Shown here one piece after another: positions 1 to 64,000 of a stretch of DNA of 64,000 nt. Every line of letters starts with the position of its first letter. The first letter of the stretch is position 1. The stretch lies in assembly GCF_000763055.1 (NCBI RefSeq), contig NZ_KN214136.1, forward strand, positions 261,764-325,763. The letters are read 5' to 3'. Source of the DNA: Collinsella sp. 4_8_47FAA (GTDB lineage Bacteria > Actinomycetota > Coriobacteriia > Coriobacteriales > Coriobacteriaceae). Below the pieces are notes generated by a model. It was not told where the DNA came from, did not search any database, and saw only the letters and a list, made by a program, of their open reading frames with translations. The position numbers were made by a program, and so were the translations under genes.

Positions 1-378
1 AATCGACCTCGCCGGACCTCGCCCTACGCAGCACACGGATGCTCGACCGGCTCCTCAGGCCCTGCCCACGGGGCGGCGCCGACCATGCACTCGGACATGG
101 GCTGGCAGTACCAGCACGAGTCCTACGCCTCCAGGCTGGAGGGGGCGGGCATCACCCAGAGCATGTCGCGCAAGGGGAACTGCATCGACAACGCCGCCAC
201 CGAGCAGCTCTTCGGCCACGTGAAGGACGAGTTCTACCGCGGCAGGGAGTGGGGCAGCTTCGGGGACTTCAAGCGCGACCTGGAGGAGTACATAGACCAT
301 TGGAACACGCGGCGCAGGCAGGTAAGATTGAAGGGCCTGACGCCGGAGGAGTTCCGGAACCGGGCCCTTGCGGCGTAG
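1..378 (+). pseudogene. IS3-family transposase (OrfB) C-terminal part, frameshifted, 5' end outside window
   Basis: The frame from about 85 to 378 encodes the end of an IS3/IS150-type integrase-fold transposase. HSDMGWQYQ carries the second catalytic Asp region and the SRKGNCIDNAATE stretch carries the catalytic Glu; the usual basic C-terminus of this family follows. Upstream of about position 65 the protein-like sequence (a stretch ending MLDRLLR) lies in another frame, so the coding sequence shifts by one base between roughly 60 and 85. The natural programmed frameshift of IS3 elements sits between orfA and orfB, not here, so this copy is broken or contains a sequencing error. The rest of the element lies to the left of the window. 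Confidence 0.8.
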
Positions 379-403
379 TCGCTATTTGTTCAGTCCAAGT
401 TTC

Positions 404-416
404 GGGGCGCAGTTCA
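404..416 (+). mobile_element. Right terminal inverted repeat of the IS3-family element
   Basis: GGGGCGCAGTTCA is the reverse complement of TGAACTGCGCCCC, the kind of end found on IS3/IS150 elements. It lies 26 bases after the transposase stop codon, as expected for the right end. The insertion therefore ends just before the prepilin peptidase gene. The left end and any target duplication are outside the window. Confidence 0.6.
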
Positions 417-470
417 CAGGCACCTTTGTGGTGGTTTTTGCTTTTGCGATGCAGCTCGAGGAGGTGCTCG

Positions 471-893
471 ATGGTCTATATCCCGTTTTGGATTTGCGCC
501 TTTGCTGGTGTGGCGATTGATGCCCGTGAGCGACGCTTTCCCAATGAGCTTGCCGGCGTGTGTGCGGTGGCGGCGTTGGCAGGCGTCTGGCTCGACAAGG
601 GCGTTACCACGGCGCTTGACCACGCCGGTCTTGCGGTCATCGTCTACCTTGCCCTTGTGCTTACTGAGTCGCTCTGGCGGCGCCTTCGCCAAGCCCCGGG
701 GATTGGCATGGGGGACGCCAAAGCACTCTTCGCGCTTTGCACGCTCGACCCTATGGGCGGCATCGTGGCATTTGCCGTCTCGCTCCTGGTCCTGGCCCTC
801 TCCTGCCTCTTCATAAAATCGCGTTCCCTGCCATTGCTCCCGTTTTTAGTGCCGATTTTTGCCATAATCGAGGTCGTGGGCTGCACATTGTAA
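471..893 (+). CDS. Prepilin peptidase, A24 family (single peptidase domain)
   Basis: A 140-residue polytopic membrane protein. It has both aspartyl-protease signatures of the type IV prepilin peptidase family: Asp in IDARERRFPN after the first membrane segment, and the GxGD motif as GMGDAK near residue 80. The N-terminal methyltransferase domain of full-length PilD/ComC proteins is absent, as in the short CpaA/TadV type. The ATG at 471 is preceded by GAGGAGGTG. The frame is open further upstream, but that part runs through the insertion-sequence end. It should cleave prepilin or pseudopilin leaders at the cytoplasmic face. No pilin gene is in the window. The IS end lies only 55 bases upstream, so its native promoter may have been displaced. 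Confidence 0.75.
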   Translation: MVYIPFWICAFAGVAIDARERRFPNELAGVCAVAALAGVWLDKGVTTALDHAGLAVIVYLALVLTESLWRRLRQAPGIGMGDAKALFALCTLDPMGGIVAFAVSLLVLALSCLFIKSRSLPLLPFLVPIFAIIEVVGCTL

Positions 894-924
894 CCGATTG
901 CGCATCCTTTTTAAGGAGCATGCC

Positions 925-2172
925 ATGGAATCTAATCAAGAAACGGCCGTCATTAAGGCGCGCATGGACCGTATTCCCTCGGCGTTGTCGCCCGAGCTTG
1001 TCGAGCGCATTGCCGCCGATCGTGCTTCGGGCTATGTCAACCCGTATCGTTGCAACGATGATCAGGTCATTCGTCGTATTGATCGCGCCGCCGACAAAGG
1101 CACGCTTATGCGTCCGGCGTTTATGCGCGATACCGAAAAGATACTTCATCTTCCGGCGTACACCCGTTATGCAGGCAAAACGCAGGTCTTTAGCTTCCGT
1201 AGCAATGATGATCTTTCACGCCGCGGTTTGCACGTACAGCTTGTCTCCCGCATTGCGCGCGATATCGGTCGCGCCCTGGGGCTCAATTGCGATCTGATCG
1301 AGGCGACTGGCCTGGGTCACGACTTGGGACACACGCCTTTCGGCCATGCCGGCGAGCGCTTCCTCAACGATATCTATCATGAGCGTACGGGGCGTTATTT
1401 TTTCCATAACGTGCAGTCGGTTCGCGTGCTCGACGCGTTGTATGGCCGCAACGTGTCGCTCCAGACGCTCGACGGCGTGCTATGCCATAACGGCGAGTAC
1501 GAGCAGCGTGTGTTTGAGCTCTCGGACATGGGCTCCTTTGACCAGTTTGACCAGACGGTTGAGGATTGCATTGCCACGGGCTATAGCGCAATTGAGCATC
1601 TGCGTCCCATGACGCTCGAGGGCTGCGTCGTTCGCATCTCGGATATTCTTGCCTACGTCGGTCGTGACCGTCAGGATGCGATCGCGGCGGGCCTGCTTTC
1701 GCCCGACGCTTTTGATGATGGCCGGGGCGGTGCCTACAACAGTTGGATCCTCACGCATGCCTCCATCGATATCGTTGAGCACAGCTATGGTAACCCGCGC
1801 ATCGAGATGAGCGAGGACCTGTTTGAGGAAATTCGCCGAGCCAAGCGCGAGAACTACGAGAAGATCTATAGCAAGGGCGGTATCGAAGGCGATTCCGAGG
1901 TGGAGCTGCGCGAGGCCTTCGAAAAGCTCTACGACCGTTGCCTGCGGGATCTAAACAGTGGTGACGAGTCCTCTTACATCTTTAAGCACCATATTTCGCG
2001 CATTGAGCAGCAACTTTCCTACTACGATCGCACCTATGCCTGGCAGGACGACAAGGATCAAGCCGTGGTGGATTATATCGCGAGCATGACGGACGGTTAT
2101 TTCTGCGAACTGACGAGCAAGCTGTTCCCGGGTCTAAAGTTTCCGCATCGTACCTATATTAACGAACGGTAG
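925..2172 (+). CDS. dgt: dGTP triphosphohydrolase-like HD-domain protein
   Basis: A 415-residue protein with the HD phosphohydrolase fold. The metal-binding motif is visible as GLGHDLGHTPFGHAGE, preceded by the helix around HVQLVSRIARDI that supplies the first His. This family hydrolyses dNTPs to deoxynucleoside and triphosphate and helps balance nucleotide pools. The ATG at 925 is preceded by AAGGAG (about 912-918); the longer frame to 898 has no such site. It starts 32 bases after the prepilin peptidase stop. Substrate preference cannot be read from the sequence. Confidence 0.85.
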   Translation: MESNQETAVIKARMDRIPSALSPELVERIAADRASGYVNPYRCNDDQVIRRIDRAADKGTLMRPAFMRDTEKILHLPAYTRYAGKTQVFSFRSNDDLSRRGLHVQLVSRIARDIGRALGLNCDLIEATGLGHDLGHTPFGHAGERFLNDIYHERTGRYFFHNVQSVRVLDALYGRNVSLQTLDGVLCHNGEYEQRVFELSDMGSFDQFDQTVEDCIATGYSAIEHLRPMTLEGCVVRISDILAYVGRDRQDAIAAGLLSPDAFDDGRGGAYNSWILTHASIDIVEHSYGNPRIEMSEDLFEEIRRAKRENYEKIYSKGGIEGDSEVELREAFEKLYDRCLRDLNSGDESSYIFKHHISRIEQQLSYYDRTYAWQDDKDQAVVDYIASMTDGYFCELTSKLFPGLKFPHRTYINER

Positions 2173-2233
2173 TTCGTATCCTTTCGGTATACTGGTTAGT
2201 TGAAAACGTTTTTGATTGATGCACGGGATGGCT

Positions 2234-3583
2234 ATGGACGACCTTTTTTCTGCCTCGACGCGCGAGCGTTCCTTTAAAAATGCGCCGCTCGCGGTGCGCA
2301 TGCGACCCAATTCGCTCGACGAGTACGTGGGCCAGCAAAAGGCCGTCGGTAAGGGCTCATGGTTGCGTGCCGCGATCGAGCACGACGTGCTTTCGAGCGT
2401 GATTCTGTACGGGCCTGCCGGTACGGGCAAGACGACGCTGGCCCACATTATCGCCAACCATACCAAGAGCGAGTTTGTCGAGGTCAGCGCCGTCACGGGT
2501 ACCGTGAAGGACCTGCGTCGCGTGATTGATGAGGCCAAGACGCGCCTGAATACGTACGACCGCCGCACCATTCTATTCATCGATGAGATTCACCGCTTCT
2601 CTAAGTCGCAGCAGGATGCCCTGCTGCATGCAGTTGAGAACCGTACCGTCATTATGATTGGCGCTACGACGGAGAACCCGTACTTCGAGGTCAACTCGGC
2701 ACTGCTCTCACGTGGTCGCGTCGTGGAGGTTGAGCATCTGAAGGATGAGGATATCGCCACGCTTATTGAACGTGCGCTTGAGGCGCCGCAGGGCTTGAAC
2801 GGTAAGTTCTCGGCCGATGAGGATACGGTCAAGACCATTTGTACGCTGGCTGCGGGTGATGCACGCTCGGCCCTGACGACACTTGAGCTGGCGAGCGAGA
2901 TTGCCGTTACGCGTCCCGATACCGAGGGGACGCCAGCGCCGGCGGCGGGGGAGCGCTATCCCATCACCGTGGATGACGTAAAGATTGCCAACCCGCGTCG
3001 CGGCTTTACGTATGACAAAAACGGCGACATGCACTACGACATCATCAGTGCGTTTATTAAGTCTATGCGCGGTAGCGACCCCGATGCCACGATCTATTGG
3101 CTCGCGCGCATGATCGATGCTGGGGAGGATCCTAAGTTTATCGCTCGCCGCATTATGATTCACGCTTCTGAGGATGTTGGCAACGCCGACCCGCAGGCGC
3201 TTTTGGTGGCGCATGCTGCCTTTAAATCTGCTGAAGTTATTGGCTATCCTGAATGTCGCATTAACCTTGCACAAGCTGCGCTCTATGTGTGCTTGGCGCC
3301 CAAGTCCAATGCGTGCGAGGCCTCGATCGATGCGGCGCTGGCCGATATCCATTCTAGTGGGCTTCGCGAGGTGCCCAGCTACCTGCGCGATCGCCATCGC
3401 CCGGGCAGCGATGAATACGGTGTGTATAAGTATCCGCACGATTATCCCGAAGGCTGGGTCGACCAGCGCTATTTGCCCGAAGGCTTGGAACGCGGTACAT
3501 TTTGGCAGCCTGCCGGCCGCGGTTGGGAAGAATGGCGCGTAGAGCAAAGTGAACGCGACCGCAGCGGGAATGCACCGAAGTAG
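2234..3583 (+). CDS. rarA: Replication-associated recombination protein RarA (MgsA), AAA+ ATPase
   Basis: A 449-residue clamp-loader-like AAA+ ATPase that acts at stalled replication forks. Walker A is GPAGTGKTT, Walker B is ILFIDEIHRF, and sensor 1 is near IGATTENP. The MgsA C-terminal tetramerisation part follows, including SMRGSDPDATIYWLARMI. The start is uncertain: TTG 2216, ATG 2219, ATG 2228 and ATG 2234 are all in frame. I chose 2234 because GGGA lies at suitable spacing and the family usually begins MxDLF. The coding sequence is intact and of normal length. Confidence 0.9.
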   Translation: MDDLFSASTRERSFKNAPLAVRMRPNSLDEYVGQQKAVGKGSWLRAAIEHDVLSSVILYGPAGTGKTTLAHIIANHTKSEFVEVSAVTGTVKDLRRVIDEAKTRLNTYDRRTILFIDEIHRFSKSQQDALLHAVENRTVIMIGATTENPYFEVNSALLSRGRVVEVEHLKDEDIATLIERALEAPQGLNGKFSADEDTVKTICTLAAGDARSALTTLELASEIAVTRPDTEGTPAPAAGERYPITVDDVKIANPRRGFTYDKNGDMHYDIISAFIKSMRGSDPDATIYWLARMIDAGEDPKFIARRIMIHASEDVGNADPQALLVAHAAFKSAEVIGYPECRINLAQAALYVCLAPKSNACEASIDAALADIHSSGLREVPSYLRDRHRPGSDEYGVYKYPHDYPEGWVDQRYLPEGLERGTFWQPAGRGWEEWRVEQSERDRSGNAPK

Positions 3584-3593
3584 CTGCTGATAA

Positions 3594-3604
3594 TTTTGTC
3601 CCAC
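3594..3604 (+). repeat. Single arm of a TTTTGTCCCAC motif
   Basis: TTTTGTCCCAC occurs just after the rarA stop. The same 10-11-mer forms one arm of a perfect hairpin at 20159-20191 and recurs at 61306-61315. No partner arm is found here. Confidence 0.35.
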
Positions 3605-3683
3605 GTTGCTGCTCATGGCATGTTCGGTCCCCTTTGGGGTACCATGGAAACCGTCTGTATATCGATTCCTTTGGGAGGCTTGT

Positions 3684-4274
3684 ATGAGTCCCATTCAAAT
3701 CGCCCTGCTGCTGCTCGCTGTTGCCGGCGTGTGGGCCATCGTTGAGCTCGCGCTTACCCTGCGCAAGACCCGCACCGTTGTCGACTCGCTCGATAAGACC
3801 GTTAACGACCTCAACAACACCATCGCCGAGGCTCAGCCTGTGGTGGCAAAACTCGACGGCGCTGTCGACGAGCTTACGCCGGCACTTGCCCAGATGGAGC
3901 CGCTGCTTAAGTCGAGCAAGACGGCAGTTGATGCCCTTACCTCCAACCTCGTAGAAGTCGAGGCGGTCGTCCGCGATATTTCCGAGGTCACCGGCAGTAT
4001 GGCCGAGGCCAGCAATGCCGTGTCGAGTGTGACCGACTCCGCTGCCGGTGCCGTGCAGAAACTCTTTAACAAGGTGAAGACTCCCGCGGCCGACGCCGAG
4101 CGCAAGCTTTCCGCTGCCGAAGAAGCCGAGCAGCCGACCGAGCGTGTCCTGATTGGCGAAGCCGCGGACGATGTCGCTGCTGGTGACAATGATGCACAGA
4201 AGCCTGCTGCTAAAGCAGCCCAGTATTACACCTACACGCCCGCCGAGACCACCGAGGAGTCCTGCGATGAGTAG
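3684..4274 (+). CDS. DUF948-like membrane-anchored coiled protein
   Basis: A 196-residue protein. It has one N-terminal membrane segment (about residues 4-24, IQIALLLLAVAGVWAIVELA), then a long Val/Leu/Asp/Thr-rich helical region (about 30-140) with the heptad character of DUF948 proteins, and an acidic, Ala-rich tail. The start at 3684 is preceded by GGGAGG. Its stop overlaps the start of the anti-sigma-like gene by 8 bases, so the two are probably translated together with the sigma factor. DUF948 proteins are commonly linked with general stress or cell-envelope functions; the exact role is not known. Confidence 0.7.
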   Translation: MSPIQIALLLLAVAGVWAIVELALTLRKTRTVVDSLDKTVNDLNNTIAEAQPVVAKLDGAVDELTPALAQMEPLLKSSKTAVDALTSNLVEVEAVVRDISEVTGSMAEASNAVSSVTDSAAGAVQKLFNKVKTPAADAERKLSAAEEAEQPTERVLIGEAADDVAAGDNDAQKPAAKAAQYYTYTPAETTEESCDE

Positions 4275-4644
4275 CGAAGCAACTTGCCCCATTACGCTGA
4301 CCGTTGCCGGCGACCCGCGTCTGGCGCGCCTTGTGCGCATGACGGCGGCAAATGTTGGTGCGCTCTGCTCCATGTCCGTCGATCGCATCGAGGACATTCG
4401 TATGGCTGCCGAGGAAGCATTTATTTTCGGCTGCACGGCTGTTGATTCCGATGGCATCTCGATCAAATTCGATGTCGACGAATCTCACGTTGGCATGACC
4501 TTTACCTTTGGCGATCAGGCGACTGTCGATGAGGATGATCAGGCTGCCGTGTATGCCGAGCTCATTTTGGCTAGCGTGTGCGATTCCTACGAAAAGACTG
4601 CGGCGCCTCTGACGCTTTCCCTCGACCTCAAGGCGGATATCTAA
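4267..4644 (+). CDS. RsbW-like anti-sigma factor with degenerate ATP-binding motif
   Basis: A 125-residue protein directly upstream of a SigB/SigF-type sigma gene, with a one-base gap. Length, position and the helix RIEDIRMAAEEAFIFG match the N-box helix of the GHKL (HATPase_c_2) domain of RsbW/SpoIIAB anti-sigma kinases. In RsbW the Glu-Ala of this helix is followed by a conserved Mg-binding Asn; here that position is not Asn, and no clear glycine-rich G-box follows. The protein may hold the sigma factor without being a working kinase. No RsbV-like antagonist gene is adjacent. Confidence 0.65.
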   Translation: MSSEATCPITLTVAGDPRLARLVRMTAANVGALCSMSVDRIEDIRMAAEEAFIFGCTAVDSDGISIKFDVDESHVGMTFTFGDQATVDEDDQAAVYAELILASVCDSYEKTAAPLTLSLDLKADI

Positions 4645-4645
4645 T

Positions 4646-5437
4646 ATGACCGAACGTTCCCGGAGCGGTAAGACCGCTTGGGACAAGGAGAAAACCCGCG
4701 AGCTGTTTCGTCGCTACAAAGAAACCGGTGATCCGGACGCGCGCGAGCAGCTCGTCATGTCCCATATGAACCTGGTAAGGTTTCTTGCCAACAAATTTAA
4801 GAATCGCGGCGAACCGCTCGACGACCTCATGCAGGTCGGCTATCTGGGTTTGCTCAAGGCTATCGACCGCTTTGACCCTGAGCGCGGGCTCGAGTTCACA
4901 ACGTTTGCGACACCCACTATCCTGGGCGAGATCAAACGCCATTTCCGCGACAAGGGCTGGAGCGTGCGCGTGCCCCGTCGCTTGCAGGAGCTCTCGGCCA
5001 AGGTCAACCAGGCTACCGATAAGCTCACCAACGAGCTACAGCGCTCGCCTAAGGTTGAGGAAATCGCTGAGTACTTGGACGTGACGGTCGATGAGGTGCT
5101 GGAGGCCATGGAATCGTCTTCGGCCTATACCTCGGTGCCCATCGAGGCTCCTGGTGCGTCCGATTCCGACGATGCCCCCTCGATTCTCGATCGCTACGCC
5201 GACGACGACAATGAGCTCGACTTTACCGATGACCGCTTGGTGATCGAGGAAGCCATCCGTGATTTCTCGCCGCGCGAGCGCGAGGTTATCGAGCTGCGCT
5301 TTGTAAAGGGCATGACCCAGATCGAGATCGCCAAGAAGCTGGGTATTTCTCAGGTGCAGGTTTCGCGCCTGCTGCGCCGCACGCTTAAGAAGATTCAGGA
5401 CAAGATCGACCCCGACGGAGTGATGATTCGTTCATGA
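4646..5437 (+). CDS. RNA polymerase sigma factor, SigB/SigF/SigG family
   Basis: A 263-residue sigma-70 group 3 factor. Region 2 is clear (LVRFLANKFKNRGEPLDDLMQVGYLGLLKAIDRF in pieces, then FTTFATPTILGEIKRHFRDKGW), followed by region 3 (VPRRLQEL...AEYLDVTVDEV) and region 4 with the HTH (ELRFVKGMTQIEIAKKLGISQ, ending VSRLLRRTLKKI). This family controls general stress or sporulation-type regulons in Gram-positive bacteria. Its overlap with the anti-sigma gene upstream and 4-base overlap with the AI-2E family gene downstream suggest one transcript. The target promoters are not known. Confidence 0.9.
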   Translation: MTERSRSGKTAWDKEKTRELFRRYKETGDPDAREQLVMSHMNLVRFLANKFKNRGEPLDDLMQVGYLGLLKAIDRFDPERGLEFTTFATPTILGEIKRHFRDKGWSVRVPRRLQELSAKVNQATDKLTNELQRSPKVEEIAEYLDVTVDEVLEAMESSSAYTSVPIEAPGASDSDDAPSILDRYADDDNELDFTDDRLVIEEAIRDFSPREREVIELRFVKGMTQIEIAKKLGISQVQVSRLLRRTLKKIQDKIDPDGVMIRS

Positions 5438-6843
5438 GTGAGCGCCCCCAACAAACCGATCGCGTGCTGCGCGACACCCGCATTCTGACGCTTCGCATTT
5501 GGGCTGTTGTCGGCTGCATTGTCATCGCCGCTGTCATCTTTAACCTTATGGGCATGCTGGCGCCGGTTATCGAGTTTCTCGCCGTTGGTTCCATCATTGC
5601 CTTTGTGATGTCCCCGATTACCAATTGGCTCGAGCATCATGGCGCGAATCGCGGCATCGGTTCGCTTATCGCGCTAATTGTTGTTGTTGCCGTGCTCGTC
5701 GGTGTCGTTTGCATCTTGTCGCCGATTCTCTTTGGTCAGATCATGGAAGTCCTGAGCCGCCTGCCCGAGCAGCTTCGTGTTGCGGGTGGCGACCTCAACG
5801 AGATGATCTCGAATGCCAAGACGCTTAACAACACGCCGCTCAAGGAGTATTTGGACGATAATCTTTCGTCGCTAGTTGCCGTGGCATCGAAGTATGTGTC
5901 TCAGATCGCTGCCGAGCTTGGCCGCGGTGTGTTCCCGCTCATCACCAATACGGCCTCGCAGTTGTTCGTGATCTTTCTTGGTCTGGTGCTTGCGTACTGG
6001 ATGGCCTGCGACTACCCTCGCATGCACCACGAGATTTGCACCATCATCGGTCAGGAGAAGGAGACCTCGTACCGCTTTATGGTCGCCATCCTTTCTCGCT
6101 CTGTCGGCGGCTACATGCGCGGTATGGTCGTGACGTCCATCTGCGGTGGTTTCCTTGCCTTTATCGGTTTTATGATCATCGGCCACCCGTATGCGGCGCT
6201 CATGGCTATCTTTACCGGCATCATGCATTTGGTTCCGGTCGTCGGTCCTTGGGTGAGCGCAGCAATCGCCACGGTACTCGGCTTCATGTTCAGCCCCATG
6301 TTGGCGTTATGGACGCTCATCGTGACGATGGTCGCGCAAAACGTCACCGATAACGTCATTTCGCCCAAGGTCATGCAGAGCTCGGTGCAGGTGCATCCCA
6401 TCATGAGCCTCACGGCGCTCGTTATTGGCTCGGCACTCATGGGCCCCATCGGCATGATTATTGCTATCCCGCTTTGTGCGGCCCTCAAGGGTATCTTCGT
6501 GTACTACTTCGAGAATGAGACCGGCCGCCAGCTTGTGGCCTATGACGGAGCCGTGTTTAAGGGCACGCCGTACCGCGATGCCGCTGGCAACCCGGTCGCC
6601 GCCTACGACGCGCTCGGCGACGACACCTTCATTTACGAGTCCGAGCTCATCGGCAACGAGACTGCGCCCGAGGCCAAGGCCATGCCCAAGCCCGAGCTCG
6701 ATAATCCCTGGATCAAGCTCTCGGGCCTGCAGTCCGATGCGACGGGTTTCTTCAAAAACCCCTTCGCCAAAGACGATGATTCCAACTCAGACGACGATAC
6801 CAATACCGGCATCGACGGCTCCATGGACGATGACGACAACTAG
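5434..6843 (+). CDS. AI-2E family transporter (PerM-like membrane protein)
   Basis: A 469-residue polytopic membrane protein. Six to eight hydrophobic segments are visible, and the conserved GIMHLVPVVGPWVS and NVISPKVMQSSVQVHPI regions are typical of the AI-2E/UPF0118 family. The C-terminal 80 residues are hydrophilic and end in a very acidic Asp/Ser/Asn tail. Family members export small molecules or act as Na+/H+ antiporters; the substrate here is unknown. It overlaps the sigma gene by 4 bases. A strong terminator follows at 6895-6923. Confidence 0.85.
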   Translation: MSERPQQTDRVLRDTRILTLRIWAVVGCIVIAAVIFNLMGMLAPVIEFLAVGSIIAFVMSPITNWLEHHGANRGIGSLIALIVVVAVLVGVVCILSPILFGQIMEVLSRLPEQLRVAGGDLNEMISNAKTLNNTPLKEYLDDNLSSLVAVASKYVSQIAAELGRGVFPLITNTASQLFVIFLGLVLAYWMACDYPRMHHEICTIIGQEKETSYRFMVAILSRSVGGYMRGMVVTSICGGFLAFIGFMIIGHPYAALMAIFTGIMHLVPVVGPWVSAAIATVLGFMFSPMLALWTLIVTMVAQNVTDNVISPKVMQSSVQVHPIMSLTALVIGSALMGPIGMIIAIPLCAALKGIFVYYFENETGRQLVAYDGAVFKGTPYRDAAGNPVAAYDALGDDTFIYESELIGNETAPEAKAMPKPELDNPWIKLSGLQSDATGFFKNPFAKDDDSNSDDDTNTGIDGSMDDDDN

Positions 6844-6894
6844 CGGGGTAATTCGGGTTAACATTCATACGTGCTAACATGCAATTTCGCTGAA

Positions 6895-6923
6895 GGGCCG
6901 GCATTGTGCCGGCCCTCTTTTTT
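6895..6923 (+). terminator. Rho-independent terminator after the sigma-transporter operon
   Basis: GGGCCGGC (6895-6902) pairs with GCCGGCCC (6908-6915) around a 5-base loop, followed by a T-rich tract (6916-6923). It separates the 3.7-6.8 kb genes from alaS. Confidence 0.9.
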
Positions 6924-6995
6924 GAACTTGCGCGGCGGGATGGTAATATCGTTACGTTTGAACTGTTTCGATGTGAAACCGAGGAGATTCCCTCT

Positions 6996-9653
6996 ATGAG
7001 TGCTGACTACCCGTCAATGACTACGGCTGAGATCCGCTCCAAGTTCCTCAACTTCTTTGAGGAGCGCGGTCTTAAGCTCTATCCTTCTTCGTCCCTTGTT
7101 CCCGACGATCCCTCGCTGCTGCTTGCCAACGCCGGCATGAACCAGTTTAAGGAGTACTACCAGGGCAAGAAGACCATGAAGGAGATCGGCGCGATCTCCT
7201 GCCAGAAGTGCGTCCGCACCAACGACATCGACTGCATCGGCGAGGACGGCCGTCACCTGTCCTTCTTCGAGATGCTCGGCGACTTCTCTTTTGGCGGCGT
7301 CTCCAAGGAGCAGGCTTGCGCCTGGGCCTTTGAGCTCATCACCAAGGAGTTCAAGCTGCCGCTCGACCGCCTGTACTTCACCGTCTTTACCGAGGACGAC
7401 GAGACCCACGACGTGTGGCGTTCTCTGGGCGTTGCTGAGGACCACATCTCCCGCCTGGGCGAGGACGACAACTTCTGGGCCGCTGGCCCCACCGGCCCCT
7501 GCGGTCCGTGCTCCGAGATTTACTTTGACATGGGCGAGGAGGTCGGCTGCGGCAGCCCCGACTGCAAGCCCGGCTGCGACTGCGACCGCTTCCTGGAGTT
7601 CTGGAACCTCGTCTTTACCCAGTACGATCGCCAGGAGGACGGCTCCATGCCGGAGCTGCCGCACCGTAACCTCGATACGGGCATGGGCCTTGAGCGCATG
7701 GCCGCCATCATGCAGCACAAGACCGCCAACTACGACGGCGATCTGATGCAGCATCTCATCAAGCTGGGCGAGGAGATCAGCGGTAAGACCTATGACGCCG
7801 ACGATTACTCCGGTGCTAGCCGTTCTCTGCGCATCATCGCCGACCACTCCCGTGCCGTTGACTTTATGATCTCTGACGGCATCCTCCCCGGTAACGAGGG
7901 ACGCGAGTACGTCCTTCGCCGCCTGCTCCGCCGCGCCGTGTTCCACGGTCGCCTGTTGGGCATCGAGGGCGCCTTCCTGACCAAGTTCATCGACGAGGTT
8001 AACGCTCAGATGGGTGAGGCTTATCCCGAGCTGCTCAAGAATGTCGCGCTCGTCAAGGGTATCGTCGCCTCCGAGGAGGAGCGCTTCTCCACGACGCTCG
8101 ACAACGGCCGCGTCTATCTGGACGAGGCCCTGGCAGCGCTTGCCGAGGGCGCCGTGCTTCCGGGCGATGTTGCCTTTAAGCTGCACGACACCTTTGGTTT
8201 CCCCATCGACCTAACCGTCGAGATCGCCGGCACCGCTGGCCACGACGTCGACATGGACGGCTTCACTGCCTGCATGGAGGACCAGAAGGCCCGCGCCCGC
8301 GCCAATGCCAAGGGCGACGCCTGGGGCAGCTTCAACGACGTGTGGGTTGAGCTTTCCGACAAGGTCGCTGCGACCGAGTTCGACGGCTATGACAACGATG
8401 TGATCGAGGGCGCCAAGGTTGTCGCCATCGTGCGCAACGGCGAGTCCGTCGAGTCCGCTGCCGCCGGCGAGGACGTCGAGGTCGTGCTCGACCGCACCCC
8501 GTTCTATGCCGAGATGGGTGGCCAGCAAGGCGATGCCGGCAAGCTTTCCGCTGAGGGCGTTGTTCTGACCGTTGTCGACACCAAGAACCACAACGGCCTG
8601 TATGCTCATGTCGCGCACGTTGCCGATGGTACGCTGACTGTCGGTGCCGATGTTACCGCCGCGCTCGACGCTGAGCGCCGTGGCTTCCTGCGCCGCAACC
8701 ACACCGCCACGCACCTGCTCGACGCTGCCCTTAAGCAGGTCCTGGGCGAGCACGTCTCCCAGGCCGGCTCGCTGGTGACGCCCGAGCACCTGCGCTTTGA
8801 CTTTACGCACTTCGAGGCTCTGTCCTTCGAGCAGCTCAAGGCTGTCGAGGACCTGGTCAACCAGCAGATCTTCGCTTCCAAGCCGGTCGTGACCCGTGTC
8901 ATGGGCATCGACGAGGCTAAGGCTGCCGGCGCTGTCGCTCTGTTTGGAGAGAAGTACGGCGATGTCGTCCGCGTCGTCTCCGTGGGCGCCGAGGACCAGC
9001 CGTTCTCCCGCGAGCTCTGTGGTGGCACCCATGCCGCCAATACCGCCGAGATTGGCCTGTTCAAGATCATTTCCGAGTCCTCCACGGGCTCCAATGTCCG
9101 CCGTATCGAGGCCGTGACCTCTAAGGGTGCCCTCGACTACATGGCCGACCGCCTGGCGCTCGTTGACGCCGCCGCCGCTGCGCTCAAGTGCCGCGTCGAC
9201 GAGGTTCCCGCCCGCGTGGAGAACCTGCAGGCCGAGCTGCGCGAGACGTCCAACAAGCTCAAAAAGGCTCTGACCGGTGGCTCCTCCGACGCCATTTCCA
9301 GTGCCATCGAGGGTGCTGTCGAGCTCGGCGGCTACAAGCTAGTCGTCGCTGAGCTCCAGGGCCTTGAGGCTGCCGACCTGCGCAACGTATGGGATACCGT
9401 GCATCAGAAGGTCGCCGGCCCTGTCGCTTGTGTCGTCGCCAGCGTGACTGAGAAGGGCACTCCGGCCCTGCTCGCTGCCGGCTCCGATGACGCCGTCAAG
9501 GCCGGTTTCCACGCCGGTAACGTGATCAAGCAGATCGCGGGTCTGGTCGACGGTCGCGGTGGCGGTCGTCCCAACATGGCCCAGGCCGGTGGCAAGAATG
9601 CTGCCGGCATCGCCGATGCCCTCGCGGCCGCTAAGACCGCGCTCGGCGCCTAA
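6996..9653 (+). CDS. alaS: Alanyl-tRNA synthetase
   Basis: An 885-residue class II synthetase of normal length. Motif 1 and 2 regions are present near the N-terminus (FLNFFEERG, SSSLVP, NAGMNQFK). The editing domain zinc motif HTATHLL is near residue 570, with CGGTH near 675. The C-terminal DHHA1 domain ends with the expected GGGRPNMAQAGG. The ATG at 6996 follows GAGGAG (6981-6986). It charges tRNA-Ala and clears mischarged Ser/Gly. No T-box leader is seen in the 70 bases upstream. ruvX follows 17 bases downstream. Confidence 0.97.
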   Translation: MSADYPSMTTAEIRSKFLNFFEERGLKLYPSSSLVPDDPSLLLANAGMNQFKEYYQGKKTMKEIGAISCQKCVRTNDIDCIGEDGRHLSFFEMLGDFSFGGVSKEQACAWAFELITKEFKLPLDRLYFTVFTEDDETHDVWRSLGVAEDHISRLGEDDNFWAAGPTGPCGPCSEIYFDMGEEVGCGSPDCKPGCDCDRFLEFWNLVFTQYDRQEDGSMPELPHRNLDTGMGLERMAAIMQHKTANYDGDLMQHLIKLGEEISGKTYDADDYSGASRSLRIIADHSRAVDFMISDGILPGNEGREYVLRRLLRRAVFHGRLLGIEGAFLTKFIDEVNAQMGEAYPELLKNVALVKGIVASEEERFSTTLDNGRVYLDEALAALAEGAVLPGDVAFKLHDTFGFPIDLTVEIAGTAGHDVDMDGFTACMEDQKARARANAKGDAWGSFNDVWVELSDKVAATEFDGYDNDVIEGAKVVAIVRNGESVESAAAGEDVEVVLDRTPFYAEMGGQQGDAGKLSAEGVVLTVVDTKNHNGLYAHVAHVADGTLTVGADVTAALDAERRGFLRRNHTATHLLDAALKQVLGEHVSQAGSLVTPEHLRFDFTHFEALSFEQLKAVEDLVNQQIFASKPVVTRVMGIDEAKAAGAVALFGEKYGDVVRVVSVGAEDQPFSRELCGGTHAANTAEIGLFKIISESSTGSNVRRIEAVTSKGALDYMADRLALVDAAAAALKCRVDEVPARVENLQAELRETSNKLKKALTGGSSDAISSAIEGAVELGGYKLVVAELQGLEAADLRNVWDTVHQKVAGPVACVVASVTEKGTPALLAAGSDDAVKAGFHAGNVIKQIAGLVDGRGGGRPNMAQAGGKNAAGIADALAAAKTALGA

Positions 9654-9670
9654 GAATCTAAGAAGTCGCT

Positions 9671-10099
9671 GTGGTTGCGCTCGCGCTGGACATAGGGGAG
9701 ACCAGGATTGGCATCGCCGTCTCGAGCCGTGATGGCAAGATGGCGATGCCTGTCAAGGTGCTTCCGGCTGCCGAGGTCACCGGTATGGCCAAGACGTTCC
9801 GCTACCTGGTTGAGGACTATGAGCCCGACATCCTGGTAAGCGGACGTCCCCTGACCATGGCCGGTGAGCCCGGCCCTCAGGCCGAGCGCGTTGCCGCTGT
9901 GGCGCAAAAGATTGCCGACGAGCTCGATCTTCCGTTGGAGTTTGAGGACGAGCGTCTGTCCTCGCAAGAGGCTAAGCGTATCCTGCGCGAGCAGGGCCTC
10001 AACGAAAAGCAGATGAGGGGCAAGATCGACATGATTGCCGCCAGCCTGTTTTTGCAGACGTGGCTCGATCGTAAAAACGAGGAGGTTTCGCATGCCTAG
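9671..10099 (+). CDS. ruvX: Putative pre-16S rRNA nuclease / Holliday junction resolvase-like YqgF (RuvX)
   Basis: A 142-residue RNase H-fold protein. The first acidic residue is in ALDIGETRIGIAVS, the family's second conserved block is SGRPLTMAGEPGPQA, and the final acidic motif lies near DERLSSQEA/KIDMIAA. YqgF trims the 5' end of pre-16S rRNA. The start is GTG at 9671. alaS-yqgF-mltG is a frequent order in Gram-positive genomes. The gene overlaps mltG by 8 bases. Confidence 0.9.
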   Translation: MVALALDIGETRIGIAVSSRDGKMAMPVKVLPAAEVTGMAKTFRYLVEDYEPDILVSGRPLTMAGEPGPQAERVAAVAQKIADELDLPLEFEDERLSSQEAKRILREQGLNEKQMRGKIDMIAASLFLQTWLDRKNEEVSHA

Positions 10100-11477
10100 C
10101 GCTTCCGATCCGCGCCAGCAGAATCGTACACGGCAGCCGGCGTCGCGCCCTGCCCAGCCTGGCCAGCGTCCGGCACAGCCGACGCAGCGTGCAGCTCAGC
10201 CTGCCGCGCGCCCGGCGCAGTCCTTCTCTCATTCGGCCCAACCTGTTCAACGGACGGGTCAGCAGCCTTCTGCTCGTTCGGCCCAGCCTGCAGGCGGTAC
10301 CCGCTTTAAGCAGCAGGCATCTACCCAGCGAGTGCAGGCCCCCCAGTCGCATTCGCATCACGCTCTCGGTTCCCACGGCGTTGCTCCGGCTACGCGCTCG
10401 AGCTATAACACGCACGTCCGCCGTGGTACACAAAAGAAAAGCTCCCCGGTGCCTATGATTATCGGTGGCGTCGTCGCCGTGCTTGCGCTTGTCGCGATCG
10501 TTTTCTTTGTCGTGCCAGCCGTCAAGGGCTTCTTTGGCGGTGAGGATGCGAAAGTCGCTGCTGGCCAGCAAGTTACTATCACGATTCCCGACGGTGCCTC
10601 GGGCGATACTATCGCCTCGATTCTCTCTGAGAACCATATCGTCGAAAATCCCAAGGATTACTATGCGGCGGTGAAAAAGCTCAACGCGGATATGTCGCTC
10701 AAGCCTGGTGATTATTCGTTCACTACACTCATGGATGCGACCAAGGTTGTTCAGCAGCTCATGGAAGGCCCCAACGCGGGCTCCAATGCGCTGACTATCC
10801 CTGAGGGCCTAACGGTCGATCAAGTCGCCGACCGTGTGGCCCAGGCCTACGACAGCATCTCTAAGGAAGACTTCCTCAACCAGGCCAAGGCCTCCAACTA
10901 CGTTGACGACTATAGCTTCCTTAAGGGCGCCGCCAACGATTCGCTCGAGGGTTTCTTGTTCCCCAAGACCTATTCGCTGGGCGATTCGCCGACGGCCGAT
11001 GACGTGATTCGCGCCATGCTCGATCAGTTTAAGACCGAGTACAAGTCGCTTGACTTTGCGAGCTGCGAAGCCAAGATCAAGGAACGCTACGGCGTGGAGA
11101 TGTCCGACTACGACATCGTCAACTTGGCCTCTATCGTTGAGCGCGAGGGCCTCAACGCCGATCAACGTGCGCACGTGGCCTCGGTCTTCTACAACCGCCT
11201 TGCCGGCAAACTCGACGGTCTGCGCTATCTCAACAGCGATGCGACCATGATGTATGTCACCGGTGGCGAGGTTACCGCCGACGACCTGCAGAGCGATAGT
11301 CCGTATAACACCTATAAGCACGAGGGCCTACCGCCCGCGCCCATCTGCTCTCCGTCGCTCGAGGCACTCAAGGCCACGCTTGAGCCGACCGACTCCGATG
11401 ACCTGTATTTCTACATTACGCAGGACGAGGAGTACTTCTCGCAAACCTACGAAGAGCATCAACAGTCTTGGAATTAG
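10092..11477 (+). CDS. mltG: Endolytic murein transglycosylase MltG
   Basis: A 461-residue protein. It has a long cytoplasmic N-terminal region (about 1-115) rich in AQP/QR/RP repeats, a single membrane segment (about 118-140), and then the YceG/MltG domain. ASIVEREG carries the catalytic Glu, and SPYNTYKHEGLPPAPI is the family C-terminal signature. MltG cleaves nascent glycan strands and sets chain length. The Gln/Pro-rich N-terminus is a lineage extension of low complexity. It overlaps ruvX and is followed one base later by yqeG. Confidence 0.93.
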   Translation: MPSASDPRQQNRTRQPASRPAQPGQRPAQPTQRAAQPAARPAQSFSHSAQPVQRTGQQPSARSAQPAGGTRFKQQASTQRVQAPQSHSHHALGSHGVAPATRSSYNTHVRRGTQKKSSPVPMIIGGVVAVLALVAIVFFVVPAVKGFFGGEDAKVAAGQQVTITIPDGASGDTIASILSENHIVENPKDYYAAVKKLNADMSLKPGDYSFTTLMDATKVVQQLMEGPNAGSNALTIPEGLTVDQVADRVAQAYDSISKEDFLNQAKASNYVDDYSFLKGAANDSLEGFLFPKTYSLGDSPTADDVIRAMLDQFKTEYKSLDFASCEAKIKERYGVEMSDYDIVNLASIVEREGLNADQRAHVASVFYNRLAGKLDGLRYLNSDATMMYVTGGEVTADDLQSDSPYNTYKHEGLPPAPICSPSLEALKATLEPTDSDDLYFYITQDEEYFSQTYEEHQQSWN

Positions 11478-11478
11478 C

Positions 11479-11976
11479 ATGAGGATTTTTAGCCCCAAAC
11501 GATACGTTGCCTCGGTCGATCGCATCGATCTCGATACCCTGTGGGCCGACGGCAAACGCGCCATTCTGCTCGATCGCGATAACACCCTGGTGCCGCGCGA
11601 CACTGAGCAGGTCCCCGCCGCGATTTCCGCTTGGCTCGACGCCGCCCGCGCCAAAGGCTTTAAGCTGTGCATGGTGTCCAATAACTGGCATCGCGACCAG
11701 GTCATGGCGTCGGCACGCGAGCTGGGACTCGAGGCCATCAGCCACGCCATGAAGCCGGCGCCGTTTGCCCTCAAGGCGGGTCTTAAGCGCCTCGGCGCCA
11801 CGGCTGACGAGGCGGTGCTGATCGGTGATCAGCTCTACACGGACGTGTGGAGCGGCAACTTCGCCGGCGTCGATACCATTCTGGTCAAGCCGCAGGCAAC
11901 CCAGGACCTGTGGTATACGCAGATCTTCCGTATCTTTGAGCGCCGGGCCCTGCGCGACCTTCCCTGCGAGGAATAG
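11479..11976 (+). CDS. YqeG family HAD IIIA-type phosphatase
   Basis: A 165-residue HAD phosphatase. Motif I is LLDRDNTLV (nucleophile Asp and general acid Asp), motif II lies at MVSNN, the conserved Lys is in HAMKPAP, and motif III is IGDQLYTDVWSG. Close relatives include YqeG of Bacillus and mitochondrial PGP phosphatase, so phosphatidylglycerol-phosphate dephosphorylation is a possible role. The ATG at 11479 comes right after the mltG stop. Confidence 0.88.
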   Translation: MRIFSPKRYVASVDRIDLDTLWADGKRAILLDRDNTLVPRDTEQVPAAISAWLDAARAKGFKLCMVSNNWHRDQVMASARELGLEAISHAMKPAPFALKAGLKRLGATADEAVLIGDQLYTDVWSGNFAGVDTILVKPQATQDLWYTQIFRIFERRALRDLPCEE

Positions 11977-11984
11977 GTTTCGCC

Positions 11985-12518
11985 ATGTCTCAGCACATCA
12001 AACACGGCTGCGACCATATCTTCTTTATCGGCTTTTTGGGCGCGGGCAAATCGACGCTCGCGCGCAACGTCGGCACCATGTTCAAGCGGCGTTTTATCGA
12101 TACCGACCGCCTGGTCGTGCGCCGTTGCGGTAAGTCGGTAACCGAGATTTTTGAGACCGAGGGCGAGGATCGTTTTCGTGAGCTCGAGACCTCGGCGCTC
12201 CGTTCGCTCCAAAGTGAGCGCAGCCTGTTGGTTTCGTGCGGGGGCGGTATCGTCGAGACGCCGGTGAATATTGAGCTGATGCACGAAATGGGTACGTGCG
12301 TGTACCTCGAGGGCGACTTCGAGGATTCGATTCGCCAGATTCGTCGGTCCGACACGCGCCCCGATTTCCGTTCGCCCGAGCACGCTGCGCGCCTGTTTGA
12401 GCATCGCCGTCCGCTGTATCGCCAGGCCGCCGACCTTACCCTTGATATTCGCAACAAGTCCTTCGAGGACGTTTCCTACCTTTGTGCCGAGATGCTTTTG
12501 GAGCGTGGACTGCTATGA
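11985..12518 (+). CDS. aroK: Shikimate kinase
   Basis: A 177-residue P-loop kinase. Walker A is GFLGAGKST, the shikimate-binding Asp/Arg are in FIDTDRL and FRELE, and SCGGGIVET is the glycine motif typical of AroK. It phosphorylates shikimate in chorismate synthesis. It overlaps by 4 bases (ATGA) the downstream AroB-fold gene, as in ordinary aroK-aroB operons. Confidence 0.92.
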   Translation: MSQHIKHGCDHIFFIGFLGAGKSTLARNVGTMFKRRFIDTDRLVVRRCGKSVTEIFETEGEDRFRELETSALRSLQSERSLLVSCGGGIVETPVNIELMHEMGTCVYLEGDFEDSIRQIRRSDTRPDFRSPEHAARLFEHRRPLYRQAADLTLDIRNKSFEDVSYLCAEMLLERGLL

Positions 12519-13624
12519 TTCGCCGTCAACTGATCAATTTCCAAAACCGCAGTGTCGATGTCCGCGTCGGATTGGGCGCGTTCGATGAGCTGTCGCGCAT
12601 GTTTGCCTCGGCTGTGGGCAAGCCTAAGCGCGCAATGGTGGTTTGGAACTCCGCCACATCCGAGCGTTTTGGTGAGGTCGTCGAGCATGCGCTGGTCGAC
12701 GCCGGTTTTGTCGTGTCGCCGCTAGTCCTCGAGGTTTCGCCTGCCGGTGCTACGCTGGCCGATGCCGATACCGTCTTTGGCGCCCTTTCGGCTAACGGCA
12801 TTACCTGCGACGATCTCGTTGTCGCTGTCGGCGACACAGCGACCTGCTCGGTTGTTAGCTGGTGCGCCAACCAGTGGTGTGGCCGAACCGAGTGCGCGTT
12901 GCTGCCGACGACCTTCGATGCAATGCTCACGGTCGCGACGACCATGAAGCCGCTCGTCGCTTCGTCGGCCAATGCGCTTCCCGCCATCGCGTTCCGTCCC
13001 GAACCGGGCTTGGTCGTGTGTGACCTCGACCTTGTTCGCGAGGCGGACCCCGAGGACCTCAAGCTCGGCTATGTGGTACTTGTTGGCACCATGCTTTCGA
13101 GCAGCAAGTCCCGCTGGAATCAGTTTACTGAGACCGTCCCCGAGATTCTCGCGGGCGAGGAGGTCGCGCTCGTCAATGCCGTTCAATGGTCTCAGACTGC
13201 CCGCAAGGACGTACTGATGGCCACGAACCCGAGCGCCCGCCATGCGCTCGATTTTGGCAAGACGGGGGAGCGTACCTTGCGCGCTTGCTTGGGCGATGCC
13301 GCTTCGCAGGTCCCTGCCTACCAGCTGTTGTCCGAGGGCATGCGCTTTGAGGCGCGCCTAGCACATGACGCCTGCGACTTCGATATCGATTACGTTTTTG
13401 AGGTCGATGACTGCCTGGAGGACTTTGGTATCGAGGAACTTGCCTTCGATCTGGAGCCTGCCGCATATATCGAGGAGTTCCGCAAGCAGCAGTTTGCACG
13501 CTCGAACCGCAGCATGTTGCCGCTGCCCGCGGCGCTCGGCGCCATTCGTCTAACGAGCGTTGAGGACGAGGTTCTTGAACGCCACGCTCATGCCTACTTG
13601 GCTTCTCGCAAAGAACTTCTCTAA
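12515..13624 (+). CDS. 3-dehydroquinate synthase-fold protein lacking AroB catalytic residues
   Basis: A 369-residue protein in the usual aroB position, with the AroB layout: an N-terminal NAD-type domain, a PTTF block at the place of PTTLLAQVDSSVGGKT, and VVCDLD where AroB has VVVDLD. The key residues are gone. The GGG(V/I)xGD loop reads AVGDTATC, the GGKTxVN substrate loop reads TVATTMKP, the AEVIKYG zinc-ligand Glu is replaced in LGYVVLVGT, and NxGHTFGHAIE has become DFGKTGERTLRA, losing both zinc-binding His. The reading frame is intact, so it is a maintained pseudoenzyme or has a new activity. A true AroB would have to be encoded elsewhere. Confidence 0.75.
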   Translation: MIRRQLINFQNRSVDVRVGLGAFDELSRMFASAVGKPKRAMVVWNSATSERFGEVVEHALVDAGFVVSPLVLEVSPAGATLADADTVFGALSANGITCDDLVVAVGDTATCSVVSWCANQWCGRTECALLPTTFDAMLTVATTMKPLVASSANALPAIAFRPEPGLVVCDLDLVREADPEDLKLGYVVLVGTMLSSSKSRWNQFTETVPEILAGEEVALVNAVQWSQTARKDVLMATNPSARHALDFGKTGERTLRACLGDAASQVPAYQLLSEGMRFEARLAHDACDFDIDYVFEVDDCLEDFGIEELAFDLEPAAYIEEFRKQQFARSNRSMLPLPAALGAIRLTSVEDEVLERHAHAYLASRKELL

Positions 13625-13661
13625 GATTTATTGACATCCATCGTCTTTCGTATCATGTTGA

Positions 13662-13724
13662 GGGGCGGGTTTTCAATCGGTTGCGGATCGCATACGATTC
13701 CGTACATTGATTGAGACCCGTCCC
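13662..13724 (+). ncRNA. Two-tier stem structure in the leader of the M24 peptidase gene
   Basis: The arm at 13662-13678 pairs with 13709-13724 (one bulge, G-T pairs). Inside it CGGATCG and CGATTCCG form a second stem around CATA. A TTGACA box lies at 13631-13636, just after the previous stop, so the structure is probably within the transcript leader. Only a short T-run (CTTTAT) follows. It could be a weak terminator of the aro operon, an attenuator or a stabilising leader. Confidence 0.4.
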
Positions 13725-13756
13725 GTCTTTATAGAGACAACAAGAAAGGAATCTGC

Positions 13757-14887
13757 ATGTCTGAGTTTGCTGCCGGTCCTGCCGGTCGTATCGAGCGTGT
13801 CCGTGCCCTTATGGCCGAGCGTGGCTACGACGCCATCGTGGTGCGCGACGAGGCCAACCTTCGTTGGCTTACGGGCGTGAAGGGCGTCTTCGACTACACC
13901 TTCGAGTTCCCGCACGCTGCGTTTATTACGGCCGACCAGTGCCTGTTCCACACCGACTCGCGCTACCTCAACAGCTTTGAGGAGAACACGCCCGCTGGCA
14001 GCCCCTGGGTCTACGACATGGACGAGGGCACCATCCCCGGTTGGGTCGCCGGCAAGATCGCGGCCAACAAGTGTCGCGTCTGCGCTGTCGAGGACGACAT
14101 GCAGATCAACTTCTACCAGGGTATTCTGCGTGATCTGGAGGACCGTTCCGTCGCCTGCATGTTGCCGCTGATGCATGATGACATCCGCAAGATGCGCGCC
14201 ATCAAGGACTCCGAGGAGATCGAGCTCATGCGCCATGCGCAGTCGATCACCGATGCCGCCTTCCAGCATATGCTCGGTTTTATTAAACCCGGCATGACCG
14301 AGAAGCAGGTTCGCAACGAGCTCGAGAACTTTATGTTCGCCAACGGCGCCGACAGCCTGGCCTTCGGCTCTATCGTGGCGAGCGGTCCCAACACCGCCAA
14401 CCCGCATGCCGTGCCGAGTGACCGTGTCATCGAGAAGGGCGACTTTGTCCTCATGGATTACGGCGCGGGCTACTGCGATTATCGTTCCGACATGACGCGC
14501 ACCGTCGTGATGGGCGAGCCTACCCAGGAGCAGCTCGACCTGTACGCGCTCGTGCGCCGCACCCACGAGGAGTGCGTCGCCGCCATCCATCCGGGCGTCG
14601 AGGGCAACGACATTTTCAAGCTTTCCAAGAAGATCATCGGCGATGCCGGCTATGGCGATTACTACAACCATGGCTTGGGTCACGGCGTGGGCATCGACAT
14701 CCATGAGCTGCCCAACTTCAACCGCAGCAAGAACATCATCGAGGTCGGCTCGGTTATCACCATGGAGCCCGGCGTGTACCTGCCCGGTGTGGGCGGCGTG
14801 CGCCTGGAGGACTACGGCGTGGTCACCGAGAACGGCTACGAGCCCTTCACCAAGACGCCGCATGACCTCCACGTCATCGATTGCTAG
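13757..14887 (+). CDS. Xaa-Pro peptidase, M24B family
   Basis: A 376-residue metallopeptidase with a creatinase-type N-terminal domain (about 1-130) and a pita-bread catalytic domain. The five metal ligands are visible: Asp in [17 protein letters not shown] (two), His in [10 protein letters not shown], Glu in [10 protein letters not shown] and Glu in RLEDYGVV. It removes an N-terminal residue preceding proline or splits X-Pro dipeptides, probably in the cytoplasm since no signal peptide is seen. AAAGGAA precedes the ATG. A terminator at 14911-14953 ends the transcript. Confidence 0.92.
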
Positions 14888-14910
14888 CCCATTTCGATAG
14901 ATTTTTGGGG

Positions 14911-14953
14911 CGGGGCGTCCGGATCGATTCGGACGCCCCGCGTTCTCTTTTTA
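14911..14953 (+). terminator. Rho-independent terminator after the M24 peptidase gene
   Basis: CGGGGCGTCCG (14911-14921) pairs perfectly with CGGACGCCCCG (14930-14940) over an 8-base loop, followed by CGTTCTCTTTTT. Confidence 0.9.
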
Positions 14954-14960
14954 TGCGCTC

Positions 14961-14989
14961 GCTGCAGGCGCCGTCTGCAAGTGTATAAT
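14961..14989 (+). promoter_or_regulatory. Promoter upstream of efp
   Basis: A consensus TATAAT -10 box lies at 14984-14989. At 17-base spacing the -35 position (14961-14966, GCTGCA) is poor. It would start transcription about 50 bases before efp. Confidence 0.55.
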
Positions 14990-15046
14990 TTCGGTCGTAT
15001 GTAATTTGGACGCTTGTGCGTTCTGCCCATAACAAGAAAGGTCGCT

Positions 15047-15610
15047 ATGCCTACCATTTCCACCGCCGACTTCAAGAACGGCCTCGGTCTCCGCATTAAG
15101 GACAAGGTCTACACCATCGTCGAGTTCCAGCATGTTAAGCCGGGCAAGGGCGGCGCGTTTGTGCGCTACAAGACCCGCGACATCAAGAGCGGCCGCGTCG
15201 TCGAGAACACCTGCAACGCCGGCACCAAGTTCGAGAGCGTTATGCTCACCACCCGTGAGTTCCAGTACCTCTACAACGATGGCGCCGACTACATCTTCAT
15301 GGACAATGAGACCTATGAGCAGGTTCCCGTTCCCGAGAACATGGTGGGCGAGAACTCCAAGTGGCTGCGCGAGAACGACATCTGCCAGCTGCTCTTTGCC
15401 GACGATGAGCTCATGGGCGTGACCCCGCCGATGTTCATCGAGACCACCATCGTCCAGACCGACCCGGGCTTTAAGGGCGACACCGTCCAGGGTTCCACCA
15501 AGCCGGCCACGATCGACACCGGCGCTGTCATCCAGGTCCCCATGTACCTCAACGAGGGCGAGGTCATCAAGGTTGACACCCGCGACGGCAAGTTCGTCTC
15601 CCGCGTCTAG
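15047..15610 (+). CDS. efp: Translation elongation factor P
   Basis: A 187-residue EF-P with its three beta-barrel domains and normal length. The loop that enters the peptidyl-transferase centre reads KPGKGGAF, with Lys34 at the tip where many bacteria carry a modification. It relieves ribosome stalling at polyproline. The ATG at 15047 follows AAGAAAGG. It is the first gene of a run efp-asp23-nusB-xseB-tlyA-nadK-recN with small gaps or overlaps. No EF-P lysine-modification genes are visible in the window. Confidence 0.96.
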   Translation: MPTISTADFKNGLGLRIKDKVYTIVEFQHVKPGKGGAFVRYKTRDIKSGRVVENTCNAGTKFESVMLTTREFQYLYNDGADYIFMDNETYEQVPVPENMVGENSKWLRENDICQLLFADDELMGVTPPMFIETTIVQTDPGFKGDTVQGSTKPATIDTGAVIQVPMYLNEGEVIKVDTRDGKFVSRV

Positions 15611-15633
15611 CACCAACTCTTCTAGGAGGACTC

Positions 15634-15996
15634 ATGCCCCAGGAAATCAAGATTGACGGCATCGGCATTTCGCCCGATGTTCTGACCGCCATCGTTTCGC
15701 GCGCCGTGTCGGATGTCGAGGGCATCGCCTCCGTTGGCGTCAAGGACCTTGCCACCAACCTTGTCTCCATGATGCTCTCGTCCAAGGCCCCGGCTTCCGA
15801 GCCGGCGGTCGAGGCCGAGGTCATCGGCGACAAGCTCGCACTCACCGTGCGCGTCGTGGTGTTCTTTGGCTATCCGTTCAAGAAACTCGCCGAGGCCGTT
15901 CGCGCTGCCGTGGTCGCCGCCATCGATGCCCAGGTTGGCGTTGAGGTCGAGCGCGTTGACGTTTGCATCGACGGCCTCGTTTTCCCCAAGGAGTAA
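15634..15996 (+). CDS. Asp23/Gls24 family envelope stress protein
   Basis: A 120-residue protein matching the Asp23/Gls24 family: ISPDVLTAIVSRAVSDVEGIASVG at the start (family conserved in pieces), then the beta-strand-rich core and a C-terminal helix ending VDVCIDGLVF. Members are small, membrane-tethered proteins linked to envelope stress. AGGAGG precedes the ATG. Position between efp and nusB is conserved in many Gram-positive bacteria. Confidence 0.88.
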   Translation: MPQEIKIDGIGISPDVLTAIVSRAVSDVEGIASVGVKDLATNLVSMMLSSKAPASEPAVEAEVIGDKLALTVRVVVFFGYPFKKLAEAVRAAVVAAIDAQVGVEVERVDVCIDGLVFPKE

Positions 15997-15999
15997 CCT

Positions 16000-16584
16000 T
16001 TGAGCCTTAAGGTTTATCGCGGGCGTACGCTTGCCCGCAGTCAGGCGCTGCAGCTGCTGTTCCAGGCCGAGGCCACGGACAGCCCGCTCGAGCGCGTCCT
16101 CGAGGGTGATTTCCTGATCTCGAAGGGTCCCCTCGATCCCTATGCGCTGGAGCTGTGCCGAGGTGCCTACGAGCATATCGACCGCATCGACTGTGCTCTG
16201 CGCTCCGTTGCCAAGAACTGGGATCTTATGCGCATGCCCGGCGCCGACCGCAACTTGCTGCGTATCGCCGTTTACGAGATGCGTTTCCTCACCGACGAGG
16301 AGGTCTCGGACGCCATCGTGATCAACGAGGCCGTTGAGCTTGCCAAGGCCTATGGCACCGACCAGTCCGCGTCGTTCGTCAACGGCGTGCTGGGTAAGAT
16401 CGCTCGCAGCGAGGAGCTGCCGGGCGAGGACCTATACCAGGAGCTGCTGGCCGAGGATCGCGCTCGCGAGGAGGCACAGGCTGCCGAGGCTGCCGCAAAG
16501 GTTGCGGTTGCTCAGGCCGAGGCCGGCGTTCTCGACGAGGACGCTGAGGTCGCCGAGGCCGAGACCGGTACCGTCGAGGAGTAG
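16000..16584 (+). CDS. nusB: Transcription antitermination factor NusB
   Basis: A 194-residue protein with a TTG start at 16000 and AAGGAG at 15988-15993. Residues 1-145 form the all-helical NusB fold: RTLARSQALQLLFQ at the start, then RNLLRIAVYEM and the final VNGVLGKIA. NusB joins NusE at boxA to allow rRNA antitermination. The last 50 residues are an acidic Ala/Glu-rich tail not present in typical NusB. Confidence 0.92.
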   Translation: MSLKVYRGRTLARSQALQLLFQAEATDSPLERVLEGDFLISKGPLDPYALELCRGAYEHIDRIDCALRSVAKNWDLMRMPGADRNLLRIAVYEMRFLTDEEVSDAIVINEAVELAKAYGTDQSASFVNGVLGKIARSEELPGEDLYQELLAEDRAREEAQAAEAAAKVAVAQAEAGVLDEDAEVAEAETGTVEE

Positions 16585-16586
16585 CC

Positions 16587-16826
16587 ATGCCAGAGGGTTC
16601 CGTCCGCAACTTCGACGAGATTTCGGACCGCTTGGACCAGATCATAGCTACCGTTCGCTCTAAGGATACGTCCTTGGAGCGTTCGCTCGATCTGTTTGAC
16701 GAGGCGATTGAGCTGGGCTCCCGTGCGGTCGACATGGTCGATAAGTTTGAGCTGACGCCGCGTGAGGCCGACAAGCTCGAGCAGGAATACGATGAGGATG
16801 CGGCAAACGAATCCCAGGATAGCTAG
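16587..16826 (+). CDS. xseB: Exodeoxyribonuclease VII small subunit
   Basis: A 79-residue helical hairpin protein with the XseB pattern (FDEISDRLDQIIATVRS, then SLERSLDLFDEAIELGSRAVDMVDKFE). It works only together with the XseA large subunit, whose gene normally precedes it. Here nusB precedes it directly and no xseA is in the window. Confidence 0.9.
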   Translation: MPEGSVRNFDEISDRLDQIIATVRSKDTSLERSLDLFDEAIELGSRAVDMVDKFELTPREADKLEQEYDEDAANESQDS

Positions 16827-16861
16827 GCCGCATCTCCGGATACGAATGGTTGATGGCATTC

Positions 16862-17665
16862 ATGAAACGCGTGCGTCTTGATGACGAACTGATTTCACAG
16901 GGCATCTGCGCCGATCGCGCGGATGCCCTTCGCACTCTTATGGCTGGCTTGGTCTCGAGTGGCGGCGAGCGCTTGACTTCGCCGGGCCTTAAGGTGACCC
17001 CGGGCCTGCCGTTGCACGTGAAGGGGCGCATTCCCTATGTTGGCCGCGGCGGTCTTAAGCTCGAAGGCGCGCTTGATACGTTTGGTATCAATCCGACGGG
17101 CCTTGCCTGTCTGGATGTGGGCTGCTCTACCGGCGGCTTTACCGATTGCCTGCTCAAGCGCGGAGCTGCGACCGTTGTCTCGGTGGACGTTGGTCGCGCC
17201 CAGTTCGATTGGTCGTTACGTCAGGACGATCGCGTGACGCTGCATGAGCGCACAAACGTGACGCAGCTGCCTGAGCTTGGCTATGCCGGCGCCATCGACC
17301 TGGCTGTGTGTGATGTCTCGTTTACCAGCATCGCGAACATTATCGATGCGGTGCTGGCGTGCCTGGCGCCTACGGGTGCATTCTGCACGCTTGTAAAGCC
17401 GCAGTTTGAGGCTCCGGCGGCGCTGGTGGGCGAGGGCGGCATCGTGACCGACCCCGCCGTCCGCCGTGATACGCTTGTGGCGGCGATTGATCTCTTTGCA
17501 GCTAAGGGCCTGTTCCCGGTCGATGTGTGCGTGTCACCCATTCATGGTGCCAAGGGCAACGTTGAGTTTTTCCTGTACGGCACGAGGTTCGCCCCCGGTG
17601 AACGCACCGACGACGAGCTGCAATCCCAGGTATCGGTTTTGAGCGAGAAAGCTGCAACGCTATGA
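16862..17665 (+). CDS. tlyA: TlyA family rRNA (cytidine-2'-O)-methyltransferase / hemolysin-like protein
   Basis: A 267-residue protein with an N-terminal S4 RNA-binding domain (about 1-60) and an FtsJ/RrmJ-like Rossmann methyltransferase domain. The SAM loop is CLDVGCSTGGFTDC; DVSFTSI and LVKPQFEA carry the other conserved residues. Homologues methylate 16S and 23S rRNA cytidines. The start is uncertain between TTG 16850, ATG 16853 and ATG 16862; 16862 fits the usual N-terminus MKRxRLD. It overlaps nadK by 4 bases. Confidence 0.88.
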   Translation: MKRVRLDDELISQGICADRADALRTLMAGLVSSGGERLTSPGLKVTPGLPLHVKGRIPYVGRGGLKLEGALDTFGINPTGLACLDVGCSTGGFTDCLLKRGAATVVSVDVGRAQFDWSLRQDDRVTLHERTNVTQLPELGYAGAIDLAVCDVSFTSIANIIDAVLACLAPTGAFCTLVKPQFEAPAALVGEGGIVTDPAVRRDTLVAAIDLFAAKGLFPVDVCVSPIHGAKGNVEFFLYGTRFAPGERTDDELQSQVSVLSEKAATL

Positions 17666-18522
17666 AGGTCTTTCTGGTTCCCAATTACTACAAGCAAGAG
17701 GCGGTCGAGAGCGGCCTGATGCTCGAGCTTTGGCTGACGCGCCAGGGCTATGAGGTCGCATGGGCTGCCGACCAGCGATCCAAGATTCAGAGCACGCCTG
17801 ATATTGACGGCTCCGATCTGGTCATTACGCTCGGCGGCGACGGTACGTTGCTGCGCGCTGCCCGCATCCTCAACCATCGCGAGATTCCTATCCTCGGTCT
17901 TTCCTATGGTCACCTGGGCTTTTTAACTGCTGCGAGCCCCGAGGAGCGCGACATTCTGCAGGTCGTGAGCGACGCCCTGTCCGGTGAGCTGCACGTGAGC
18001 CGTCGCGCCACCATCGCCGCGGATATCGTATCCGTGCGCGAAGACGGTACGAAGGATGTCGTGCGCACCTTCGCCCTCAACGACATGGCGCTTACCCGCG
18101 GTCCGCTGTCCGATATGGTCGAGTTCGACATCACGGTGTCGGGCCACCATATCGATCGCCTGCGTGGCGACGGCGTGGTCGTGTCCACGGCGACTGGTTC
18201 TACGGGGTACGCGCTCAGTGCCGGTGGCCCCATCGTGAGCCCCGACTATACGGGTATGGTCTGCGTACCTATTGCGCCGCACACCATTCAGGCCCGTGCC
18301 TTCTTGACTTCGCCGAGTGATGTCGTCGAAATCTTTATGTCTGATGACCGTCCGAGCGTTCCGGCGATCGCTATCGATGGACAATTTATTACTTGCGATG
18401 GCACCGTTGAGAGCGTGGCGGTGCGTCGCGGGCCCGGTGATGTGCTGCTGCTGGATTACGGCCCCGAGAGCTTCTATAACTCGGTGAGCCGCGTATTCTA
18501 CGGAGTCCGTCATGATCGATGA
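17662..18522 (+). CDS. nadK: NAD kinase
   Basis: A 286-residue NAD/poly-P kinase. The GGDGT motif is in VITLGGDGTLLRAARIL, and the second conserved block is near DGVVVSTATGSTGYALSAGGP. It makes NADP from NAD and ATP. It overlaps tlyA by 4 bases and recN by 11, so the three are probably co-translated. The tlyA-nadK-recN order is common in Actinomycetota. Confidence 0.95.
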   Translation: MKVFLVPNYYKQEAVESGLMLELWLTRQGYEVAWAADQRSKIQSTPDIDGSDLVITLGGDGTLLRAARILNHREIPILGLSYGHLGFLTAASPEERDILQVVSDALSGELHVSRRATIAADIVSVREDGTKDVVRTFALNDMALTRGPLSDMVEFDITVSGHHIDRLRGDGVVVSTATGSTGYALSAGGPIVSPDYTGMVCVPIAPHTIQARAFLTSPSDVVEIFMSDDRPSVPAIAIDGQFITCDGTVESVAVRRGPGDVLLLDYGPESFYNSVSRVFYGVRHDR

Positions 18523-20140
18523 GCTGCAGGTTTCTAACATTGCACTCATTCGCGAGGCGACGCTGGTTCCGAGCGCGGGCCTAACGGTTCTGACCGGCGA
18601 GACCGGCGCCGGCAAGACCGCGCTGCTCTCGGCCCTCAAGCTTATTTTGGGCGAGCGCGCGGATTCGTCGACGGTGCGCGAGGGCGAGGCGCTTGCCAGC
18701 GTCGAGGCGCGGCTGTTCGACGGTCCACACGACACGGAGGGTTTCACGGTCCAGCGCAGCCTTTCTGCCGAGGGCCGCAGCCGCGTGAAGATTGATGGCC
18801 GCATCGCCAGCGTGCGCGAGCTTTCGGAGCGCGTTGGCGTGATGATGGATCTGTGCGGCCAGCACGAGCACCAGCGCTTGCTCGACCCGGCGCATCATGT
18901 TGCGATGGTCGATGCCTGGGCAGGGCGCCCTGCACTCGAGGCGCTCGAGCACTACCGCGCCTGCTTTAAGGTTTCGCGCGCTGCCGCTAAGGAGGTTCGA
19001 CGTGTCGAAGAGACCTCGCGTGCTCAGGGGAGCCGCGTCGAGGAAGCGCGCTTTGCGCTCGAGCGCATCGGCGAGGTCGACCCCAAACCGGGCGAGTATG
19101 AGGAACTCGAGGAACTGCTGCCGCGCTCCGAACATGCCGAGGTGCTGGTTGCCACAGCTAACGATGCCCATGCATCGCTTGCCTCTGAAGGGGGAGCGCT
19201 CGATGCCGTGAACAGCGCCGTGGCAGAACTTTCCCGCATGGCTTCCGTCGATCGCAAACTGGGCGACATTGCCGATGTGCTTTCGGATGCCTGCATCTCC
19301 CTTGAGGATTGCGCGAACGAGCTTCGTGCCTATCGCGATGGCATCGCCTTCGACCCGCGCGAGCTCGCTCGCATGCGTGATCGGTATTCCGACCTCAAGG
19401 GCCTGTTGCGTCAGTGGGGCCCCACCATGGACGATGTTTTTGCCATGCGCGATCGCTCGCAAGAGCTGCTGTCCCTGGTCGATGATGGCGATGAACAGAT
19501 CAAAAAGGCGCGTGAGGCACTCGGGAGCGCCGAGCGCGAGTTGTTTGCCGCTGCCAAGGCACTTAAGCGCGCCCGCAATACGGCGGCCCCGCGCTTCTGC
19601 CATGAGGTGGGCCGCCAGATGGCTCGCCTGGAGATGGGCGGCGCCGAGCTCGTCTGGGAGTCGCGCGATCTTCCTCGTGCTGAGTGGACGCCCGCTGGTC
19701 CTTCGAGCTACGAGCTGCTATACCGCAGCGGTGCCGGTTTGACGCCGCGCCCCCTGCGCCGCATTGCGTCGGGCGGCGAGCTCAGCCGCGTCATGCTGGC
19801 AAGCAAGGTCGTCCTCGGTAACGCGGACGGTGTTGATACGCTGGTGTTTGACGAGGTCGATGCTGGTGTCGGTGGCTCCACGGCGCGTGCGCTCGCGGGC
19901 GTGCTGGCAGATCTCGCCGCTACGCATCAGGTGATTGTCGTAACCCACTTGGCGCAGGTCGCCGTCATGGCTGACAAGCATTATGTCGTCAGCAAGGAAC
20001 CGGGCGATGTTCCCCAGACGCATTTGGACGAGGTAATCGGCGAAGCGCGTACCGCCGAGATCGCCCGAATGTTGAGCGGCGATCAGTCCGAGGCAAGCTT
20101 GGCCCACGCAAAGCAGATGCTCGAAGAAGCTCGAGGTTAG
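18512..20140 (+). CDS. recN: DNA repair protein RecN
   Basis: A 542-residue SMC-like ATPase. Walker A is GETGAGKTALLSA near the N-terminus, Q-loop/His motif is LCGQHEHQRLLD, and a central coiled region follows. The C-terminal head contains ASGGELSRVMLA (signature), LVFDEVDAGVGG (Walker B) and VTHLAQVA. It acts in double-strand break repair. It is the last gene of the run and ends at a hairpin facing the convergent rpiR-type gene. Confidence 0.95.
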   Translation: MIDELQVSNIALIREATLVPSAGLTVLTGETGAGKTALLSALKLILGERADSSTVREGEALASVEARLFDGPHDTEGFTVQRSLSAEGRSRVKIDGRIASVRELSERVGVMMDLCGQHEHQRLLDPAHHVAMVDAWAGRPALEALEHYRACFKVSRAAAKEVRRVEETSRAQGSRVEEARFALERIGEVDPKPGEYEELEELLPRSEHAEVLVATANDAHASLASEGGALDAVNSAVAELSRMASVDRKLGDIADVLSDACISLEDCANELRAYRDGIAFDPRELARMRDRYSDLKGLLRQWGPTMDDVFAMRDRSQELLSLVDDGDEQIKKAREALGSAERELFAAAKALKRARNTAAPRFCHEVGRQMARLEMGGAELVWESRDLPRAEWTPAGPSSYELLYRSGAGLTPRPLRRIASGGELSRVMLASKVVLGNADGVDTLVFDEVDAGVGGSTARALAGVLADLAATHQVIVVTHLAQVAVMADKHYVVSKEPGDVPQTHLDEVIGEARTAEIARMLSGDQSEASLAHAKQMLEEARG

Positions 20141-20158
20141 GTCGTAATAGCGGTGTTG

Positions 20159-20191
20159 GTGGGACAAAATAGACTGAAATTTTTGTCCCAC
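20159..20191. terminator. Bidirectional hairpin between convergent recN and the RpiR gene
   Basis: GTGGGACAAAA (20159-20169) pairs perfectly with TTTTGTCCCAC (20181-20191) over an 11-base loop. The A/T runs inside the stem give a U-run on either strand, fitting a shared terminator. The arm sequence recurs elsewhere in the window (3594, 61306), so it is also a repeat. Confidence 0.65.
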
Positions 20192-20199
20192 TACGCGTT

Positions 20200-21057
20200 T
20201 TACTCAACGACCTTGTCCGGCTGGATGAGCTCCTCGTAGTAGCTGATATGCTCGCGAGCGTCTTCAATCTCGGGCAGCAGGAAGTTGTAGATGACTTCGA
20301 TGATCATCGTGGCGCTCATCTTGGAGAACGCGAAGTCGCCCGTTGTCAGTAGTGCTTCGTGGTTGACGGTATTAAAGGTGTAGTCTGCCAGGCGCGCGAG
20401 CGGGGATTTGCTGTCGCTGCTGATGACGACTACGGTTGCGCCGCAGTCGCGAGCCGCTTTTGCCATGCGATTCAGACGGCGCGACTTGCCGGAGTTTGAG
20501 ATCAGCACGATAACGTCACCGGGGCGCAGCGTGAGCGCAAAACCAATCGAGGTCTCGCTGATGGTGCTTGCCATGCAACGAAGGCCCAGCTGCGAGAACT
20601 TGAACGTCGCGTCGAGCGCGACGGCGTTGGTGTTGCCTACGGCCGCAAACTCAATAACGCCGGCATTCTTAAGCGCGTGTACAACTGCGGCCAACGTGTC
20701 GTGATCAATGCCGTCGATGGTCGCATTAAGCTCACTCACCTTGGCGGCGAGGATATTTTTAAGGCTCTGCTCCATGTTGTCGAGCGAGACCTCGTCGGTC
20801 AGGCCCTCGTTGCGCTGACTCTCTAAGTCGCGCGCCAACGAAAACTGAAAGCTGCGGAAGCTGCCAAAGCCCAGCTTGCGGCAGAAACGCGAAACGGTCG
20901 CCTCGGACGTGGCGGCAGCGCGCGAGAGCTGAGCCGCCGTGAGGCGTGGCGCCTCGGACTGGTGCTCCAATATATAGTCGACAATGCGCTGCTCGGACTC
21001 GCTGTATCCCTGGTGGGTACTAATGAGGGAAAGTGCGCTTTTGCTACTATCGGTCAT
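20200..21057 (-). CDS. MurR/RpiR family transcriptional regulator
   Basis: A 285-residue regulator with an N-terminal HTH (about 1-75; LTAAQLSRAAATSEATVSRFCRKLGF) and a C-terminal SIS sugar-phosphate isomerase-like domain (LISNSGKSRRLNRMAKAA). Family members sense phosphosugars. I chose the ATG at 21057 because AGGAG lies at good spacing; the longer frame to 21105 lacks this. It is divergent from the fructose PTS gene, which makes fructose-1-phosphate or a related sugar phosphate a likely effector. Confidence 0.88.
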   Translation of the reverse strand: MTDSSKSALSLISTHQGYSESEQRIVDYILEHQSEAPRLTAAQLSRAAATSEATVSRFCRKLGFGSFRSFQFSLARDLESQRNEGLTDEVSLDNMEQSLKNILAAKVSELNATIDGIDHDTLAAVVHALKNAGVIEFAAVGNTNAVALDATFKFSQLGLRCMASTISETSIGFALTLRPGDVIVLISNSGKSRRLNRMAKAARDCGATVVVISSDSKSPLARLADYTFNTVNHEALLTTGDFAFSKMSATMIIEVIYNFLLPEIEDAREHISYYEELIQPDKVVE

Positions 21058-21138
21058 GGATGGCTCCTGGTTGGCATGAAAATCTAACTTGATTTGCAAT
21101 GCCATAGTATACGGGCATTTTCAATTACAAGATACACC

Positions 21139-21166
21139 TTGCCGTTTCAAGTGTTGATGGTAAACT
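21139..21166 (+). promoter_or_regulatory. Promoter of the fructose PTS gene
   Basis: TTGCCG (21139-21144) and TAAACT (21161-21166) with 16-base spacing resemble -35 and -10 boxes. TTGCCGTTT is repeated at 21172-21180. Confidence 0.5.
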
Positions 21167-21187
21167 TTCACTTGCCGTTTACGGTTA

Positions 21188-21202
21188 TGAAAGAACCTTT
21201 CA
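21188..21202. promoter_or_regulatory. Candidate operator in the RpiR-fruA intergenic region
   Basis: TGAAAG-AAC-CTTTCA is a perfect 6+3+6 palindrome just downstream of the predicted fruA promoter. ACTTTCAC occurs again at 21163-21171. A site here could allow a regulator to block fruA. Binding is inferred only. Confidence 0.4.
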
Positions 21203-21329
21203 CCGGAGAATTGCGCCTTGTCTCTTCTCACGCGGACGGTAGGTTGGTATCTTTCAGTTGTGGAAAAACGCGCATCGAAGCGCGTGTAGGGGAGCGCCCG
21301 CGGGCGCTGTACTCAAGAAGGAGGGACAC

Positions 21330-23333
21330 ATGGCTAAGTTTGACATCATCGCCGCGACCGGTTGCCCGACCGGCATTGCGCACACCTTCATGGCGAAGGA
21401 GGCGCTGGAGAAGGCAGCTGCCGAGCGCGGTCTGACCATTAAGGTCGAGACTCATGGCCAGGTCGGTGTCGAGAACGAGCTCACCAAGAGCGAGATCGCC
21501 GGTGCCAAGGCCGTCGTCGTCGCAGCCGATAAGGATGTCCAGGCTGAGCGTTTCGCCGGTAAGCCCATGGTTTCCGTTGGTGTTTCCAAGGCCCTGTCTG
21601 TCGAGGCTGCTGGTAAGCTGATCGACCGCGCGCTCGCCGCCAAGGGCGACGACACGGTTGCCGCCGCCGCCGATGTCGAGGACGAGGTCGAGGAGAAGGA
21701 GTCCATCGGCCACGTCATCTACAAGCACCTCATGAACGGCGTCAGCCACATGCTGGTCTTCGTCGTTGCCGGTGGTGTTCTGACCGCCATTTCGTTCCTG
21801 TGGGGCATCACGTCCTTTGATTCGACGGCTGCCGACTACAACAGCTTTGCTGCGATGCTCAAGATCATCGGCGGCATCGCCATGAACCTTATGGTTCCGG
21901 TGCTTTCCGCCTACATCGCCGAATCCATCGGCAAGCGCCCGGCGCTCGTCCCCGGTTTCGTTGCCGGTATGATTGCCATCCAGGGCCTGCCTGTTAACGC
22001 CGAGACCGGCATGATCGACGCCGGTGGCGCCGGCGTGGGCTTCGGCTTCCTGGGCGGCATCGTCGGCGGCTTCCTCGCCGGCTATGTCATCCTGCTGCTC
22101 GAGAAGGTTTTCTCTAAAATTCCCGCGAGCCTTAATGGCCTGAAGGCAATCTTTCTGTATCCGCTGTGCTCTACCGCCATCGTCGGCCTGGTCATGCTCG
22201 GTATTTCCGGCCCCATGGCTGCCATTAACCAGGGTATGATGGATTTCCTGCAGAGCCTCGGTAACTCCGGTCCGGTGATCCTTGGCCTGGCCATCGGCTG
22301 CATGTGCGCCTTTGATATGGGCGGCCCGGTCAACAAGGCTGCTTACGCTACTGGCACCTTCCTGCTCGGTACCGCTCTCGAAGCTGGCGTCGGCACCGAG
22401 ACCTACAACTTCGGCACCAACTTCATGGCTGCCGTCTCCGCCGCTTGCATCGTTCCGCCGCTGATCACCACCTTCGCCGTCGTTGTCGGCAAGAAGTACT
22501 TCAGCCAGGAGGATCATGACGCCGGTATCGTCAACCTCATCCTTGGTTGCACCCACATCACCGAGGGCGCCATTCCGTTCATGACCAAGAACATCTGGCC
22601 CGTCATGCCCATCATGATGCTCGGTTCTTCCATCGCTTCCATCTTGACCATCTTCTTCAACGTTCACGATCCGGCGCCTCACGGTGGCTTCCTGGTCCTG
22701 CCCGTTGTCGAGAACGGTCCGCTTTGGGTCCTCGCGATCCTCATCGGCGCTGTTGTCGGTGGCATCCTGTTCGTGGCCTTCAAGAAGTACGACTTCGAGA
22801 AGAATCAAAAGGCCGCTCCTGCAGCCAAGCCGGTTGAGGCCCCCAAGGCCGCTGCCGTCGAGGCCCCCAAGGCCGAGGCTGCCGACTTCGTGAAGGTCGA
22901 GAATGTCTTTGTCGCCGAGGACTTCGCTTCTCGTGACGAGGCTCTGAGCTTCGTTTCCAACCAGGCTGTCAAGGCCGGTATCGCCAGCGACGCCGACGCC
23001 GTGATGAACGCCTTCCTGGCCCGCGAGGCCGAGGGCACCACGGGCATGATGGAGGGCTTCGCTATCCCGCATGCCAAGTCCGACGCCATTACCGAGGCTG
23101 CCGTCATCGTCGTCAAGGACGAGTCCGGCGTGACCGGTTGGGATACCATGGACGGCGCTCCCGTCAACGTGGCTATCGCCCTGCTCATCCCCGGTGCCCA
23201 GGCCGGCACTACGCACCTCAAGATCCTGTCCAAGGTCGCCGAGGCGCTCATGGACGAGGACTTCCGTGCCACCGTCAAGGGTTCCACCGACGCCGCCGAG
23301 ATCGCCAAGACGATTAACGCCCGTCTGGTCTAA
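21330..23333 (+). CDS. fruA: PTS fructose transporter, EIIB-EIIC-EIIA fusion
   Basis: A 667-residue permease. The N-terminal EIIB domain has the phospho-Cys in ATGCPTGIAHTFMA (about residues 8-22). The EIIC membrane domain (about 130-480) follows, with GGPVNKAAYATG typical of the fructose family. After a Pro/Ala/Lys linker comes the EIIA domain with its phospho-His in GFAIPHAKSD. It imports fructose as fructose-1-phosphate, the substrate for the fruK genes downstream. GAAGGAGGG precedes the ATG at 21330. A terminator follows at 23373-23405. Confidence 0.93.
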   Translation: MAKFDIIAATGCPTGIAHTFMAKEALEKAAAERGLTIKVETHGQVGVENELTKSEIAGAKAVVVAADKDVQAERFAGKPMVSVGVSKALSVEAAGKLIDRALAAKGDDTVAAAADVEDEVEEKESIGHVIYKHLMNGVSHMLVFVVAGGVLTAISFLWGITSFDSTAADYNSFAAMLKIIGGIAMNLMVPVLSAYIAESIGKRPALVPGFVAGMIAIQGLPVNAETGMIDAGGAGVGFGFLGGIVGGFLAGYVILLLEKVFSKIPASLNGLKAIFLYPLCSTAIVGLVMLGISGPMAAINQGMMDFLQSLGNSGPVILGLAIGCMCAFDMGGPVNKAAYATGTFLLGTALEAGVGTETYNFGTNFMAAVSAACIVPPLITTFAVVVGKKYFSQEDHDAGIVNLILGCTHITEGAIPFMTKNIWPVMPIMMLGSSIASILTIFFNVHDPAPHGGFLVLPVVENGPLWVLAILIGAVVGGILFVAFKKYDFEKNQKAAPAAKPVEAPKAAAVEAPKAEAADFVKVENVFVAEDFASRDEALSFVSNQAVKAGIASDADAVMNAFLAREAEGTTGMMEGFAIPHAKSDAITEAAVIVVKDESGVTGWDTMDGAPVNVAIALLIPGAQAGTTHLKILSKVAEALMDEDFRATVKGSTDAAEIAKTINARLV

Positions 23334-23372
23334 TCCCGCAACACGCGAATAGCATCGCCCCCTGTATATAAG

Positions 23373-23405
23373 GCGGAGTCCCTCCCCAGGGTCTCCGCAT
23401 TTTTC
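23373..23405 (+). terminator. Rho-independent terminator after fruA
   Basis: GCGGAG-T-CCCT (23373-23383) pairs with AGGG-T-CTCCGC (23388-23398) over a CCCC loop, followed by ATTTTTT. Confidence 0.85.
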
Positions 23406-23413
23406 ATCCCCAA

Positions 23414-23486
23414 ATAAGTTGCGGTGAAATAGGGACTGTTTAAACGATTCAACCCCAAATTCAGTCCCTATTTCACCGCAACTTAT
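23414..23486. repeat. 25-bp perfect palindromic repeat, family A copy 1
   Basis: Arms at 23414-23438 and 23462-23486 are perfect reverse complements of each other (start ATAAGTTGCGGTGAAATAGG) over a 23-base loop. A related copy is at 54168-54236. Size and intergenic location suggest a REP- or MITE-like element. Confidence 0.8.
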
Positions 23487-23589
23487 AAAAGGGCATAGAG
23501 AGGGCTGCCTATCGAGTCTTTGTCGCGAACAGGTCATCAGCCAGAATTCCGTTCGCACGATATTACTCTGGACCGACCGAGTTTCCGCA

Positions 23590-23718
23590 GCTCGCCTGCC
23601 GGGCGGGCGCGGGTTAAGTTTGTCGCGAGTTCCGCACGCAAAGGAAAGCACTTAATGTGCTTTCCGTCTTGCGCAGGACTGTAGAGCAGCAAACTTAACC
23701 CGCGCCCGCCCGGCGAGC
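23590..23718 (+). repeat. Composite stem element, copy 1 (upstream of ptsH)
   Basis: Outer arms at 23590-23622 and 23690-23718 pair over 29 bp with a 4-base bulge (TGCC) in the left arm. Between them is a core starting TCGCGAGTTCCGCACG, with an inner hairpin GGAAAGCAC (23643-23651) / GTGCTTTCC (23657-23665) over TTAAT, then CAGGACTGT. Copy 2 at 61318-61436 (opposite strand) shares the core but has different outer arms. The element points towards ptsH, 141 bases downstream. It could be a structured leader RNA or a small mobile element. Confidence 0.75.
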
Positions 23719-23859
23719 AAGCGGACGACAAACACATCTGTCCAATAATTCGTCTGAAACATAATGAAAAACCGTTTGATGTGAGTTAATATAAACAACG
23801 TCGTGAATCTGACTCCTGCCACATGCATGACAGGGGTTAAACACAAAAAGGAGTCAATT

Positions 23860-24123
23860 ATGGTTTCTGAGAAGGCTACCCTCGTTAATCCTCAGGGTCT
23901 GCACATGCGTCCGGCTGGTCTGTTCGCCTCCACCATGGGCAAGTACGCCTGTGACGTGACGGTCGTCACCCCCGAGAAGGAGGTCAACGGCAAGTCCCCG
24001 ATGGCCCTCATGGCTGCTGGTATCCCCTGCGGCACCGAGGTCGAGGTAAAGTGCGACGGCGCTGACGAGGCCGAGGCTCTGGCTGCTGCCATCGAGCTCA
24101 TCAAGAGCGGTCTTGGCGAGTAG
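23860..24123 (+). CDS. ptsH: Phosphocarrier protein HPr
   Basis: An 87-residue HPr. The phospho-His is in NPQGLHMRPAG (His15 by usual numbering) and the regulatory Ser region is NGKSPMALMAAG (Ser46-type). It carries phosphate from EI to sugar-specific EII proteins and can signal through Ser phosphorylation in Gram-positive bacteria. AAAAAGGAG precedes the ATG at 23860. A terminator-like hairpin separates it from ptsI, which may let HPr be made in excess of EI. Confidence 0.95.
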   Translation: MVSEKATLVNPQGLHMRPAGLFASTMGKYACDVTVVTPEKEVNGKSPMALMAAGIPCGTEVEVKCDGADEAEALAAAIELIKSGLGE

Positions 24124-24168
24124 AACTCAAACGGGTCGCATGTTGAACAACTAAGTTCATATTTGGGG

Positions 24169-24204
24169 GCGCAGTGACCTGTTGTAAGGTAACTGCGCTC
24201 TTTT
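24169..24204 (+). terminator. Terminator or attenuator between ptsH and ptsI
   Basis: GCGCAGT-G-ACCT (24169-24180) pairs with AGGT-A-ACTGCGC (24187-24198) over a 6-base loop, followed by TCTTTTG. The moderate T-run suggests partial termination. Confidence 0.75.
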
Positions 24205-24250
24205 GTCATGGATATGGCAAAACGCTTTATCACATGACACGGAGAGAGGA

Positions 24251-25960
24251 ATGGGAATGTATCAGGGAGTCAACGCTTCCGAGGGCATCGGTATCGGCAC
24301 CGTCATGGTCGCCGTCGATCCCGACTTGACGTTTGAGCCGCACGAGGTTGCTGATTCGGCAGCAGAGAAGGAGCGCTATCAGTCCGCTCTTTCGGTCTTC
24401 TGCGAGAAGACCCAGGCTCAGGCCGACCACATGAAGGAGACGGTGGGCGAGGCCGAGGCCGAGATCATGAGCGGACACATTGTCCTGGCTCAGGACCCGG
24501 GCATGACCGACGCCATCAACGCCGCCATTGACGGCGGTACCTGCGCCGAGCAGGCGCTCATGGACACCTCGACCATGTTCGAGAACATGTTCCTGTCTAT
24601 GGACGACGAGATGTTCCGTCTGCGCGCGGCCGACATCGCCGACATCCGCACCGGTATTCTGGCCGAGCTGCTGGGCAAGGAGGTCGTCGACCTCTCCGTC
24701 CTGCCCGAGAACACTGTCGTTGTCGTGCACGACCTCACGCCGTCCATGACCGCAACGATCGATAAGGCCCACGTTGCCGGTATCGTCACCGAGACCGGTG
24801 GCCGCACGTCGCACTCCGCGATCATTGCGCGCGCCCTCGAGATCCCGGCTGTCCTTTCGGTTTCCAACAGCTGCACCGCGCTGCGCAACGGTATGACCGT
24901 TGTCGTCGACGGTGGCAAGGGTATCGTCGAGGCCGATCCCGACGAGGAGACGCTCGCTGCCTACACCGCTAAGGCCGAGGCCTTCGCTGCCGAGAAGGCA
25001 GCCCTCGAGGCCTTCCGTGGCAAGCCGTCCGTGACTGCCGATGGCATCAAGAAGATCATCGCCTGCAACATCGGTAACCCCGATGACGTGCCCAACGCGC
25101 TCGATCACGACGCCGAGGCCATCGGTCTGTTCCGCTCCGAGTTCCTGTTCATGGACTCTGCTGAGCTTCCTTCCGAGGAGGAGCAGTTCAACGCCTACCG
25201 TAAGGTCGCCAGCGCGCTCAAGGGTGCTCCGGTCATCATCCGCACGCTCGATGTGGGTGGCGACAAGGAGATTCCGTATCTGCACATGGTCAAGGAAGAC
25301 AACCCCTTCATGGGCTTCCGCGCCGTGCGTTACTGCCTGGCCAATCCCGACCAGTACAAGGTCCAGCTCCGCGCTCTGCTGCGCGCTAGCGCCTTCGGTG
25401 ACGTCAAGATCATGATCCCGCTCGTCACCTGCGTCGAGGAGGTCTTGGCTGTCAAGGAGCTCGTCGAGCAGTGCAAGGCCGAGCTGACCGAAGAGGGTCG
25501 AAAGTTCAACGAGAACATCGAGGTCGGCATTATGGTCGAGACGCCCGCCGCTTCGCTGCTCGCAGACCGTCTTGCCGAGGTCGCCGACTTCTTCTCCATT
25601 GGCACCAACGACCTGATCGGCTACACCATGTGCGCCGACCGTGGCAACGACACCATCTCCAACCTGTACCAGGTGTACTATCCCGCCGTGCTCCGCTCGC
25701 TCAAGAACATCATCGAGAGCGGCGTGAAGGCCGGCATCATGGTCGGTATGTGCGGCGAGGCCGCTGCCGATCCGCTGCTCGAGCCGCTGCTGATCAGCTG
25801 GGGCCTGGAGGAGTTCTCGATGAGCGCTCCGTCGATCCTGCGCGCCCGCAAGACCATCAGCCAGTGGACCAAGGCCGAGTGCGACGAGCTCGCCGAGAAG
25901 GCACTCGCCTGCAACACCGCCGCCGAGGTCAAGGCACTGCTCGAGTCCGCAGCTCGCTAA
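24251..25960 (+). CDS. ptsI: Phosphoenolpyruvate-protein phosphotransferase (Enzyme I)
   Basis: A 569-residue Enzyme I of normal length. The phospho-His is in TGGRTSHSAIIARALEIPA (about residue 190). The PEP-binding barrel shows LDVGGDKEIPYL, and FFSIGTNDLIGYT and MCGEAAADP are further signatures. It starts the PTS phosphate relay from PEP. The ATG at 24251 is preceded by GGAGAGAGGA; ATG 24257 is an alternative. fruK follows after 74 bases containing a GC-rich hairpin. Confidence 0.95.
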   Translation: MGMYQGVNASEGIGIGTVMVAVDPDLTFEPHEVADSAAEKERYQSALSVFCEKTQAQADHMKETVGEAEAEIMSGHIVLAQDPGMTDAINAAIDGGTCAEQALMDTSTMFENMFLSMDDEMFRLRAADIADIRTGILAELLGKEVVDLSVLPENTVVVVHDLTPSMTATIDKAHVAGIVTETGGRTSHSAIIARALEIPAVLSVSNSCTALRNGMTVVVDGGKGIVEADPDEETLAAYTAKAEAFAAEKAALEAFRGKPSVTADGIKKIIACNIGNPDDVPNALDHDAEAIGLFRSEFLFMDSAELPSEEEQFNAYRKVASALKGAPVIIRTLDVGGDKEIPYLHMVKEDNPFMGFRAVRYCLANPDQYKVQLRALLRASAFGDVKIMIPLVTCVEEVLAVKELVEQCKAELTEEGRKFNENIEVGIMVETPAASLLADRLAEVADFFSIGTNDLIGYTMCADRGNDTISNLYQVYYPAVLRSLKNIIESGVKAGIMVGMCGEAAADPLLEPLLISWGLEEFSMSAPSILRARKTISQWTKAECDELAEKALACNTAAEVKALLESAAR

Positions 25961-25977
25961 TTTGGTATCAGAGGTAA

Positions 25978-26007
25978 CCGCGTGGTTGGAATGGGCCGGC
26001 CACGCGG
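25978..26007 (+). other. Intercistronic hairpin between ptsI and fruK
   Basis: CCGCGTGG (25978-25985) pairs with CCACGCGG (26000-26007) over 14 bases. No T-tract follows, so it is more likely an mRNA processing or stability structure than a terminator. Confidence 0.5.
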
Positions 26008-26034
26008 CCCTCACATATACAGGGGGTACTGTAA

Positions 26035-26967
26035 ATGTTCTACACGCTAACCGCTAACCCGGCTGTCGACATGACGGTTTCGAGCTCTCCGCTCGAGCCC
26101 GACGAGAACGTCCGCACCGGTTCGGCCAGCTACACGGCTAACGGCAAGGGCCTCGACGTGTCCTTCGCCTTTAAGAAGATGGGCGTCGACACCGTCGCGC
26201 TCGGCTTCTTCGCTGGCTTCACGGGCAAGTTCATCGTCGAGGAGGTCATGAACCTGGGTTGCCTCTGCCGCCCGGTCTGGACCGACGGTATCACGCGCAT
26301 TAACACCTACGTCAACGATGGCCAGCACGAGTACGGCATCCTGAACCCCGGCGCCCCGATCACGCCGCAGCACCAGGAGGAGCTCTACAACATCCTGGAC
26401 ACCGCGGGCGATCTCGAGTGCCTGATCGTCTCCGGCTCCGTGCCTCCCAAAGCTACGCCCGACTTCCTGGCTCAGGTCATGGAGCACGCTCAGGCTCGTG
26501 GCGCTGACGTCGTCCTGGACCTGTCCTCCGACAAGCTCAAGGAGCTCGCTCACAAGAAGCCGCTGCTCATCAAGCCGAACCATCACGAGATGAAGGCCAT
26601 CTTCGGCGTGCCGGTCGACACCGACGACGAGGTTCGTGTCGCCATGAAGATGGCTCACGACGCTGGCGTTCAGAACGTGCTGCTCACCCGTGGTAGCCGC
26701 GGCGACGCTTACTTCTCCAACGGCGAGGACATCTGGTACGCCAAGCGTGAGTTCAACATCAAGCTGGTCTCTTCCGTCTGCGCCGGCGACTGCACCCTCG
26801 CTGCGTTCCTGCACAAGTGGTACAGGGATCGCGACAACGTCGAGGAGGCCATGAAGCTCGCTATGGCCACCGGCGCCAACGTTGCCGAGTCCGTCGGCAT
26901 TGGTGACTTCGGTCACGTCGACGAGTACAGCAAGCGCGTTGCTGTCCGCAAGCTCGATCGTCAGTAA
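26035..26967 (+). CDS. fruK: 1-phosphofructokinase (PfkB family)
   Basis: A 310-residue PfkB-type kinase of the tagatose-6-P/1-phosphofructokinase group. It has TLTANPAVD at the N-terminus, GSVPPKATPD in the middle and the anion-hole motif CAGDCTLAAF near residue 250, where the catalytic Asp sits. It phosphorylates fructose-1-phosphate from the PTS. AGGGGGT precedes the ATG. It differs from the second copy at 27157 in many positions. A terminator follows. Confidence 0.9.
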   Translation: MFYTLTANPAVDMTVSSSPLEPDENVRTGSASYTANGKGLDVSFAFKKMGVDTVALGFFAGFTGKFIVEEVMNLGCLCRPVWTDGITRINTYVNDGQHEYGILNPGAPITPQHQEELYNILDTAGDLECLIVSGSVPPKATPDFLAQVMEHAQARGADVVLDLSSDKLKELAHKKPLLIKPNHHEMKAIFGVPVDTDDEVRVAMKMAHDAGVQNVLLTRGSRGDAYFSNGEDIWYAKREFNIKLVSSVCAGDCTLAAFLHKWYRDRDNVEEAMKLAMATGANVAESVGIGDFGHVDEYSKRVAVRKLDRQ

Positions 26968-26995
26968 TCGAAACGCGACATATTCGTGCGCATGC

Positions 26996-27027
26996 GGCGC
27001 CCCGGTTTCGGCCGGGGCGCCTTTTTT
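26996..27027 (+). terminator. Rho-independent terminator after fruK
   Basis: GGCGCCCCGG (26996-27005) pairs with CCGGGGCGCC (27012-27021) over 6 bases, followed by TTTTTT. Confidence 0.92.
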
Positions 27028-27116
27028 GTTCCGCCATGGGGGAGAGGTGTCCTGCCGTACTTCATCGCTTCCACACCGTTCACCGAGTTGTCCTAGCCTT
27101 TTACCGATGCGTGGAA

Positions 27117-27122
27117 TATACT
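27117..27122 (+). promoter_or_regulatory. Possible -10 box for the second 1-phosphofructokinase gene
   Basis: TATACT lies 35 bases before the start codon and downstream of the fruK terminator, so the second kinase gene probably has its own promoter. No clear -35 box is seen. Confidence 0.4.
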
Positions 27123-27156
27123 TTCATTAACACGTTGCTTCGTGAAAGGAACATTC

Positions 27157-28089
27157 ATGATTTACACGCTCACTGCTAATCCCGCCATTGATTACAACAT
27201 CGCCTGCGACGGCCTTACTGCCAATACCGTCACGCGTACCCGCAATGCCGTCTACACGCCCAACGGCAAAGGCCTCAACGTCTCGTTTACGCTTGACCAC
27301 TATGGTGTCGACACCACGATCCTGGGTTTCTTCGCCGGCTTCTCGGGTGAGTTTATCGTTAAGGGCGCCGAGGCCCTGGGCGTGCCCGTCAAGCCTGTGT
27401 GGACCGACGGCATCACGCGCGTCAACGTGTTCCTTAATGCCGGCCCCGACACTGAGTACAACATGGTCAACGCTGGTGCCGCCATCAACGAGGCCAATGA
27501 GCAGGAGATGTTTGAGCTCATCGATTCGCTCGATGACATGACCTGCCTGGTTATCAGCGGCTCGCTGCCTCCCAACACTTCCGAGGGCTTCCTGGCCGAG
27601 GTCCTGCGCCGCGTCAAGGCCAAGGGGGCCGAGTTCGTCCTCGACATCTCGAGCCATCAGCTGGCAGACCTTATTGCCATGGAGCCGCTGCTGATCAAGC
27701 CCAATGACGACGAGCTGCTCGACATCTTTGGCATTAAGGTGAGCGGTGGCGACGACGAGTCCGTCAAGGGCGCGATGGCCGAGCTGCACGCCAAGGGCGC
27801 CAAGAATGTACTGCTGACCCTTGGTGGCGATGGCGCGTATTTCTCCAACGGCGAGCACATCTGGTTTGCCAACCGCACCTTTGAGGTCAAGCTGCTGTCG
27901 ACCGTCTGCGCCGGCGATTCCTCGCTCGCTGCCTTCCTGTCCGTGTGGCACGACGCTCCCGAGCGCGTCGAGGACGCCCTGCGCCTTTCGATGGCCACTG
28001 GCGCCAACGTGGTCGAGTGCCCCGGTCTGGGGGATTTTGCCAAGGTGGACGAATATAAGAAGCACATCGAGGTTCGCCAGGTCTGCTAG
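27157..28089 (+). CDS. Second 1-phosphofructokinase-like PfkB kinase
   Basis: A 310-residue paralogue of the preceding kinase and exactly the same length. It keeps TLTANPAID, GSLPPNTSEG and the catalytic CAGDSSLAAF motif. The two proteins can be aligned over their whole length but are clearly diverged. It has its own ribosome site (GAAAGGA, 27143-27149) and lies beyond a terminator. It may use another phosphosugar, for example tagatose-6-phosphate, or be expressed under other conditions. A terminator follows at 28113. Confidence 0.85.
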   Translation: MIYTLTANPAIDYNIACDGLTANTVTRTRNAVYTPNGKGLNVSFTLDHYGVDTTILGFFAGFSGEFIVKGAEALGVPVKPVWTDGITRVNVFLNAGPDTEYNMVNAGAAINEANEQEMFELIDSLDDMTCLVISGSLPPNTSEGFLAEVLRRVKAKGAEFVLDISSHQLADLIAMEPLLIKPNDDELLDIFGIKVSGGDDESVKGAMAELHAKGAKNVLLTLGGDGAYFSNGEHIWFANRTFEVKLLSTVCAGDSSLAAFLSVWHDAPERVEDALRLSMATGANVVECPGLGDFAKVDEYKKHIEVRQVC

Positions 28090-28112
28090 CCGCATCGATA
28101 CATCGTTGCCGA

Positions 28113-28147
28113 ACACCCGCTTTGGATTACCAAGGCGGGTGTTTTTT
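28113..28147 (+). terminator. Rho-independent terminator after the second kinase gene
   Basis: ACACCCGC (28113-28120) pairs with GCGGGTGT (28135-28142), with further pairing inside, followed by TTTTT. Confidence 0.9.
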
Positions 28148-28284
28148 GCGCGCTGAACATATGTGGTGTCTGCTGTCTCGTTTTATCGAATCGACGACGC
28201 GATTGCGTGTGCGCGCTTTCTCGTTTCTTGTTAGACTTCTTGAGAACCATCGATTAACGCTCACAAGTGCAGGAGGCCATAGGC

Positions 28285-29679
28285 ATGTGCAATGTTTCGC
28301 TCAACGGTACTCAACCGTCCGATGCGTCCCTGCGCGTCCTGCGCGCGCTTGAGGCGGCTGGTCTTGAGGCTTGGTACGTGGGCGGTTGGGTGCGCGACGC
28401 CCTGATGGGGTACCCCAGCCACGATGTTGATATGTGCTGTAGCGGCCTGTGGCAGGAGTCCAAAGCGGCGCTCGAGGCCGCCGGCATCGCGGTTGTGGAG
28501 TCGGGCATTAAATTTGGCGGAATCACGGCTATTTCCGATGGCGAGCGTATCGAGGTCACCACGTACCGTCTGGATGGCTTTTACACCGATGGTCGCCATC
28601 CCCAGAGTGTGGAGCGTGCCGCCTCGCTCGAGGACGATCTGGCGCGCCGCGACTTTACCGTCAATGCCATGGCCTGGCATCCCGAGCGCGGGCTTGTCGA
28701 CCGCTACGACGGCCAGGGTGACTTGGAGCGCAAGCTGATTCGCGCTGTCGGCGATCCCAAGCGTCGCTTTAACGAGGACGCCCTGCGCATGCTGCGTGCG
28801 GTGCGCTTTGCCTGCCGTCTGGACTTTATGATTGAGCCCGAGACCAAGCGTGCGCTTGCCGAGTGCGCGCCGCTGCTCGAAGCCGTGGCGCGTGAGCGTG
28901 TGGGTATTGAGCTCGAGGGCATTCTTTCGACCGGTCATGGGGGAGACGCGATGCTCCGCTATCCCGAGCTCATCTGCGCCGCCGTGCCCGAGTTGGCAGC
29001 GGGTCGCGGGTTTGATCAGCGCAGTGTCTATCATGCGTTTAACGTCTACGTGCATATCGCCCGTGTGCTGACGGTGGCGGGGGAGCTCGCGCTGTGTGAC
29101 GGCGTCGCGCCCTCGTCGAGCCTTATGTGGGCGGCGTTTTTGCACGATGTGTCCAAGCCCGAGTGCTTCACGGTCGATCACGCCGGCAGCGGACACTTCT
29201 ACGGTCATCCCGAGCTCGGCGCCAAGAAGGCGCGCGTCATTATGGATCGCCTGGCCCTCTCGCACGACTTGGTGCGCGACGTGTGCCTGCTCATCAAATA
29301 CCATGACAAGCCGCTGCGCCCCGAGCGCTCCTGCCTGCTCAATATGATGCGCGCGCTTTCGGGTGAGGGCGTCGACACGGCCCGCCTGATTGACGAGCTC
29401 ATGGACCTTAAGCGTGCCGACACACTTGGCAAGGCCCCGTCGTGCTTCTATTATGTTGAGACGATTGAGGAGATGCGCGCGCTGGCGCACGAGCTGCTGA
29501 AGGCAGGGGAGCCCTATACGCTCAAGATGCTCGCCATCAACGGCGGCGACCTGATCCGTGCCGGAGTCAAGCCCGGGCCGGAACTGGGTCAGCTTCTCAA
29601 CTCCGCCCTCGACGCCGTGATCGAAGACGATATTCCCAACGAGCGCGAAGCTCTTTTGGTTCATCTCAACTTGAATTAG
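28285..29679 (+). CDS. cca: CCA tRNA nucleotidyltransferase with HD domain
   Basis: A 464-residue class II nucleotidyltransferase. The active site is YVGGWVRDALMG followed by SHDVDMCC (two Asp), with RRDFTVNAMAWHP downstream. A C-terminal HD domain has HDVSKPE and a later His/Asp pair. It adds or repairs the 3' CCA of tRNAs. The ATG at 28285 follows AGGAGG with 8-base spacing; the GTG at 28267 overlaps that ribosome site. The two tRNA-Glu genes lie just downstream, although both encode CCA. Confidence 0.9.
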   Translation: MCNVSLNGTQPSDASLRVLRALEAAGLEAWYVGGWVRDALMGYPSHDVDMCCSGLWQESKAALEAAGIAVVESGIKFGGITAISDGERIEVTTYRLDGFYTDGRHPQSVERAASLEDDLARRDFTVNAMAWHPERGLVDRYDGQGDLERKLIRAVGDPKRRFNEDALRMLRAVRFACRLDFMIEPETKRALAECAPLLEAVARERVGIELEGILSTGHGGDAMLRYPELICAAVPELAAGRGFDQRSVYHAFNVYVHIARVLTVAGELALCDGVAPSSSLMWAAFLHDVSKPECFTVDHAGSGHFYGHPELGAKKARVIMDRLALSHDLVRDVCLLIKYHDKPLRPERSCLLNMMRALSGEGVDTARLIDELMDLKRADTLGKAPSCFYYVETIEEMRALAHELLKAGEPYTLKMLAINGGDLIRAGVKPGPELGQLLNSALDAVIEDDIPNEREALLVHLNLN

Positions 29680-29709
29680 CTACCAAGTTTACCTGCGTAT
29701 TCCATAACC

Positions 29710-29732
29710 TGCCGACAATTTTTCGGCAATTT
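29710..29732 (+). terminator. Weak hairpin after cca
   Basis: TGCCGA (29710-29715) pairs with TCGGCA (29723-29728), followed by ATTT. A weak terminator. Confidence 0.4.
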
Positions 29733-29743
29733 GGAATTTCTTC

Positions 29744-29772
29744 TTGCGCTGACGTTTTTTGTCCCGTAATAT
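29744..29772 (+). promoter_or_regulatory. Promoter of the tRNA-Glu pair
   Basis: TTGCGC (29744-29749) and TAATAT (29767-29772) are spaced by 17 bases and lie about 35 bases before the first tRNA. Confidence 0.65.
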
Positions 29773-29806
29773 ATTTCCTCGCAGCACGGCAGTGCAGATG
29801 TCATGT

Positions 29807-29883
29807 GGCCCGTTCGTCTAGCGGTTTAGGACGCCGCCCTCTCAAGGCGGAGATCACCAGTTCGAATCTGGTACGGGCTACCA
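29807..29883 (+). tRNA. tRNA-Glu (CUC), copy 1
   Basis: A full cloverleaf. The acceptor GGCCCGT pairs with ACGGGCT (one G-U pair), the anticodon stem CCGCC/GGCGG holds loop CTCTCAA with anticodon CTC, and the T arm is ACCAG/CTGGT around TTCGAAT. CCA is encoded. Confidence 0.96.
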
Positions 29884-29905
29884 CTTCTTTTCTGCTGAGG
29901 CTTAT

Positions 29906-29982
29906 GGCCCGTTCGTCTAGCGGTTTAGGACGCCGCCCTCTCAAGGCGGAGATCACCAGTTCGAATCTGGTACGGGCTACCA
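29906..29982 (+). tRNA. tRNA-Glu (CUC), copy 2
   Basis: Identical over all 77 bases to the copy 22 bases upstream, including encoded CCA. The spacer is unrelated to the tRNA. The two share a promoter and the terminator at 29992. Confidence 0.96.
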
Positions 29983-29991
29983 CGCATCTGA

Positions 29992-30026
29992 TACCCGGAC
30001 TTCCTATGGAAGGCCGGGTTTTTTTA
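29992..30026 (+). terminator. Terminator after the tRNA-Glu genes
   Basis: CCCGG (29994-29998) and CCGGG (30014-30018), with inner TTCC/GGAA pairing, are followed by seven T. Confidence 0.88.
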
Positions 30027-30133
30027 TTTTCAAACAACCGTCTGCAATTCCCGTTTGAACCAGAGCTTTGCGTTCTGCCTATGGCCCTTACGGGTACAAT
30101 ATCCAAGATATTTTGACTGTTAGAAGGAGCCTC

Positions 30134-31441
30134 ATGACGGAGTCCTCTCAGCATACGTCTAAGCCCCAGGTCGAGGTTGAGGCCTCGGGCGGAGATGACA
30201 ATAAGAGCGCACGCCGCGGCGCCATCTTTATCGGCGTCGTGCTGGTAGGTTATATCGTCTATCTGGTGGTAACCGGGCAGATGGGGCAGTTCTGGGCCGC
30301 TATGTCGAGCGTCCAGGCGTCATGGCTCGTTGTCGCGTGTCTTTGCATGTTCATGTACCTGTTCTTTGGCATTGTGGCCTATGCGATCGCCGTCTGGCTC
30401 GATCCCAATTCGCCCGTCGGCATCCGCGACCTGATCTCGGTCGAGGCGAGTGGCATCTTCTTTGGTAACCTGACGCCCATGATGATGGGCTCCACCCCGG
30501 CTCAAATCTATCGCCTGACCAAGGCCGGCCAAAACGTGGGCGAGGCCGGCGCCACGCAATTCACGCGTTTTATCGTGTACCAGTTTGGCCTGGTCGCCTG
30601 GGGCGCTATCCTGCTGCTCGCCCGTATGCCGTTTTTTGCCGAACGCTACGGCGACATGACGCTGCTGTGCGTCTTTAGCTTTGGTGGACACTGCTGCATC
30701 TTGCTTGGCATCTTCGCCGTCGCGCTCATGCCTAAGACCGTCACGCGCGTCGCCCATTGCATCATCAATTGGCTCGAGCGCATTGGTGTCTCGGCCACTA
30801 AGATCGAGGGTTGGCGCACGTTTGTCGATGGCGAGATCTACTCCTTCTCCGAGAAGTTCAAGCTTTCGGCCGGACATTTTTCTTCCATGCTGCTCACCGT
30901 GTTTATCACCATGCTGCAGCTCGCGTTTTTCTATCTGGTTCCGTATTTCCTGATGCTTGCCTTTGGCCACCACGAGGTCGACTTTTTCTCGGTCATGGCC
31001 GCGAGCGCCTTTGTCCAGCTGTTAAGCTCTGCGGTTCCCTTGCCCGGTGGAACTGGTGGCGCTGAGGGCGGCTTTGCATTGTTCTTGGGTCATTTCTTCG
31101 GTTCGGCTTCGACCGCCGGCTATCTGCTGTGGCGTCTCATTACGTTTATTGCGCCTACCATTTTGGCTGCGCCCCTGCTGGGACTTAAGAGCGCCCACAA
31201 CGAGAGCATCCATGCGCGCTGGGATCGCGTGATGCGCAAGCTCGGCCGCACGCCTCAGACGCCCTCTGCGCCCACTAAGCCGCACCCCACGAATGCTGTT
31301 ACCGTTGATCCCAAGAAGCACGCTCAGAAGGCTTCTGGGACCGCAAAGCCGGCTCATAAGGCCTATGTGCGTCAGACAGGAGACGGTATTCGCGTATCTC
31401 CGTCGGCACTCAATAAGAAGAAGCACCCTAAGTCGCAGTAG
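30134..31441 (+). CDS. Lysylphosphatidylglycerol synthase-like/UPF0104 membrane protein
   Basis: A 435-residue polytopic membrane protein matching the flippase-like membrane domain of MprF/UPF0104 proteins: about eight hydrophobic segments, the GNLTPMMMGSTPAQIYRL block and PLPGGTGGAEGGFA near the C-terminal end of the membrane part. The catalytic lysyl-transferase domain of full MprF is absent. A basic, Lys/Ala/Pro-rich tail of about 70 residues follows. Lipid translocation is the likely role but unproven. AGAAGGAGC precedes the ATG. Confidence 0.8.
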   Translation: MTESSQHTSKPQVEVEASGGDDNKSARRGAIFIGVVLVGYIVYLVVTGQMGQFWAAMSSVQASWLVVACLCMFMYLFFGIVAYAIAVWLDPNSPVGIRDLISVEASGIFFGNLTPMMMGSTPAQIYRLTKAGQNVGEAGATQFTRFIVYQFGLVAWGAILLLARMPFFAERYGDMTLLCVFSFGGHCCILLGIFAVALMPKTVTRVAHCIINWLERIGVSATKIEGWRTFVDGEIYSFSEKFKLSAGHFSSMLLTVFITMLQLAFFYLVPYFLMLAFGHHEVDFFSVMAASAFVQLLSSAVPLPGGTGGAEGGFALFLGHFFGSASTAGYLLWRLITFIAPTILAAPLLGLKSAHNESIHARWDRVMRKLGRTPQTPSAPTKPHPTNAVTVDPKKHAQKASGTAKPAHKAYVRQTGDGIRVSPSALNKKKHPKSQ

Positions 31442-31490
31442 GGCAGTCGTGCGTTCTTCATGATGCGAGGCATATTTGTGCTGTATGGGG

Positions 31491-31514
31491 GATAATCCTC
31501 TTACGTAGATTATC
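31491..31514. promoter_or_regulatory. Candidate operator upstream of the TetR gene
   Basis: GATAATC (31491-31497) and GATTATC (31508-31514) form a 7-bp inverted repeat over 10 bases, 44 bases before the TetR start. The size fits a TetR-type autoregulatory site. GATAAT may also serve as a -10 box. Confidence 0.4.
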
Positions 31515-31557
31515 TCTCATCTGTTGATGAATGCTCGCATATCGAAGGGACACGCCC

Positions 31558-32169
31558 ATGGCAACCAGCAAACCGCGTCTTGATCGTCGCATCGTTCGCA
31601 GCCGTAATGCCATCCTTTCGGCTTTCGAGCGCCTGCTCATGGAAAAGCCGCTGGCAGACATTACGGTGAGTGCCATCGCGCGCGAGGCCAATGTCGACCG
31701 CAAGACCTTTTACGTTCACTTTGGTACGGTTGACGGCCTGCTCGATGCCATTGCCGTCGATGTGGTGGAGATGATTGTCGACTCAGTCGAGAAAACGCTT
31801 GCTTCCATGGACGGCGACACCAACGAGCGCGCCCTGAGCGCGGCGGCGACCTTCTTTAAAACCGTTAACGAGGCACTGTGCAACAACTTGGTGCTCAATC
31901 GTCAGCTGATCGAGAATATTCCGCTCGATGATTTCATGGCTCGTCTTCGTGCGCCGCTCGAGCACGAGATTGCCGAGCGAGATCTGCTGCCCCAAGGTCT
32001 CAAGGACGAAATGTTCGACTACTATCTGGCGTTTTTGCTGTCGGGTATTATCGGTATCTATCGCACGTGGGCGCTGTCTGACGGCTCGGTTCCTATCGAG
32101 CGCGTCTCTGAGGTCGCCAACGATCTGACTCTCAATGGTCTGTCGAGTCTGGAATCTCGCTTGGATTAG
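31558..32169 (+). CDS. TetR/AcrR family transcriptional regulator
   Basis: A 203-residue regulator. The N-terminal HTH is visible as ILSAFERLLMEKPLADITV followed by AIAREANVDRKTFYVHFG. The C-terminal ligand domain is variable, as is usual. The ATG at 31558 follows GAAGGGA. The gene lies at the left edge of the cobalamin island and is the last gene with host-like base use, so it need not control the island. Confidence 0.85.
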   Translation: MATSKPRLDRRIVRSRNAILSAFERLLMEKPLADITVSAIAREANVDRKTFYVHFGTVDGLLDAIAVDVVEMIVDSVEKTLASMDGDTNERALSAAATFFKTVNEALCNNLVLNRQLIENIPLDDFMARLRAPLEHEIAERDLLPQGLKDEMFDYYLAFLLSGIIGIYRTWALSDGSVPIERVSEVANDLTLNGLSSLESRLD

Positions 32170-32171
32170 GC

Positions 32172-32258
32172 CTAGTTGGGCTCGTCGGCGTGGAAATTCC
32201 TGTTCCTGAGGTTCTCCGGCGCCTTGGAGACCTTGCCGGCGTAGGAGCTGTAGCCTGA
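32172..32258 (-). pseudogene. Fragment of an IS3-type OrfB transposase at the island's left edge
   Basis: On the minus strand this stretch encodes GYSSYAGKVSKAPENL and then RNRNFHADEPN before a stop. That matches the segment of IS3/IS150-group transposases just before the conserved N(E/Q)KWxTDxTEF block. Only about 28 codons remain, with no start codon or rest of the gene. It lies 2 bases from the TetR stop and just outside BtuD. Confidence 0.6.
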
Positions 32259-32264
32259 GGATCC

Positions 32265-33503
32265 TTAAAAGAAAGTCCAGTTTATCCTTCCCACTCCAAT
32301 TTTGGAATCCTCCGATGCGCCTTCGCACGCTCGCATGACCTCGATACCATGCGAGCGTGCGAACTCGACGAGCTCTGCGTTGCGGGCGTTTATGGTGCCG
32401 AAGGCGGCGGGGCACACGATAAGACGCGCGCAGTGGACGAGGAGCTCTTTGGCGCGGGCTATGGTTTTATCCCCGATCGGCTCGAAGGCGCGCTCGGCCA
32501 CGCATTCCGTCGCCAGGTCGCGCGCAAGCTCGCAGTCGATGTCCCCTTCGTGCAGAACGCCCGCGTAGAACGCCTTGCCCTGCCGGATGAGCTGGCGAAA
32601 CACAGCTGACCCCGTACCTGCGCCGGCGATGACGAACGTGTGCGCATCGCCGTGTGGGCGCCCAATTTCCACGCTGCCGAAGCGCTCGTTGAAGGTGCCA
32701 TGTTGAAGGCCGTAGAGCTCGCCAATCGTCTCGCGCGTGAATATGTCCTCGGGTGCGCCGGCGCGGAAGACCCGGCCGTCCTTCATGCAAATCACCTTGT
32801 CGGCGCTTTTCTGCGCGAGCTCGAGTTCGTGGATGGACATGATGACAGCCACATTCCGCGATTTCGCAAGGTGGCGAAGTATTCGCAGCAGGTCGATCTG
32901 GTAGCGGATATCGAGATATGACGTGGGCTCGTCGAGCACGAGCACACGCGGATCCTGTGCGATGGCGCGTGCGAGCATGACGCGCTGGCGTTGCCCGTCG
33001 CTTATCTGCATGAAGTCGCGCTCGGCGAACTCTTCCACATGTGCGGTTTTCATGGCCTCGTCGACCCGACTATGGTCGTCGGGCGAGAGTGTGCCCATTC
33101 GCCCGGTGTAGGGATGCCTTCCCGCCTCTATGATATCGCGGCAGGTGAGGAGCTCGGTCCGGGGTCGATCTGTCAGCATAACGGCAAGGTTCCTTGCGAA
33201 CTCCGCCGTCTTCCATCGGGAAATCTCCCGCCCGTCGAGCTCGACCGCGCCGGCAAGCGGTGCCAGATGGCGTGTGATGGTTTTCAAGATGGTCGACTTG
33301 CCCGAGCCGTTCGGCCCGATGAGCGCCACGACGTCGCCCGCGCGAACCTCCAGCTCGACGCCTTCGACTACGACCTTCTTGTCGTAGCCCGCCGACAGGT
33401 CGCTTATGCGGAAAAGCGGCGCTCCGTCAGCCTTCGTTGCGACCGGGGTTTCGAGGTTCGACTCCCCTCTGAGCGTTTTGGGCCGCGGCATGAATTCCCC
33501 CAT
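32265..33503 (-). CDS. btuD: Cobalamin/iron-chelate ABC transporter ATPase with C-terminal extension
   Basis: A 412-residue protein. Residues about 30-280 are an ABC ATPase of the FepC/BtuD family: Walker A GPNGSGKST, signature ISDGQRQR (Asp instead of Gly in LSGGQ), Walker B VLVLDEPT, and the switch His in IMSIHE. Residues about 281-412 are an extra domain not found in standard BtuD, with GAGTGSAVFRQL, GVLHEGDIDCELA and a Cys-containing C-terminal part. The start overlaps the BtuC stop region; ATG 33491 behind GGGGGA is an alternative start. Confidence 0.85.
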   Translation of the reverse strand: MGEFMPRPKTLRGESNLETPVATKADGAPLFRISDLSAGYDKKVVVEGVELEVRAGDVVALIGPNGSGKSTILKTITRHLAPLAGAVELDGREISRWKTAEFARNLAVMLTDRPRTELLTCRDIIEAGRHPYTGRMGTLSPDDHSRVDEAMKTAHVEEFAERDFMQISDGQRQRVMLARAIAQDPRVLVLDEPTSYLDIRYQIDLLRILRHLAKSRNVAVIMSIHELELAQKSADKVICMKDGRVFRAGAPEDIFTRETIGELYGLQHGTFNERFGSVEIGRPHGDAHTFVIAGAGTGSAVFRQLIRQGKAFYAGVLHEGDIDCELARDLATECVAERAFEPIGDKTIARAKELLVHCARLIVCPAAFGTINARNAELVEFARSHGIEVMRACEGASEDSKIGVGRINWTFF

Positions 33504-34544
33504 CTACCTCACTCGTTTCTTCAACATGAGTGCGATAACCACCGGCGCGCCGAAGATGGCGGTGACGGCGCTGATGGAAAGCTCGACGGGGGAGAACAGC
33601 GTGCGCGCGATCAAATCGCAGCCCGCGCAGAAGATGGCGCCTCCCAAGAAGCACGCAGGAATCACGCGGATGGGCTTCGACGACTTCAGCGCCGACTTAA
33701 CGAGATGCGGAACCGCGATGCCTACGAACGACACCGGACCAGCGAACGCGGTCACGCAGGCGGAGAGCATGCTCGCTAGAAGGACGAGCACCACGCGGAA
33801 GCGTGCGACGTTCACGCCGACGCTTTTCGCGTAGGCTTCTCCCAGCTGGAAGGCGGAAAGGGGCTTCGATATCGCGAATACGCATGCGCTCACGGTGATC
33901 ACCACGACCGCGATGACCGCGATGTCGTCCCAGCTCGAACCCGAGAAGCTACCCAAAGACCAGTTGTGCAGGTTCACGATGGACTGGTCGTCGGCGAAGG
34001 CGATGAGAAAGTTCGTCGCCGCCGAGCAGATGTATCCCACCATGACGCCCGCCACGATGAGCATGGCCATGGAACTTATGCGCCGTGCGATGAGGAGCAC
34101 GAAGCCGATGGTGATAAGCGATCCCAGAAACGCTGCGGCCACCATGGCCGGCGAGGACATGGCCTGGTTCGCGCCCAGAAGTACGATCATCGTAAGCGCG
34201 ACAACGAACTTTGCGCCCGAGGAGACGCCCAAGATGAACGGGTCGGCGATGGGGTTGTTGAAAAACGTCTGCAGCAGGAACCCGGAGAGCGAAAGTGCCC
34301 CGCCGAGAAGCACGGCTGAAAGCACGCGCGGCAGACGAATCTCCCAGATGATCTGGATTTCCATGGAATTGGCCGCGCCTCCCGAAAGGATGCCGGGGAT
34401 GTGGTCTGCGGGCACGAGCACGCTCCCGATGCACAGGTTGGCCCCGACGAGCACGATGAGGGCAACAGCGAGCAGCGCCGTCACGACGCGACACCGCGCG
34501 GCGCGCCCCGATTCGTCGTATGTCATGGAAAGCCGGCTTCTCAT
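33504..34544 (-). CDS. btuC: Cobalamin/iron-chelate ABC transporter permease (FecCD/BtuC family)
   Basis: A 346-residue membrane protein with about 9-10 hydrophobic segments. FecCD-family landmarks are LPRVLSAVLLGGALSLSG, NPIADPFILGVSSGAKF and the cytoplasmic RARLGA-like loop LGEAYAKSVGVNVARFRV that contacts the ATPase. AGPVSFVGIAVPHLVKS is the family's second signature. It lies 4 bases after btuF and is directly joined to btuD. Family members import corrinoids, haem or siderophores; the riboswitch upstream of the operon favours corrinoids. Confidence 0.9.
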   Translation of the reverse strand: MRSRLSMTYDESGRAARCRVVTALLAVALIVLVGANLCIGSVLVPADHIPGILSGGAANSMEIQIIWEIRLPRVLSAVLLGGALSLSGFLLQTFFNNPIADPFILGVSSGAKFVVALTMIVLLGANQAMSSPAMVAAAFLGSLITIGFVLLIARRISSMAMLIVAGVMVGYICSAATNFLIAFADDQSIVNLHNWSLGSFSGSSWDDIAVIAVVVITVSACVFAISKPLSAFQLGEAYAKSVGVNVARFRVVLVLLASMLSACVTAFAGPVSFVGIAVPHLVKSALKSSKPIRVIPACFLGGAIFCAGCDLIARTLFSPVELSISAVTAIFGAPVVIALMLKKRVR

Positions 34545-34548
34545 GGCG

Positions 34549-36120
34549 CTAGCCGAGCTTCCTCAGATAATGGAAGTTGCTCGCGTCATCGCCGGTGAAC
34601 GCCCCGTGCAGCTCGTCGATAATGTCGGCGGTGGAAGTCATCTGCTGGTACATGTCGGCGCTTGTGACCCAGACGTTGCCGTTCTTCACGGCTTTGAACT
34701 GCGACAATAGCGCGTTTTTGCCTACGAAGTCGTTCAAGGTGGCAACCGATTCGTCGATGGTGCCGTTGTAGACGATAATGTCGGCATCCTTCGCCGTCGC
34801 GTAGAAGCGCTCCATTTCGAGCGTTACTGACGAACCTGACGTCGACGCCGTCTGCGCGTCATCGAGCGCGTAGTTGCCGCCTGCAAGCTCGATCATCTGC
34901 GCCACGTAGTCGCCCGCCCGCCGCGTGACGGCGGCCCCGTTCGAGTTAATGTAGAAATACGCCACGGTTTTACCTGACGACGCGAGCCTCGACGTTTGCT
35001 CGACGCGGGCCTTCTGCTCGTTGAACAGGTGCGCGGCCTCGTCTTCCTTGTCGAACAGGACGCCGAAAAGCTTAATCCACTCGACGCGCCCGAGTGCTTC
35101 GGGCTCGCTCGACGACTGTTCGGTGAGCACGACGAGCCCGAGCTTCTGCAGCTTTTCCTTCACATCGGGCGTGTGGTTGATCATGGTGTTCTCGATGGCG
35201 AGCGTGCAGCCCGAGGCCGATATTCGCTCGTAGTCGGGCGCGCTGTACTTGCCGCCGTAGGCGATCGCCCCACTTTCGAGTGCGCTTTTGAAGCCCGCGA
35301 CCGAGCAATCGTCGGCCTTCGTGCCCGACATGAGGATGTTGTCGTTCGCATCGAGCGCGTCGACCAGGCACATCGTCGCCGACGACACGAGGTACACCTT
35401 GTTGGCGGGACGCCTTATGACCGCGATGTCGGAGCTCAACCCATCAGGTACCTTTGCATCTTGCGGTACCACGAGGAAGCGCTCCCCGTTCGAAATGCAG
35501 ATAAGCCGCAGGCCGCCTTCGTACTCGTCGACAGTGAAGTGCTCGGCGTATTCAAGCTGAAGCGCCCCCGTCGGCTCCCAGCCGCAGCCCAAATCGGCGT
35601 TGTGGAAGTCGGCCGCGGCGCTTGAAGCCGTTCCCGCAGGGGAGCCGCCGCTTGCATCGTCGCCCGATTTCTCCTTCATGGTGGATGAGTCGAAGTGGAA
35701 CGTGTAGTCGATGGTGTGCGGCGTCGACATGGCGACGGTCTCGGCCGACACGGCGATGTCCTCGTCGAGCGTGACGGGTATCTCGAACGTGGAGTTGCCG
35801 CCGTCGTTTACGGGCGCGTAGTCCACGCCGTTGACGGTCATTTTGTCGTAGTTCGAACTCGACCAGGTGATGGTCGCGGTGTAGGTGTCGCCATCCTTCA
35901 CAATTGTGGTGGGTGAGGCGATGCTTGCGCGCCCTGACCCGCCGGAGAGCGAGACGCTCACAGTGTATTCCTGAGAGCCCGCCGTGCCACCGGTCGCGTT
36001 CGGGCTCGCACTGCACCCCGCGAAGGGAAGCGCGAACAGGGCGACGAGAACGCAGGCGATCGCGCGCACCGCGATGCTGCGACGCTTCCTGCTTTCCCCC
36101 TTGGGAAGAATCGACCGCAT
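34549..36120 (-). CDS. ABC transporter substrate-binding lipoprotein with extra N-terminal beta domain
   Basis: A 523-residue lipoprotein. The signal peptide ends in the lipobox LPFAGC (Cys36). Residues about 50-145 form a Ser/Thr-rich beta domain whose spacing matches the small lipoprotein encoded next to it (IVKDGDTYTATITW / LIVENGSMHCVMTL; FEIPVTLDED / YDVPVEALDED). The remainder is a type III periplasmic-binding domain (BtuF/FepB class) with VAYFYINSNGAAV and AQMIELAGGNYALDD. It should capture the ligand at the cell surface and hand it to BtuC. Four bases separate it from each neighbouring gene. Confidence 0.82.
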   Translation of the reverse strand: MRSILPKGESRKRRSIAVRAIACVLVALFALPFAGCSASPNATGGTAGSQEYTVSVSLSGGSGRASIASPTTIVKDGDTYTATITWSSSNYDKMTVNGVDYAPVNDGGNSTFEIPVTLDEDIAVSAETVAMSTPHTIDYTFHFDSSTMKEKSGDDASGGSPAGTASSAAADFHNADLGCGWEPTGALQLEYAEHFTVDEYEGGLRLICISNGERFLVVPQDAKVPDGLSSDIAVIRRPANKVYLVSSATMCLVDALDANDNILMSGTKADDCSVAGFKSALESGAIAYGGKYSAPDYERISASGCTLAIENTMINHTPDVKEKLQKLGLVVLTEQSSSEPEALGRVEWIKLFGVLFDKEDEAAHLFNEQKARVEQTSRLASSGKTVAYFYINSNGAAVTRRAGDYVAQMIELAGGNYALDDAQTASTSGSSVTLEMERFYATAKDADIIVYNGTIDESVATLNDFVGKNALLSQFKAVKNGNVWVTSADMYQQMTSTADIIDELHGAFTGDDASNFHYLRKLG

Positions 36121-36124
36121 GGCG

Positions 36125-36658
36125 TTACTTCAGTGCGTCGGCGCGCAGATCGACGCCGGCGGATTCGAACACGAGCGTGCGGTCGTACCACTGCTCTTTT
36201 CTAATACTCCACGCGGCGCAGGCGGTGTCCTCGTCGAGCGCTTCAACGGGCACGTCGTAGGTGTACTTGCCTTCCGCGTTTTCCACATAGGGGATGAAGT
36301 CGGCCTCGCTCGCGGCGGCAGCCTCGTCGCCCGTGCCCATGAAGAGCTTGCCGTAGCCCGTGCCGGAAAGCGTCATCACGCAGTGCATGGAGCCGTTTTC
36401 CACGATGAGCTGGGCGTCCACAATCCTGAACATGTTCGAGCTGGAATCTACGGTGATCGGATAGGTGCCGTCGGCCACCTTGTCGGCGGTGATGGGGGCA
36501 GCGCTTGCGCCCTCGGGCGCATCGGCCGCCTGTTCGGTCTTTTCCTGGGAATCGGCATCGCTTGCCTTTGCGCTGTCGATTGAATTTCCGCCGCAGCCGG
36601 CGAGCGAGAACGCGAAAAGCGCCGCTGACAGGGCGAAGGCGAGGGTTTTCTTCAACAT
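36125..36658 (-). CDS. Small lipoprotein sharing a domain with the adjacent binding protein
   Basis: A 177-residue lipoprotein with lipobox SLAGC (Cys22), an acidic low-complexity linker (about 25-55) and a single beta-rich domain (about 60-175): DGTYPITVDSSSNMFRIVDAQ, then SMHCVMTLSGTGYGKLFMG, DVPVEALDEDTACAAWS and WYDRTLVFES (all in pieces). The domain is homologous to the N-terminal domain of the binding protein downstream. It resembles surface iron- or haem-transport-associated domains, but I cannot assign a ligand. It is co-transcribed with cbiK and the transporter. Confidence 0.7.
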   Translation of the reverse strand: MLKKTLAFALSAALFAFSLAGCGGNSIDSAKASDADSQEKTEQAADAPEGASAAPITADKVADGTYPITVDSSSNMFRIVDAQLIVENGSMHCVMTLSGTGYGKLFMGTGDEAAAASEADFIPYVENAEGKYTYDVPVEALDEDTACAAWSIRKEQWYDRTLVFESAGVDLRADALK

Positions 36659-36686
36659 GGAGGGAGGTTCCTTTCAATCGCTTCGA

Positions 36687-36767
36687 CCGCCCGCTCGTGC
36701 GGTGGGCGGGCGGGACGCGAATGCAACGGGCATGCGCCGTCGGTCGGGGAAGGCGCATGCCCGTTGC
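36687..36767 (-). other. Two strong hairpins between cbiK and the lipoprotein gene
   Basis: CCGCCCGC (36687-36694) pairs with GCGGGCGG (36706-36713). A 16-bp perfect stem joins 36723-36738 and 36752-36767 over a 13-base loop. No T-tract follows on the minus strand. The position inside the operon suggests mRNA processing or differential stability. Confidence 0.6.
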
Positions 36768-36803
36768 ACGGGGACGCGACCGGCGCCCCCGTGCGCGGCG
36801 AGT

Positions 36804-37730
36804 TTACAGCTTGGCGATGGCGTCGTCCACGTGTGAGACGTAGATGTCGTCGACCGCGGCGTTCTGTCCCAGACCCTGGAGCAGGCACGTCACTTCGAAG
36901 CCGGCGGCCACGAACTTCGCAGCCCAGCTGTCGGGGTCGGTCTCGTCTGCCATGTCGTTGTTCGCGTGGTCGCCCGCGACCACCATGAACGGCGCGAGCA
37001 CGGCCTTCTTGTACCCTGCGGCGCTCGCGGCGGCGATAACATCCTCGCAGGTCGGTTCAGCCTCGACGGTGCCGACGAAGAACTGCGTCAAGCCCTCGTT
37101 CTTGAACACTTCCTGCATCTTGGCATAGTCGGCGTTGGAATCGGCTTCGGTGCCGTGGCCCATGAGGCACAGCGCCGTCTTGCCGTCGTCGAAGGACGCC
37201 ATGTTCTCCTTAATGGCGGCGGCCACCTTCTTGTAGTCGTCGTCGGAGGTGAGCAGCGGGTCGCCGAGCGAGATCTTGTCGAACTTGTCGGCGTACTTGT
37301 CGAGCTCGTCTTTCACGTCGGCGTATTCCAGGCCAGCCATGAGATGCGTCGGCTGCACGACGATTTCCTTCACGCCGTCTTCCACGCAGCGGTCGAGCGC
37401 CTCGGTCATGTTGTCGATCGTGATGCCGTCGCGCTTCTTCAGCTTGTCGATGATGATCTGCGCGGTGAAGGCGCGGCGGATGTCGTAGTCCTGCCAGTAC
37501 TTCTCGCGGATAGCGTCTTCGATGGCGCCGATGGTGATGTGGCGCGAGTCGTTGTAGCTCGTGCCGAAGCTCGTGACGAGGATGACCGGCTTCACGGCCT
37601 TCTCCTTTTCGCTCGATTTCTCGGAACTCGCGGAGGTGCTGGAGCAGCCCGCGAGCGCGACTCCGGCGAGCGCGAAGGCTCCGGTTGCTGCGGCGCCCAT
37701 GAAGCCGCGGCGTGACATCTGGTCGGACAT
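36804..37730 (-). CDS. cbiK: Exported sirohydrochlorin cobaltochelatase CbiK (lipoprotein)
   Basis: A 308-residue chelatase of the CbiK family. His in QPTHLMAGLEY, Glu in GTVEAEPT and His in VAGDHANNDMA fit the metal/active-site residues, and GHGTE is also typical. Unlike cytoplasmic CbiK, it has a twin-arginine-like leader (MSRRGFMGAA) and a lipobox (ALAGC), so it should be anchored outside the membrane. The ATG at 37730 follows GGAAAGGAAAAACC; the longer frame to 37817 enters the riboswitch leader. It is the first gene of the riboswitch-controlled transporter operon. It may insert cobalt into, or bind, a tetrapyrrole at the surface. Confidence 0.85.
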   Translation of the reverse strand: MSDQMSRRGFMGAAATGAFALAGVALAGCSSTSASSEKSSEKEKAVKPVILVTSFGTSYNDSRHITIGAIEDAIREKYWQDYDIRRAFTAQIIIDKLKKRDGITIDNMTEALDRCVEDGVKEIVVQPTHLMAGLEYADVKDELDKYADKFDKISLGDPLLTSDDDYKKVAAAIKENMASFDDGKTALCLMGHGTEADSNADYAKMQEVFKNEGLTQFFVGTVEAEPTCEDVIAAASAAGYKKAVLAPFMVVAGDHANNDMADETDPDSWAAKFVAAGFEVTCLLQGLGQNAAVDDIYVSHVDDAIAKL

Positions 37731-37844
37731 GGTTTTTCCTTTCCTCGGTTTGCCGGTCCCCCGGCGACAGTTGCTTGTCGGCACAAGCGAAAGAAAAGCG
37801 CACCCCTCGGGGTTCACAAGGAGCTAACGCCACGGCGATGCCGT

Positions 37845-37975
37845 GAGGAAAAGGCGAAGCAGTCTGGCTTGGGGCGCGAGGCGGTTCGCCCGCGCGTCCT
37901 ATACAGTAATGTCCCTTGCCCAGGATTCCCACCTGGTTCCCTCCGCAAGCCAGCGCGGGCTGTGCGGGCGCCGCG
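37845..37975 (-). promoter_or_regulatory. Cobalamin riboswitch controlling the cbiK-lipoprotein-btuFCD operon
   Basis: Read on the minus strand the element shows GAGGGAA, GGTGGGAATCC, GGGACATTACTGTA and closing strands GGCTT / AAGCC. These are the conserved core of cobalamin aptamers; the B12 box normally reads GCCACTG. Downstream CACGGC/GCCGTG and GCTTGT/ACAAGC hairpins lie between the aptamer and the cbiK ribosome site and could form the expression platform. It ties this operon to corrinoid levels. Confidence 0.85.
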
Positions 37976-38188
37976 CCGGTCATTTCCTTTTATCCGATTG
38001 TCATATGCTCGTTGCCGAAACTTTTACTATGATAGTGGGCACTTGTGAACGTGTCAAAGCCCAGGGCGGGCGGCATTGCGCCTCCTGCCTGCGTATTTGC
38101 GCCCATTGCTGCCGCAGGCGCCGTGTTTTGCCCGCTGCGCGAATGGCGGCGTAAACGGTTGCGATGAGAAACGGGAAGGAAGGCTCGG
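37976..38188. other. Divergent promoter region of the island
   Basis: This region separates the riboswitch operon from the plus-strand cbi operon. TTGTCA and TATGAT-like boxes occur near 37998-38040 but with poor spacing, so no promoter is assigned. I see no second cobalamin aptamer on the plus strand. GGGAAGGAAGG precedes cbiF. Confidence 0.5.
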
Positions 38189-38980
38189 ATGATTCATATC
38201 GTTGGCGCAGGCTCGGGCGCCGCCGACCTTATCACGCTGCGCGGGGCGCGCCTTCTGCGCGCGGCCGACGTGGTCGTTTGGGCGGGGAGCCTTGTGAACC
38301 CCGAGCTGCTCGCTGAGTGCAAGGAATCCTGCGTCGTCTACGACAGCGCGCACATGACCTTGGAGGAAGTGCTCGACGTGATGTGCGCGGCGGATGCACG
38401 GGGCGAGGAAGTGGTGCGCCTGCACACGGGCGACCCGTGCCTGTACGGAGCCATCCAGGAGCAGATGGACGCGCTCGACGCGCGCGGCGTGGACTACGAG
38501 GTGGTGCCCGGCGTGTCGAGCTTTTGCGGTGCCGCGGCGGCGCTTCGCCAGGAATACACGCTGCCGGGAATCAGCCAGTCGGTCGTGATCACGCGGCTTT
38601 CCGGGCGCACCCCCATGCCCGCGGGCGAGGGCATGCGCACCATGGCGGAAAGCGGCTCGACTATGGTCATCTTCCTGAGCTCGGGTATGCTCGCCGAGCT
38701 TTCCGCCGAGCTTTTGGCCGCGGGCCGCAGCTCCGATGAGCCGGCGGCGCTCGTGTACAAGGCGACCTGGCCTGAGGAGCGCGTGGTGCGCTGCACAGTG
38801 GGCACGCTCGCCGATGCGGGCGCGCGAGAGGGCATCGACCGCACGGCGCTCGTGGTGGTGGGCCGCGTGCTCGGAGCTCGCGGCGGGCTTGCGCACAACG
38901 GTGCGCAAGCGGGGTCGTACGAGCGCAGCAAGCTTTACGACCCTTCGTTTGCCACGGGGTATCGGAAGGCGAGTAGCTAG
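38189..38980 (+). CDS. cbiF: Cobalt-precorrin-4 C11-methyltransferase
   Basis: A 263-residue SAM methyltransferase of the CbiF/CobM type. The N-terminal loop is VGAGSGAADLITLRG, the family's second loop is VWAGSLVNPE, HTGDPCLYGAI binds SAM, and VVPGVSSFCGAAAAL follows. It methylates C11 of the corrin ring precursor. It is the first gene of the plus-strand operon. GAAGGAAGG precedes the ATG. cbiD starts one base after the stop. Confidence 0.93.
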   Translation: MIHIVGAGSGAADLITLRGARLLRAADVVVWAGSLVNPELLAECKESCVVYDSAHMTLEEVLDVMCAADARGEEVVRLHTGDPCLYGAIQEQMDALDARGVDYEVVPGVSSFCGAAAALRQEYTLPGISQSVVITRLSGRTPMPAGEGMRTMAESGSTMVIFLSSGMLAELSAELLAAGRSSDEPAALVYKATWPEERVVRCTVGTLADAGAREGIDRTALVVVGRVLGARGGLAHNGAQAGSYERSKLYDPSFATGYRKASS

Positions 38981-38981
38981 C

Positions 38982-40166
38982 GTGGCCTTCGAGCACTACA
39001 TATATACCGGGACGACCCGCCTGCGCTGCGGCTACACCACGGGGAGCTGCGCCGCGCTCGCGGCGAAGGCGGCCTGCGAGATGCTCTTGTCACGAAAGCC
39101 CGTCGGCCGCGTGTCGGTCGTCACCCCCGGCGGGCTGCCCGTCGAGACGGATGTGGTCGACGCATGCATCGGCGAGGGGAGCGCCCAGTGCGCCGTGCGA
39201 AAGGACGCAGGCGACGATGCCGATGTGACCGACGGCGTGCTCGTGTACGCGCGCGTGGAACATGCGGGGTCGGGCACGGGTGCTGCGGGCAGCAAGGACG
39301 TGCCCGCGCACGAATCGGAAGTTTCCGTCGATGGCGGCGTGGGCGTGGGGCGCGTGACGTTGCCCGGGCTCGAGCAGCCGGTGGGGGCGGCCGCCATCAA
39401 CGCGACGCCGCGCGCGATGATTACTTCGGCGGTGCGTGAGGTGTGCGCCGCGCACGGCTTTTCTGGAAACATTGCTGTGACGATTTCGGTACCCGAGGGT
39501 GTTGCCCTTGCCGAAAAGACCTTCAACCCGCACCTGGGGATAGAGGACGGCATCTCCATCCTGGGAACGACGGGCATCGTCGAGCCGCGCAGCCTCGCTG
39601 CCTTGCGCGACAGCATCGAGCTCGAGATCCGGCAGCATGCGGCTATGGGGCGGCGCGGAGTCGTGCTCACGCCCGGCAACTACGGCGCGCAGTTCATCTC
39701 GGGGCATTTCCACCTAAACGGTGCGCCGGTGGTCTTCATCTCCAACTTTGTGGGCGATGCGATTGATTGCTGCGTTCGCGAGGGATTTACCAATGTCCTT
39801 CTTGTGGGACACATCGGCAAGCTGGTGAAGGTCGCGGGCGGCATCATGGACACCCATTCGCGTACCGCCGACTGCCGCGCGGAGATTCTGGCCGCCCACG
39901 CGGCCTTGGCCGGCGCGGGCGCGAAGACCGTGTGCGAGATCATGTCGTCGGTCACGACCACGGCGGCGCTCGAGGTAATCGAGGCCGCCGGCGTGGGGGA
40001 CGCTGCGCGCGCCTCGCTCGCTGCGGCAATCGAGGACAGGTTGCGCCGCCGCGCGGCGGGCGCATGCGACATCGCCGCGGTCGTGTTCGACGCCGAGCGC
40101 CGCGAGCTTTTCCGCACGTCGGGCGCCGATGCGGTTATCGGGGAATTGGGGGCGACGTATGAGTAA
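38982..40166 (+). CDS. cbiD: Cobalt-precorrin-5B C1-methyltransferase
   Basis: A 394-residue CbiD with a GTG start at 38982. Landmarks are LRCGYTTGSCAALAAKAA, the GVGRVTLPGL strand, INATPRAMI and LTPGNYGAQF. It methylates C1 in the anaerobic pathway, which marks the cluster as the early-cobalt-insertion route. It overlaps the remnant cbiL by 8 bases. Confidence 0.93.
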   Translation: MAFEHYIYTGTTRLRCGYTTGSCAALAAKAACEMLLSRKPVGRVSVVTPGGLPVETDVVDACIGEGSAQCAVRKDAGDDADVTDGVLVYARVEHAGSGTGAAGSKDVPAHESEVSVDGGVGVGRVTLPGLEQPVGAAAINATPRAMITSAVREVCAAHGFSGNIAVTISVPEGVALAEKTFNPHLGIEDGISILGTTGIVEPRSLAALRDSIELEIRQHAAMGRRGVVLTPGNYGAQFISGHFHLNGAPVVFISNFVGDAIDCCVREGFTNVLLVGHIGKLVKVAGGIMDTHSRTADCRAEILAAHAALAGAGAKTVCEIMSSVTTTAALEVIEAAGVGDAARASLAAAIEDRLRRRAAGACDIAAVVFDAERRELFRTSGADAVIGELGATYE

Positions 40167-40392
40167 AGGCGTGCTGTACGGGGTGCGCCGCGCAATCGGC
40201 TGGCCGGGGACGAAGGTGGTCATGAAGGCGCGCCGCTCGCTTGCGGACACGAAGCGCATCCTTCGCGAGGAGGGCGCCTTCGACGGTGCCGAGCTCGTAG
40301 AGGACTGTGGGCTTCCGGGCGAGCGCGTGTACCGCTCGCTCGACGATGTGCCCGATCGGGGCAGCTACTTCTCGACGATGGTGGTGCGCTAG
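40159..40392 (+). pseudogene. cbiL: cbiL (precorrin-2 C20-methyltransferase) with large in-frame internal deletion
   Basis: The 77-residue product begins MSKGVLYGV, like the start of CbiL proteins, and then jumps to a C-terminal part: PGTKVVMKARRSL, CGLPGERVY and GSYFSTMVVR match the last third of CbiL (MKxxxxL, LPGE, PYFSxxLV). About 130-140 residues are missing relative to the normal 230-240. The loss includes the SAM-binding GxGPGDP loop, the GDP motif and the PGVTSF region, so no methyltransferase activity is possible. The frame stays open and the spacing to cbiD (8-base overlap) and cbiG (adjacent) is kept, so coupling is preserved. Confidence 0.85.
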
Positions 40393-41526
40393 ATGAGGGT
40401 TTCCTGCATAGCGTTCACTGAGAGGGGGTATGTGTTGGCGGAGCGCACCGCACGCGCGCTTTCCGATTGCGCGCAGACAGGTGAAGATGACCCTGGCTGG
40501 GACGTTTCCGTTTCGCGCGGGTTCGGCGAGGGGAAGGCCGACCTGCGCGCATGGACGGCGCTCGCGTGGGAAGCGTCGGACGCGCTTCTGTTCGTGGGCG
40601 CGGCGGGCATCGCCGTGCGGGCGATCGCGCCGCATGTCGCCTCGAAGGCAACCGATTCCGCGGTTGTGGTGATTGACGAGGCGGGGCGCTTTGCCGTCCC
40701 GCTTTTGTCGGGGCATTTGGGCGGTGCGAACGAGCTTGCGCAAACTGTGGCACGCGCGGCAGGGGCCATCCCCGTCATCACCACGGCGACCGACGTCCGC
40801 GGCGTGTGGGCGGTGGATACGTGGGCGCGCTGTGCGGGGCTCGCCGTTTCGAATCCCGAGGCCATCAGGCGAGTGTCGGCGCGGCTGCTTTCGGGCGGGC
40901 GCGTGGCGCTCTATTCCGACATGCCGATTTCGGGACATCCACCTGAGGGGGTTGACATTGCGTCCGACCGCGCTCGGGCCGATATCGTCGTGTCGCCGTT
41001 CGCTGGCGCGAATGCAGGTGCGTCCGTTCGCGCGTCGGAGACAACGGGCGAGGTCGTGCCCGCCGGCGAGACGTGGAAGCCGGCGGGCGTGCGGGCGCAG
41101 GCGCCTGCGCCCGAGCCGCTTCGCCTTGTCGTGCCCTGCATCGTTGCGGGCATAGGGTGCCGTCGCGGTGCGTGCGCCGAAGCCATCGGGGAGGCGTTTC
41201 TTCTCGCGTGCGGGCAGGCGGGCATCTCGCCTTCGGCCGTGCGCGAGGCGGCGACGATCGACGTGAAGGCGCACGAGGAGGGTCTGCTCGCCTTCTGCCG
41301 CGCGCGCAATATCCCGCTTGCGACGTATTCCGCAGAGGAGTTGTCGCAGGTCGAAGGCAGTGTTTCGCCATCTGATTTCGTGCGTGCGACGGTGGGGGTC
41401 GACAACGTGTGCGAGCGCGCGGCGCTCGCGGACGGGGGCAAACTTATCTTCCCGAAGCTCGCTCACGGCGGCGTGACCGTCGCGTTTTCCAAGGTAACTA
41501 TCGAACTTTCGTTTAAGGAGCGGTGA
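40393..41526 (+). CDS. cbiG: Cobalt-precorrin-5A hydrolase
   Basis: A 377-residue CbiG. The N-terminal domain has FVGAAGIAVRAIAPHV and PLLSGHLGGANELA, and the C-terminal domain has VAGIGCRRGACAEAI and TIDVKAHEEGLLAFC. It opens the delta-lactone and releases acetaldehyde in ring contraction. The ATG follows the cbiL remnant stop directly. A Gly/Ala/Pro-rich linker (about 200-245) joins the domains. Confidence 0.92.
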   Translation: MRVSCIAFTERGYVLAERTARALSDCAQTGEDDPGWDVSVSRGFGEGKADLRAWTALAWEASDALLFVGAAGIAVRAIAPHVASKATDSAVVVIDEAGRFAVPLLSGHLGGANELAQTVARAAGAIPVITTATDVRGVWAVDTWARCAGLAVSNPEAIRRVSARLLSGGRVALYSDMPISGHPPEGVDIASDRARADIVVSPFAGANAGASVRASETTGEVVPAGETWKPAGVRAQAPAPEPLRLVVPCIVAGIGCRRGACAEAIGEAFLLACGQAGISPSAVREAATIDVKAHEEGLLAFCRARNIPLATYSAEELSQVEGSVSPSDFVRATVGVDNVCERAALADGGKLIFPKLAHGGVTVAFSKVTIELSFKER

Positions 41527-42269
41527 TGGGAAAGCTCTTCGTGGTGGGAATCGGCCCGGGCGGCCCCGACGGCATGACGATTGCGGCCCGGCGCGCGCTC
41601 GAGGCGGCCGACATCGTTGTGGGGTACACGAAATACGTGGAGCTCGCGCTCGCCGCCGTGCCCGACGCGGCGCATCTCGCGACGCCGATGATGCACGAGG
41701 TCGAACGATGCCGCCTGGCGCTTTCGCGCGCGCAGAGCGGAGAAGCCGTGGCGCTCGTGTGCAGCGGTGACGCGGGCGTGTACGGCATGGCGAGCCCCGT
41801 GCTGGAGCTTGCGGAGGACTACCCCGATGTAGACGTGGAAGTTATCGCCGGGGCCACCGCGGCTCAGAGCGGGTCGGCGGTGCTCGGCGCCCCGCTTGCC
41901 CACGACTTCGCGGTCGTGTCGCTCTCCGACCTGCTCACGCCATGGGAGGTCATCGAGCGCAGGCTCGCCGCCGTGGCGAGCGCCGACTTCTGCATCTGTT
42001 TGTACAACCCGCGCAGCAGAAAGCGCGCCGACAGGCTCTCACGCGCGGCGAAGATTATGCTCGAATGGAAGGCCCCCGACACGCTCTGCGGCTGGGTACG
42101 CAACATCGGGCGCGAGGGGCAGCAGTCGGGCATGTGTAGGCTCTCTGAGCTGGGGGAGATCGACGCCGACATGTTCACCACCGTGTTCGTCGGCAACGCG
42201 AACACGAAGCTCGTAGGCGGCCGTATGGTCACGCCGCGCGGGTATCGGGAGATTCCATGCGAAAGGTAA
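41526..42269 (+). CDS. cbiH: Cobalt-precorrin-3 C17-methyltransferase (ring contraction)
   Basis: A 247-residue tetrapyrrole methylase: VGIGPGGPDGMTIAARRA, VGYTKYVE, CSGDAGVYGMA, VIAGATAAQSGSA and LYNPRSRKRADRL are all CbiH/CobJ signatures. It methylates C17 with ring contraction. The ATG at 41526 overlaps the cbiG stop (TGATG) and has AAGGAG at proper spacing; GTG 41523 would be too close to it. It overlaps cbiE by 13 bases. Confidence 0.92.
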   Translation: MGKLFVVGIGPGGPDGMTIAARRALEAADIVVGYTKYVELALAAVPDAAHLATPMMHEVERCRLALSRAQSGEAVALVCSGDAGVYGMASPVLELAEDYPDVDVEVIAGATAAQSGSAVLGAPLAHDFAVVSLSDLLTPWEVIERRLAAVASADFCICLYNPRSRKRADRLSRAAKIMLEWKAPDTLCGWVRNIGREGQQSGMCRLSELGEIDADMFTTVFVGNANTKLVGGRMVTPRGYREIPCER

Positions 42270-43606
42270 CGATCATCGGGGCGGGGCCCGGAAACCCCGA
42301 CTTGCTCTCGCGCGCGGCGCTCGACGCGATCGACATCGCCGACGTGGTCATCGGCGCTCATCGCGCGCTTGCCGGCATCGACGTGCCGCCCGACGTGGTG
42401 AGATGCGAGCTCGTGAAGACGGCGGACATCGTCGCCGCGCTCACCGATGCGGCGTCGTGGCAGCGCGCCGTGGTCGTGATGACGGGCGATGTGGGGCTGT
42501 TCAGCGGCGCGCGCCGCCTGGTGGAGGCGCTCTCCGGCAACGCGCGGGTGGACGTGCGCGTCATTCCCGGCATAAGCTCAGCGTCGTATCTCGCCGCGCG
42601 CCTCGCGCGTCCATGGCAGGATTGGCGCTTTGCGAGCGCTCACGGCGTGGCGTGCGACATCGTGGCCGAGGCCGAGCGCGCAGGTGAGCTCTTCCTCGTC
42701 ACGTCGGGCGGGGAAGACCCCTCGCGGCTTTCCGGCGAGCTTGTGCAGGCGGGCTTCGGGGACGCGCGCGTGACGGTGGCCGAGCGCCTGTCGTACCTCG
42801 ACGAGCGCATCACCTGTGCGACCGCAAGTGAAATCGCAGGTCAGACGTTCGACGACTTGAACGTGATGCTTATCGATTTCGCAGGCGGCGCCGGGTCGCC
42901 TGCGGGCTCTAGCGCAGCCTCCGAGGCGCCGGCCGGCGCGTCTGCGCCCGCGGCGACTTCTTCCGTGGTGGACTCTGCGGGCGCATCCCGCGACGCGAGC
43001 TCCCGCTGGCCGTACGCTTCCTCGGGCATTCCCGACGAGCTCTTCATCCGCGGTGACGTTCCCATGACCAAGCAGGAGGTGCGAGCCGTCGCGCTCGCGA
43101 AGCTGCGCCTTACCGCGACCGACACCGTGTGGGACGTCGGCGCCGGCACGGGGAGCGTGTCGATCGAGGCGGCGCTCGTCGCGCGAGCGGGGTCGGTATG
43201 GGCGGTCGAGCGCAACGCGGCCGGCGTGCGGCTCATCCGAGAGAACGCGGATGCATTCGGGTGCGGCAACGTGTATGCGGTCCCCGGCGTCGCTCCCGAA
43301 GCGCTCGCGAAACTGCCCGTCCCCGACGCCGTGTTCGTCGGCGGGAGCGCGGGCGAGCTTCCCTCCATCGTGGAGGCGGCGCTCGAGAAGAATTCGCAGG
43401 TTCGCCTGTGTGTGCCATGCGTCACCATTGAGACACTCACCGAGGCGTGCGCGCTCCTCTCGGGTTCGCGCTTTAAGGGGTTCGAGGCGTGCCAGTTGTC
43501 GGCCGCCCGCGCCGAGGCTGTAGGCTCGCATCATCTTATGAAGGCGCAAAACCCCGTGTTCCTCGTCAGCGCGCGTGGTGCAGGTGGGGAAGGCGGTGCC
43601 CGGTGA
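42257..43606 (+). CDS. cbiET: Cobalt-precorrin-6B/7 methyltransferase-decarboxylase, CbiE-CbiT fusion
   Basis: A 449-residue fusion. Residues about 1-208 are CbiE (IGAGPGNPDLLSRAA, TGDVGLFSGAR, IPGISSASYLAARL). A Ser/Ala/Gly-rich linker of roughly 45 residues follows. Residues about 255-440 are CbiT (IRGDVPMTKQEVRA, VWDVGAGTGSVSIEAA, VFVGGSAGELP). Together they methylate C5 and C15 and decarboxylate the C12 acetate. Fusion matches CobL architecture. It overlaps cbiA by 4 bases. Confidence 0.92.
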   Translation: MRKVTIIGAGPGNPDLLSRAALDAIDIADVVIGAHRALAGIDVPPDVVRCELVKTADIVAALTDAASWQRAVVVMTGDVGLFSGARRLVEALSGNARVDVRVIPGISSASYLAARLARPWQDWRFASAHGVACDIVAEAERAGELFLVTSGGEDPSRLSGELVQAGFGDARVTVAERLSYLDERITCATASEIAGQTFDDLNVMLIDFAGGAGSPAGSSAASEAPAGASAPAATSSVVDSAGASRDASSRWPYASSGIPDELFIRGDVPMTKQEVRAVALAKLRLTATDTVWDVGAGTGSVSIEAALVARAGSVWAVERNAAGVRLIRENADAFGCGNVYAVPGVAPEALAKLPVPDAVFVGGSAGELPSIVEAALEKNSQVRLCVPCVTIETLTEACALLSGSRFKGFEACQLSAARAEAVGSHHLMKAQNPVFLVSARGAGGEGGAR

Positions 43607-44985
43607 GCACGTCCATCCCGCGCTTCATGGTCGCTGCGCCCTCGAGCGGGAGCGGCAAGACAGTCGTTACGTGTGCGCTCCTGCGCGCGCTCGCGCGCCG
43701 CGGCCTCGCATGCGCGGCCTTCAAATGCGGCCCCGACTATATTGATCCGCTCTTTCATCGCCGCGTCGTGGGCGCGCGCTCGGGGAACTTAGACGGCTTC
43801 TTCACCGACGCCCCGACGCTGCGCGCCCTGCTCGCACGCGGCGCCGCGGGCGCGGATGTCGCGGTTCTCGAGGGGGTTATGGGCTTCTACGACGGCGTGG
43901 CGCCCGGCGTGGCCGACGCGAGCAGCTACCAGGTTGCGCGCGACACGGAAACGCCGGTCGTTTTAGTGGTGAACGGGCGCGGGGCGTCTTTATCGCTCGC
44001 CGCCGTAATCCGCGGCATCGCCGAGTTCCTGCCTTGTGCGAACGTGCGCGGCGTCGTGCTGAACAAGACGAGCGCCGCTGCCTGCGCCTACGCGAAGCCT
44101 GCGATCGAGAAGCACACGGGCGTCGCGGTTTTGGGTAATATCCCCGCCGACGAGGCGTTCTCGCTCGAAAGCCGGCATCTGGGGCTTGTGACCGCCGACG
44201 AGGTCGAGCAGCTCTCCGCGCGCATCGACAAGATGGCCGAGCTGGTGGAAAAGAGCGTCGACGTCGACCGCTTGCTCGAAATAGCGGCGACGGCACCCGA
44301 TATCCGCGAGGATCCTTACCGGTTGGAGCCGATCGCGGGAGCGCGGCCCATCGTCGCCGTCGCGCGTGACGAGGCGTTCTCGTTCTACTACGAGGAGAAC
44401 CTGCGCGCGCTCGAGGACCTGGGTTGCGAGCTGGCCTTTTTCAGCCCCCTGTGTGATAGCGAGTTGCCCCGGGGGACAAGCGCCCTCTATCTGGGGGGCG
44501 GCTACCCGGAGCTCCATGCGCGGCAGCTCTCCGAGAACGCGCCGATGCGCGAGGCGATGCGGCGCGCGGTTGAATCCGGCATGCCGACGGTCGCCGAATG
44601 CGGTGGGTCTCTGTATCTGCAGCGCGAAATCGCCGATAGCGAGGGGCGGCGCTGGCCTGTTGCGGGCGCCCTTGAGGGCGCAAGCGAGAACGGGGGAAGG
44701 CTGTCCTATTTCGGGTACGTGGAGCTCACTTCTCAACGCGACGGGCTCTACGGGCCGCGCGGCACACGCATCCGCGCGCACGAGTTCCACTACTGGCAGT
44801 CCACCTGCCCGGGCGGCGACTTCTGGGCGCAGAAGCCCCGGCGCGACAAGGGCTGGCCGTGCATGACGACCACCCCGTCCCTGGTTGCGGGCTTCCCGCA
44901 TGTGTACTATCCTGCGAACCCCGACGTTGTGCGCGCGTTTGCATCTGCCGCAGCGTCGTTCGCAGAGAGGAGACGGCATGGCTGA
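43603..44985 (+). CDS. cbiA: Cobyrinic acid a,c-diamide synthase
   Basis: A 460-residue amidotransferase with a GTG start at 43603 inside the cbiET stop. The N-terminal DTB-synthetase-like ATPase has APSSGSGKTVVTCALL, FKCGPDYIDP and EGVMGFYDG. The C-terminal glutamine amidotransferase has YLGGGYPELHA and the nucleophile Cys in VAECGGSLYLQ, with the later His in HEFHYW. It amidates the a and c side chains with glutamine. Confidence 0.93.
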   Translation: MSTSIPRFMVAAPSSGSGKTVVTCALLRALARRGLACAAFKCGPDYIDPLFHRRVVGARSGNLDGFFTDAPTLRALLARGAAGADVAVLEGVMGFYDGVAPGVADASSYQVARDTETPVVLVVNGRGASLSLAAVIRGIAEFLPCANVRGVVLNKTSAAACAYAKPAIEKHTGVAVLGNIPADEAFSLESRHLGLVTADEVEQLSARIDKMAELVEKSVDVDRLLEIAATAPDIREDPYRLEPIAGARPIVAVARDEAFSFYYEENLRALEDLGCELAFFSPLCDSELPRGTSALYLGGGYPELHARQLSENAPMREAMRRAVESGMPTVAECGGSLYLQREIADSEGRRWPVAGALEGASENGGRLSYFGYVELTSQRDGLYGPRGTRIRAHEFHYWQSTCPGGDFWAQKPRRDKGWPCMTTTPSLVAGFPHVYYPANPDVVRAFASAAASFAERRRHG

Positions 44986-46120
44986 AGCAACCGAAACCGC
45001 GCTTGCCTGCATCCGCGAGGAAGTCGAGCGCGCGTTCTCGTCGGCGCCGGGCGCCGTGCTCGAAGCCGCGCTCTCCCGGATCGCGCCCGCAGACGAGTGC
45101 GCCCGCGCCGCCGCGTACGCCGCGTGGGACTCCATCGCGCACCCCTTGGGGGGATTGGGCGACTTTGAAGACGCCGTCGCGTGTATCGCCGCAGCTCAGG
45201 GGAGCGCCGAGGTGGCCGAGTTTCCCCGTGCGCTCGCGGTATTCTTCTCCGACAATGGGGTCGTTGCCGAAGGCGTGTCGCAAAGCGGACAAGACGTGAC
45301 GCGAGCCGTCGCGCGCAACATGTGCGAGGGGGCCACGAGTGCCTGCCGCATGGCGGCGTTCGCGGGTGCCGAGGTCGTGCCCGTCGACGTGGGTATGGCC
45401 CGGGGCATAGAAGACGCGCGCATGGTGCTCGCGAACGTGCGGCGGGGGAGCGGTAATATCGCGCACGGTTCCGCTATGTCTCGCGATGGGGCCGTGCGCG
45501 CGATCGAAGTCGGAATCGCCGTCGCGTGCGGGCTTGCCCGCGCCGGCGTGCGCCTTCTCGCCGCGGGCGAGATGGGCATCGGCAACACGACCACCTCGGC
45601 GGCGGTGGCCGCAGTGCTCCTCCGGGCGGACGCACGGAGCCTCGTCGGGCGCGGCGCGGGGCTCTCGGACGCCTCGTTCGCGCGCAAGCGCGACGTGGTC
45701 GAGCGCGCTATCGACGCGAACTCTCCCGATCCCGCCGACCCGATCGACGTGCTCTCGAAGGTGGGCGGCTTCGACATCGCGGCGATGTGCGGCTTCTACC
45801 TGGGGGCCGCGGCCTCGAAGGCGCCGGCGCTCCTCGACGGGGTCATATCCTGCACGGCGGCCCTGTGCGCGGCGCGCCTGTGCCCTAACGCCTTGGGCTA
45901 CCTCGTGGGCACCCACGCATCAAGCGAACCCGCAAGCCAGGAGCTCCTTCGCGAGATCGGCATTAAGGCACCCCTCGACGCAGGCATGCACTTGGGCGAG
46001 GGCGCGGGCGCCATGGCGTATCTGCCCCTTCTGGATTCGGCGCTGCGCGTGTACCGGGATGGGAAGACGTTCACGGCGACTGGCATGGCTGCTTACGAGC
46101 ATTTCGAGGCCGGGAAATGA
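44978..46120 (+). CDS. cobT: Nicotinate-nucleotide-dimethylbenzimidazole phosphoribosyltransferase
   Basis: A 380-residue CobT. It has the DNGVVAEGVSQS loop (DHGVAAEGVS in most), GEMGIGNTTTSAA and the C-terminal LGEGAGA with the catalytic Glu. It activates the lower ligand base for attachment. AGAGAGGAG precedes the ATG at 44978. It overlaps cbiA by 8 bases and cobU by 4. No genes for making dimethylbenzimidazole are present, so the base used here is not known. Confidence 0.92.
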   Translation: MAEATETALACIREEVERAFSSAPGAVLEAALSRIAPADECARAAAYAAWDSIAHPLGGLGDFEDAVACIAAAQGSAEVAEFPRALAVFFSDNGVVAEGVSQSGQDVTRAVARNMCEGATSACRMAAFAGAEVVPVDVGMARGIEDARMVLANVRRGSGNIAHGSAMSRDGAVRAIEVGIAVACGLARAGVRLLAAGEMGIGNTTTSAAVAAVLLRADARSLVGRGAGLSDASFARKRDVVERAIDANSPDPADPIDVLSKVGGFDIAAMCGFYLGAAASKAPALLDGVISCTAALCAARLCPNALGYLVGTHASSEPASQELLREIGIKAPLDAGMHLGEGAGAMAYLPLLDSALRVYRDGKTFTATGMAAYEHFEAGK

Positions 46121-46665
46121 CGGTGACGCTCGTCATCGGCGCCGCCGCGAGCGGCAAGAGCGCCTACGCCGAGTCCCTGTGCCTCGGGCACGATGGCCCT
46201 CGCGTGTACCTGGCAACGATGGAGCCCTTCGGGGAAGAGGGCGCCCGCCGCATCGCGCGCCATCGGGCGCTGCGCGAGGGCAAGGGGTTTTCCACCCTCG
46301 AGCGCACGCGTGACGTGGGCGCCGCAGTGTCCGGGCTTCCGCGCGGCTGCACGCTTCTTTTGGAGGACGTGGGCAACCTGGTTGCAAACGAGCTTTTCGC
46401 GGAAGGCGGCTTGTCCCCACGTGACCCCGACGCTGCGGCGCGCGAGGTGCTCGGAGGCATCGAACGGCTCGCTCAGGCCGCTGCGTATACGGTGGTGGTC
46501 ACCGTCGACGTGTTCGCCGATGGGATGCGCTACGATGAGGGGACCGAGGCATGGAGGCGCGCGCTCGCGCGCGTGAACGCGGGCGTGGCGGCGCTGGCCG
46601 ACCGCGCAGTCGAAGTGGTATGCGGGATTCCCGTGTGGATGAAAGGCGAAGGACCTACAAGGTGA
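46117..46665 (+). CDS. cobU: Adenosylcobinamide kinase / guanylyltransferase
   Basis: A 182-residue CobU. The P-loop is GAAASGKSAYAE, the guanylylated His is in ARHRALREGKGF, and the Walker B-like region is LLLEDVGNLV. It phosphorylates adenosylcobinamide and adds GMP. It overlaps cobT and cobS by 4 bases each. A second, partial CobU domain is encoded 760 bases downstream. Confidence 0.88.
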   Translation: MTVTLVIGAAASGKSAYAESLCLGHDGPRVYLATMEPFGEEGARRIARHRALREGKGFSTLERTRDVGAAVSGLPRGCTLLLEDVGNLVANELFAEGGLSPRDPDAAAREVLGGIERLAQAAAYTVVVTVDVFADGMRYDEGTEAWRRALARVNAGVAALADRAVEVVCGIPVWMKGEGPTR

Positions 46666-47429
46666 AGATAGCAGAGGCAATCGGCGCGGCGTTCGGAACG
46701 TTCTCGCGCATCCCCGTCCCGAAATCGGCCTGGACCGATTTCGGATCAACCCATGCGCTTGCCGCGTTTCCCCTGGTGGGCCTTGCGGAAGGCTTCCTCA
46801 TGACGGCGTGGGGGCACGTGGCGAACCTGCTCGGCGTGCCCGCGACCATCGTCGCGGCTGTGCTCGTGGCGCTGCCTGTGGCGGTGACGGGAGGCATTCA
46901 CCTAGACGGGCTCTGCGACACCTCCGATGCGCTTGCAAGTTGGACCCCGCGCGAGCGAAAGCTCGAGATCATGCACGACCCGCGGGCAGGCGCCTTCGGG
47001 GTCATCGGTGTTGTCATGTACCTTATTCTGCAGTTTTCCCTGTTCACCGCGCTGCCGCTTACGGCGGGGGCGTTCCTCGCGCTTCTGTGCTCGCTCGTGT
47101 TCTCCCGCGCGCTTTCGGGGCTCGCCGTAGAATGCTGGCCTGCCGCGCGGGCGGACGGCATGGCCGCGGGACTCTCGCCTGCTAAGAAGCGCGCGGCGAT
47201 CGTCGTGCCGCTTTGCGCTTTCGCTGCGGCTTCGGCTGCAGGGATGGTCGCGTGCGCTCGGGCCGTCGGCGCCCTTATGGCGGTGGCGGGGCTTTTGGCG
47301 CTCGCGTGGTACCGTCATGTTGCCCTGTCCCGCTTCGGCGGGGTGACGGGGGATTTGGCCGGATGGTTTCTGCAATGGGCCGAGCTCGCGATGCTTGCCA
47401 TGCTGGTGGCGGGGGGTATGCTCCTATGA
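46662..47429 (+). CDS. cobS: Adenosylcobinamide-GDP ribazoletransferase (cobalamin synthase)
   Basis: A 255-residue integral membrane protein with about six hydrophobic segments. The catalytic DxxxD motif is IHLDGLCDTSDAL, and RALSGLAVECWPAARADGMAAG is the other family block. It joins adenosylcobinamide-GDP to alpha-ribazole (phosphate) at the membrane. The start is GTG at 46662, overlapping the cobU stop; the stop overlaps the next gene by 4 bases. Confidence 0.9.
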   Translation: MKIAEAIGAAFGTFSRIPVPKSAWTDFGSTHALAAFPLVGLAEGFLMTAWGHVANLLGVPATIVAAVLVALPVAVTGGIHLDGLCDTSDALASWTPRERKLEIMHDPRAGAFGVIGVVMYLILQFSLFTALPLTAGAFLALLCSLVFSRALSGLAVECWPAARADGMAAGLSPAKKRAAIVVPLCAFAAASAAGMVACARAVGALMAVAGLLALAWYRHVALSRFGGVTGDLAGWFLQWAELAMLAMLVAGGMLL

Positions 47430-48427
47430 TTCTCGTGGTAGGCGGCGCGCATTCGGGGAAGAGGACCTTCGTGCGCGAAAAGCTCGGGTTCGCGGCGGAC
47501 GATTTCGTCGACGCGGCGCAGCTTGCGGAGGGCGGCGTGCCCGCGGCTTTTGCCGGCCGCGTCGCGTACTATGCTGAGGAACTCGTACGCGCGCTCGACG
47601 CTGACCGGGCGCTCGAGCGGCTGATCGGCTTCGACGCAGTGATTCTGTCCTTGGTCGGCTCGGGGGTCGTCCCTATGCATGCGGAAGACGCCCAATGGCG
47701 CGAGCGCGCGGGGCGCCTGGGATGCGCGCTCGCTGCGCGCGCCGACGTCGTCGTGCGCATGACGTGCGGGATTCCCCAGGTCATCAAAGGAAACCTTGCC
47801 GATGCTCCTCGAGGGACGCAGGGCGCGGGCGCGCCTTTGGAGGTCGTCTTCGTGCGCCATGGTGCCACGGCGGGCACGGAAGACCATCGCTACAGCGGGG
47901 CGGGCACCGACGAGCCCCTGTCGAGCGCGGGCGAGCGCGCTTTGCGCGACCTCGCGTGCGATCGTGACGTGTTCCGTGTTATCACGAGCGGCATGGCCCG
48001 CACCGACCAGACGGCGCGCATCCTCTTCCCGAACGCGGAGCTTATGGCGTGCCCCGGTCTGCGCGAGATGGATTTCGGTGACTTCGAGGGGCGAAGCGCC
48101 GCCGAGCTTAAAGAGGATGTGCGCTACCGCGCCTGGGTAGACTCCTGGTGCGAGACGCGCTGCCCGCATGGCGAGGGCAAGAGCGATTTCACCCGCCGCG
48201 TCGTCGCGGCGTTTCGGGAGGCGTGCGAATCGGAGCGCGCCCAGGGGAGTGGGCGCGCCGTCTTCGTCGTTCACGCGGGTACCGTGAAAGCGCTGCTCTC
48301 CGAGCTAGCTGTCCCGAAAATGGGATATTTCGACGTGCATACCGAGCCGGGCGGCGCATGGGCCGCCACCTGGGATGGGCGCTGCCTTCGCGACGTTCGC
48401 CCCGCTTCGGGGGGCGATGCCCGGTGA
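47426..48427 (+). CDS. CobU-like domain fused to alpha-ribazole phosphatase (CobC)
   Basis: A 333-residue fusion. Residues about 1-125 resemble CobU: P-loop GGAHSGKRTF and the C-terminal CobU helix pattern (SLVGSGVVPMHAEDAQWRERAGRL in pieces, then MTCGIPQVIKG). They lack the HRxxR motif holding the guanylylated His. Residues about 135-333 are a histidine phosphatase with VFVRHGATAG, LREMDFGDFEG and VVHAGTVKALL. The phosphatase would remove phosphate from alpha-ribazole phosphate or cobalamin phosphate. The CobU part may be structural. The gene is coupled to cobS and cbiB. Confidence 0.82.
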   Translation: MILVVGGAHSGKRTFVREKLGFAADDFVDAAQLAEGGVPAAFAGRVAYYAEELVRALDADRALERLIGFDAVILSLVGSGVVPMHAEDAQWRERAGRLGCALAARADVVVRMTCGIPQVIKGNLADAPRGTQGAGAPLEVVFVRHGATAGTEDHRYSGAGTDEPLSSAGERALRDLACDRDVFRVITSGMARTDQTARILFPNAELMACPGLREMDFGDFEGRSAAELKEDVRYRAWVDSWCETRCPHGEGKSDFTRRVVAAFREACESERAQGSGRAVFVVHAGTVKALLSELAVPKMGYFDVHTEPGGAWAATWDGRCLRDVRPASGGDAR

Positions 48428-49401
48428 TGACGATTCTTGCCGCCGCCGCTGGGTTCGCAGCCGACCTTGCCTTCGGCGACCCGCGCTGGCTTCCCCATCC
48501 CGTTGTCGCCATGGGGCGCGCGATCACGTGGGCCGAAGGCCGCCTGCGGGGCTCATTCCCGCAAACGTCCGCGGGCACGCGCGCCGCAGGGCTTGTGCTT
48601 GCCGTGGCGCTTCCGCTTGCGTGTGGGCTTTTGACCTTGGGAATCCTGCATCTTTGCGGCATGGTTCACCCCGGCTTGCGCTTCGTGGCCGAGGCATGGG
48701 CGAGCTATCAGATTCTCGCGGCATGCGAGCTGCGCCGCCAGAGCCTGGCCGTGGCCCGCGCGTTCTCGAAGGGCGGCCTTGTCGCGGCTCGCGAAGCCGT
48801 CGGGCTCATCGTGGGACGCGACACGTCTGTTCTCGACGAGCAGGGCGTTGCGCGCGCCGCCGTGGAAACGGTGGCGGAGAACGCGAGCGACGGCGTCATC
48901 GCGCCGCTTTTCTACCTTATGATCGGGGGTGCGCCCTTGGGCATGGCGTACAAGGCGGTGAACACGCTCGACAGCATGGTGGGCTACAAAAACGAGCGCT
49001 ACATCGACTTCGGCTGCGCCTCGGCGCGCCTCGACGATGCGGTGAACTGGATTCCCTCGCGCTTATCGGCCCTGCTCATGATCGCCGTGTGCCCGATCGT
49101 CGGGCTCGATGCTCGCGGGGCGGCGCGCATCTGGCGCCGTGACAGGCGTCGCCATGCGAGCCCGAACGCGGCGCAGACCGAGTCAACGTGCGCGGGCGCG
49201 CTCGGGCTGCGCCTGGCAGGACCCGCGGTGTATTTCGGCAAGCTCGTTGAGAAACCGACGATAGGCGACGCATCCCGCGAAATCGAGTGGGGCGACATCG
49301 CCCGGGCGACAAGGCTCATGCTCGCCGCGTCCGTATGCGCGCTCGTCGTCTTCGGCGCCGCGCGCGCGGCGGTCGTGCTCGCCGTGGGGGCGATGTCATG
49401 A
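48427..49401 (+). CDS. cbiB: Adenosylcobinamide-phosphate synthase
   Basis: A 324-residue membrane protein of the CbiB/CobD family. Landmarks are AFGDPRWLPHPVVAMGRAI, the AVETVAENASDGVIAPLFY block, YKAVNTLDSMVGYKN and SPNAAQTESTCAGALG. It attaches aminopropanol (phosphate) to adenosylcobyric acid. The ATG shares a base with the preceding stop (TGATG). It overlaps cobD by 4 bases. Confidence 0.92.
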   Translation: MTILAAAAGFAADLAFGDPRWLPHPVVAMGRAITWAEGRLRGSFPQTSAGTRAAGLVLAVALPLACGLLTLGILHLCGMVHPGLRFVAEAWASYQILAACELRRQSLAVARAFSKGGLVAAREAVGLIVGRDTSVLDEQGVARAAVETVAENASDGVIAPLFYLMIGGAPLGMAYKAVNTLDSMVGYKNERYIDFGCASARLDDAVNWIPSRLSALLMIAVCPIVGLDARGAARIWRRDRRRHASPNAAQTESTCAGALGLRLAGPAVYFGKLVEKPTIGDASREIEWGDIARATRLMLAASVCALVVFGAARAAVVLAVGAMS

Positions 49402-50621
49402 GGGAAGACCACGCTGCGTCCCGGGCTGCCGGGGGAATCCTGCGCGCCCGTACGCATGGGGGCAGTGCGCAATCGCTTGGCATCGCTTGCGAAGGGGGCG
49501 CCTCCGACTTCATCGATTTCTCGGTGAACGTGAATCCGGCAGGCCCCTCGCCGCGCGCTGTCGCCGCAGCCTGCAAGGCGCTTTCTCGAATCGACGCCTA
49601 CCCCGATAGGGAAAGCCTCGCCCTTGTTCGCGCCCTATCGCGCGCCCAGGGCATTCCCGAAGATACTATCGTCTGCGGCGCGGGCGCGTCCGACATCATC
49701 TGGCGGCTCGCTGCGGCGGTGCGCCCGAAACGCATCGTCGTGTGCGCGCCGACGTTCTCTGAATATGCGGAGGCGGCATCGTACTACGGCGCATGCGTGC
49801 AGGAGTTCCCGCTCTCCGAAGCGGACGACTTCGACGTGCCTGCCTCCTTCGCCCGCGCGATCGAGGGGCCGGGAGACGTGGCGTACCTCTGCAATCCGAA
49901 CAACCCGACGGGGCGCCTCGTCGACCCCCGCGTAATCGATGCCGCGGCTTGCCGCTGCGAGCAGGTGGGCGCGCTGCTCGTCGTGGACGAGTGCTTCCTC
50001 GGATTTGCGCCCGACGCCCGCGAAAGGAGCGTGGCCGCACGCGCCGCGTGTTCGCGCCATGTGGCCGTGCTCTCCGCGTTCACCAAGCTCTACGGAATGG
50101 CGGGGTTGCGGTTGGGATATCTGATCAGCGGAAACGCCCAACTCATCGATGGGATTCGCCGGGCTGGGCAGGCGTGGCCCGTCTCCTCGGTCGCCGAGGC
50201 CGCGGGCATCGCCGCCCTGGAAGACGTCGAATACGTCTCGCGCACGCGCGATGTACTGGCGGGCGAGCGAGCGTGGCTTTCCCACGAGCTCTCCTCGCTC
50301 GGGCTTTCCGTCGTGCCGTCGGATACGAACTTCCTTTTAGTCCGCACGCCGGCGAAAGACATCCCCGAGCGCCTGTATAAACAGGGGGTTTTGGTCCGCA
50401 CGTGCGACTCGTTTTCGGTACTGTCCCGTTTCTGGTGCCGCGTCGCGGTGCGCACGCGCAAGGAGAACGCCCGGCTTGCGATGGCGTTCAGCCGCGCGCT
50501 TCGGGCGGAAGGCGCATCGGGCGAAGGCGAACTCGACGAACGGGGCGGCGCTTCTTGCAGCGACGCTATGGCGGGCGCGGATGGCCGAGGCTCGGCGAAG
50601 GAGGTCGATACCCGTGGGTAG
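49398..50621 (+). CDS. cobD: Threonine-phosphate decarboxylase-like aminotransferase
   Basis: A 407-residue class I/II PLP enzyme. FSVNVNPAGPSP is the N-terminal signature, CNPNNPTGRLVD the cofactor block, and the PLP Lys sits in SAFTKLYGMAGLRLGY. Together with the location this points to CobD, which makes aminopropanol phosphate from threonine phosphate, rather than histidinol-phosphate transaminase. The C-terminal 35 residues are a low-complexity tail that overlaps the start of cbiP by 8 bases. Confidence 0.86.
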   Translation: MREDHAASRAAGGILRARTHGGSAQSLGIACEGGASDFIDFSVNVNPAGPSPRAVAAACKALSRIDAYPDRESLALVRALSRAQGIPEDTIVCGAGASDIIWRLAAAVRPKRIVVCAPTFSEYAEAASYYGACVQEFPLSEADDFDVPASFARAIEGPGDVAYLCNPNNPTGRLVDPRVIDAAACRCEQVGALLVVDECFLGFAPDARERSVAARAACSRHVAVLSAFTKLYGMAGLRLGYLISGNAQLIDGIRRAGQAWPVSSVAEAAGIAALEDVEYVSRTRDVLAGERAWLSHELSSLGLSVVPSDTNFLLVRTPAKDIPERLYKQGVLVRTCDSFSVLSRFWCRVAVRTRKENARLAMAFSRALRAEGASGEGELDERGGASCSDAMAGADGRGSAKEVDTRG

Positions 50622-52113
50622 GGCGAAGCCCATCATGATCCAGGGCACCATGTCGAACGCGGGGAAGAGCCTGCTTGCGGCGGGGCTGTGCCGTGTGCTT
50701 TCGCAGGACGGCCTGCGCGTGGCTCCCTTCAAGAGCCAGAACATGGCGCTCAACAGCGGTGTCACGGCCGATGGGCTCGAGATGGGGCGCGCCCAGATCA
50801 TGCAGGCCGAGGCGTGCGGCATCGCGCCCGACGTGCGCATGAACCCCATCCTGCTCAAGCCCGAAAGCGACCACCGAAGCCAGCTCATCGTGGCCGGCAA
50901 GGCGCAGGGAGCCTTCGCTGCGAGGGACTACTTCGCGCGAAAGAAGGCGTTCATGCCGCAGATTTTGGAGGCGTTCGATTCGCTCGCGGAGGAAAACGAC
51001 GTCATCGTCATCGAGGGCGCCGGCAGCCCCGTCGAAATCAACCTTGCCGAAAACGACATCGTCAACATGGGGCTCGCGCGCGCCGTGTCCTCCCCCGTGC
51101 TGCTCGCGGGCGACATCGACCCAGGCGGGGTGTTTGCCCAGCTCTACGGCACGGTCGCGCTCTTTGCGCCCGAGGATCGCGCTCTTTTGCGGGGGCTTGT
51201 GGTGAACAAGTTCCGCGGCGATGTGGAAATCCTGCGCCCGGGTTTGGCCCCGCTCGAGAAGATGTGCGGGGTTCCCGTCGTGGGGGTCGTGCCGTATCTT
51301 ACGCTCGACCTGGACGACGAGGACTCGCTCGCGCCGCGCCTATCTGCCCGCGAGGCGCGCGGCGTCATCGACGTCGCCGTCGTGCGCCTTCCACATCTGT
51401 CGAACTTCACCGACTTCGACCCGCTTTCGCGCGTGCCCGGCGTGGGCGTGCGCTACGTTTCCTCGACGACCGATCTGGGCCGACCCGACCTGGTGGTGCT
51501 CCCCGGCTCGAAGACCACGCTCGACGACGCGCGCTGGCTTGCGGCTAGCGGCATCGGAGCCTGTGTACGCGCGCTTTCGGGCGCGGGCACGCCGGTGCTC
51601 GGCATATGCGGAGGCTACCAGCTTTTGGGAGACGAGCTTTCCGATCCGCACGGCAGGGAAGGCGCTGGCACCGCGCGCGGGCTCGGGCTCATCCCTGCAA
51701 GTACGGTGTTCAAGGAGGAAAAACGCCTCGCCCAGTCGGAGCTGCGCATCACGGGTGCCCAAGGCGCGTTCTCGGTGTGGAACGGCATGACGGCGCGCGG
51801 GTACGAGATTCACGACGGCGAAACGACCGTCTCCTGCGCTCCTGCGGGCACGATTGTCGGCAAACCAGAAGGCGCGGCCTGCGGAAACGTGTTCGGAACC
51901 TATCTCCACGGCCTGTTTGACGAACCGGGGGTGGCGCTCGCCCTCGCGCGCTCGCTTGCGCGCATGCGCGGCCTGCCCGAGAGCGTCGTGGGTGCTGCGG
52001 GCGCGGCGTCCGCGGCCGATCACCGCGCGCGCGAGTTCGACCGCCTGGCCGACGTCGTGCGCGGGGCGCTCGACATGGAGTATGTCTACCGCATTATCGA
52101 GGAGGGCGTATGA
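50614..52113 (+). CDS. cbiP: Cobyric acid synthase
   Basis: A 499-residue amidotransferase with a GTG start at 50614 behind AAGGAGG. The N-terminal ATPase shows GTMSNAGKSLLAAGLCR and APFKSQNMALNS, with VIEGAGSPVEINL in the middle. The C-terminal amidotransferase has the nucleophile Cys in LGICGGYQLLGDE and the His in GTYLHGLFD. It amidates the b, d, e and g side chains. The gene is intact. Confidence 0.93.
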   Translation: MGRAKPIMIQGTMSNAGKSLLAAGLCRVLSQDGLRVAPFKSQNMALNSGVTADGLEMGRAQIMQAEACGIAPDVRMNPILLKPESDHRSQLIVAGKAQGAFAARDYFARKKAFMPQILEAFDSLAEENDVIVIEGAGSPVEINLAENDIVNMGLARAVSSPVLLAGDIDPGGVFAQLYGTVALFAPEDRALLRGLVVNKFRGDVEILRPGLAPLEKMCGVPVVGVVPYLTLDLDDEDSLAPRLSAREARGVIDVAVVRLPHLSNFTDFDPLSRVPGVGVRYVSSTTDLGRPDLVVLPGSKTTLDDARWLAASGIGACVRALSGAGTPVLGICGGYQLLGDELSDPHGREGAGTARGLGLIPASTVFKEEKRLAQSELRITGAQGAFSVWNGMTARGYEIHDGETTVSCAPAGTIVGKPEGAACGNVFGTYLHGLFDEPGVALALARSLARMRGLPESVVGAAGAASAADHRAREFDRLADVVRGALDMEYVYRIIEEGV

Positions 52114-52625
52114 TCCACGTGTATCATGGCGACGGCAAAGGCAAGACCACGGCGGCGATGGGGCTCGCCCTTCGCATGCTCGCCGCAGGCCGCCGCGTCG
52201 TCGTTGTGCAGTTCCTGAAAGACGGCGAAAGCGGGGAGGCGCGCCTGCTCGCCGAGCATTTCGGCGTGCCCGTGTTCGCGGGGAAGGCGTCGGACAAGTT
52301 TACCTGGTCCATGACGTCGGAAGAACTTGCCGCGACGCGCGAGTTGCACGATGGGAACCTCGCTTCCGCGCTCGCCGAGCTCGAGGGCGCGCAGGAGGGG
52401 CTGCTCGTGCTCGACGAGGCGCTCGACGCGCTTTCGAAGGGGCTTGTCGACGAGGCGCTCGTGGACCGCGCGCTCGATATGTCCGCGCGCGGCGTCGAAG
52501 TAGCGCTCACCGGGCGCGCGCCTTCCCGCAAGATCGTGGAGAAGGCCGACTACATAACCGAGATGCGGTGCGAGAAACACCCCTACGAGCAGGGGATATG
52601 TGCAAGGGAAGGAGTGGAGTACTAG
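52110..52625 (+). CDS. cobA: Cob(I)alamin adenosyltransferase (CobA/CobO/BtuR type)
   Basis: A 171-residue P-loop enzyme: YHGDGKGKTTAAMGLALR is the nucleotide site, then VVVVQFLKDG and LVLDEALDAL. It adds the 5'-deoxyadenosyl ligand to corrinoids. It overlaps cbiP by 4 bases and is followed immediately by cbiC. This is the adenosyltransferase, not the uroporphyrinogen methyltransferase that also bears the name CobA. Confidence 0.92.
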   Translation: MIHVYHGDGKGKTTAAMGLALRMLAAGRRVVVVQFLKDGESGEARLLAEHFGVPVFAGKASDKFTWSMTSEELAATRELHDGNLASALAELEGAQEGLLVLDEALDALSKGLVDEALVDRALDMSARGVEVALTGRAPSRKIVEKADYITEMRCEKHPYEQGICAREGVEY

Positions 52626-53267
52626 ATGGATTCCAAGGAGATGGCGCCCGGCGACATCGAGCGGCGCAGCTTTGAAATCATCACCGAAGAGCTCGGCGGC
52701 CGCACGTTCCCGCCGCTCGAAGAGCCCGTCGTGAAGCGCGTCATCCACACCACTGCCGACTTCTCGTACGCCGATTCCCTCGTGTTCACCCATGACGCCG
52801 CGCACTGTGCGCTCGACGCACTGCGCGCAGGGGCCACGGTGCTCACCGACACGAACATGGCGCTCGCAGGCATAAGCAAGCCCGCGCTCGCGAAGATCGG
52901 CTGCAAGGCCGTGTGCTATATGGCCGACCCGGATGTCGCCGCAACGGCGCGCGCCGCGGGCACGACTCGCGCCGTTGCGAGCATGGACAAAGCTTGCGGC
53001 ATCGAGGGTCCGCTCATCGTGGCCGTCGGCAACGCTCCCACAGCACTTCTGCGCCTCGCCGAGCTCATGGACGCGGGGAAGATCGCGCCCGCGCTCGTCG
53101 TTGGGGTGCCGGTTGGGTTTGTGAACGTGGTCGAGGCAAAAGAGGAGCTACTCGCGCGACGCGTGCCGGCCATCGTCGCGAGGGGTCGCAAGGGCGGCTC
53201 GACCGTGGCGGCCGCCATTATGAACGCGCTGCTCTACCAGATCACGCGCCCAGGCGGCCCGAAGTGA
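52626..53267 (+). CDS. cbiC: Cobalt-precorrin-8 methylmutase
   Basis: A 213-residue CbiC/CobH. The catalytic His is in VKRVIHTTADFSYA, and DTNMALAGISK, VGNAPTALLRL and VGVPVGFVNVVEAKE are family blocks. It moves the methyl group from C11 to C12 to give cobyrinate. The ATG directly follows the cobA stop. It overlaps cbiJ by 4 bases. Confidence 0.93.
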   Translation: MDSKEMAPGDIERRSFEIITEELGGRTFPPLEEPVVKRVIHTTADFSYADSLVFTHDAAHCALDALRAGATVLTDTNMALAGISKPALAKIGCKAVCYMADPDVAATARAAGTTRAVASMDKACGIEGPLIVAVGNAPTALLRLAELMDAGKIAPALVVGVPVGFVNVVEAKEELLARRVPAIVARGRKGGSTVAAAIMNALLYQITRPGGPK

Positions 53268-54037
53268 CGGCCCCCGCATCCGCGCCGGCGCTGCGCATCT
53301 TCGCCGGCACCACCGAGGGCCGCCTCCTGTGCGAATGGGCGAGCGGGGCGGGAATCCCCGCCCGTGCCTACGCGGCAACCGAGTACGGAGGCGAGCTTTT
53401 GGGCGAGCTTCCGGGCATCGAGGTGCATGCGGGCAGGCTCGACGAGGCCGACATGGAGCGTGAGCTTTCCGGCGCGCGCATCGTCGTCGACGCCACGCAC
53501 CCCTTCGCTACGCTCGCAAGCGGCAACATCCGGGCCGCTTCGCTCGCCGTGGGTGCACGATGCCTGCGCCTTACGCGCGCGGTCGAGGCGCTGCCCAAAG
53601 GCGTCGTGTCGGTCGCGTCGATCGCCTGCGCGGCGCGCTTTCTCTCCGAGAACCCGGGTCGCGCGCTTCTCACGACGGGGAGCAAGGAGCTTGCTCCCTA
53701 CACGCGCGTCGCCGATTTCGCGGAGCGCTTCTTCGTGCGTGTGCTCCCTCTGCCCGGTGCTATAACGAAGTGCATCGACGCGGGGTTTTCGCCGTCGCAC
53801 GTCATCGGCATGCAGGGGCCCTTCACCCGCGAGCTCAACGAGGCGATGCTTCGGCAGGTGGGCGCCCAGTGGCTTGTGACCAAGGACTCGGGAACCGTAG
53901 GCGGCACGGCCGAGAAGATCGCCTCCGCGCGCGACGTGGGAGCGCGCTGTATCGTGGTCGCCCGTCCCGCCGAGGGAGGCGGGGCCCTTTCGCTTAGGGA
54001 AGTGGAAGACGCGCTCTTACGGGAGTTCGCGCGCTAG
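53264..54037 (+). CDS. cbiJ: Cobalt-precorrin-6A reductase
   Basis: A 257-residue NAD(P)H reductase of the CbiJ/CobK family. IFAGTTEGRLLCEWA is the nucleotide-binding start, then VVDATHPFATLAS, LLTTGSKELAPY and VTKDSGTVGGTAEKI. The start is GTG at 53264 inside the cbiC stop. It is the last gene of the operon. The island ends about 120 bases further on. Confidence 0.91.
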   Translation: MTAPASAPALRIFAGTTEGRLLCEWASGAGIPARAYAATEYGGELLGELPGIEVHAGRLDEADMERELSGARIVVDATHPFATLASGNIRAASLAVGARCLRLTRAVEALPKGVVSVASIACAARFLSENPGRALLTTGSKELAPYTRVADFAERFFVRVLPLPGAITKCIDAGFSPSHVIGMQGPFTRELNEAMLRQVGAQWLVTKDSGTVGGTAEKIASARDVGARCIVVARPAEGGGALSLREVEDALLREFAR

Positions 54038-54053
54038 GCGCTCGCCGCGCATG

Positions 54054-54160
54054 CGTGCCCTCCCGCCTGCGAGGAGGAGCGCCCCGAGCAAGCTCGACCC
54101 GTACAAGCCTGTCATCCGCCAATCGCTCGAGGACGACGCACGGAACTGGCGCAAGCAGCC
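54054..54160 (+). pseudogene. Fragment of an IS21-type IstA transposase at the island's right edge
   Basis: In the frame through 54087 the sequence reads SKLDPYKPVIRQSLEDDARNWRKQ, with an Arg/Ala-rich stretch before it (split here as SKLDPYKPVI + RQSLEDDARNWRKQ). This matches the conserved segment of IS21 IstA proteins (SKLDPYKPxI...KQRHTA). It breaks off after KQ, and palindromic repeat family A begins within a few bases. No start or remainder of the gene is present. Confidence 0.6.
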
Positions 54161-54167
54161 CTTCAAT

Positions 54168-54236
54168 AAGTTGCGGTGAAATAGCGTCTGTTTTTGCTGC
54201 TAAATAGCATATTCAGTCCCTAATTCACCGCAACTT
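54168..54236. repeat. Palindromic repeat, family A copy 2 (island junction)
   Basis: Arms 54168-54190 and 54214-54236 pair at 20 of 23 positions around AAGTTGCGGTGAA. The sequence matches the perfect 25-bp palindrome at 23414-23486 in its outer 15 bases and around the CTGTTT/CAGTCCCT edges. The arms here have drifted apart slightly, suggesting an older copy. It marks the point where island sequence ends. Confidence 0.75.
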
Positions 54237-54248
54237 GTTGGTGGTGGC

Positions 54249-55463
54249 TTACTGGTAGCGTAGGCATTCCACCGGGTCGAGCTTTGCTGCACGGCGAGCG
54301 GGGTAGAAGCCAAAGATTACGCCGATGCCGACCGATACGGCAAACGCGATCAACACTGTTGTAATGGAGAAGCTTGGCGTGATCGTCCCGGTAGCTCCAA
54401 ACTCGCTCATGATGCCCGAGCTTGCGGCAAAGAACGTGAGTCCCCATGCCAGCAGATAGCCAATCAGGACACCCAACAGTCCGCCGGTGACGCACAGCGC
54501 CGAGGACTCGGCCAAAAACTGCGCGGTGATATCGCGACGACTTGCGCCCAGGGCACGGCGAATGCCGATCTCACGGATGCGCTCAGTCACGTTGGTGAGC
54601 ATCATATTCATAATGCCGATACCGCCGACAAGCAGCGAGATGCTGGCGACAGCGCCCATGATGAGCGAGAACGCGCCCATAAAGGAGTTGAGTGCATCGA
54701 TGGCGCTTTTCATGGAGGTCGCCGATACACTGTCGTACTCATCATCCTCCGCGATGCCCTTCATTGCGCGCACCTTGGACTCGATGGTCTTACAAAGCTC
54801 GTCCATGTCTGTGCCCTCGGCGGCAAGAGCCGTCACGCTGGGGAATGAAGGATTTTCGTCGCCAAACAGGCCTGAGATGGTTTCGCGCGGCATATACAGC
54901 GTGAGCGAGCCCATGGAGTCGTTGCCGCCATCAATCACACCTACAATCTGCACCTCGCCGTTGGACACCTTGATGGTTTTCCCCAGCGCATCCTGTTCGT
55001 TGCCGTAAAGCTGATCGGCGCCGCCGCGGCTGATGAGCGCCACGCGCGAGCCTGATTGGGACTCGGCCTGGGAATAGGTGCGCCCCGCAACGAGCTTGCT
55101 GGCCCCCACGGCGTCGAGCATGTCGCTATCGACACCCTGTGCCATGACGGTATAGCTTTTATCGCCGGTCTTGTACTCGGTATACGCGCTGTCGACAATG
55201 CCGATCTGCTCTATCTGCGGCACCAGTTTTTGAAGCTTCTCGATGTCCGACTCGGTGAGTTCTTGCGACGAATAGATTTGCACCATGCGTGCCGCATTGA
55301 GGCCCAGACTGTTGACCAGGCTGTTTTGGATGCCGCCGATGAGCGAAGTCATGGCGATAACCGAGGCGATGCCGATGACAATGCCCAGAATGGTGAGCAG
55401 GCTGCGCCCCTTGTTGGCCTCGAGCGAGTGAAGGGCTTCCTGGATGAGATCGCGGGCGCTCAT
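54249..55463 (-). CDS. MacB-like ABC transporter permease (FtsX family)
   Basis: A 404-residue protein with one N-terminal membrane segment (about 20-45), a long extracytoplasmic MacB periplasmic-core domain (about 46-270) and three C-terminal membrane segments. GGIGIMNMMLTNVTERIREIGIRRALGAS is the FtsX signature region (in pieces). It works with the ATPase and the MacA-like adaptor encoded next to it, probably to export a peptide or lipophilic compound. It overlaps the ATPase gene by 4 bases. Confidence 0.88.
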   Translation of the reverse strand: MSARDLIQEALHSLEANKGRSLLTILGIVIGIASVIAMTSLIGGIQNSLVNSLGLNAARMVQIYSSQELTESDIEKLQKLVPQIEQIGIVDSAYTEYKTGDKSYTVMAQGVDSDMLDAVGASKLVAGRTYSQAESQSGSRVALISRGGADQLYGNEQDALGKTIKVSNGEVQIVGVIDGGNDSMGSLTLYMPRETISGLFGDENPSFPSVTALAAEGTDMDELCKTIESKVRAMKGIAEDDEYDSVSATSMKSAIDALNSFMGAFSLIMGAVASISLLVGGIGIMNMMLTNVTERIREIGIRRALGASRRDITAQFLAESSALCVTGGLLGVLIGYLLAWGLTFFAASSGIMSEFGATGTITPSFSITTVLIAFAVSVGIGVIFGFYPARRAAKLDPVECLRYQ

Positions 55464-56233
55464 GCCACCACTCCTTTCGGCGGGTTGGCGGAGGCGGAAA
55501 TCATGGGCAGGCTATCTACGGCGCTGCGCAGGGTCCGCGGTGCATGTGGAATATACGCGCCGTCGTGAATGCGACCGTCGCGGATGGTCACGGCACGGTC
55601 GGCCTCGGCGGCGATGCCGGGGTCGTGTGTGATAAGCACGATGGTTTTGCCGCGTTTCTGGAGCTTATGGAAGGTCTCCATCACAAGCGCTCCGGTAGCG
55701 GAGTCCAGGTTTCCCGTAGGCTCGTCGGCCAGAATGATGGGCGGGTCATTGACGAGGGCGCGCGCGATTGCGACGCGCTGCATCTGGCCGCCCGAGAGCT
55801 CGGATATGCGGTGGTCCCAGTGGTCGACGGGCAGCGTGACAGCCTGCAGCGCATGCACAGCGTGCATTTCGCGCTGGCTACGGGGCACATTGGTGTAGGC
55901 CAGCGGCAGCATCACGTTTTCGATAACCGACAGGCGCGGCAGCAGGTTGAAGCTCTGAAAGACAAAGCCAATGCTCAGGGCGCGAACTTCGGTGAGCTCG
56001 TCATCGTCAAGCTCGGCCACGTTGAGCCCTTGCAGGTAGTAGCCGCCCGCCGTCGGCTTATCCAGGCAGCCTAGGATGTTCATGAGCGTCGACTTGCCCG
56101 AGCCCGAGGGGCCGGTGATAGCGACGAATTCGCCGGGATTTACCGCCAAGCTCACGTTGTGCAGGATGTGGGCGCACCCCGCCTCGCTCTCAAAGATGCG
56201 GTGCACGTTGCGGATGTCGATAACGGGACGCAT
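55460..56233 (-). CDS. MacB/LolD-type ABC transporter ATP-binding protein
   Basis: A 257-residue ABC ATPase. Walker A is [13 protein letters not shown], signature [15 protein letters not shown], Walker [14 protein letters not shown] and the switch His ITHDP. This subclass pairs with FtsX-like permeases. It overlaps the permease gene by 4 bases and shares one base with the adaptor gene. Confidence 0.92.
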
Positions 56234-57669
56234 TACATGCCCTCGTCGGCAGACATACTGCCCGAATCCGCGCCGTAGCCGCCGTCAGCCGTTGCGTCCG
56301 CTCCGGTGTCCATGACGAGGGTGTCGCCATCGCGCAGCTTGGTAACCGGCACGTTGGGGTTGATCTCGTTGCCCTGGTCGTCGCGCTTGACCTGTGTCTT
56401 GCCGACTACGGCTTCGTTGTCGTTTTGCGTCACGACAGTCACCTTCACGCGACGGGTCTGCTTGCCCTCGTCATCGGTCGCCACGTTGACGTAATAATGT
56501 TCGCCGTCTTCGGTCATGAGCGCCATCGTCGGCACCATCACCACGTCGTCGAGCTGCTCGGTCACCACCGATACCTCGGCCGTCATGCCCGGCTTCAGGC
56601 GCGCGTCGGGCGCCTCAATGAGAATGTCGACGTTAAAGGTTACGCTGCCGCCGCCACCGTTGGCGGCGTCGGAGTTTGCCACCGATGCGATAGCCGTGAC
56701 GGTGCCCTGGCTCACGATATCGGGAAACGCAGGATACGTGACGTTGGCGCTCTGCCCAACGGCGATCTTGGCGATGTCCTTTTCGCCTACCTGCACGGTC
56801 ACCTTCATCTTGGATAGGTCGGCGATTTGCATGCACTGCTTGCCGCCGCTCGTATCGCTTTCGCCCATGATCATGCCGCCTGTTACCGTGGCGCCCACCT
56901 TGGCGTTGAGCTCCACGATGCTACCCGAGCTCGGGGCCGTGACCGTACGGCTGGCTGCCTTGGCGTTCGCCTGATCGAGGTTTGCCTGGGCCGATGCGAG
57001 GCCGCGCTGTGCGGCCGATACGGCGTTTGTGTCCGCTGATGCGGCGGTGATGCCAGCTGCTGCGGAAGCTCCATCATCGTCCGTCGTTGGGGTGGCCTGC
57101 GCGGCAGCGGCGGCTTTCTGCGCGTTGGTGAGGTCTTCCTGGGCGGCTGCAACTGCACGCTGCGCCTCGGCAACGTTGCGATCGAGCTCGTCGTTTTTAA
57201 TGGTCATAAGCACGTCGCCCTCGTTAACGGATTGGCCCGGCTGAACGTTGATCGAATCGACCGTGCCGTCGACAGAAGGGGAGACCACTGAGGACGAAAT
57301 GGGTTTGAGCTGGCCTTTCGCCTCGACCGTTGTGGTAAACGTGCCCTCGGTCACCATGTCGGTCACAGGCTCGCTAGCGCCCTGTGGCTGCGCATTGATA
57401 ACCAGGGTTGCGACAATGGCAATGAGCGCGATGGCACCCACGACGCCGGCGGCAATACCGCGTCGAATCAGCTTTTTGCGCCGACGTTCGGCACGTTTTG
57501 CCTTGAGCTTGGCGTATGCCTCTTCATCGGAAATCTCGGCCGCATCGTTCGCGCGTCCGTTCTGCTTATCGGCATGCACGTTTGTAATCAGAGGAATCGT
57601 TTCGGTGGCACCTTCGGGCGTGTGCTCGGTATCATCCGGGCCCGGGGTAATGGTGGGGACATTCGGCAT
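56233..57669 (-). CDS. MacA/HlyD-type membrane fusion protein
   Basis: A 478-residue adaptor. It has a basic cytoplasmic N-terminal part, one membrane segment (about 68-92), biotinyl/lipoyl-like halves with a long Ala/Gln-rich coiled-coil hairpin between them (about 160-260), and the beta-barrel domain. The C-terminus is Gly/Asp-rich. The ATG at 57669 follows AAAGGAG; the longer frame to 57732 is not supported. It is the first gene of the exporter operon. Confidence 0.86.
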   Translation of the reverse strand: MPNVPTITPGPDDTEHTPEGATETIPLITNVHADKQNGRANDAAEISDEEAYAKLKAKRAERRRKKLIRRGIAAGVVGAIALIAIVATLVINAQPQGASEPVTDMVTEGTFTTTVEAKGQLKPISSSVVSPSVDGTVDSINVQPGQSVNEGDVLMTIKNDELDRNVAEAQRAVAAAQEDLTNAQKAAAAAQATPTTDDDGASAAAGITAASADTNAVSAAQRGLASAQANLDQANAKAASRTVTAPSSGSIVELNAKVGATVTGGMIMGESDTSGGKQCMQIADLSKMKVTVQVGEKDIAKIAVGQSANVTYPAFPDIVSQGTVTAIASVANSDAANGGGGSVTFNVDILIEAPDARLKPGMTAEVSVVTEQLDDVVMVPTMALMTEDGEHYYVNVATDDEGKQTRRVKVTVVTQNDNEAVVGKTQVKRDDQGNEINPNVPVTKLRDGDTLVMDTGADATADGGYGADSGSMSADEGM

Positions 57670-57703
57670 AGCGTCTCCTTTATAGAAAGAACCTCGATAA
57701 TTA

Positions 57704-57733
57704 TATGCGCCCACCGGTTGGGGCGGGCGCATA
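57704..57733. terminator. Hairpin between the L,D-transpeptidase and exporter genes
   Basis: TATGCGCCC (57704-57712) pairs with GGGCGCATA (57725-57733) over 12 bases. It is followed on the minus strand by an A/T-rich stretch (TAATTAT) rather than a clear T-run, so it would be a weak terminator of the L,D-transpeptidase transcript. Confidence 0.4.
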
Positions 57734-57801
57734 GGACGGTTTCTTTCGGAACTGTTAGATTGGTCGCAGCGGTTCCACGTTGTAGGAATGCGCGCGCTGC
57801 A

Positions 57802-59535
57802 CTACGAGTGGACAACCACGCACAGGCCGACTTTGATGCAGTCGTGAAGTGCCTTGGCGTCTGCCAGGCGCAGGTTGATGCAACCGTGGCTGCCGCACCA
57901 CTTGTACGACTCGGCATTATCGAAGCTCTTGTCGTTTTGCCATGTAGCGTCGTGGAAGCCGATCATATTGCCCTCGAACGGCATCCAGTAGCTCACCGGG
58001 CTCTCGTATTTGGGCTTACCGGTCTCGGGGTCCTTGGCTCCGATCAGGGTGCTGCCACCGTCGTTGCTGTTGATCTGCCACACGCCCTCGGGGGTGGCGT
58101 CTTCGCCCGGTTTGCCGGAAATAAAGTTGGCCTCCCACACGATATTGCCGCTCTCGTCGTAGTAGCGCGCGTGCTGCTCGGACAGGTCGACGTCGATATA
58201 CGCCTTCCAGTCGGGCTCTCCCTTTGCGGTAAAGGTGTCAGCCTTCTGGGAGTACTTGATCTCGATATCGCCGGTCTGCTTGTTGTTAATGGCGTCCTCG
58301 ACCTGCTTGGCGAGCGAGCTGCTGTCGATGGACCAACCAAAGTCGCCGCCTTCGACGGCGCACTGCTTGCCATCGGCGCGCGTCCACCAGCGAGTGGAGC
58401 CCACGGTATTAAAGCCGTTGGCGAGCTCGGCTGCCCAGCTACTGATCTGCGACGTATCGAGCGTGGGGTTGGCCGGATCGGCAAAGCTGATCCACTGCAA
58501 CACGGAGCTGCCGTCGACCTTGCCGGCATCCTCGCCGTTGAGCTTGAGGGTCACGTTGACGCCCAGGAAGTTGTTGGCGGCATCACATGCGTCCTGAATC
58601 TGATCATCTGTCAGCGTTCCATTGAGTGGCTCATAGGCATCGTTGCCGAGCTTGGAAAGATCTACGGTCTCGGCCAGCGAGGCAAGCTCGAGCTCGGCAT
58701 ACTTAATGACATGCTCGCGGTTGATTTTTTCGTTGGAGCGCGCCTTCTCGACGGTAAACTTGCCGGCCTGCTCGTCATAGGAGCTATTGGCCTCGAACGT
58801 GCCCGAACGGCCCTCGTTAAACTCGTCGATAGCGGCGCCCAGGTCCTCCTCAAACTTCTTTTGGTCAAAGGTATCGGAGAGCATGGACAGGTCGACGTCT
58901 TGATCAAGATCGACTTCGTTGGAGGTAGCAGTTGTTTTGGTCTTGCCGCTTAAGGATTCCACAAGGCGGACCGGCCAAATAAAGGCTTCGTTGTGGTTGA
59001 TGATTTCTTTTGCAGCAGCTTCACCGTCGACGATGGGTTCATCGGACTCGGGCTGATAGGTCCAGCTAAAGTCATCTCCTGTCACGGTGAGTTTATAGTG
59101 CTTCCATGCCGAGTTGACCTTGGTGGCGGCAGACGACGCGTTGGAGAACGAGACGTCGACGCCGGCGACGGTGGTGTTGGGGTAGGCTACCTGCGAAAAC
59201 GCTACGACGCCTACGATATAGACAATGACGATTAGACCAAGGACGACAAAGAGCGTTGTCTTTTTGCCCGACTTATTGTTCTCGGCGGACTTGCGCGCGG
59301 GGCCACGATCGCCTCGAGCGTGCGTGGGGGGCTGCTTGGGCGCATTGCCGTTTGCCTGACGCTGCTGACGTTGTTGACGCTGCTGTCGCTGTTGGTTCGG
59401 GCGTTGGGAAGCGTTTGCTGCACTACGCTGCTGACGGTGGCTCGGCGCGATAGGACGCGGCGACTGAACGCCGCCGGTGTGCCTGTTCGGCTGCTGCGGA
59501 TCGGGAATCAGTTGAGTTCGATCGTTTTGCGACAT
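57802..59535 (-). CDS. L,D-transpeptidase (YkuD) with peptidoglycan-binding-type domain
   Basis: A 577-residue protein: a Gln/Arg/Pro-rich cytoplasmic N-terminus (about 1-85), one membrane segment (about 92-115), a long extracytoplasmic part resembling the putative peptidoglycan-binding domain that often precedes YkuD, and a C-terminal YkuD domain. The catalytic motif is HGCINLRLADA, with His and Cys intact. It should form 3-3 cross-links in peptidoglycan or attach proteins. The ATG at 59535 lies 10 bases after AAGGA; ATG 59544 would sit too close. Confidence 0.9.
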   Translation of the reverse strand: MSQNDRTQLIPDPQQPNRHTGGVQSPRPIAPSHRQQRSAANASQRPNQQRQQRQQRQQRQANGNAPKQPPTHARGDRGPARKSAENNKSGKKTTLFVVLGLIVIVYIVGVVAFSQVAYPNTTVAGVDVSFSNASSAATKVNSAWKHYKLTVTGDDFSWTYQPESDEPIVDGEAAAKEIINHNEAFIWPVRLVESLSGKTKTTATSNEVDLDQDVDLSMLSDTFDQKKFEEDLGAAIDEFNEGRSGTFEANSSYDEQAGKFTVEKARSNEKINREHVIKYAELELASLAETVDLSKLGNDAYEPLNGTLTDDQIQDACDAANNFLGVNVTLKLNGEDAGKVDGSSVLQWISFADPANPTLDTSQISSWAAELANGFNTVGSTRWWTRADGKQCAVEGGDFGWSIDSSSLAKQVEDAINNKQTGDIEIKYSQKADTFTAKGEPDWKAYIDVDLSEQHARYYDESGNIVWEANFISGKPGEDATPEGVWQINSNDGGSTLIGAKDPETGKPKYESPVSYWMPFEGNMIGFHDATWQNDKSFDNAESYKWCGSHGCINLRLADAKALHDCIKVGLCVVVHS

Positions 59536-59647
59536 CGTATGCATATCCTTCGATTTTCGCCTTGCGGTTCATCGTGTTTTTACTGGGCTTGCATTATAGC
59601 GATTGCCCTGCTGTTTGTGGTACGGAAACGGTGGCATTCGAAAGAGC

Positions 59648-59663
59648 TGGGACAAATGTCCCA
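59648..59663. repeat. Small TGGGAC/GTCCCA hairpin
   Basis: TGGGAC-AAAT-GTCCCA, downstream of the serine ammonia-lyase gene on the minus strand. It resembles the GTGGGACAAAA hairpin at 20159-20191 and may act as a weak terminator. Confidence 0.4.
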
Positions 59664-59684
59664 CCTTTGAGTCGTTCTTAGTCG

Positions 59685-61292
59685 CTATCCGCACACACCG
59701 CATTTTGCACAGGCCGAAAGTGCGGCCGGAGCCTGCGCGATGCCGCCCTTTGCCGTCTCGCGCAGCGTGGCTGGCAACGCGTGGCCCACCGAGAGCATTA
59801 CATGTGCCATCTGGTCAAACGGCACCAAGCTCTTAATGCCTGCGAGGGCGAGTTGTGCCGAGTTAAAGGCCGCTGCTACGCCGATGGCGTTGCGGTTTTG
59901 GCAGGGCACCTCCACGAGGCCACCGACGGGGTCACAAACGAGGCCCAGCAGGTTACTCAGCGCGATGGAACTGGCGTCGAGCGCCTGCTCGGGCGTGCCG
60001 CCGAGCATCTGCACCAGCGCGGCGGCTGCCATGGCGGCGGCGCTTCCCACCTCGGCCTGGCATCCGCCCTCGGCGCCGGCGACGCAGGCGCTCGTGGTGA
60101 GGTTGAGGCCGATGGCGGCTGCGCAGTAGAGCGCGTCCATGACCTGCTCGTCGTCGAGCTGCAGGCGATCGGCGAGCGCCAGCACGCAGCCGGGCACAAC
60201 ACCCGCTGAGCCTGCCGTGGGGGCGGCGACGATCACGCCCATGGTGGCGGAGCGTTCGAGCACGGCCATCGCGCGGGCCACGGCATCGGTCTGAACGGGG
60301 CCCATCAGGCTTGCGCTCAAATCGTTGCGGCCGGTGGCTTCGACAAGCTTGGCCTCGCCGCCGATAAGCCCGCCGAGCGAACGCTGCGGATTGGCGATGG
60401 GGGCCGTGGTCTCCTCGCGCATGACGTCGAGCACGCGGCGCATGGCAGCGACGGCGTGGGCCTCGCCGGTCAGACGCGCCTCGCGAACGGCCATGACGGC
60501 GCCGATGCTGAGCCCCAGTTCCTCACACGCATCGAGCAACTGCTCGCCGTCGTCGAAGATTTCCTTGGCCGAGACGCCGGGGGAGAGCGACGAGGCAGAA
60601 CCGGGGAGTTCGATAAACGTTGCGTAATCGACATTGTCGAGCTTGCGCAGCATGGGGACGACGGTGTCGTCGGGCGCGCCGTCGGTCTCAAAGACGGAGT
60701 AGGCCTGGCCGCCTACTTCGGTGCGGTAGGTGCGGCAGAAGGCGATGTTCACGTGTGCGTAGGCGAGCAGGTTGGTGAGCGCGGCGAGTACACCGGGGAC
60801 GTCCTTGTGCGCCACGAAGAGCGTGGAGTACATGCCCGAGATGTCGACGCCGACGCCGTTAATGCGGCTGATGCGCATCTTGCCGCCGCCCAGGCTCTCG
60901 CCGCGAACCTGTGCCGTGGCGCCCGTGTCGTCTACCATGTCAATGTCGACGGTATTGGGGTGGATGGAGGCGTCGTCGCCCTTGATGTCAAAGTGATATT
61001 CGAGGCCCTGCTCGCGAGCGAGGTCGAAGGCCTGCTTGATATTCTCGTCATCGGTGTCGAGGCCTAGGATGCCCGCGACGAGCGCACGATCGGTGCCGTG
61101 GCCGCGGTAGGTGTGGGCGAAGGAGTTCCACAGGCCAAAGGTGACTTTGGTGATGCGGCCTTCCAGCAGGCTGGCAGCAACTTGGGCGCACCGCAGGGCG
61201 CCGGCGGTGTGCGATGAGCTGGGGCCGACCATGACGGGGCCCAAGATCTCGAATGCCGAGGTCGTAGCTAGTGTTTGCGGCTTGCCTGCCAT
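59685..61292 (-). CDS. sdaA: L-serine ammonia-lyase, iron-sulfur type, beta-alpha fused
   Basis: A 535-residue single-chain L-serine dehydratase. The N-terminal beta domain has GPVMVGPSSSHTAGALR, an ACT-like segment lies near 160-240, and the alpha domain includes GVIVAAPTAGSAGVVPG and the Cys residues expected for the 4Fe-4S cluster (ACVAGAEGGCQAEVG, CDPVGG). It converts serine to pyruvate and ammonia. The ATG at 61292 follows GGAGC; the open frame beyond it only translates the repeat element at 61318-61436. That element lies directly before the ribosome site. Confidence 0.92.
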   Translation of the reverse strand: MAGKPQTLATTSAFEILGPVMVGPSSSHTAGALRCAQVAASLLEGRITKVTFGLWNSFAHTYRGHGTDRALVAGILGLDTDDENIKQAFDLAREQGLEYHFDIKGDDASIHPNTVDIDMVDDTGATAQVRGESLGGGKMRISRINGVGVDISGMYSTLFVAHKDVPGVLAALTNLLAYAHVNIAFCRTYRTEVGGQAYSVFETDGAPDDTVVPMLRKLDNVDYATFIELPGSASSLSPGVSAKEIFDDGEQLLDACEELGLSIGAVMAVREARLTGEAHAVAAMRRVLDVMREETTAPIANPQRSLGGLIGGEAKLVEATGRNDLSASLMGPVQTDAVARAMAVLERSATMGVIVAAPTAGSAGVVPGCVLALADRLQLDDEQVMDALYCAAAIGLNLTTSACVAGAEGGCQAEVGSAAAMAAAALVQMLGGTPEQALDASSIALSNLLGLVCDPVGGLVEVPCQNRNAIGVAAAFNSAQLALAGIKSLVPFDQMAHVMLSVGHALPATLRETAKGGIAQAPAALSACAKCGVCG

Positions 61293-61317
61293 GGGTGCTC
61301 CTTTGTTTTGTCCCATC

Positions 61318-61436
61318 GTCCCGAGGGCGGGGCATAAGGTCGCCTGCTCGGACAGTCCTGCTCGCACGGAGAGCACATTAAGTGCTCTCCGGCTCGTGCG
61401 GAACTCGCGATCGACCTTATGCCCCGCCCTCGGGAC
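61318..61436 (-). repeat. Composite stem element, copy 2 (upstream of the serine ammonia-lyase gene)
   Basis: Outer arms 61318-61342 and 61412-61436 are a perfect 25-bp inverted repeat whose sequence differs from the arms of copy 1 at 23590-23718. Read on the minus strand the core again starts TCGCGAGTTCCGCACG. It has an inner hairpin GGAGAGCAC / GTGCTCTCC over TTAAT (plus-strand positions 61368-61376 and 61382-61390), then CAGGACTGT. An A-T pair of copy 1 is a G-C pair here. The element ends 26 bases before the start codon, in the same relative orientation as copy 1 to ptsH. Confidence 0.75.
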
Positions 61437-61531
61437 TAAGGATACATGGTAGAAGTGCCCGTGCTGCAAAATTCATTAGCTGGTGGCGCAGCGTAGGATC
61501 ATTTCGAAGCATCTTCACCACTGGATTAATA

Positions 61532-61566
61532 AAAAAGAGGTACCGGTTGTTTCGGTACCTCTTTTT
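61532..61566. terminator. Bidirectional terminator downstream of metK
   Basis: AAAAAGAGGTACCG (61532-61545) pairs perfectly with CGGTACCTCTTTTT (61553-61566). It ends the minus-strand metK transcript and can stop plus-strand readthrough. Confidence 0.9.
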
Positions 61567-61603
61567 GGTGCGTTTCTATTTGGCTGTAGCTTTAGCCGCG
61601 TGC

Positions 61604-62884
<1,281 letters not shown>

Positions 62885-63202
62885 GATTGTCCTTTCAAAA
62901 ACGTGTCCCGGCGACCGTTACCATTCCGCCGGGCTCTCTATGCAAGGGCACATCATAGCGCGTAAATCAAACATTCACACCCTTTCCGCACCTACTCATT
63001 GGGGACAGGCTTAAATGGCCGGCCGGGTACTCATTGGGGACAGGCTTAAACGAACAGTCTTACCTAAATGCCGACAGGTTGCCCAAAGACTGGTCATTTA
63101 AGTCTGTCCCCAATGAGTAGGTCAGTGCCCTTTGTGCGGAGGTTGCTTTGATGCTTTATACTGGTGCGGTTAGACATCCATCCTGCAATCGAGGAGATTT
63201 CC
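62885..63202. other. Divergent metK-gltX intergenic region
   Basis: No gene is supported. It contains the metK leader hairpin (62907-62933), the family B palindromic repeat (62991-63121) and the gltX promoter area. A TATACT box at 63157-63162 with TTGTGC at 63132-63137 is the best promoter candidate for gltX, although the 19-base spacing is long. Confidence 0.7.
62991..63121. repeat. Palindromic repeat, family B, with duplicated left arm
   Basis: The arm at 62991-63017 pairs with 63095-63121 at 26 of 27 positions (core TCATTGGGGACAG). A second copy of the left arm (63028-63050) lies inside. The structure suggests a REP- or MITE-like element that suffered a partial internal duplication. No transposase is nearby. 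Confidence 0.75.
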
Positions 63203-64000
63203 ATGGCATCAGACGTTCGCGTCCGCTTTGCACCCTCACCGACGGGCAAGCTGCACATCGGCGGCGCCCGCACCGCTATCTATAACTGGGCTTTTGCCCG
63301 TGCTAACGGCGGCACGTTCATCCTGCGCATCGACGACACCGACCCCACCCGCTCCACCGACGAGAACACGCAGATCATCCTGCGCGCCATGCGTTGGCTG
63401 GGCCTGGACTGGGACGAGGGTCCCGAGGTGGGCGGCGACTTTGGCCCCTACGCCCAGACCGAGCGCCTGGACCTGTACAAGCAGGCCGCCCAGAAGCTTT
63501 GGGATGAGGGCAAGGCCTATCCCTGCTTCTGCACCAAGGAGCAGCTTGACGCCGACCGCAAGGCCGCGCAGGAGCGCAAGGATCCCTTTCAGGGCTATCA
63601 GCGCCGTTGCCGCGATCTTGATCCCGAGGAGGCCCGCCGCCGCATCGAGGCCGGCGAGTCCTACGTCCTGCGCATCAAGGTGCCCGAGGACCGCGGCGAC
63701 GTCGTCATCCACGACGCCGTCCACGGCGAGGTAACCTTCGACGCTAAGGAGCTCGACGACTTTGTCATCTTCCGCTCTGATGGCACGCCCACGTACAACT
63801 TCGCGACCGTCGTCGATGACGCCATGATGAAGATCACCCACGTCATCCGCGGCGACGATCACCTGTCCAACACCCCGCGCCAGGTCATGGTCTATGAGGC
63901 CCTCGGCGCGCCTGTGCCCACGTTCGCCCACATCTCCATGATTCTGGGCGCCGACGGCAAGAAGCTCTCCAAGCGCCACGGCGCCACCTCGGTGGAGGAG
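63203..64000 (+). CDS. gltX: Glutamyl-tRNA synthetase, N-terminal part (runs off window)
   Basis: 266 codons are visible with no stop. [14 protein letters not shown] is the HIGH motif, and [12 protein letters not shown] carries the KMSKS-type motif. In between are [12 protein letters not shown] and [13 protein letters not shown], as in class I GltX. It charges tRNA-Glu, two genes for which are at 29.8 kb. GAGGAG at 63191-63196 precedes the ATG. Confidence 0.95.

Follow-up and report, generated by a model that had tools for sequence, protein, structure and literature searches.

The question raised by this locus is why two long hairpins in one window of DNA (the window being the whole stretch of 64,000 nucleotides that was analysed) share the sequence of their centre while the arms that close them differ, and whether such hairpins act where they stand, as a structured leader RNA, or are copies of a small hairpin-ended mobile element. 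Both answers had been offered in the original prediction.

The two hairpins and their family

Copy 1 occupies positions 23590..23718 of the plus strand, with its AGGACTG side directed towards ptsH (23860..24123, plus strand), a gene with homologues in 45 of the 45 genus genomes searched. It consists of a left arm (23590..23622), in which positions 23598-23622 pair perfectly and an outer 7 bp pair beyond a 2-nt bulge, the 5' core TCGCGAGTTCCGCACG (23623..23638), which is near-invariant throughout the order, an inner hairpin GGAAAGCAC-TTAAT-GTGCTTTCC (23643..23665), in which 6-8 of the 9 pairs covary, the conserved 3' core CAGGACTGTAGAGCAG (23674..23689) and the gene-facing right arm (23690..23718), all on the plus strand. 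Copy 2 (61318..61436) lies on the minus strand, with its AGGACTG side towards the gene for L-serine ammonia-lyase (59685..61292, minus strand), and is made up, on that same strand, of a left arm (61412..61436), the 5' core TCGCGAGTTCCGCACG (61395..61410), an inner hairpin GGAGAGCAC-TTAAT-GTGCTCTCC (61368..61390), the conserved 3' core CAGGACTGT (61352..61360) and a gene-facing right arm (61318..61342), the last of which stops ~25 bp from the serine ammonia-lyase ATG. Both hairpins were found where they had been predicted, with TCGCGAGTTCCGCACG and CAGGACTGT common to the two. As had also been noted, the 9-bp inner stems GGAAAGCAC/GTGCTTTCC and GGAGAGCAC/GTGCTCTCC differ by one A-T pair in the former and one G-C pair in the latter, and the outer arms are unlike between the copies and each self-complementary; their pairing is perfect over 25 bp, to which copy 1 adds its imperfect 7 bp. 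A covariance-model search of the window scored copy 1 at 105.5 bits (E 5.5e-26), and the folding z-scores of copies 1 and 2 were -10.3 and -9.3, respectively, with 0 of 200 shuffled sequences equally stable in either case.

The 15-nt core CGCGAGTTCCGCACG occurs 22 times exactly in the 2.28-Mb genome and has only one match with a single mismatch, so that chance origin is excluded. Members of the family are non-coding and ~95-155 bp long (one genome copy, L012, is truncated at the tip of its hairpin). A pattern scan placed ~20-28 copies in each of ~25 of the 45 genus genomes and 0-7 in the remainder, and the covariance model gave from 0 to ~36 matches per genome within one genus. Collinsella genomes without any element include G024, G026 and G044. 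We conclude that the two hairpins belong to an apparently undescribed repeat family, with ~20-35 members in a genome of the Collinsella aerofaciens type.

The covariance-model search of Coriobacteriia that had been suggested returned many further homologues: the model R1, which was built from 32 copies, matched 121 of 249 sampled genomes and 34 of 99 genera in the order Coriobacteriales (E<=1e-6). At the level of the family it matched 63 of 67 genomes, with counts that may include the weaker opposite-strand match given by a true copy. No match outside the order Coriobacteriales was obtained in a 396-genome sample of the phylum, a scan that also serves as a control for the specificity of R1. 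When ~85,000 species genomes were scanned with one core-variant pattern, chosen so as to avoid the aerofaciens variant, 59 loci were found and 59 of the 59 were in Coriobacteriia, from the genera Collinsella, Gordonibacter, Paraeggerthella, Adlercreutzia, Enteroscipio, Rubneribacter, Ellagibacter and Enterorhabdus. By the R1 counts, roughly one in two of the genomes sampled from this order, a major gut-associated group that includes Collinsella, Gordonibacter, Adlercreutzia and their relatives, carries the element.

Comparison with published Collinsella motifs, which had been proposed, was negative: no model in Rfam 15, including Collinsella-1 (RF01700; PMC2864571), matches the element at gathering or relaxed thresholds. 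No description of the family was found in the literature searched, most subscription papers being outside that search, and the family appears to be unannotated. Spread by plasmids was rejected, the sole match in a plasmid collection being a 900-kb 'plasmid' record that carries the chromosomal genes rpsO-pnp-rnj; the match has the window's core variant, and the carrier is named Collinsella aerofaciens. This record (NZ_OY725717.1, 'plasmid 6', locus L392), with its rpsO, pnp and rnj genes, resembles a piece of chromosome. Spread by phages was likewise rejected, as scans of IMG/VR gave no match.

Structure, covariation and the strand that folds

The consensus core of the family reads GCGAGUUCCGCA ... 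inner hairpin ... AGGACUGUCYGAGC, and it is enclosed by arms of ~20-49 bp that pair with each other and are different at every locus. As a rule, small dispersed repeats are identified by their conserved ends, and here the reverse holds: the centre is conserved and the ends are free. Two-sided changes were observed in 15 of 15 arm pairs and 6 of 9 inner-hairpin pairs among 32 genus-level copies, and in 14 of 14 arm pairs and 8 of 9 inner-hairpin pairs among 82 order-wide copies. In the 82-copy alignment, which was model-fitted and therefore leans towards the model, and in which the cells of the pair counts are not independent events, 95.6% of cells are paired, compared with 67% after shuffling, and covariation is 0.69, compared with 0.15 for shuffled and 0.07-0.13 for slid alignments. 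The core is near-invariant throughout the order while the arms and the inner hairpin covary, and this covariation strongly supports the proposal that the pairing is compensatory and that the hairpins form a real structured class.

Within the core, a stem GUUC/GGAC adjoins tandem G-A on both sides of an internal loop. This stem varies too little to show covariation; L096 and L150 are separate copies in which the G opposite U is replaced by A and the pair is kept, U.G becoming U-A. The topology of the internal loop resembles that of a kink-turn, a likeness that we offer as a lead only. The short linkers of the core change as modules, CAAA occurring with CTTGCG, AGCC with GTGCGAG and AACA with GTCGTGAG. 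At orthologous sites, where the 5' core was conditioned on, diversity in the 3' core CAGGACTG is 0.000-0.036 as against 0.12-0.33 in the left flanks, one further value of 0.449 being due to indel misalignment.

Mismatches in the arms allowed the two strands to be told apart. Outside the aerofaciens clade we counted 105 G.U and 45 A.C mismatches (p=1e-6), with equal treatment of G.U and A.C in the counting and after removal of near-identical arms, and the excess of G.U was seen both in stop-facing copies (56:28) and in start-facing copies (39:14). An earlier count over all copies gave 93:57, and a model-fitted alignment gave 79:16, the latter count being biased towards G.U. These observations identify the TTCCGCA...AGGACTG strand as the one whose folding matters outside the aerofaciens clade, as RNA or as single-stranded DNA; strand-specific tolerance of G.U is a mark of structured RNA, and folded single-stranded DNA would give an equal signal. 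Within the aerofaciens clade no G.U bias was observed (18:22), and Watson-Crick pairs account for ~95% of arm positions. That the arms of this clade are so nearly perfect, and contain few wobbles, suggests DNA copying, of which template switching (PMC8794818) is an example.

The AGGACTG-side arm abuts coding sequences

The arm on the AGGACTG side lies within 25 bp of a coding sequence in 10 of 22 copies in this genome, 32 of 45 copies in other species and genera and 19 of 29 copies in named genomes, and the opposite (left) arm does so in 0 of 22, 2 of 45 and 1 of 29, respectively, gene edges having been taken from a simple ad hoc codon-usage caller that was compared with the RefSeq annotation at one locus, pnp/rnj. 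Uniform placement of the elements in the same gaps gave means of 2.0, 8.5 and 3.9, and the observed values were never reached in 20,000 simulations. The edge most commonly faced is the stop codon of an opposite-strand gene, at a median distance of 14-18 bp; otherwise it is the RBS or start of a same-strand gene. Of the non-Collinsella copies, about two-thirds are directed at a stop codon, mostly from 3-25 bp behind it, and one-third at start codons; in this genome the gene faced is on the same strand for half of the copies, most of which stand further off (median 205 bp). Since start- and stop-facing copies both occur, with either direction of the gene, the polarity is towards the coding sequence and not towards transcription. 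This polarity is our main new finding: the AGGACTG-side arm abuts the edge of a coding sequence whatever the direction in which that sequence is transcribed. It could stem from insertion activity or from selection, and we know of no mechanism that accounts for a polarity of such repeats to coding sequences.

The genes faced are mainly housekeeping genes, including thrB, leuD, leuS, serA-like, cysS, ffh, rbfA and the serine ammonia-lyase gene at their starts, and manA, tsaD, pnp, ftsH, purF, ilvN, relA/spoT, leuC, gatB, asd, gyrB and pheS at their stops. One gap may house two copies back-to-back, each directed towards its own gene and with a terminator in between, as at manA/pcrA. At locus L045 (genome G015), the leuC stop and the leuD start face separate elements within one intergenic gap, and the two cores in that transcript are in consequence largely complementary to each other.

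These positions bear directly on the idea of a leader RNA. The original prediction had both copies upstream of a gene and in the same orientation, which is correct for the copies before ptsH and serine ammonia-lyase and fails as a general rule, most other copies lying behind a stop codon and antisense to that gene. A leader would be placed in the 5' UTR, on the same strand as the gene downstream, and a same-strand gene is faced by only 9 of 31 intergenic copies in the named genomes and 14 of 45 in other species and genera. At most about one-third of copies are placed in a 5' UTR with an RBS immediately after them, and the rest are antisense just behind stops or farther upstream of a gene; the term 'structured leader RNA' is thus apt for that minority and not for the remainder.

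Allelic variation, mobility and rival explanations

Across the aerofaciens clade most elements keep their positions, and several loci vary in an informative way. Examination of relatives for empty sites, which had been advised at the outset, revealed a clean presence/absence polymorphism behind manA: in 10 genomes the hairpin stands between TAG-GTC and GTAAC, and in 12 genomes, including the most divergent, G022, there is an uninterrupted sequence of the TAG-GTC/GCAAC type. This is the only clean empty site that was found, no target duplication is evident there, and the direction of the change, insertion or loss, is one that we infer. At ptsH there are two arm alleles; genomes G007 and G035 keep only part of a right arm, and G002 (L071) has the element turned round between the same arms, the most obvious exception to the polarity rule that was seen. 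The serine ammonia-lyase gene also has two arm alleles, and in several genomes a remnant of the right arm that belongs to the other allele is still present; by parsimony, the right arm would be the new one and the left arm would have been rewritten to fit it. The pcrA copy of G002 (L381) is a hybrid, a product of recombination within the core, whose left and right arms come from different alleles, so that full pairing is impossible. In G001, the pnp/rnj pair of elements was apparently lost through deletion between the outer arms, and at the L004 locus there is only a 27-bp hairpin, which resembles one arm. We found no likely donor of the manA arms, and no clear non-element source of arm sequences in ~1.2 Mb of G001 and all the loci retrieved, and copying of arms from elsewhere in the genome was rejected on these grounds. 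The inverted, hybrid, half-deleted and empty alleles are natural material on the making and keeping of perfect palindromes, and the hybrid with its mismatched arms is a ready-made test of how important arm pairing is.

The reading that we favour, with about even confidence, is that the family consists of short, non-coding, non-autonomous mobile hairpins specific to Coriobacteriales. Gain and loss of the whole element, its inversion and its order-wide dispersal fit such a hairpin, and the strand bias is consistent with a single folded strand being recognised. The proposed small hairpin-ended mobile element is accordingly the better of the two original answers, in view of the manA polymorphism, the G002 inversion, the recombinant copy and match numbers that run from 0 to ~36 per genome, with the correction that variable ends, a conserved centre and no target duplication seen do not describe a plain transposable element. 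A putative factor would recognise the folded single strand (ssDNA or RNA) and insert it beside coding sequences with fixed polarity; the arms would stay complementary through selection for folding and through copying at the DNA level, whether by template switching or by gene conversion from one arm to the other, and the copies kept would be those that are harmless or useful where they sit, at gene borders. That these hairpins represent a new kind of element, in which a folded strand is recognised and placed by a dedicated activity at coding-sequence edges, with fixed polarity whichever way the gene runs, and with a new complementary arm pair built at each insertion, throughout the order, is a proposal that we regard as rather unlikely.

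Partial parallels exist for a mobile hairpin. Integron attC sites are recognised as a folded single strand and lie just behind a stop codon; the likeness to the present element is by analogy only, as attC conserves boxes and structure, not a long core sequence, and has no counterpart of the start-facing copies. The double-hairpin elements of fungal mitochondria are mobile and undergo compensatory arm changes, as here; they are elements of organelles, and we know of no such conserved core and no gene-edge polarity among them.

Several observations weigh against mobility. No transposase, integrase or reverse transcriptase was linked to the element and no target-site duplication was recognised. 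An active element would not usually have positions as stable as most of these are across the aerofaciens clade, that clade lacks the G.U bias, and, with no likely donor found for the manA arms, the acquisition of new, perfectly paired arms upon insertion goes unexplained. Also, a core conserved at every site could equally mean a local RNA function.

Such a function, a cis-acting structured RNA selected at each gene border, is the chief rival, and we consider it possible, though on the whole improbable. A polymerase arriving from the intergenic side would transcribe the core in the sense direction just before it entered the gene, and the RNA would putatively act by attenuation, termination or processing of read-through or antisense transcripts, or in leader control before the RBS. 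This would explain the polarity and the sense-strand G.U bias jointly, and leaders do recur across species and genera before cysS, serA, leuS and thrB. The conserved U.G pair that became U-A in two separate copies, and the tandem G-A on both sides of the internal loop, as in k-turn-like folds, point the same way. So does the constancy of CAGGACTG at orthologous sites beside differing flanks, although exchange between copies, which was observed, can also give core identity. Stop-facing copies, however, would be transcribed in the sense direction only by antisense or read-through transcription, and the ptsH copy is inverted in G002 and gone in G007 and G035. There is no -10-like promoter signal to the left of the arm; a promoter of the element's own, with a start site at the left arm as hinted by boundaries between CA and GG, was rejected because its -10 scores do not exceed those of mirrored or distant windows. 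The RNA motifs in Rfam, including Collinsella-1 (RF01700; PMC2864571), resemble the present family in their covarying structure, conserved unpaired letters and occurrence in Collinsella, and differ from it in that the family has no Rfam 15 match and a gene-border polarity that is independent of the direction of transcription.

Far less probable is a REP/RAYT or ordinary MITE family, in which conserved terminal inverted repeats would let a Y1 transposase or a parent insertion sequence move the copies. Like REP, BIME and REPIN sequences (PMC2817692, PMC3733652, PMC3116915), the elements are short, palindromic, dispersed in many copies between genes and at times paired back-to-back in inverse orientation, and REP ends also lie near ORF ends (PMC3733652); moreover, a Y1_Tnp gene is present in many Collinsella genomes. 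Yet the covariance model found 0 element matches in 23 windows around Y1_Tnp genes, and G019 (23-24 elements) and G017 (12) have no detected Y1_Tnp gene; with co-occurrence so imperfect, the RAYT/REP form is largely refuted. The family differs further in its conserved interior, unconserved termini and locus-unique arms of 20-49 bp: in place of a GTAG or CGTC tag at the end of the palindrome, its left boundary falls between A and GG, the arms being otherwise unrelated between loci. MITEs and the RUP, BOX and ERIC repeats (PMC10969869, PMC3049150, PMC2229807) are likewise small, non-coding and dispersed, with presence and absence between relatives; MITEs, however, carry terminal inverted repeats that are conserved, usually with target duplications, whereas here the arms differ at each locus, conservation is lowest at the termini and no target duplication is evident at the one clean empty site.

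Ordinary transcription terminators or stabilising hairpins of 3' UTRs that share a core by chance are a most improbable explanation, for although some two-thirds of non-Collinsella copies stand closely behind a stop, one-third face start codons, the sequence of the core and not its pairing alone is conserved, the polarity of the core relative to transcription is opposite in the stop- and start-facing classes, distinct intrinsic terminators are found past the element (behind manA, for example), and no T-tract follows the stem in the flanks inspected on either side, on which ground the intrinsic terminator was rejected.

Two other features of the window were noted. A second palindromic repeat (AAGTTGCGGTGAAATAGGGACTG ... 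CAGTCCCTATTTCACCGCAACTT) is present at positions 23416-23486, upstream of copy 1, and a relative of it fills the orthologous site of element locus L056 in G001. At positions 29807-29979 there is a tandem pair of tRNA genes, ~25 bp apart and of equal covariance score.
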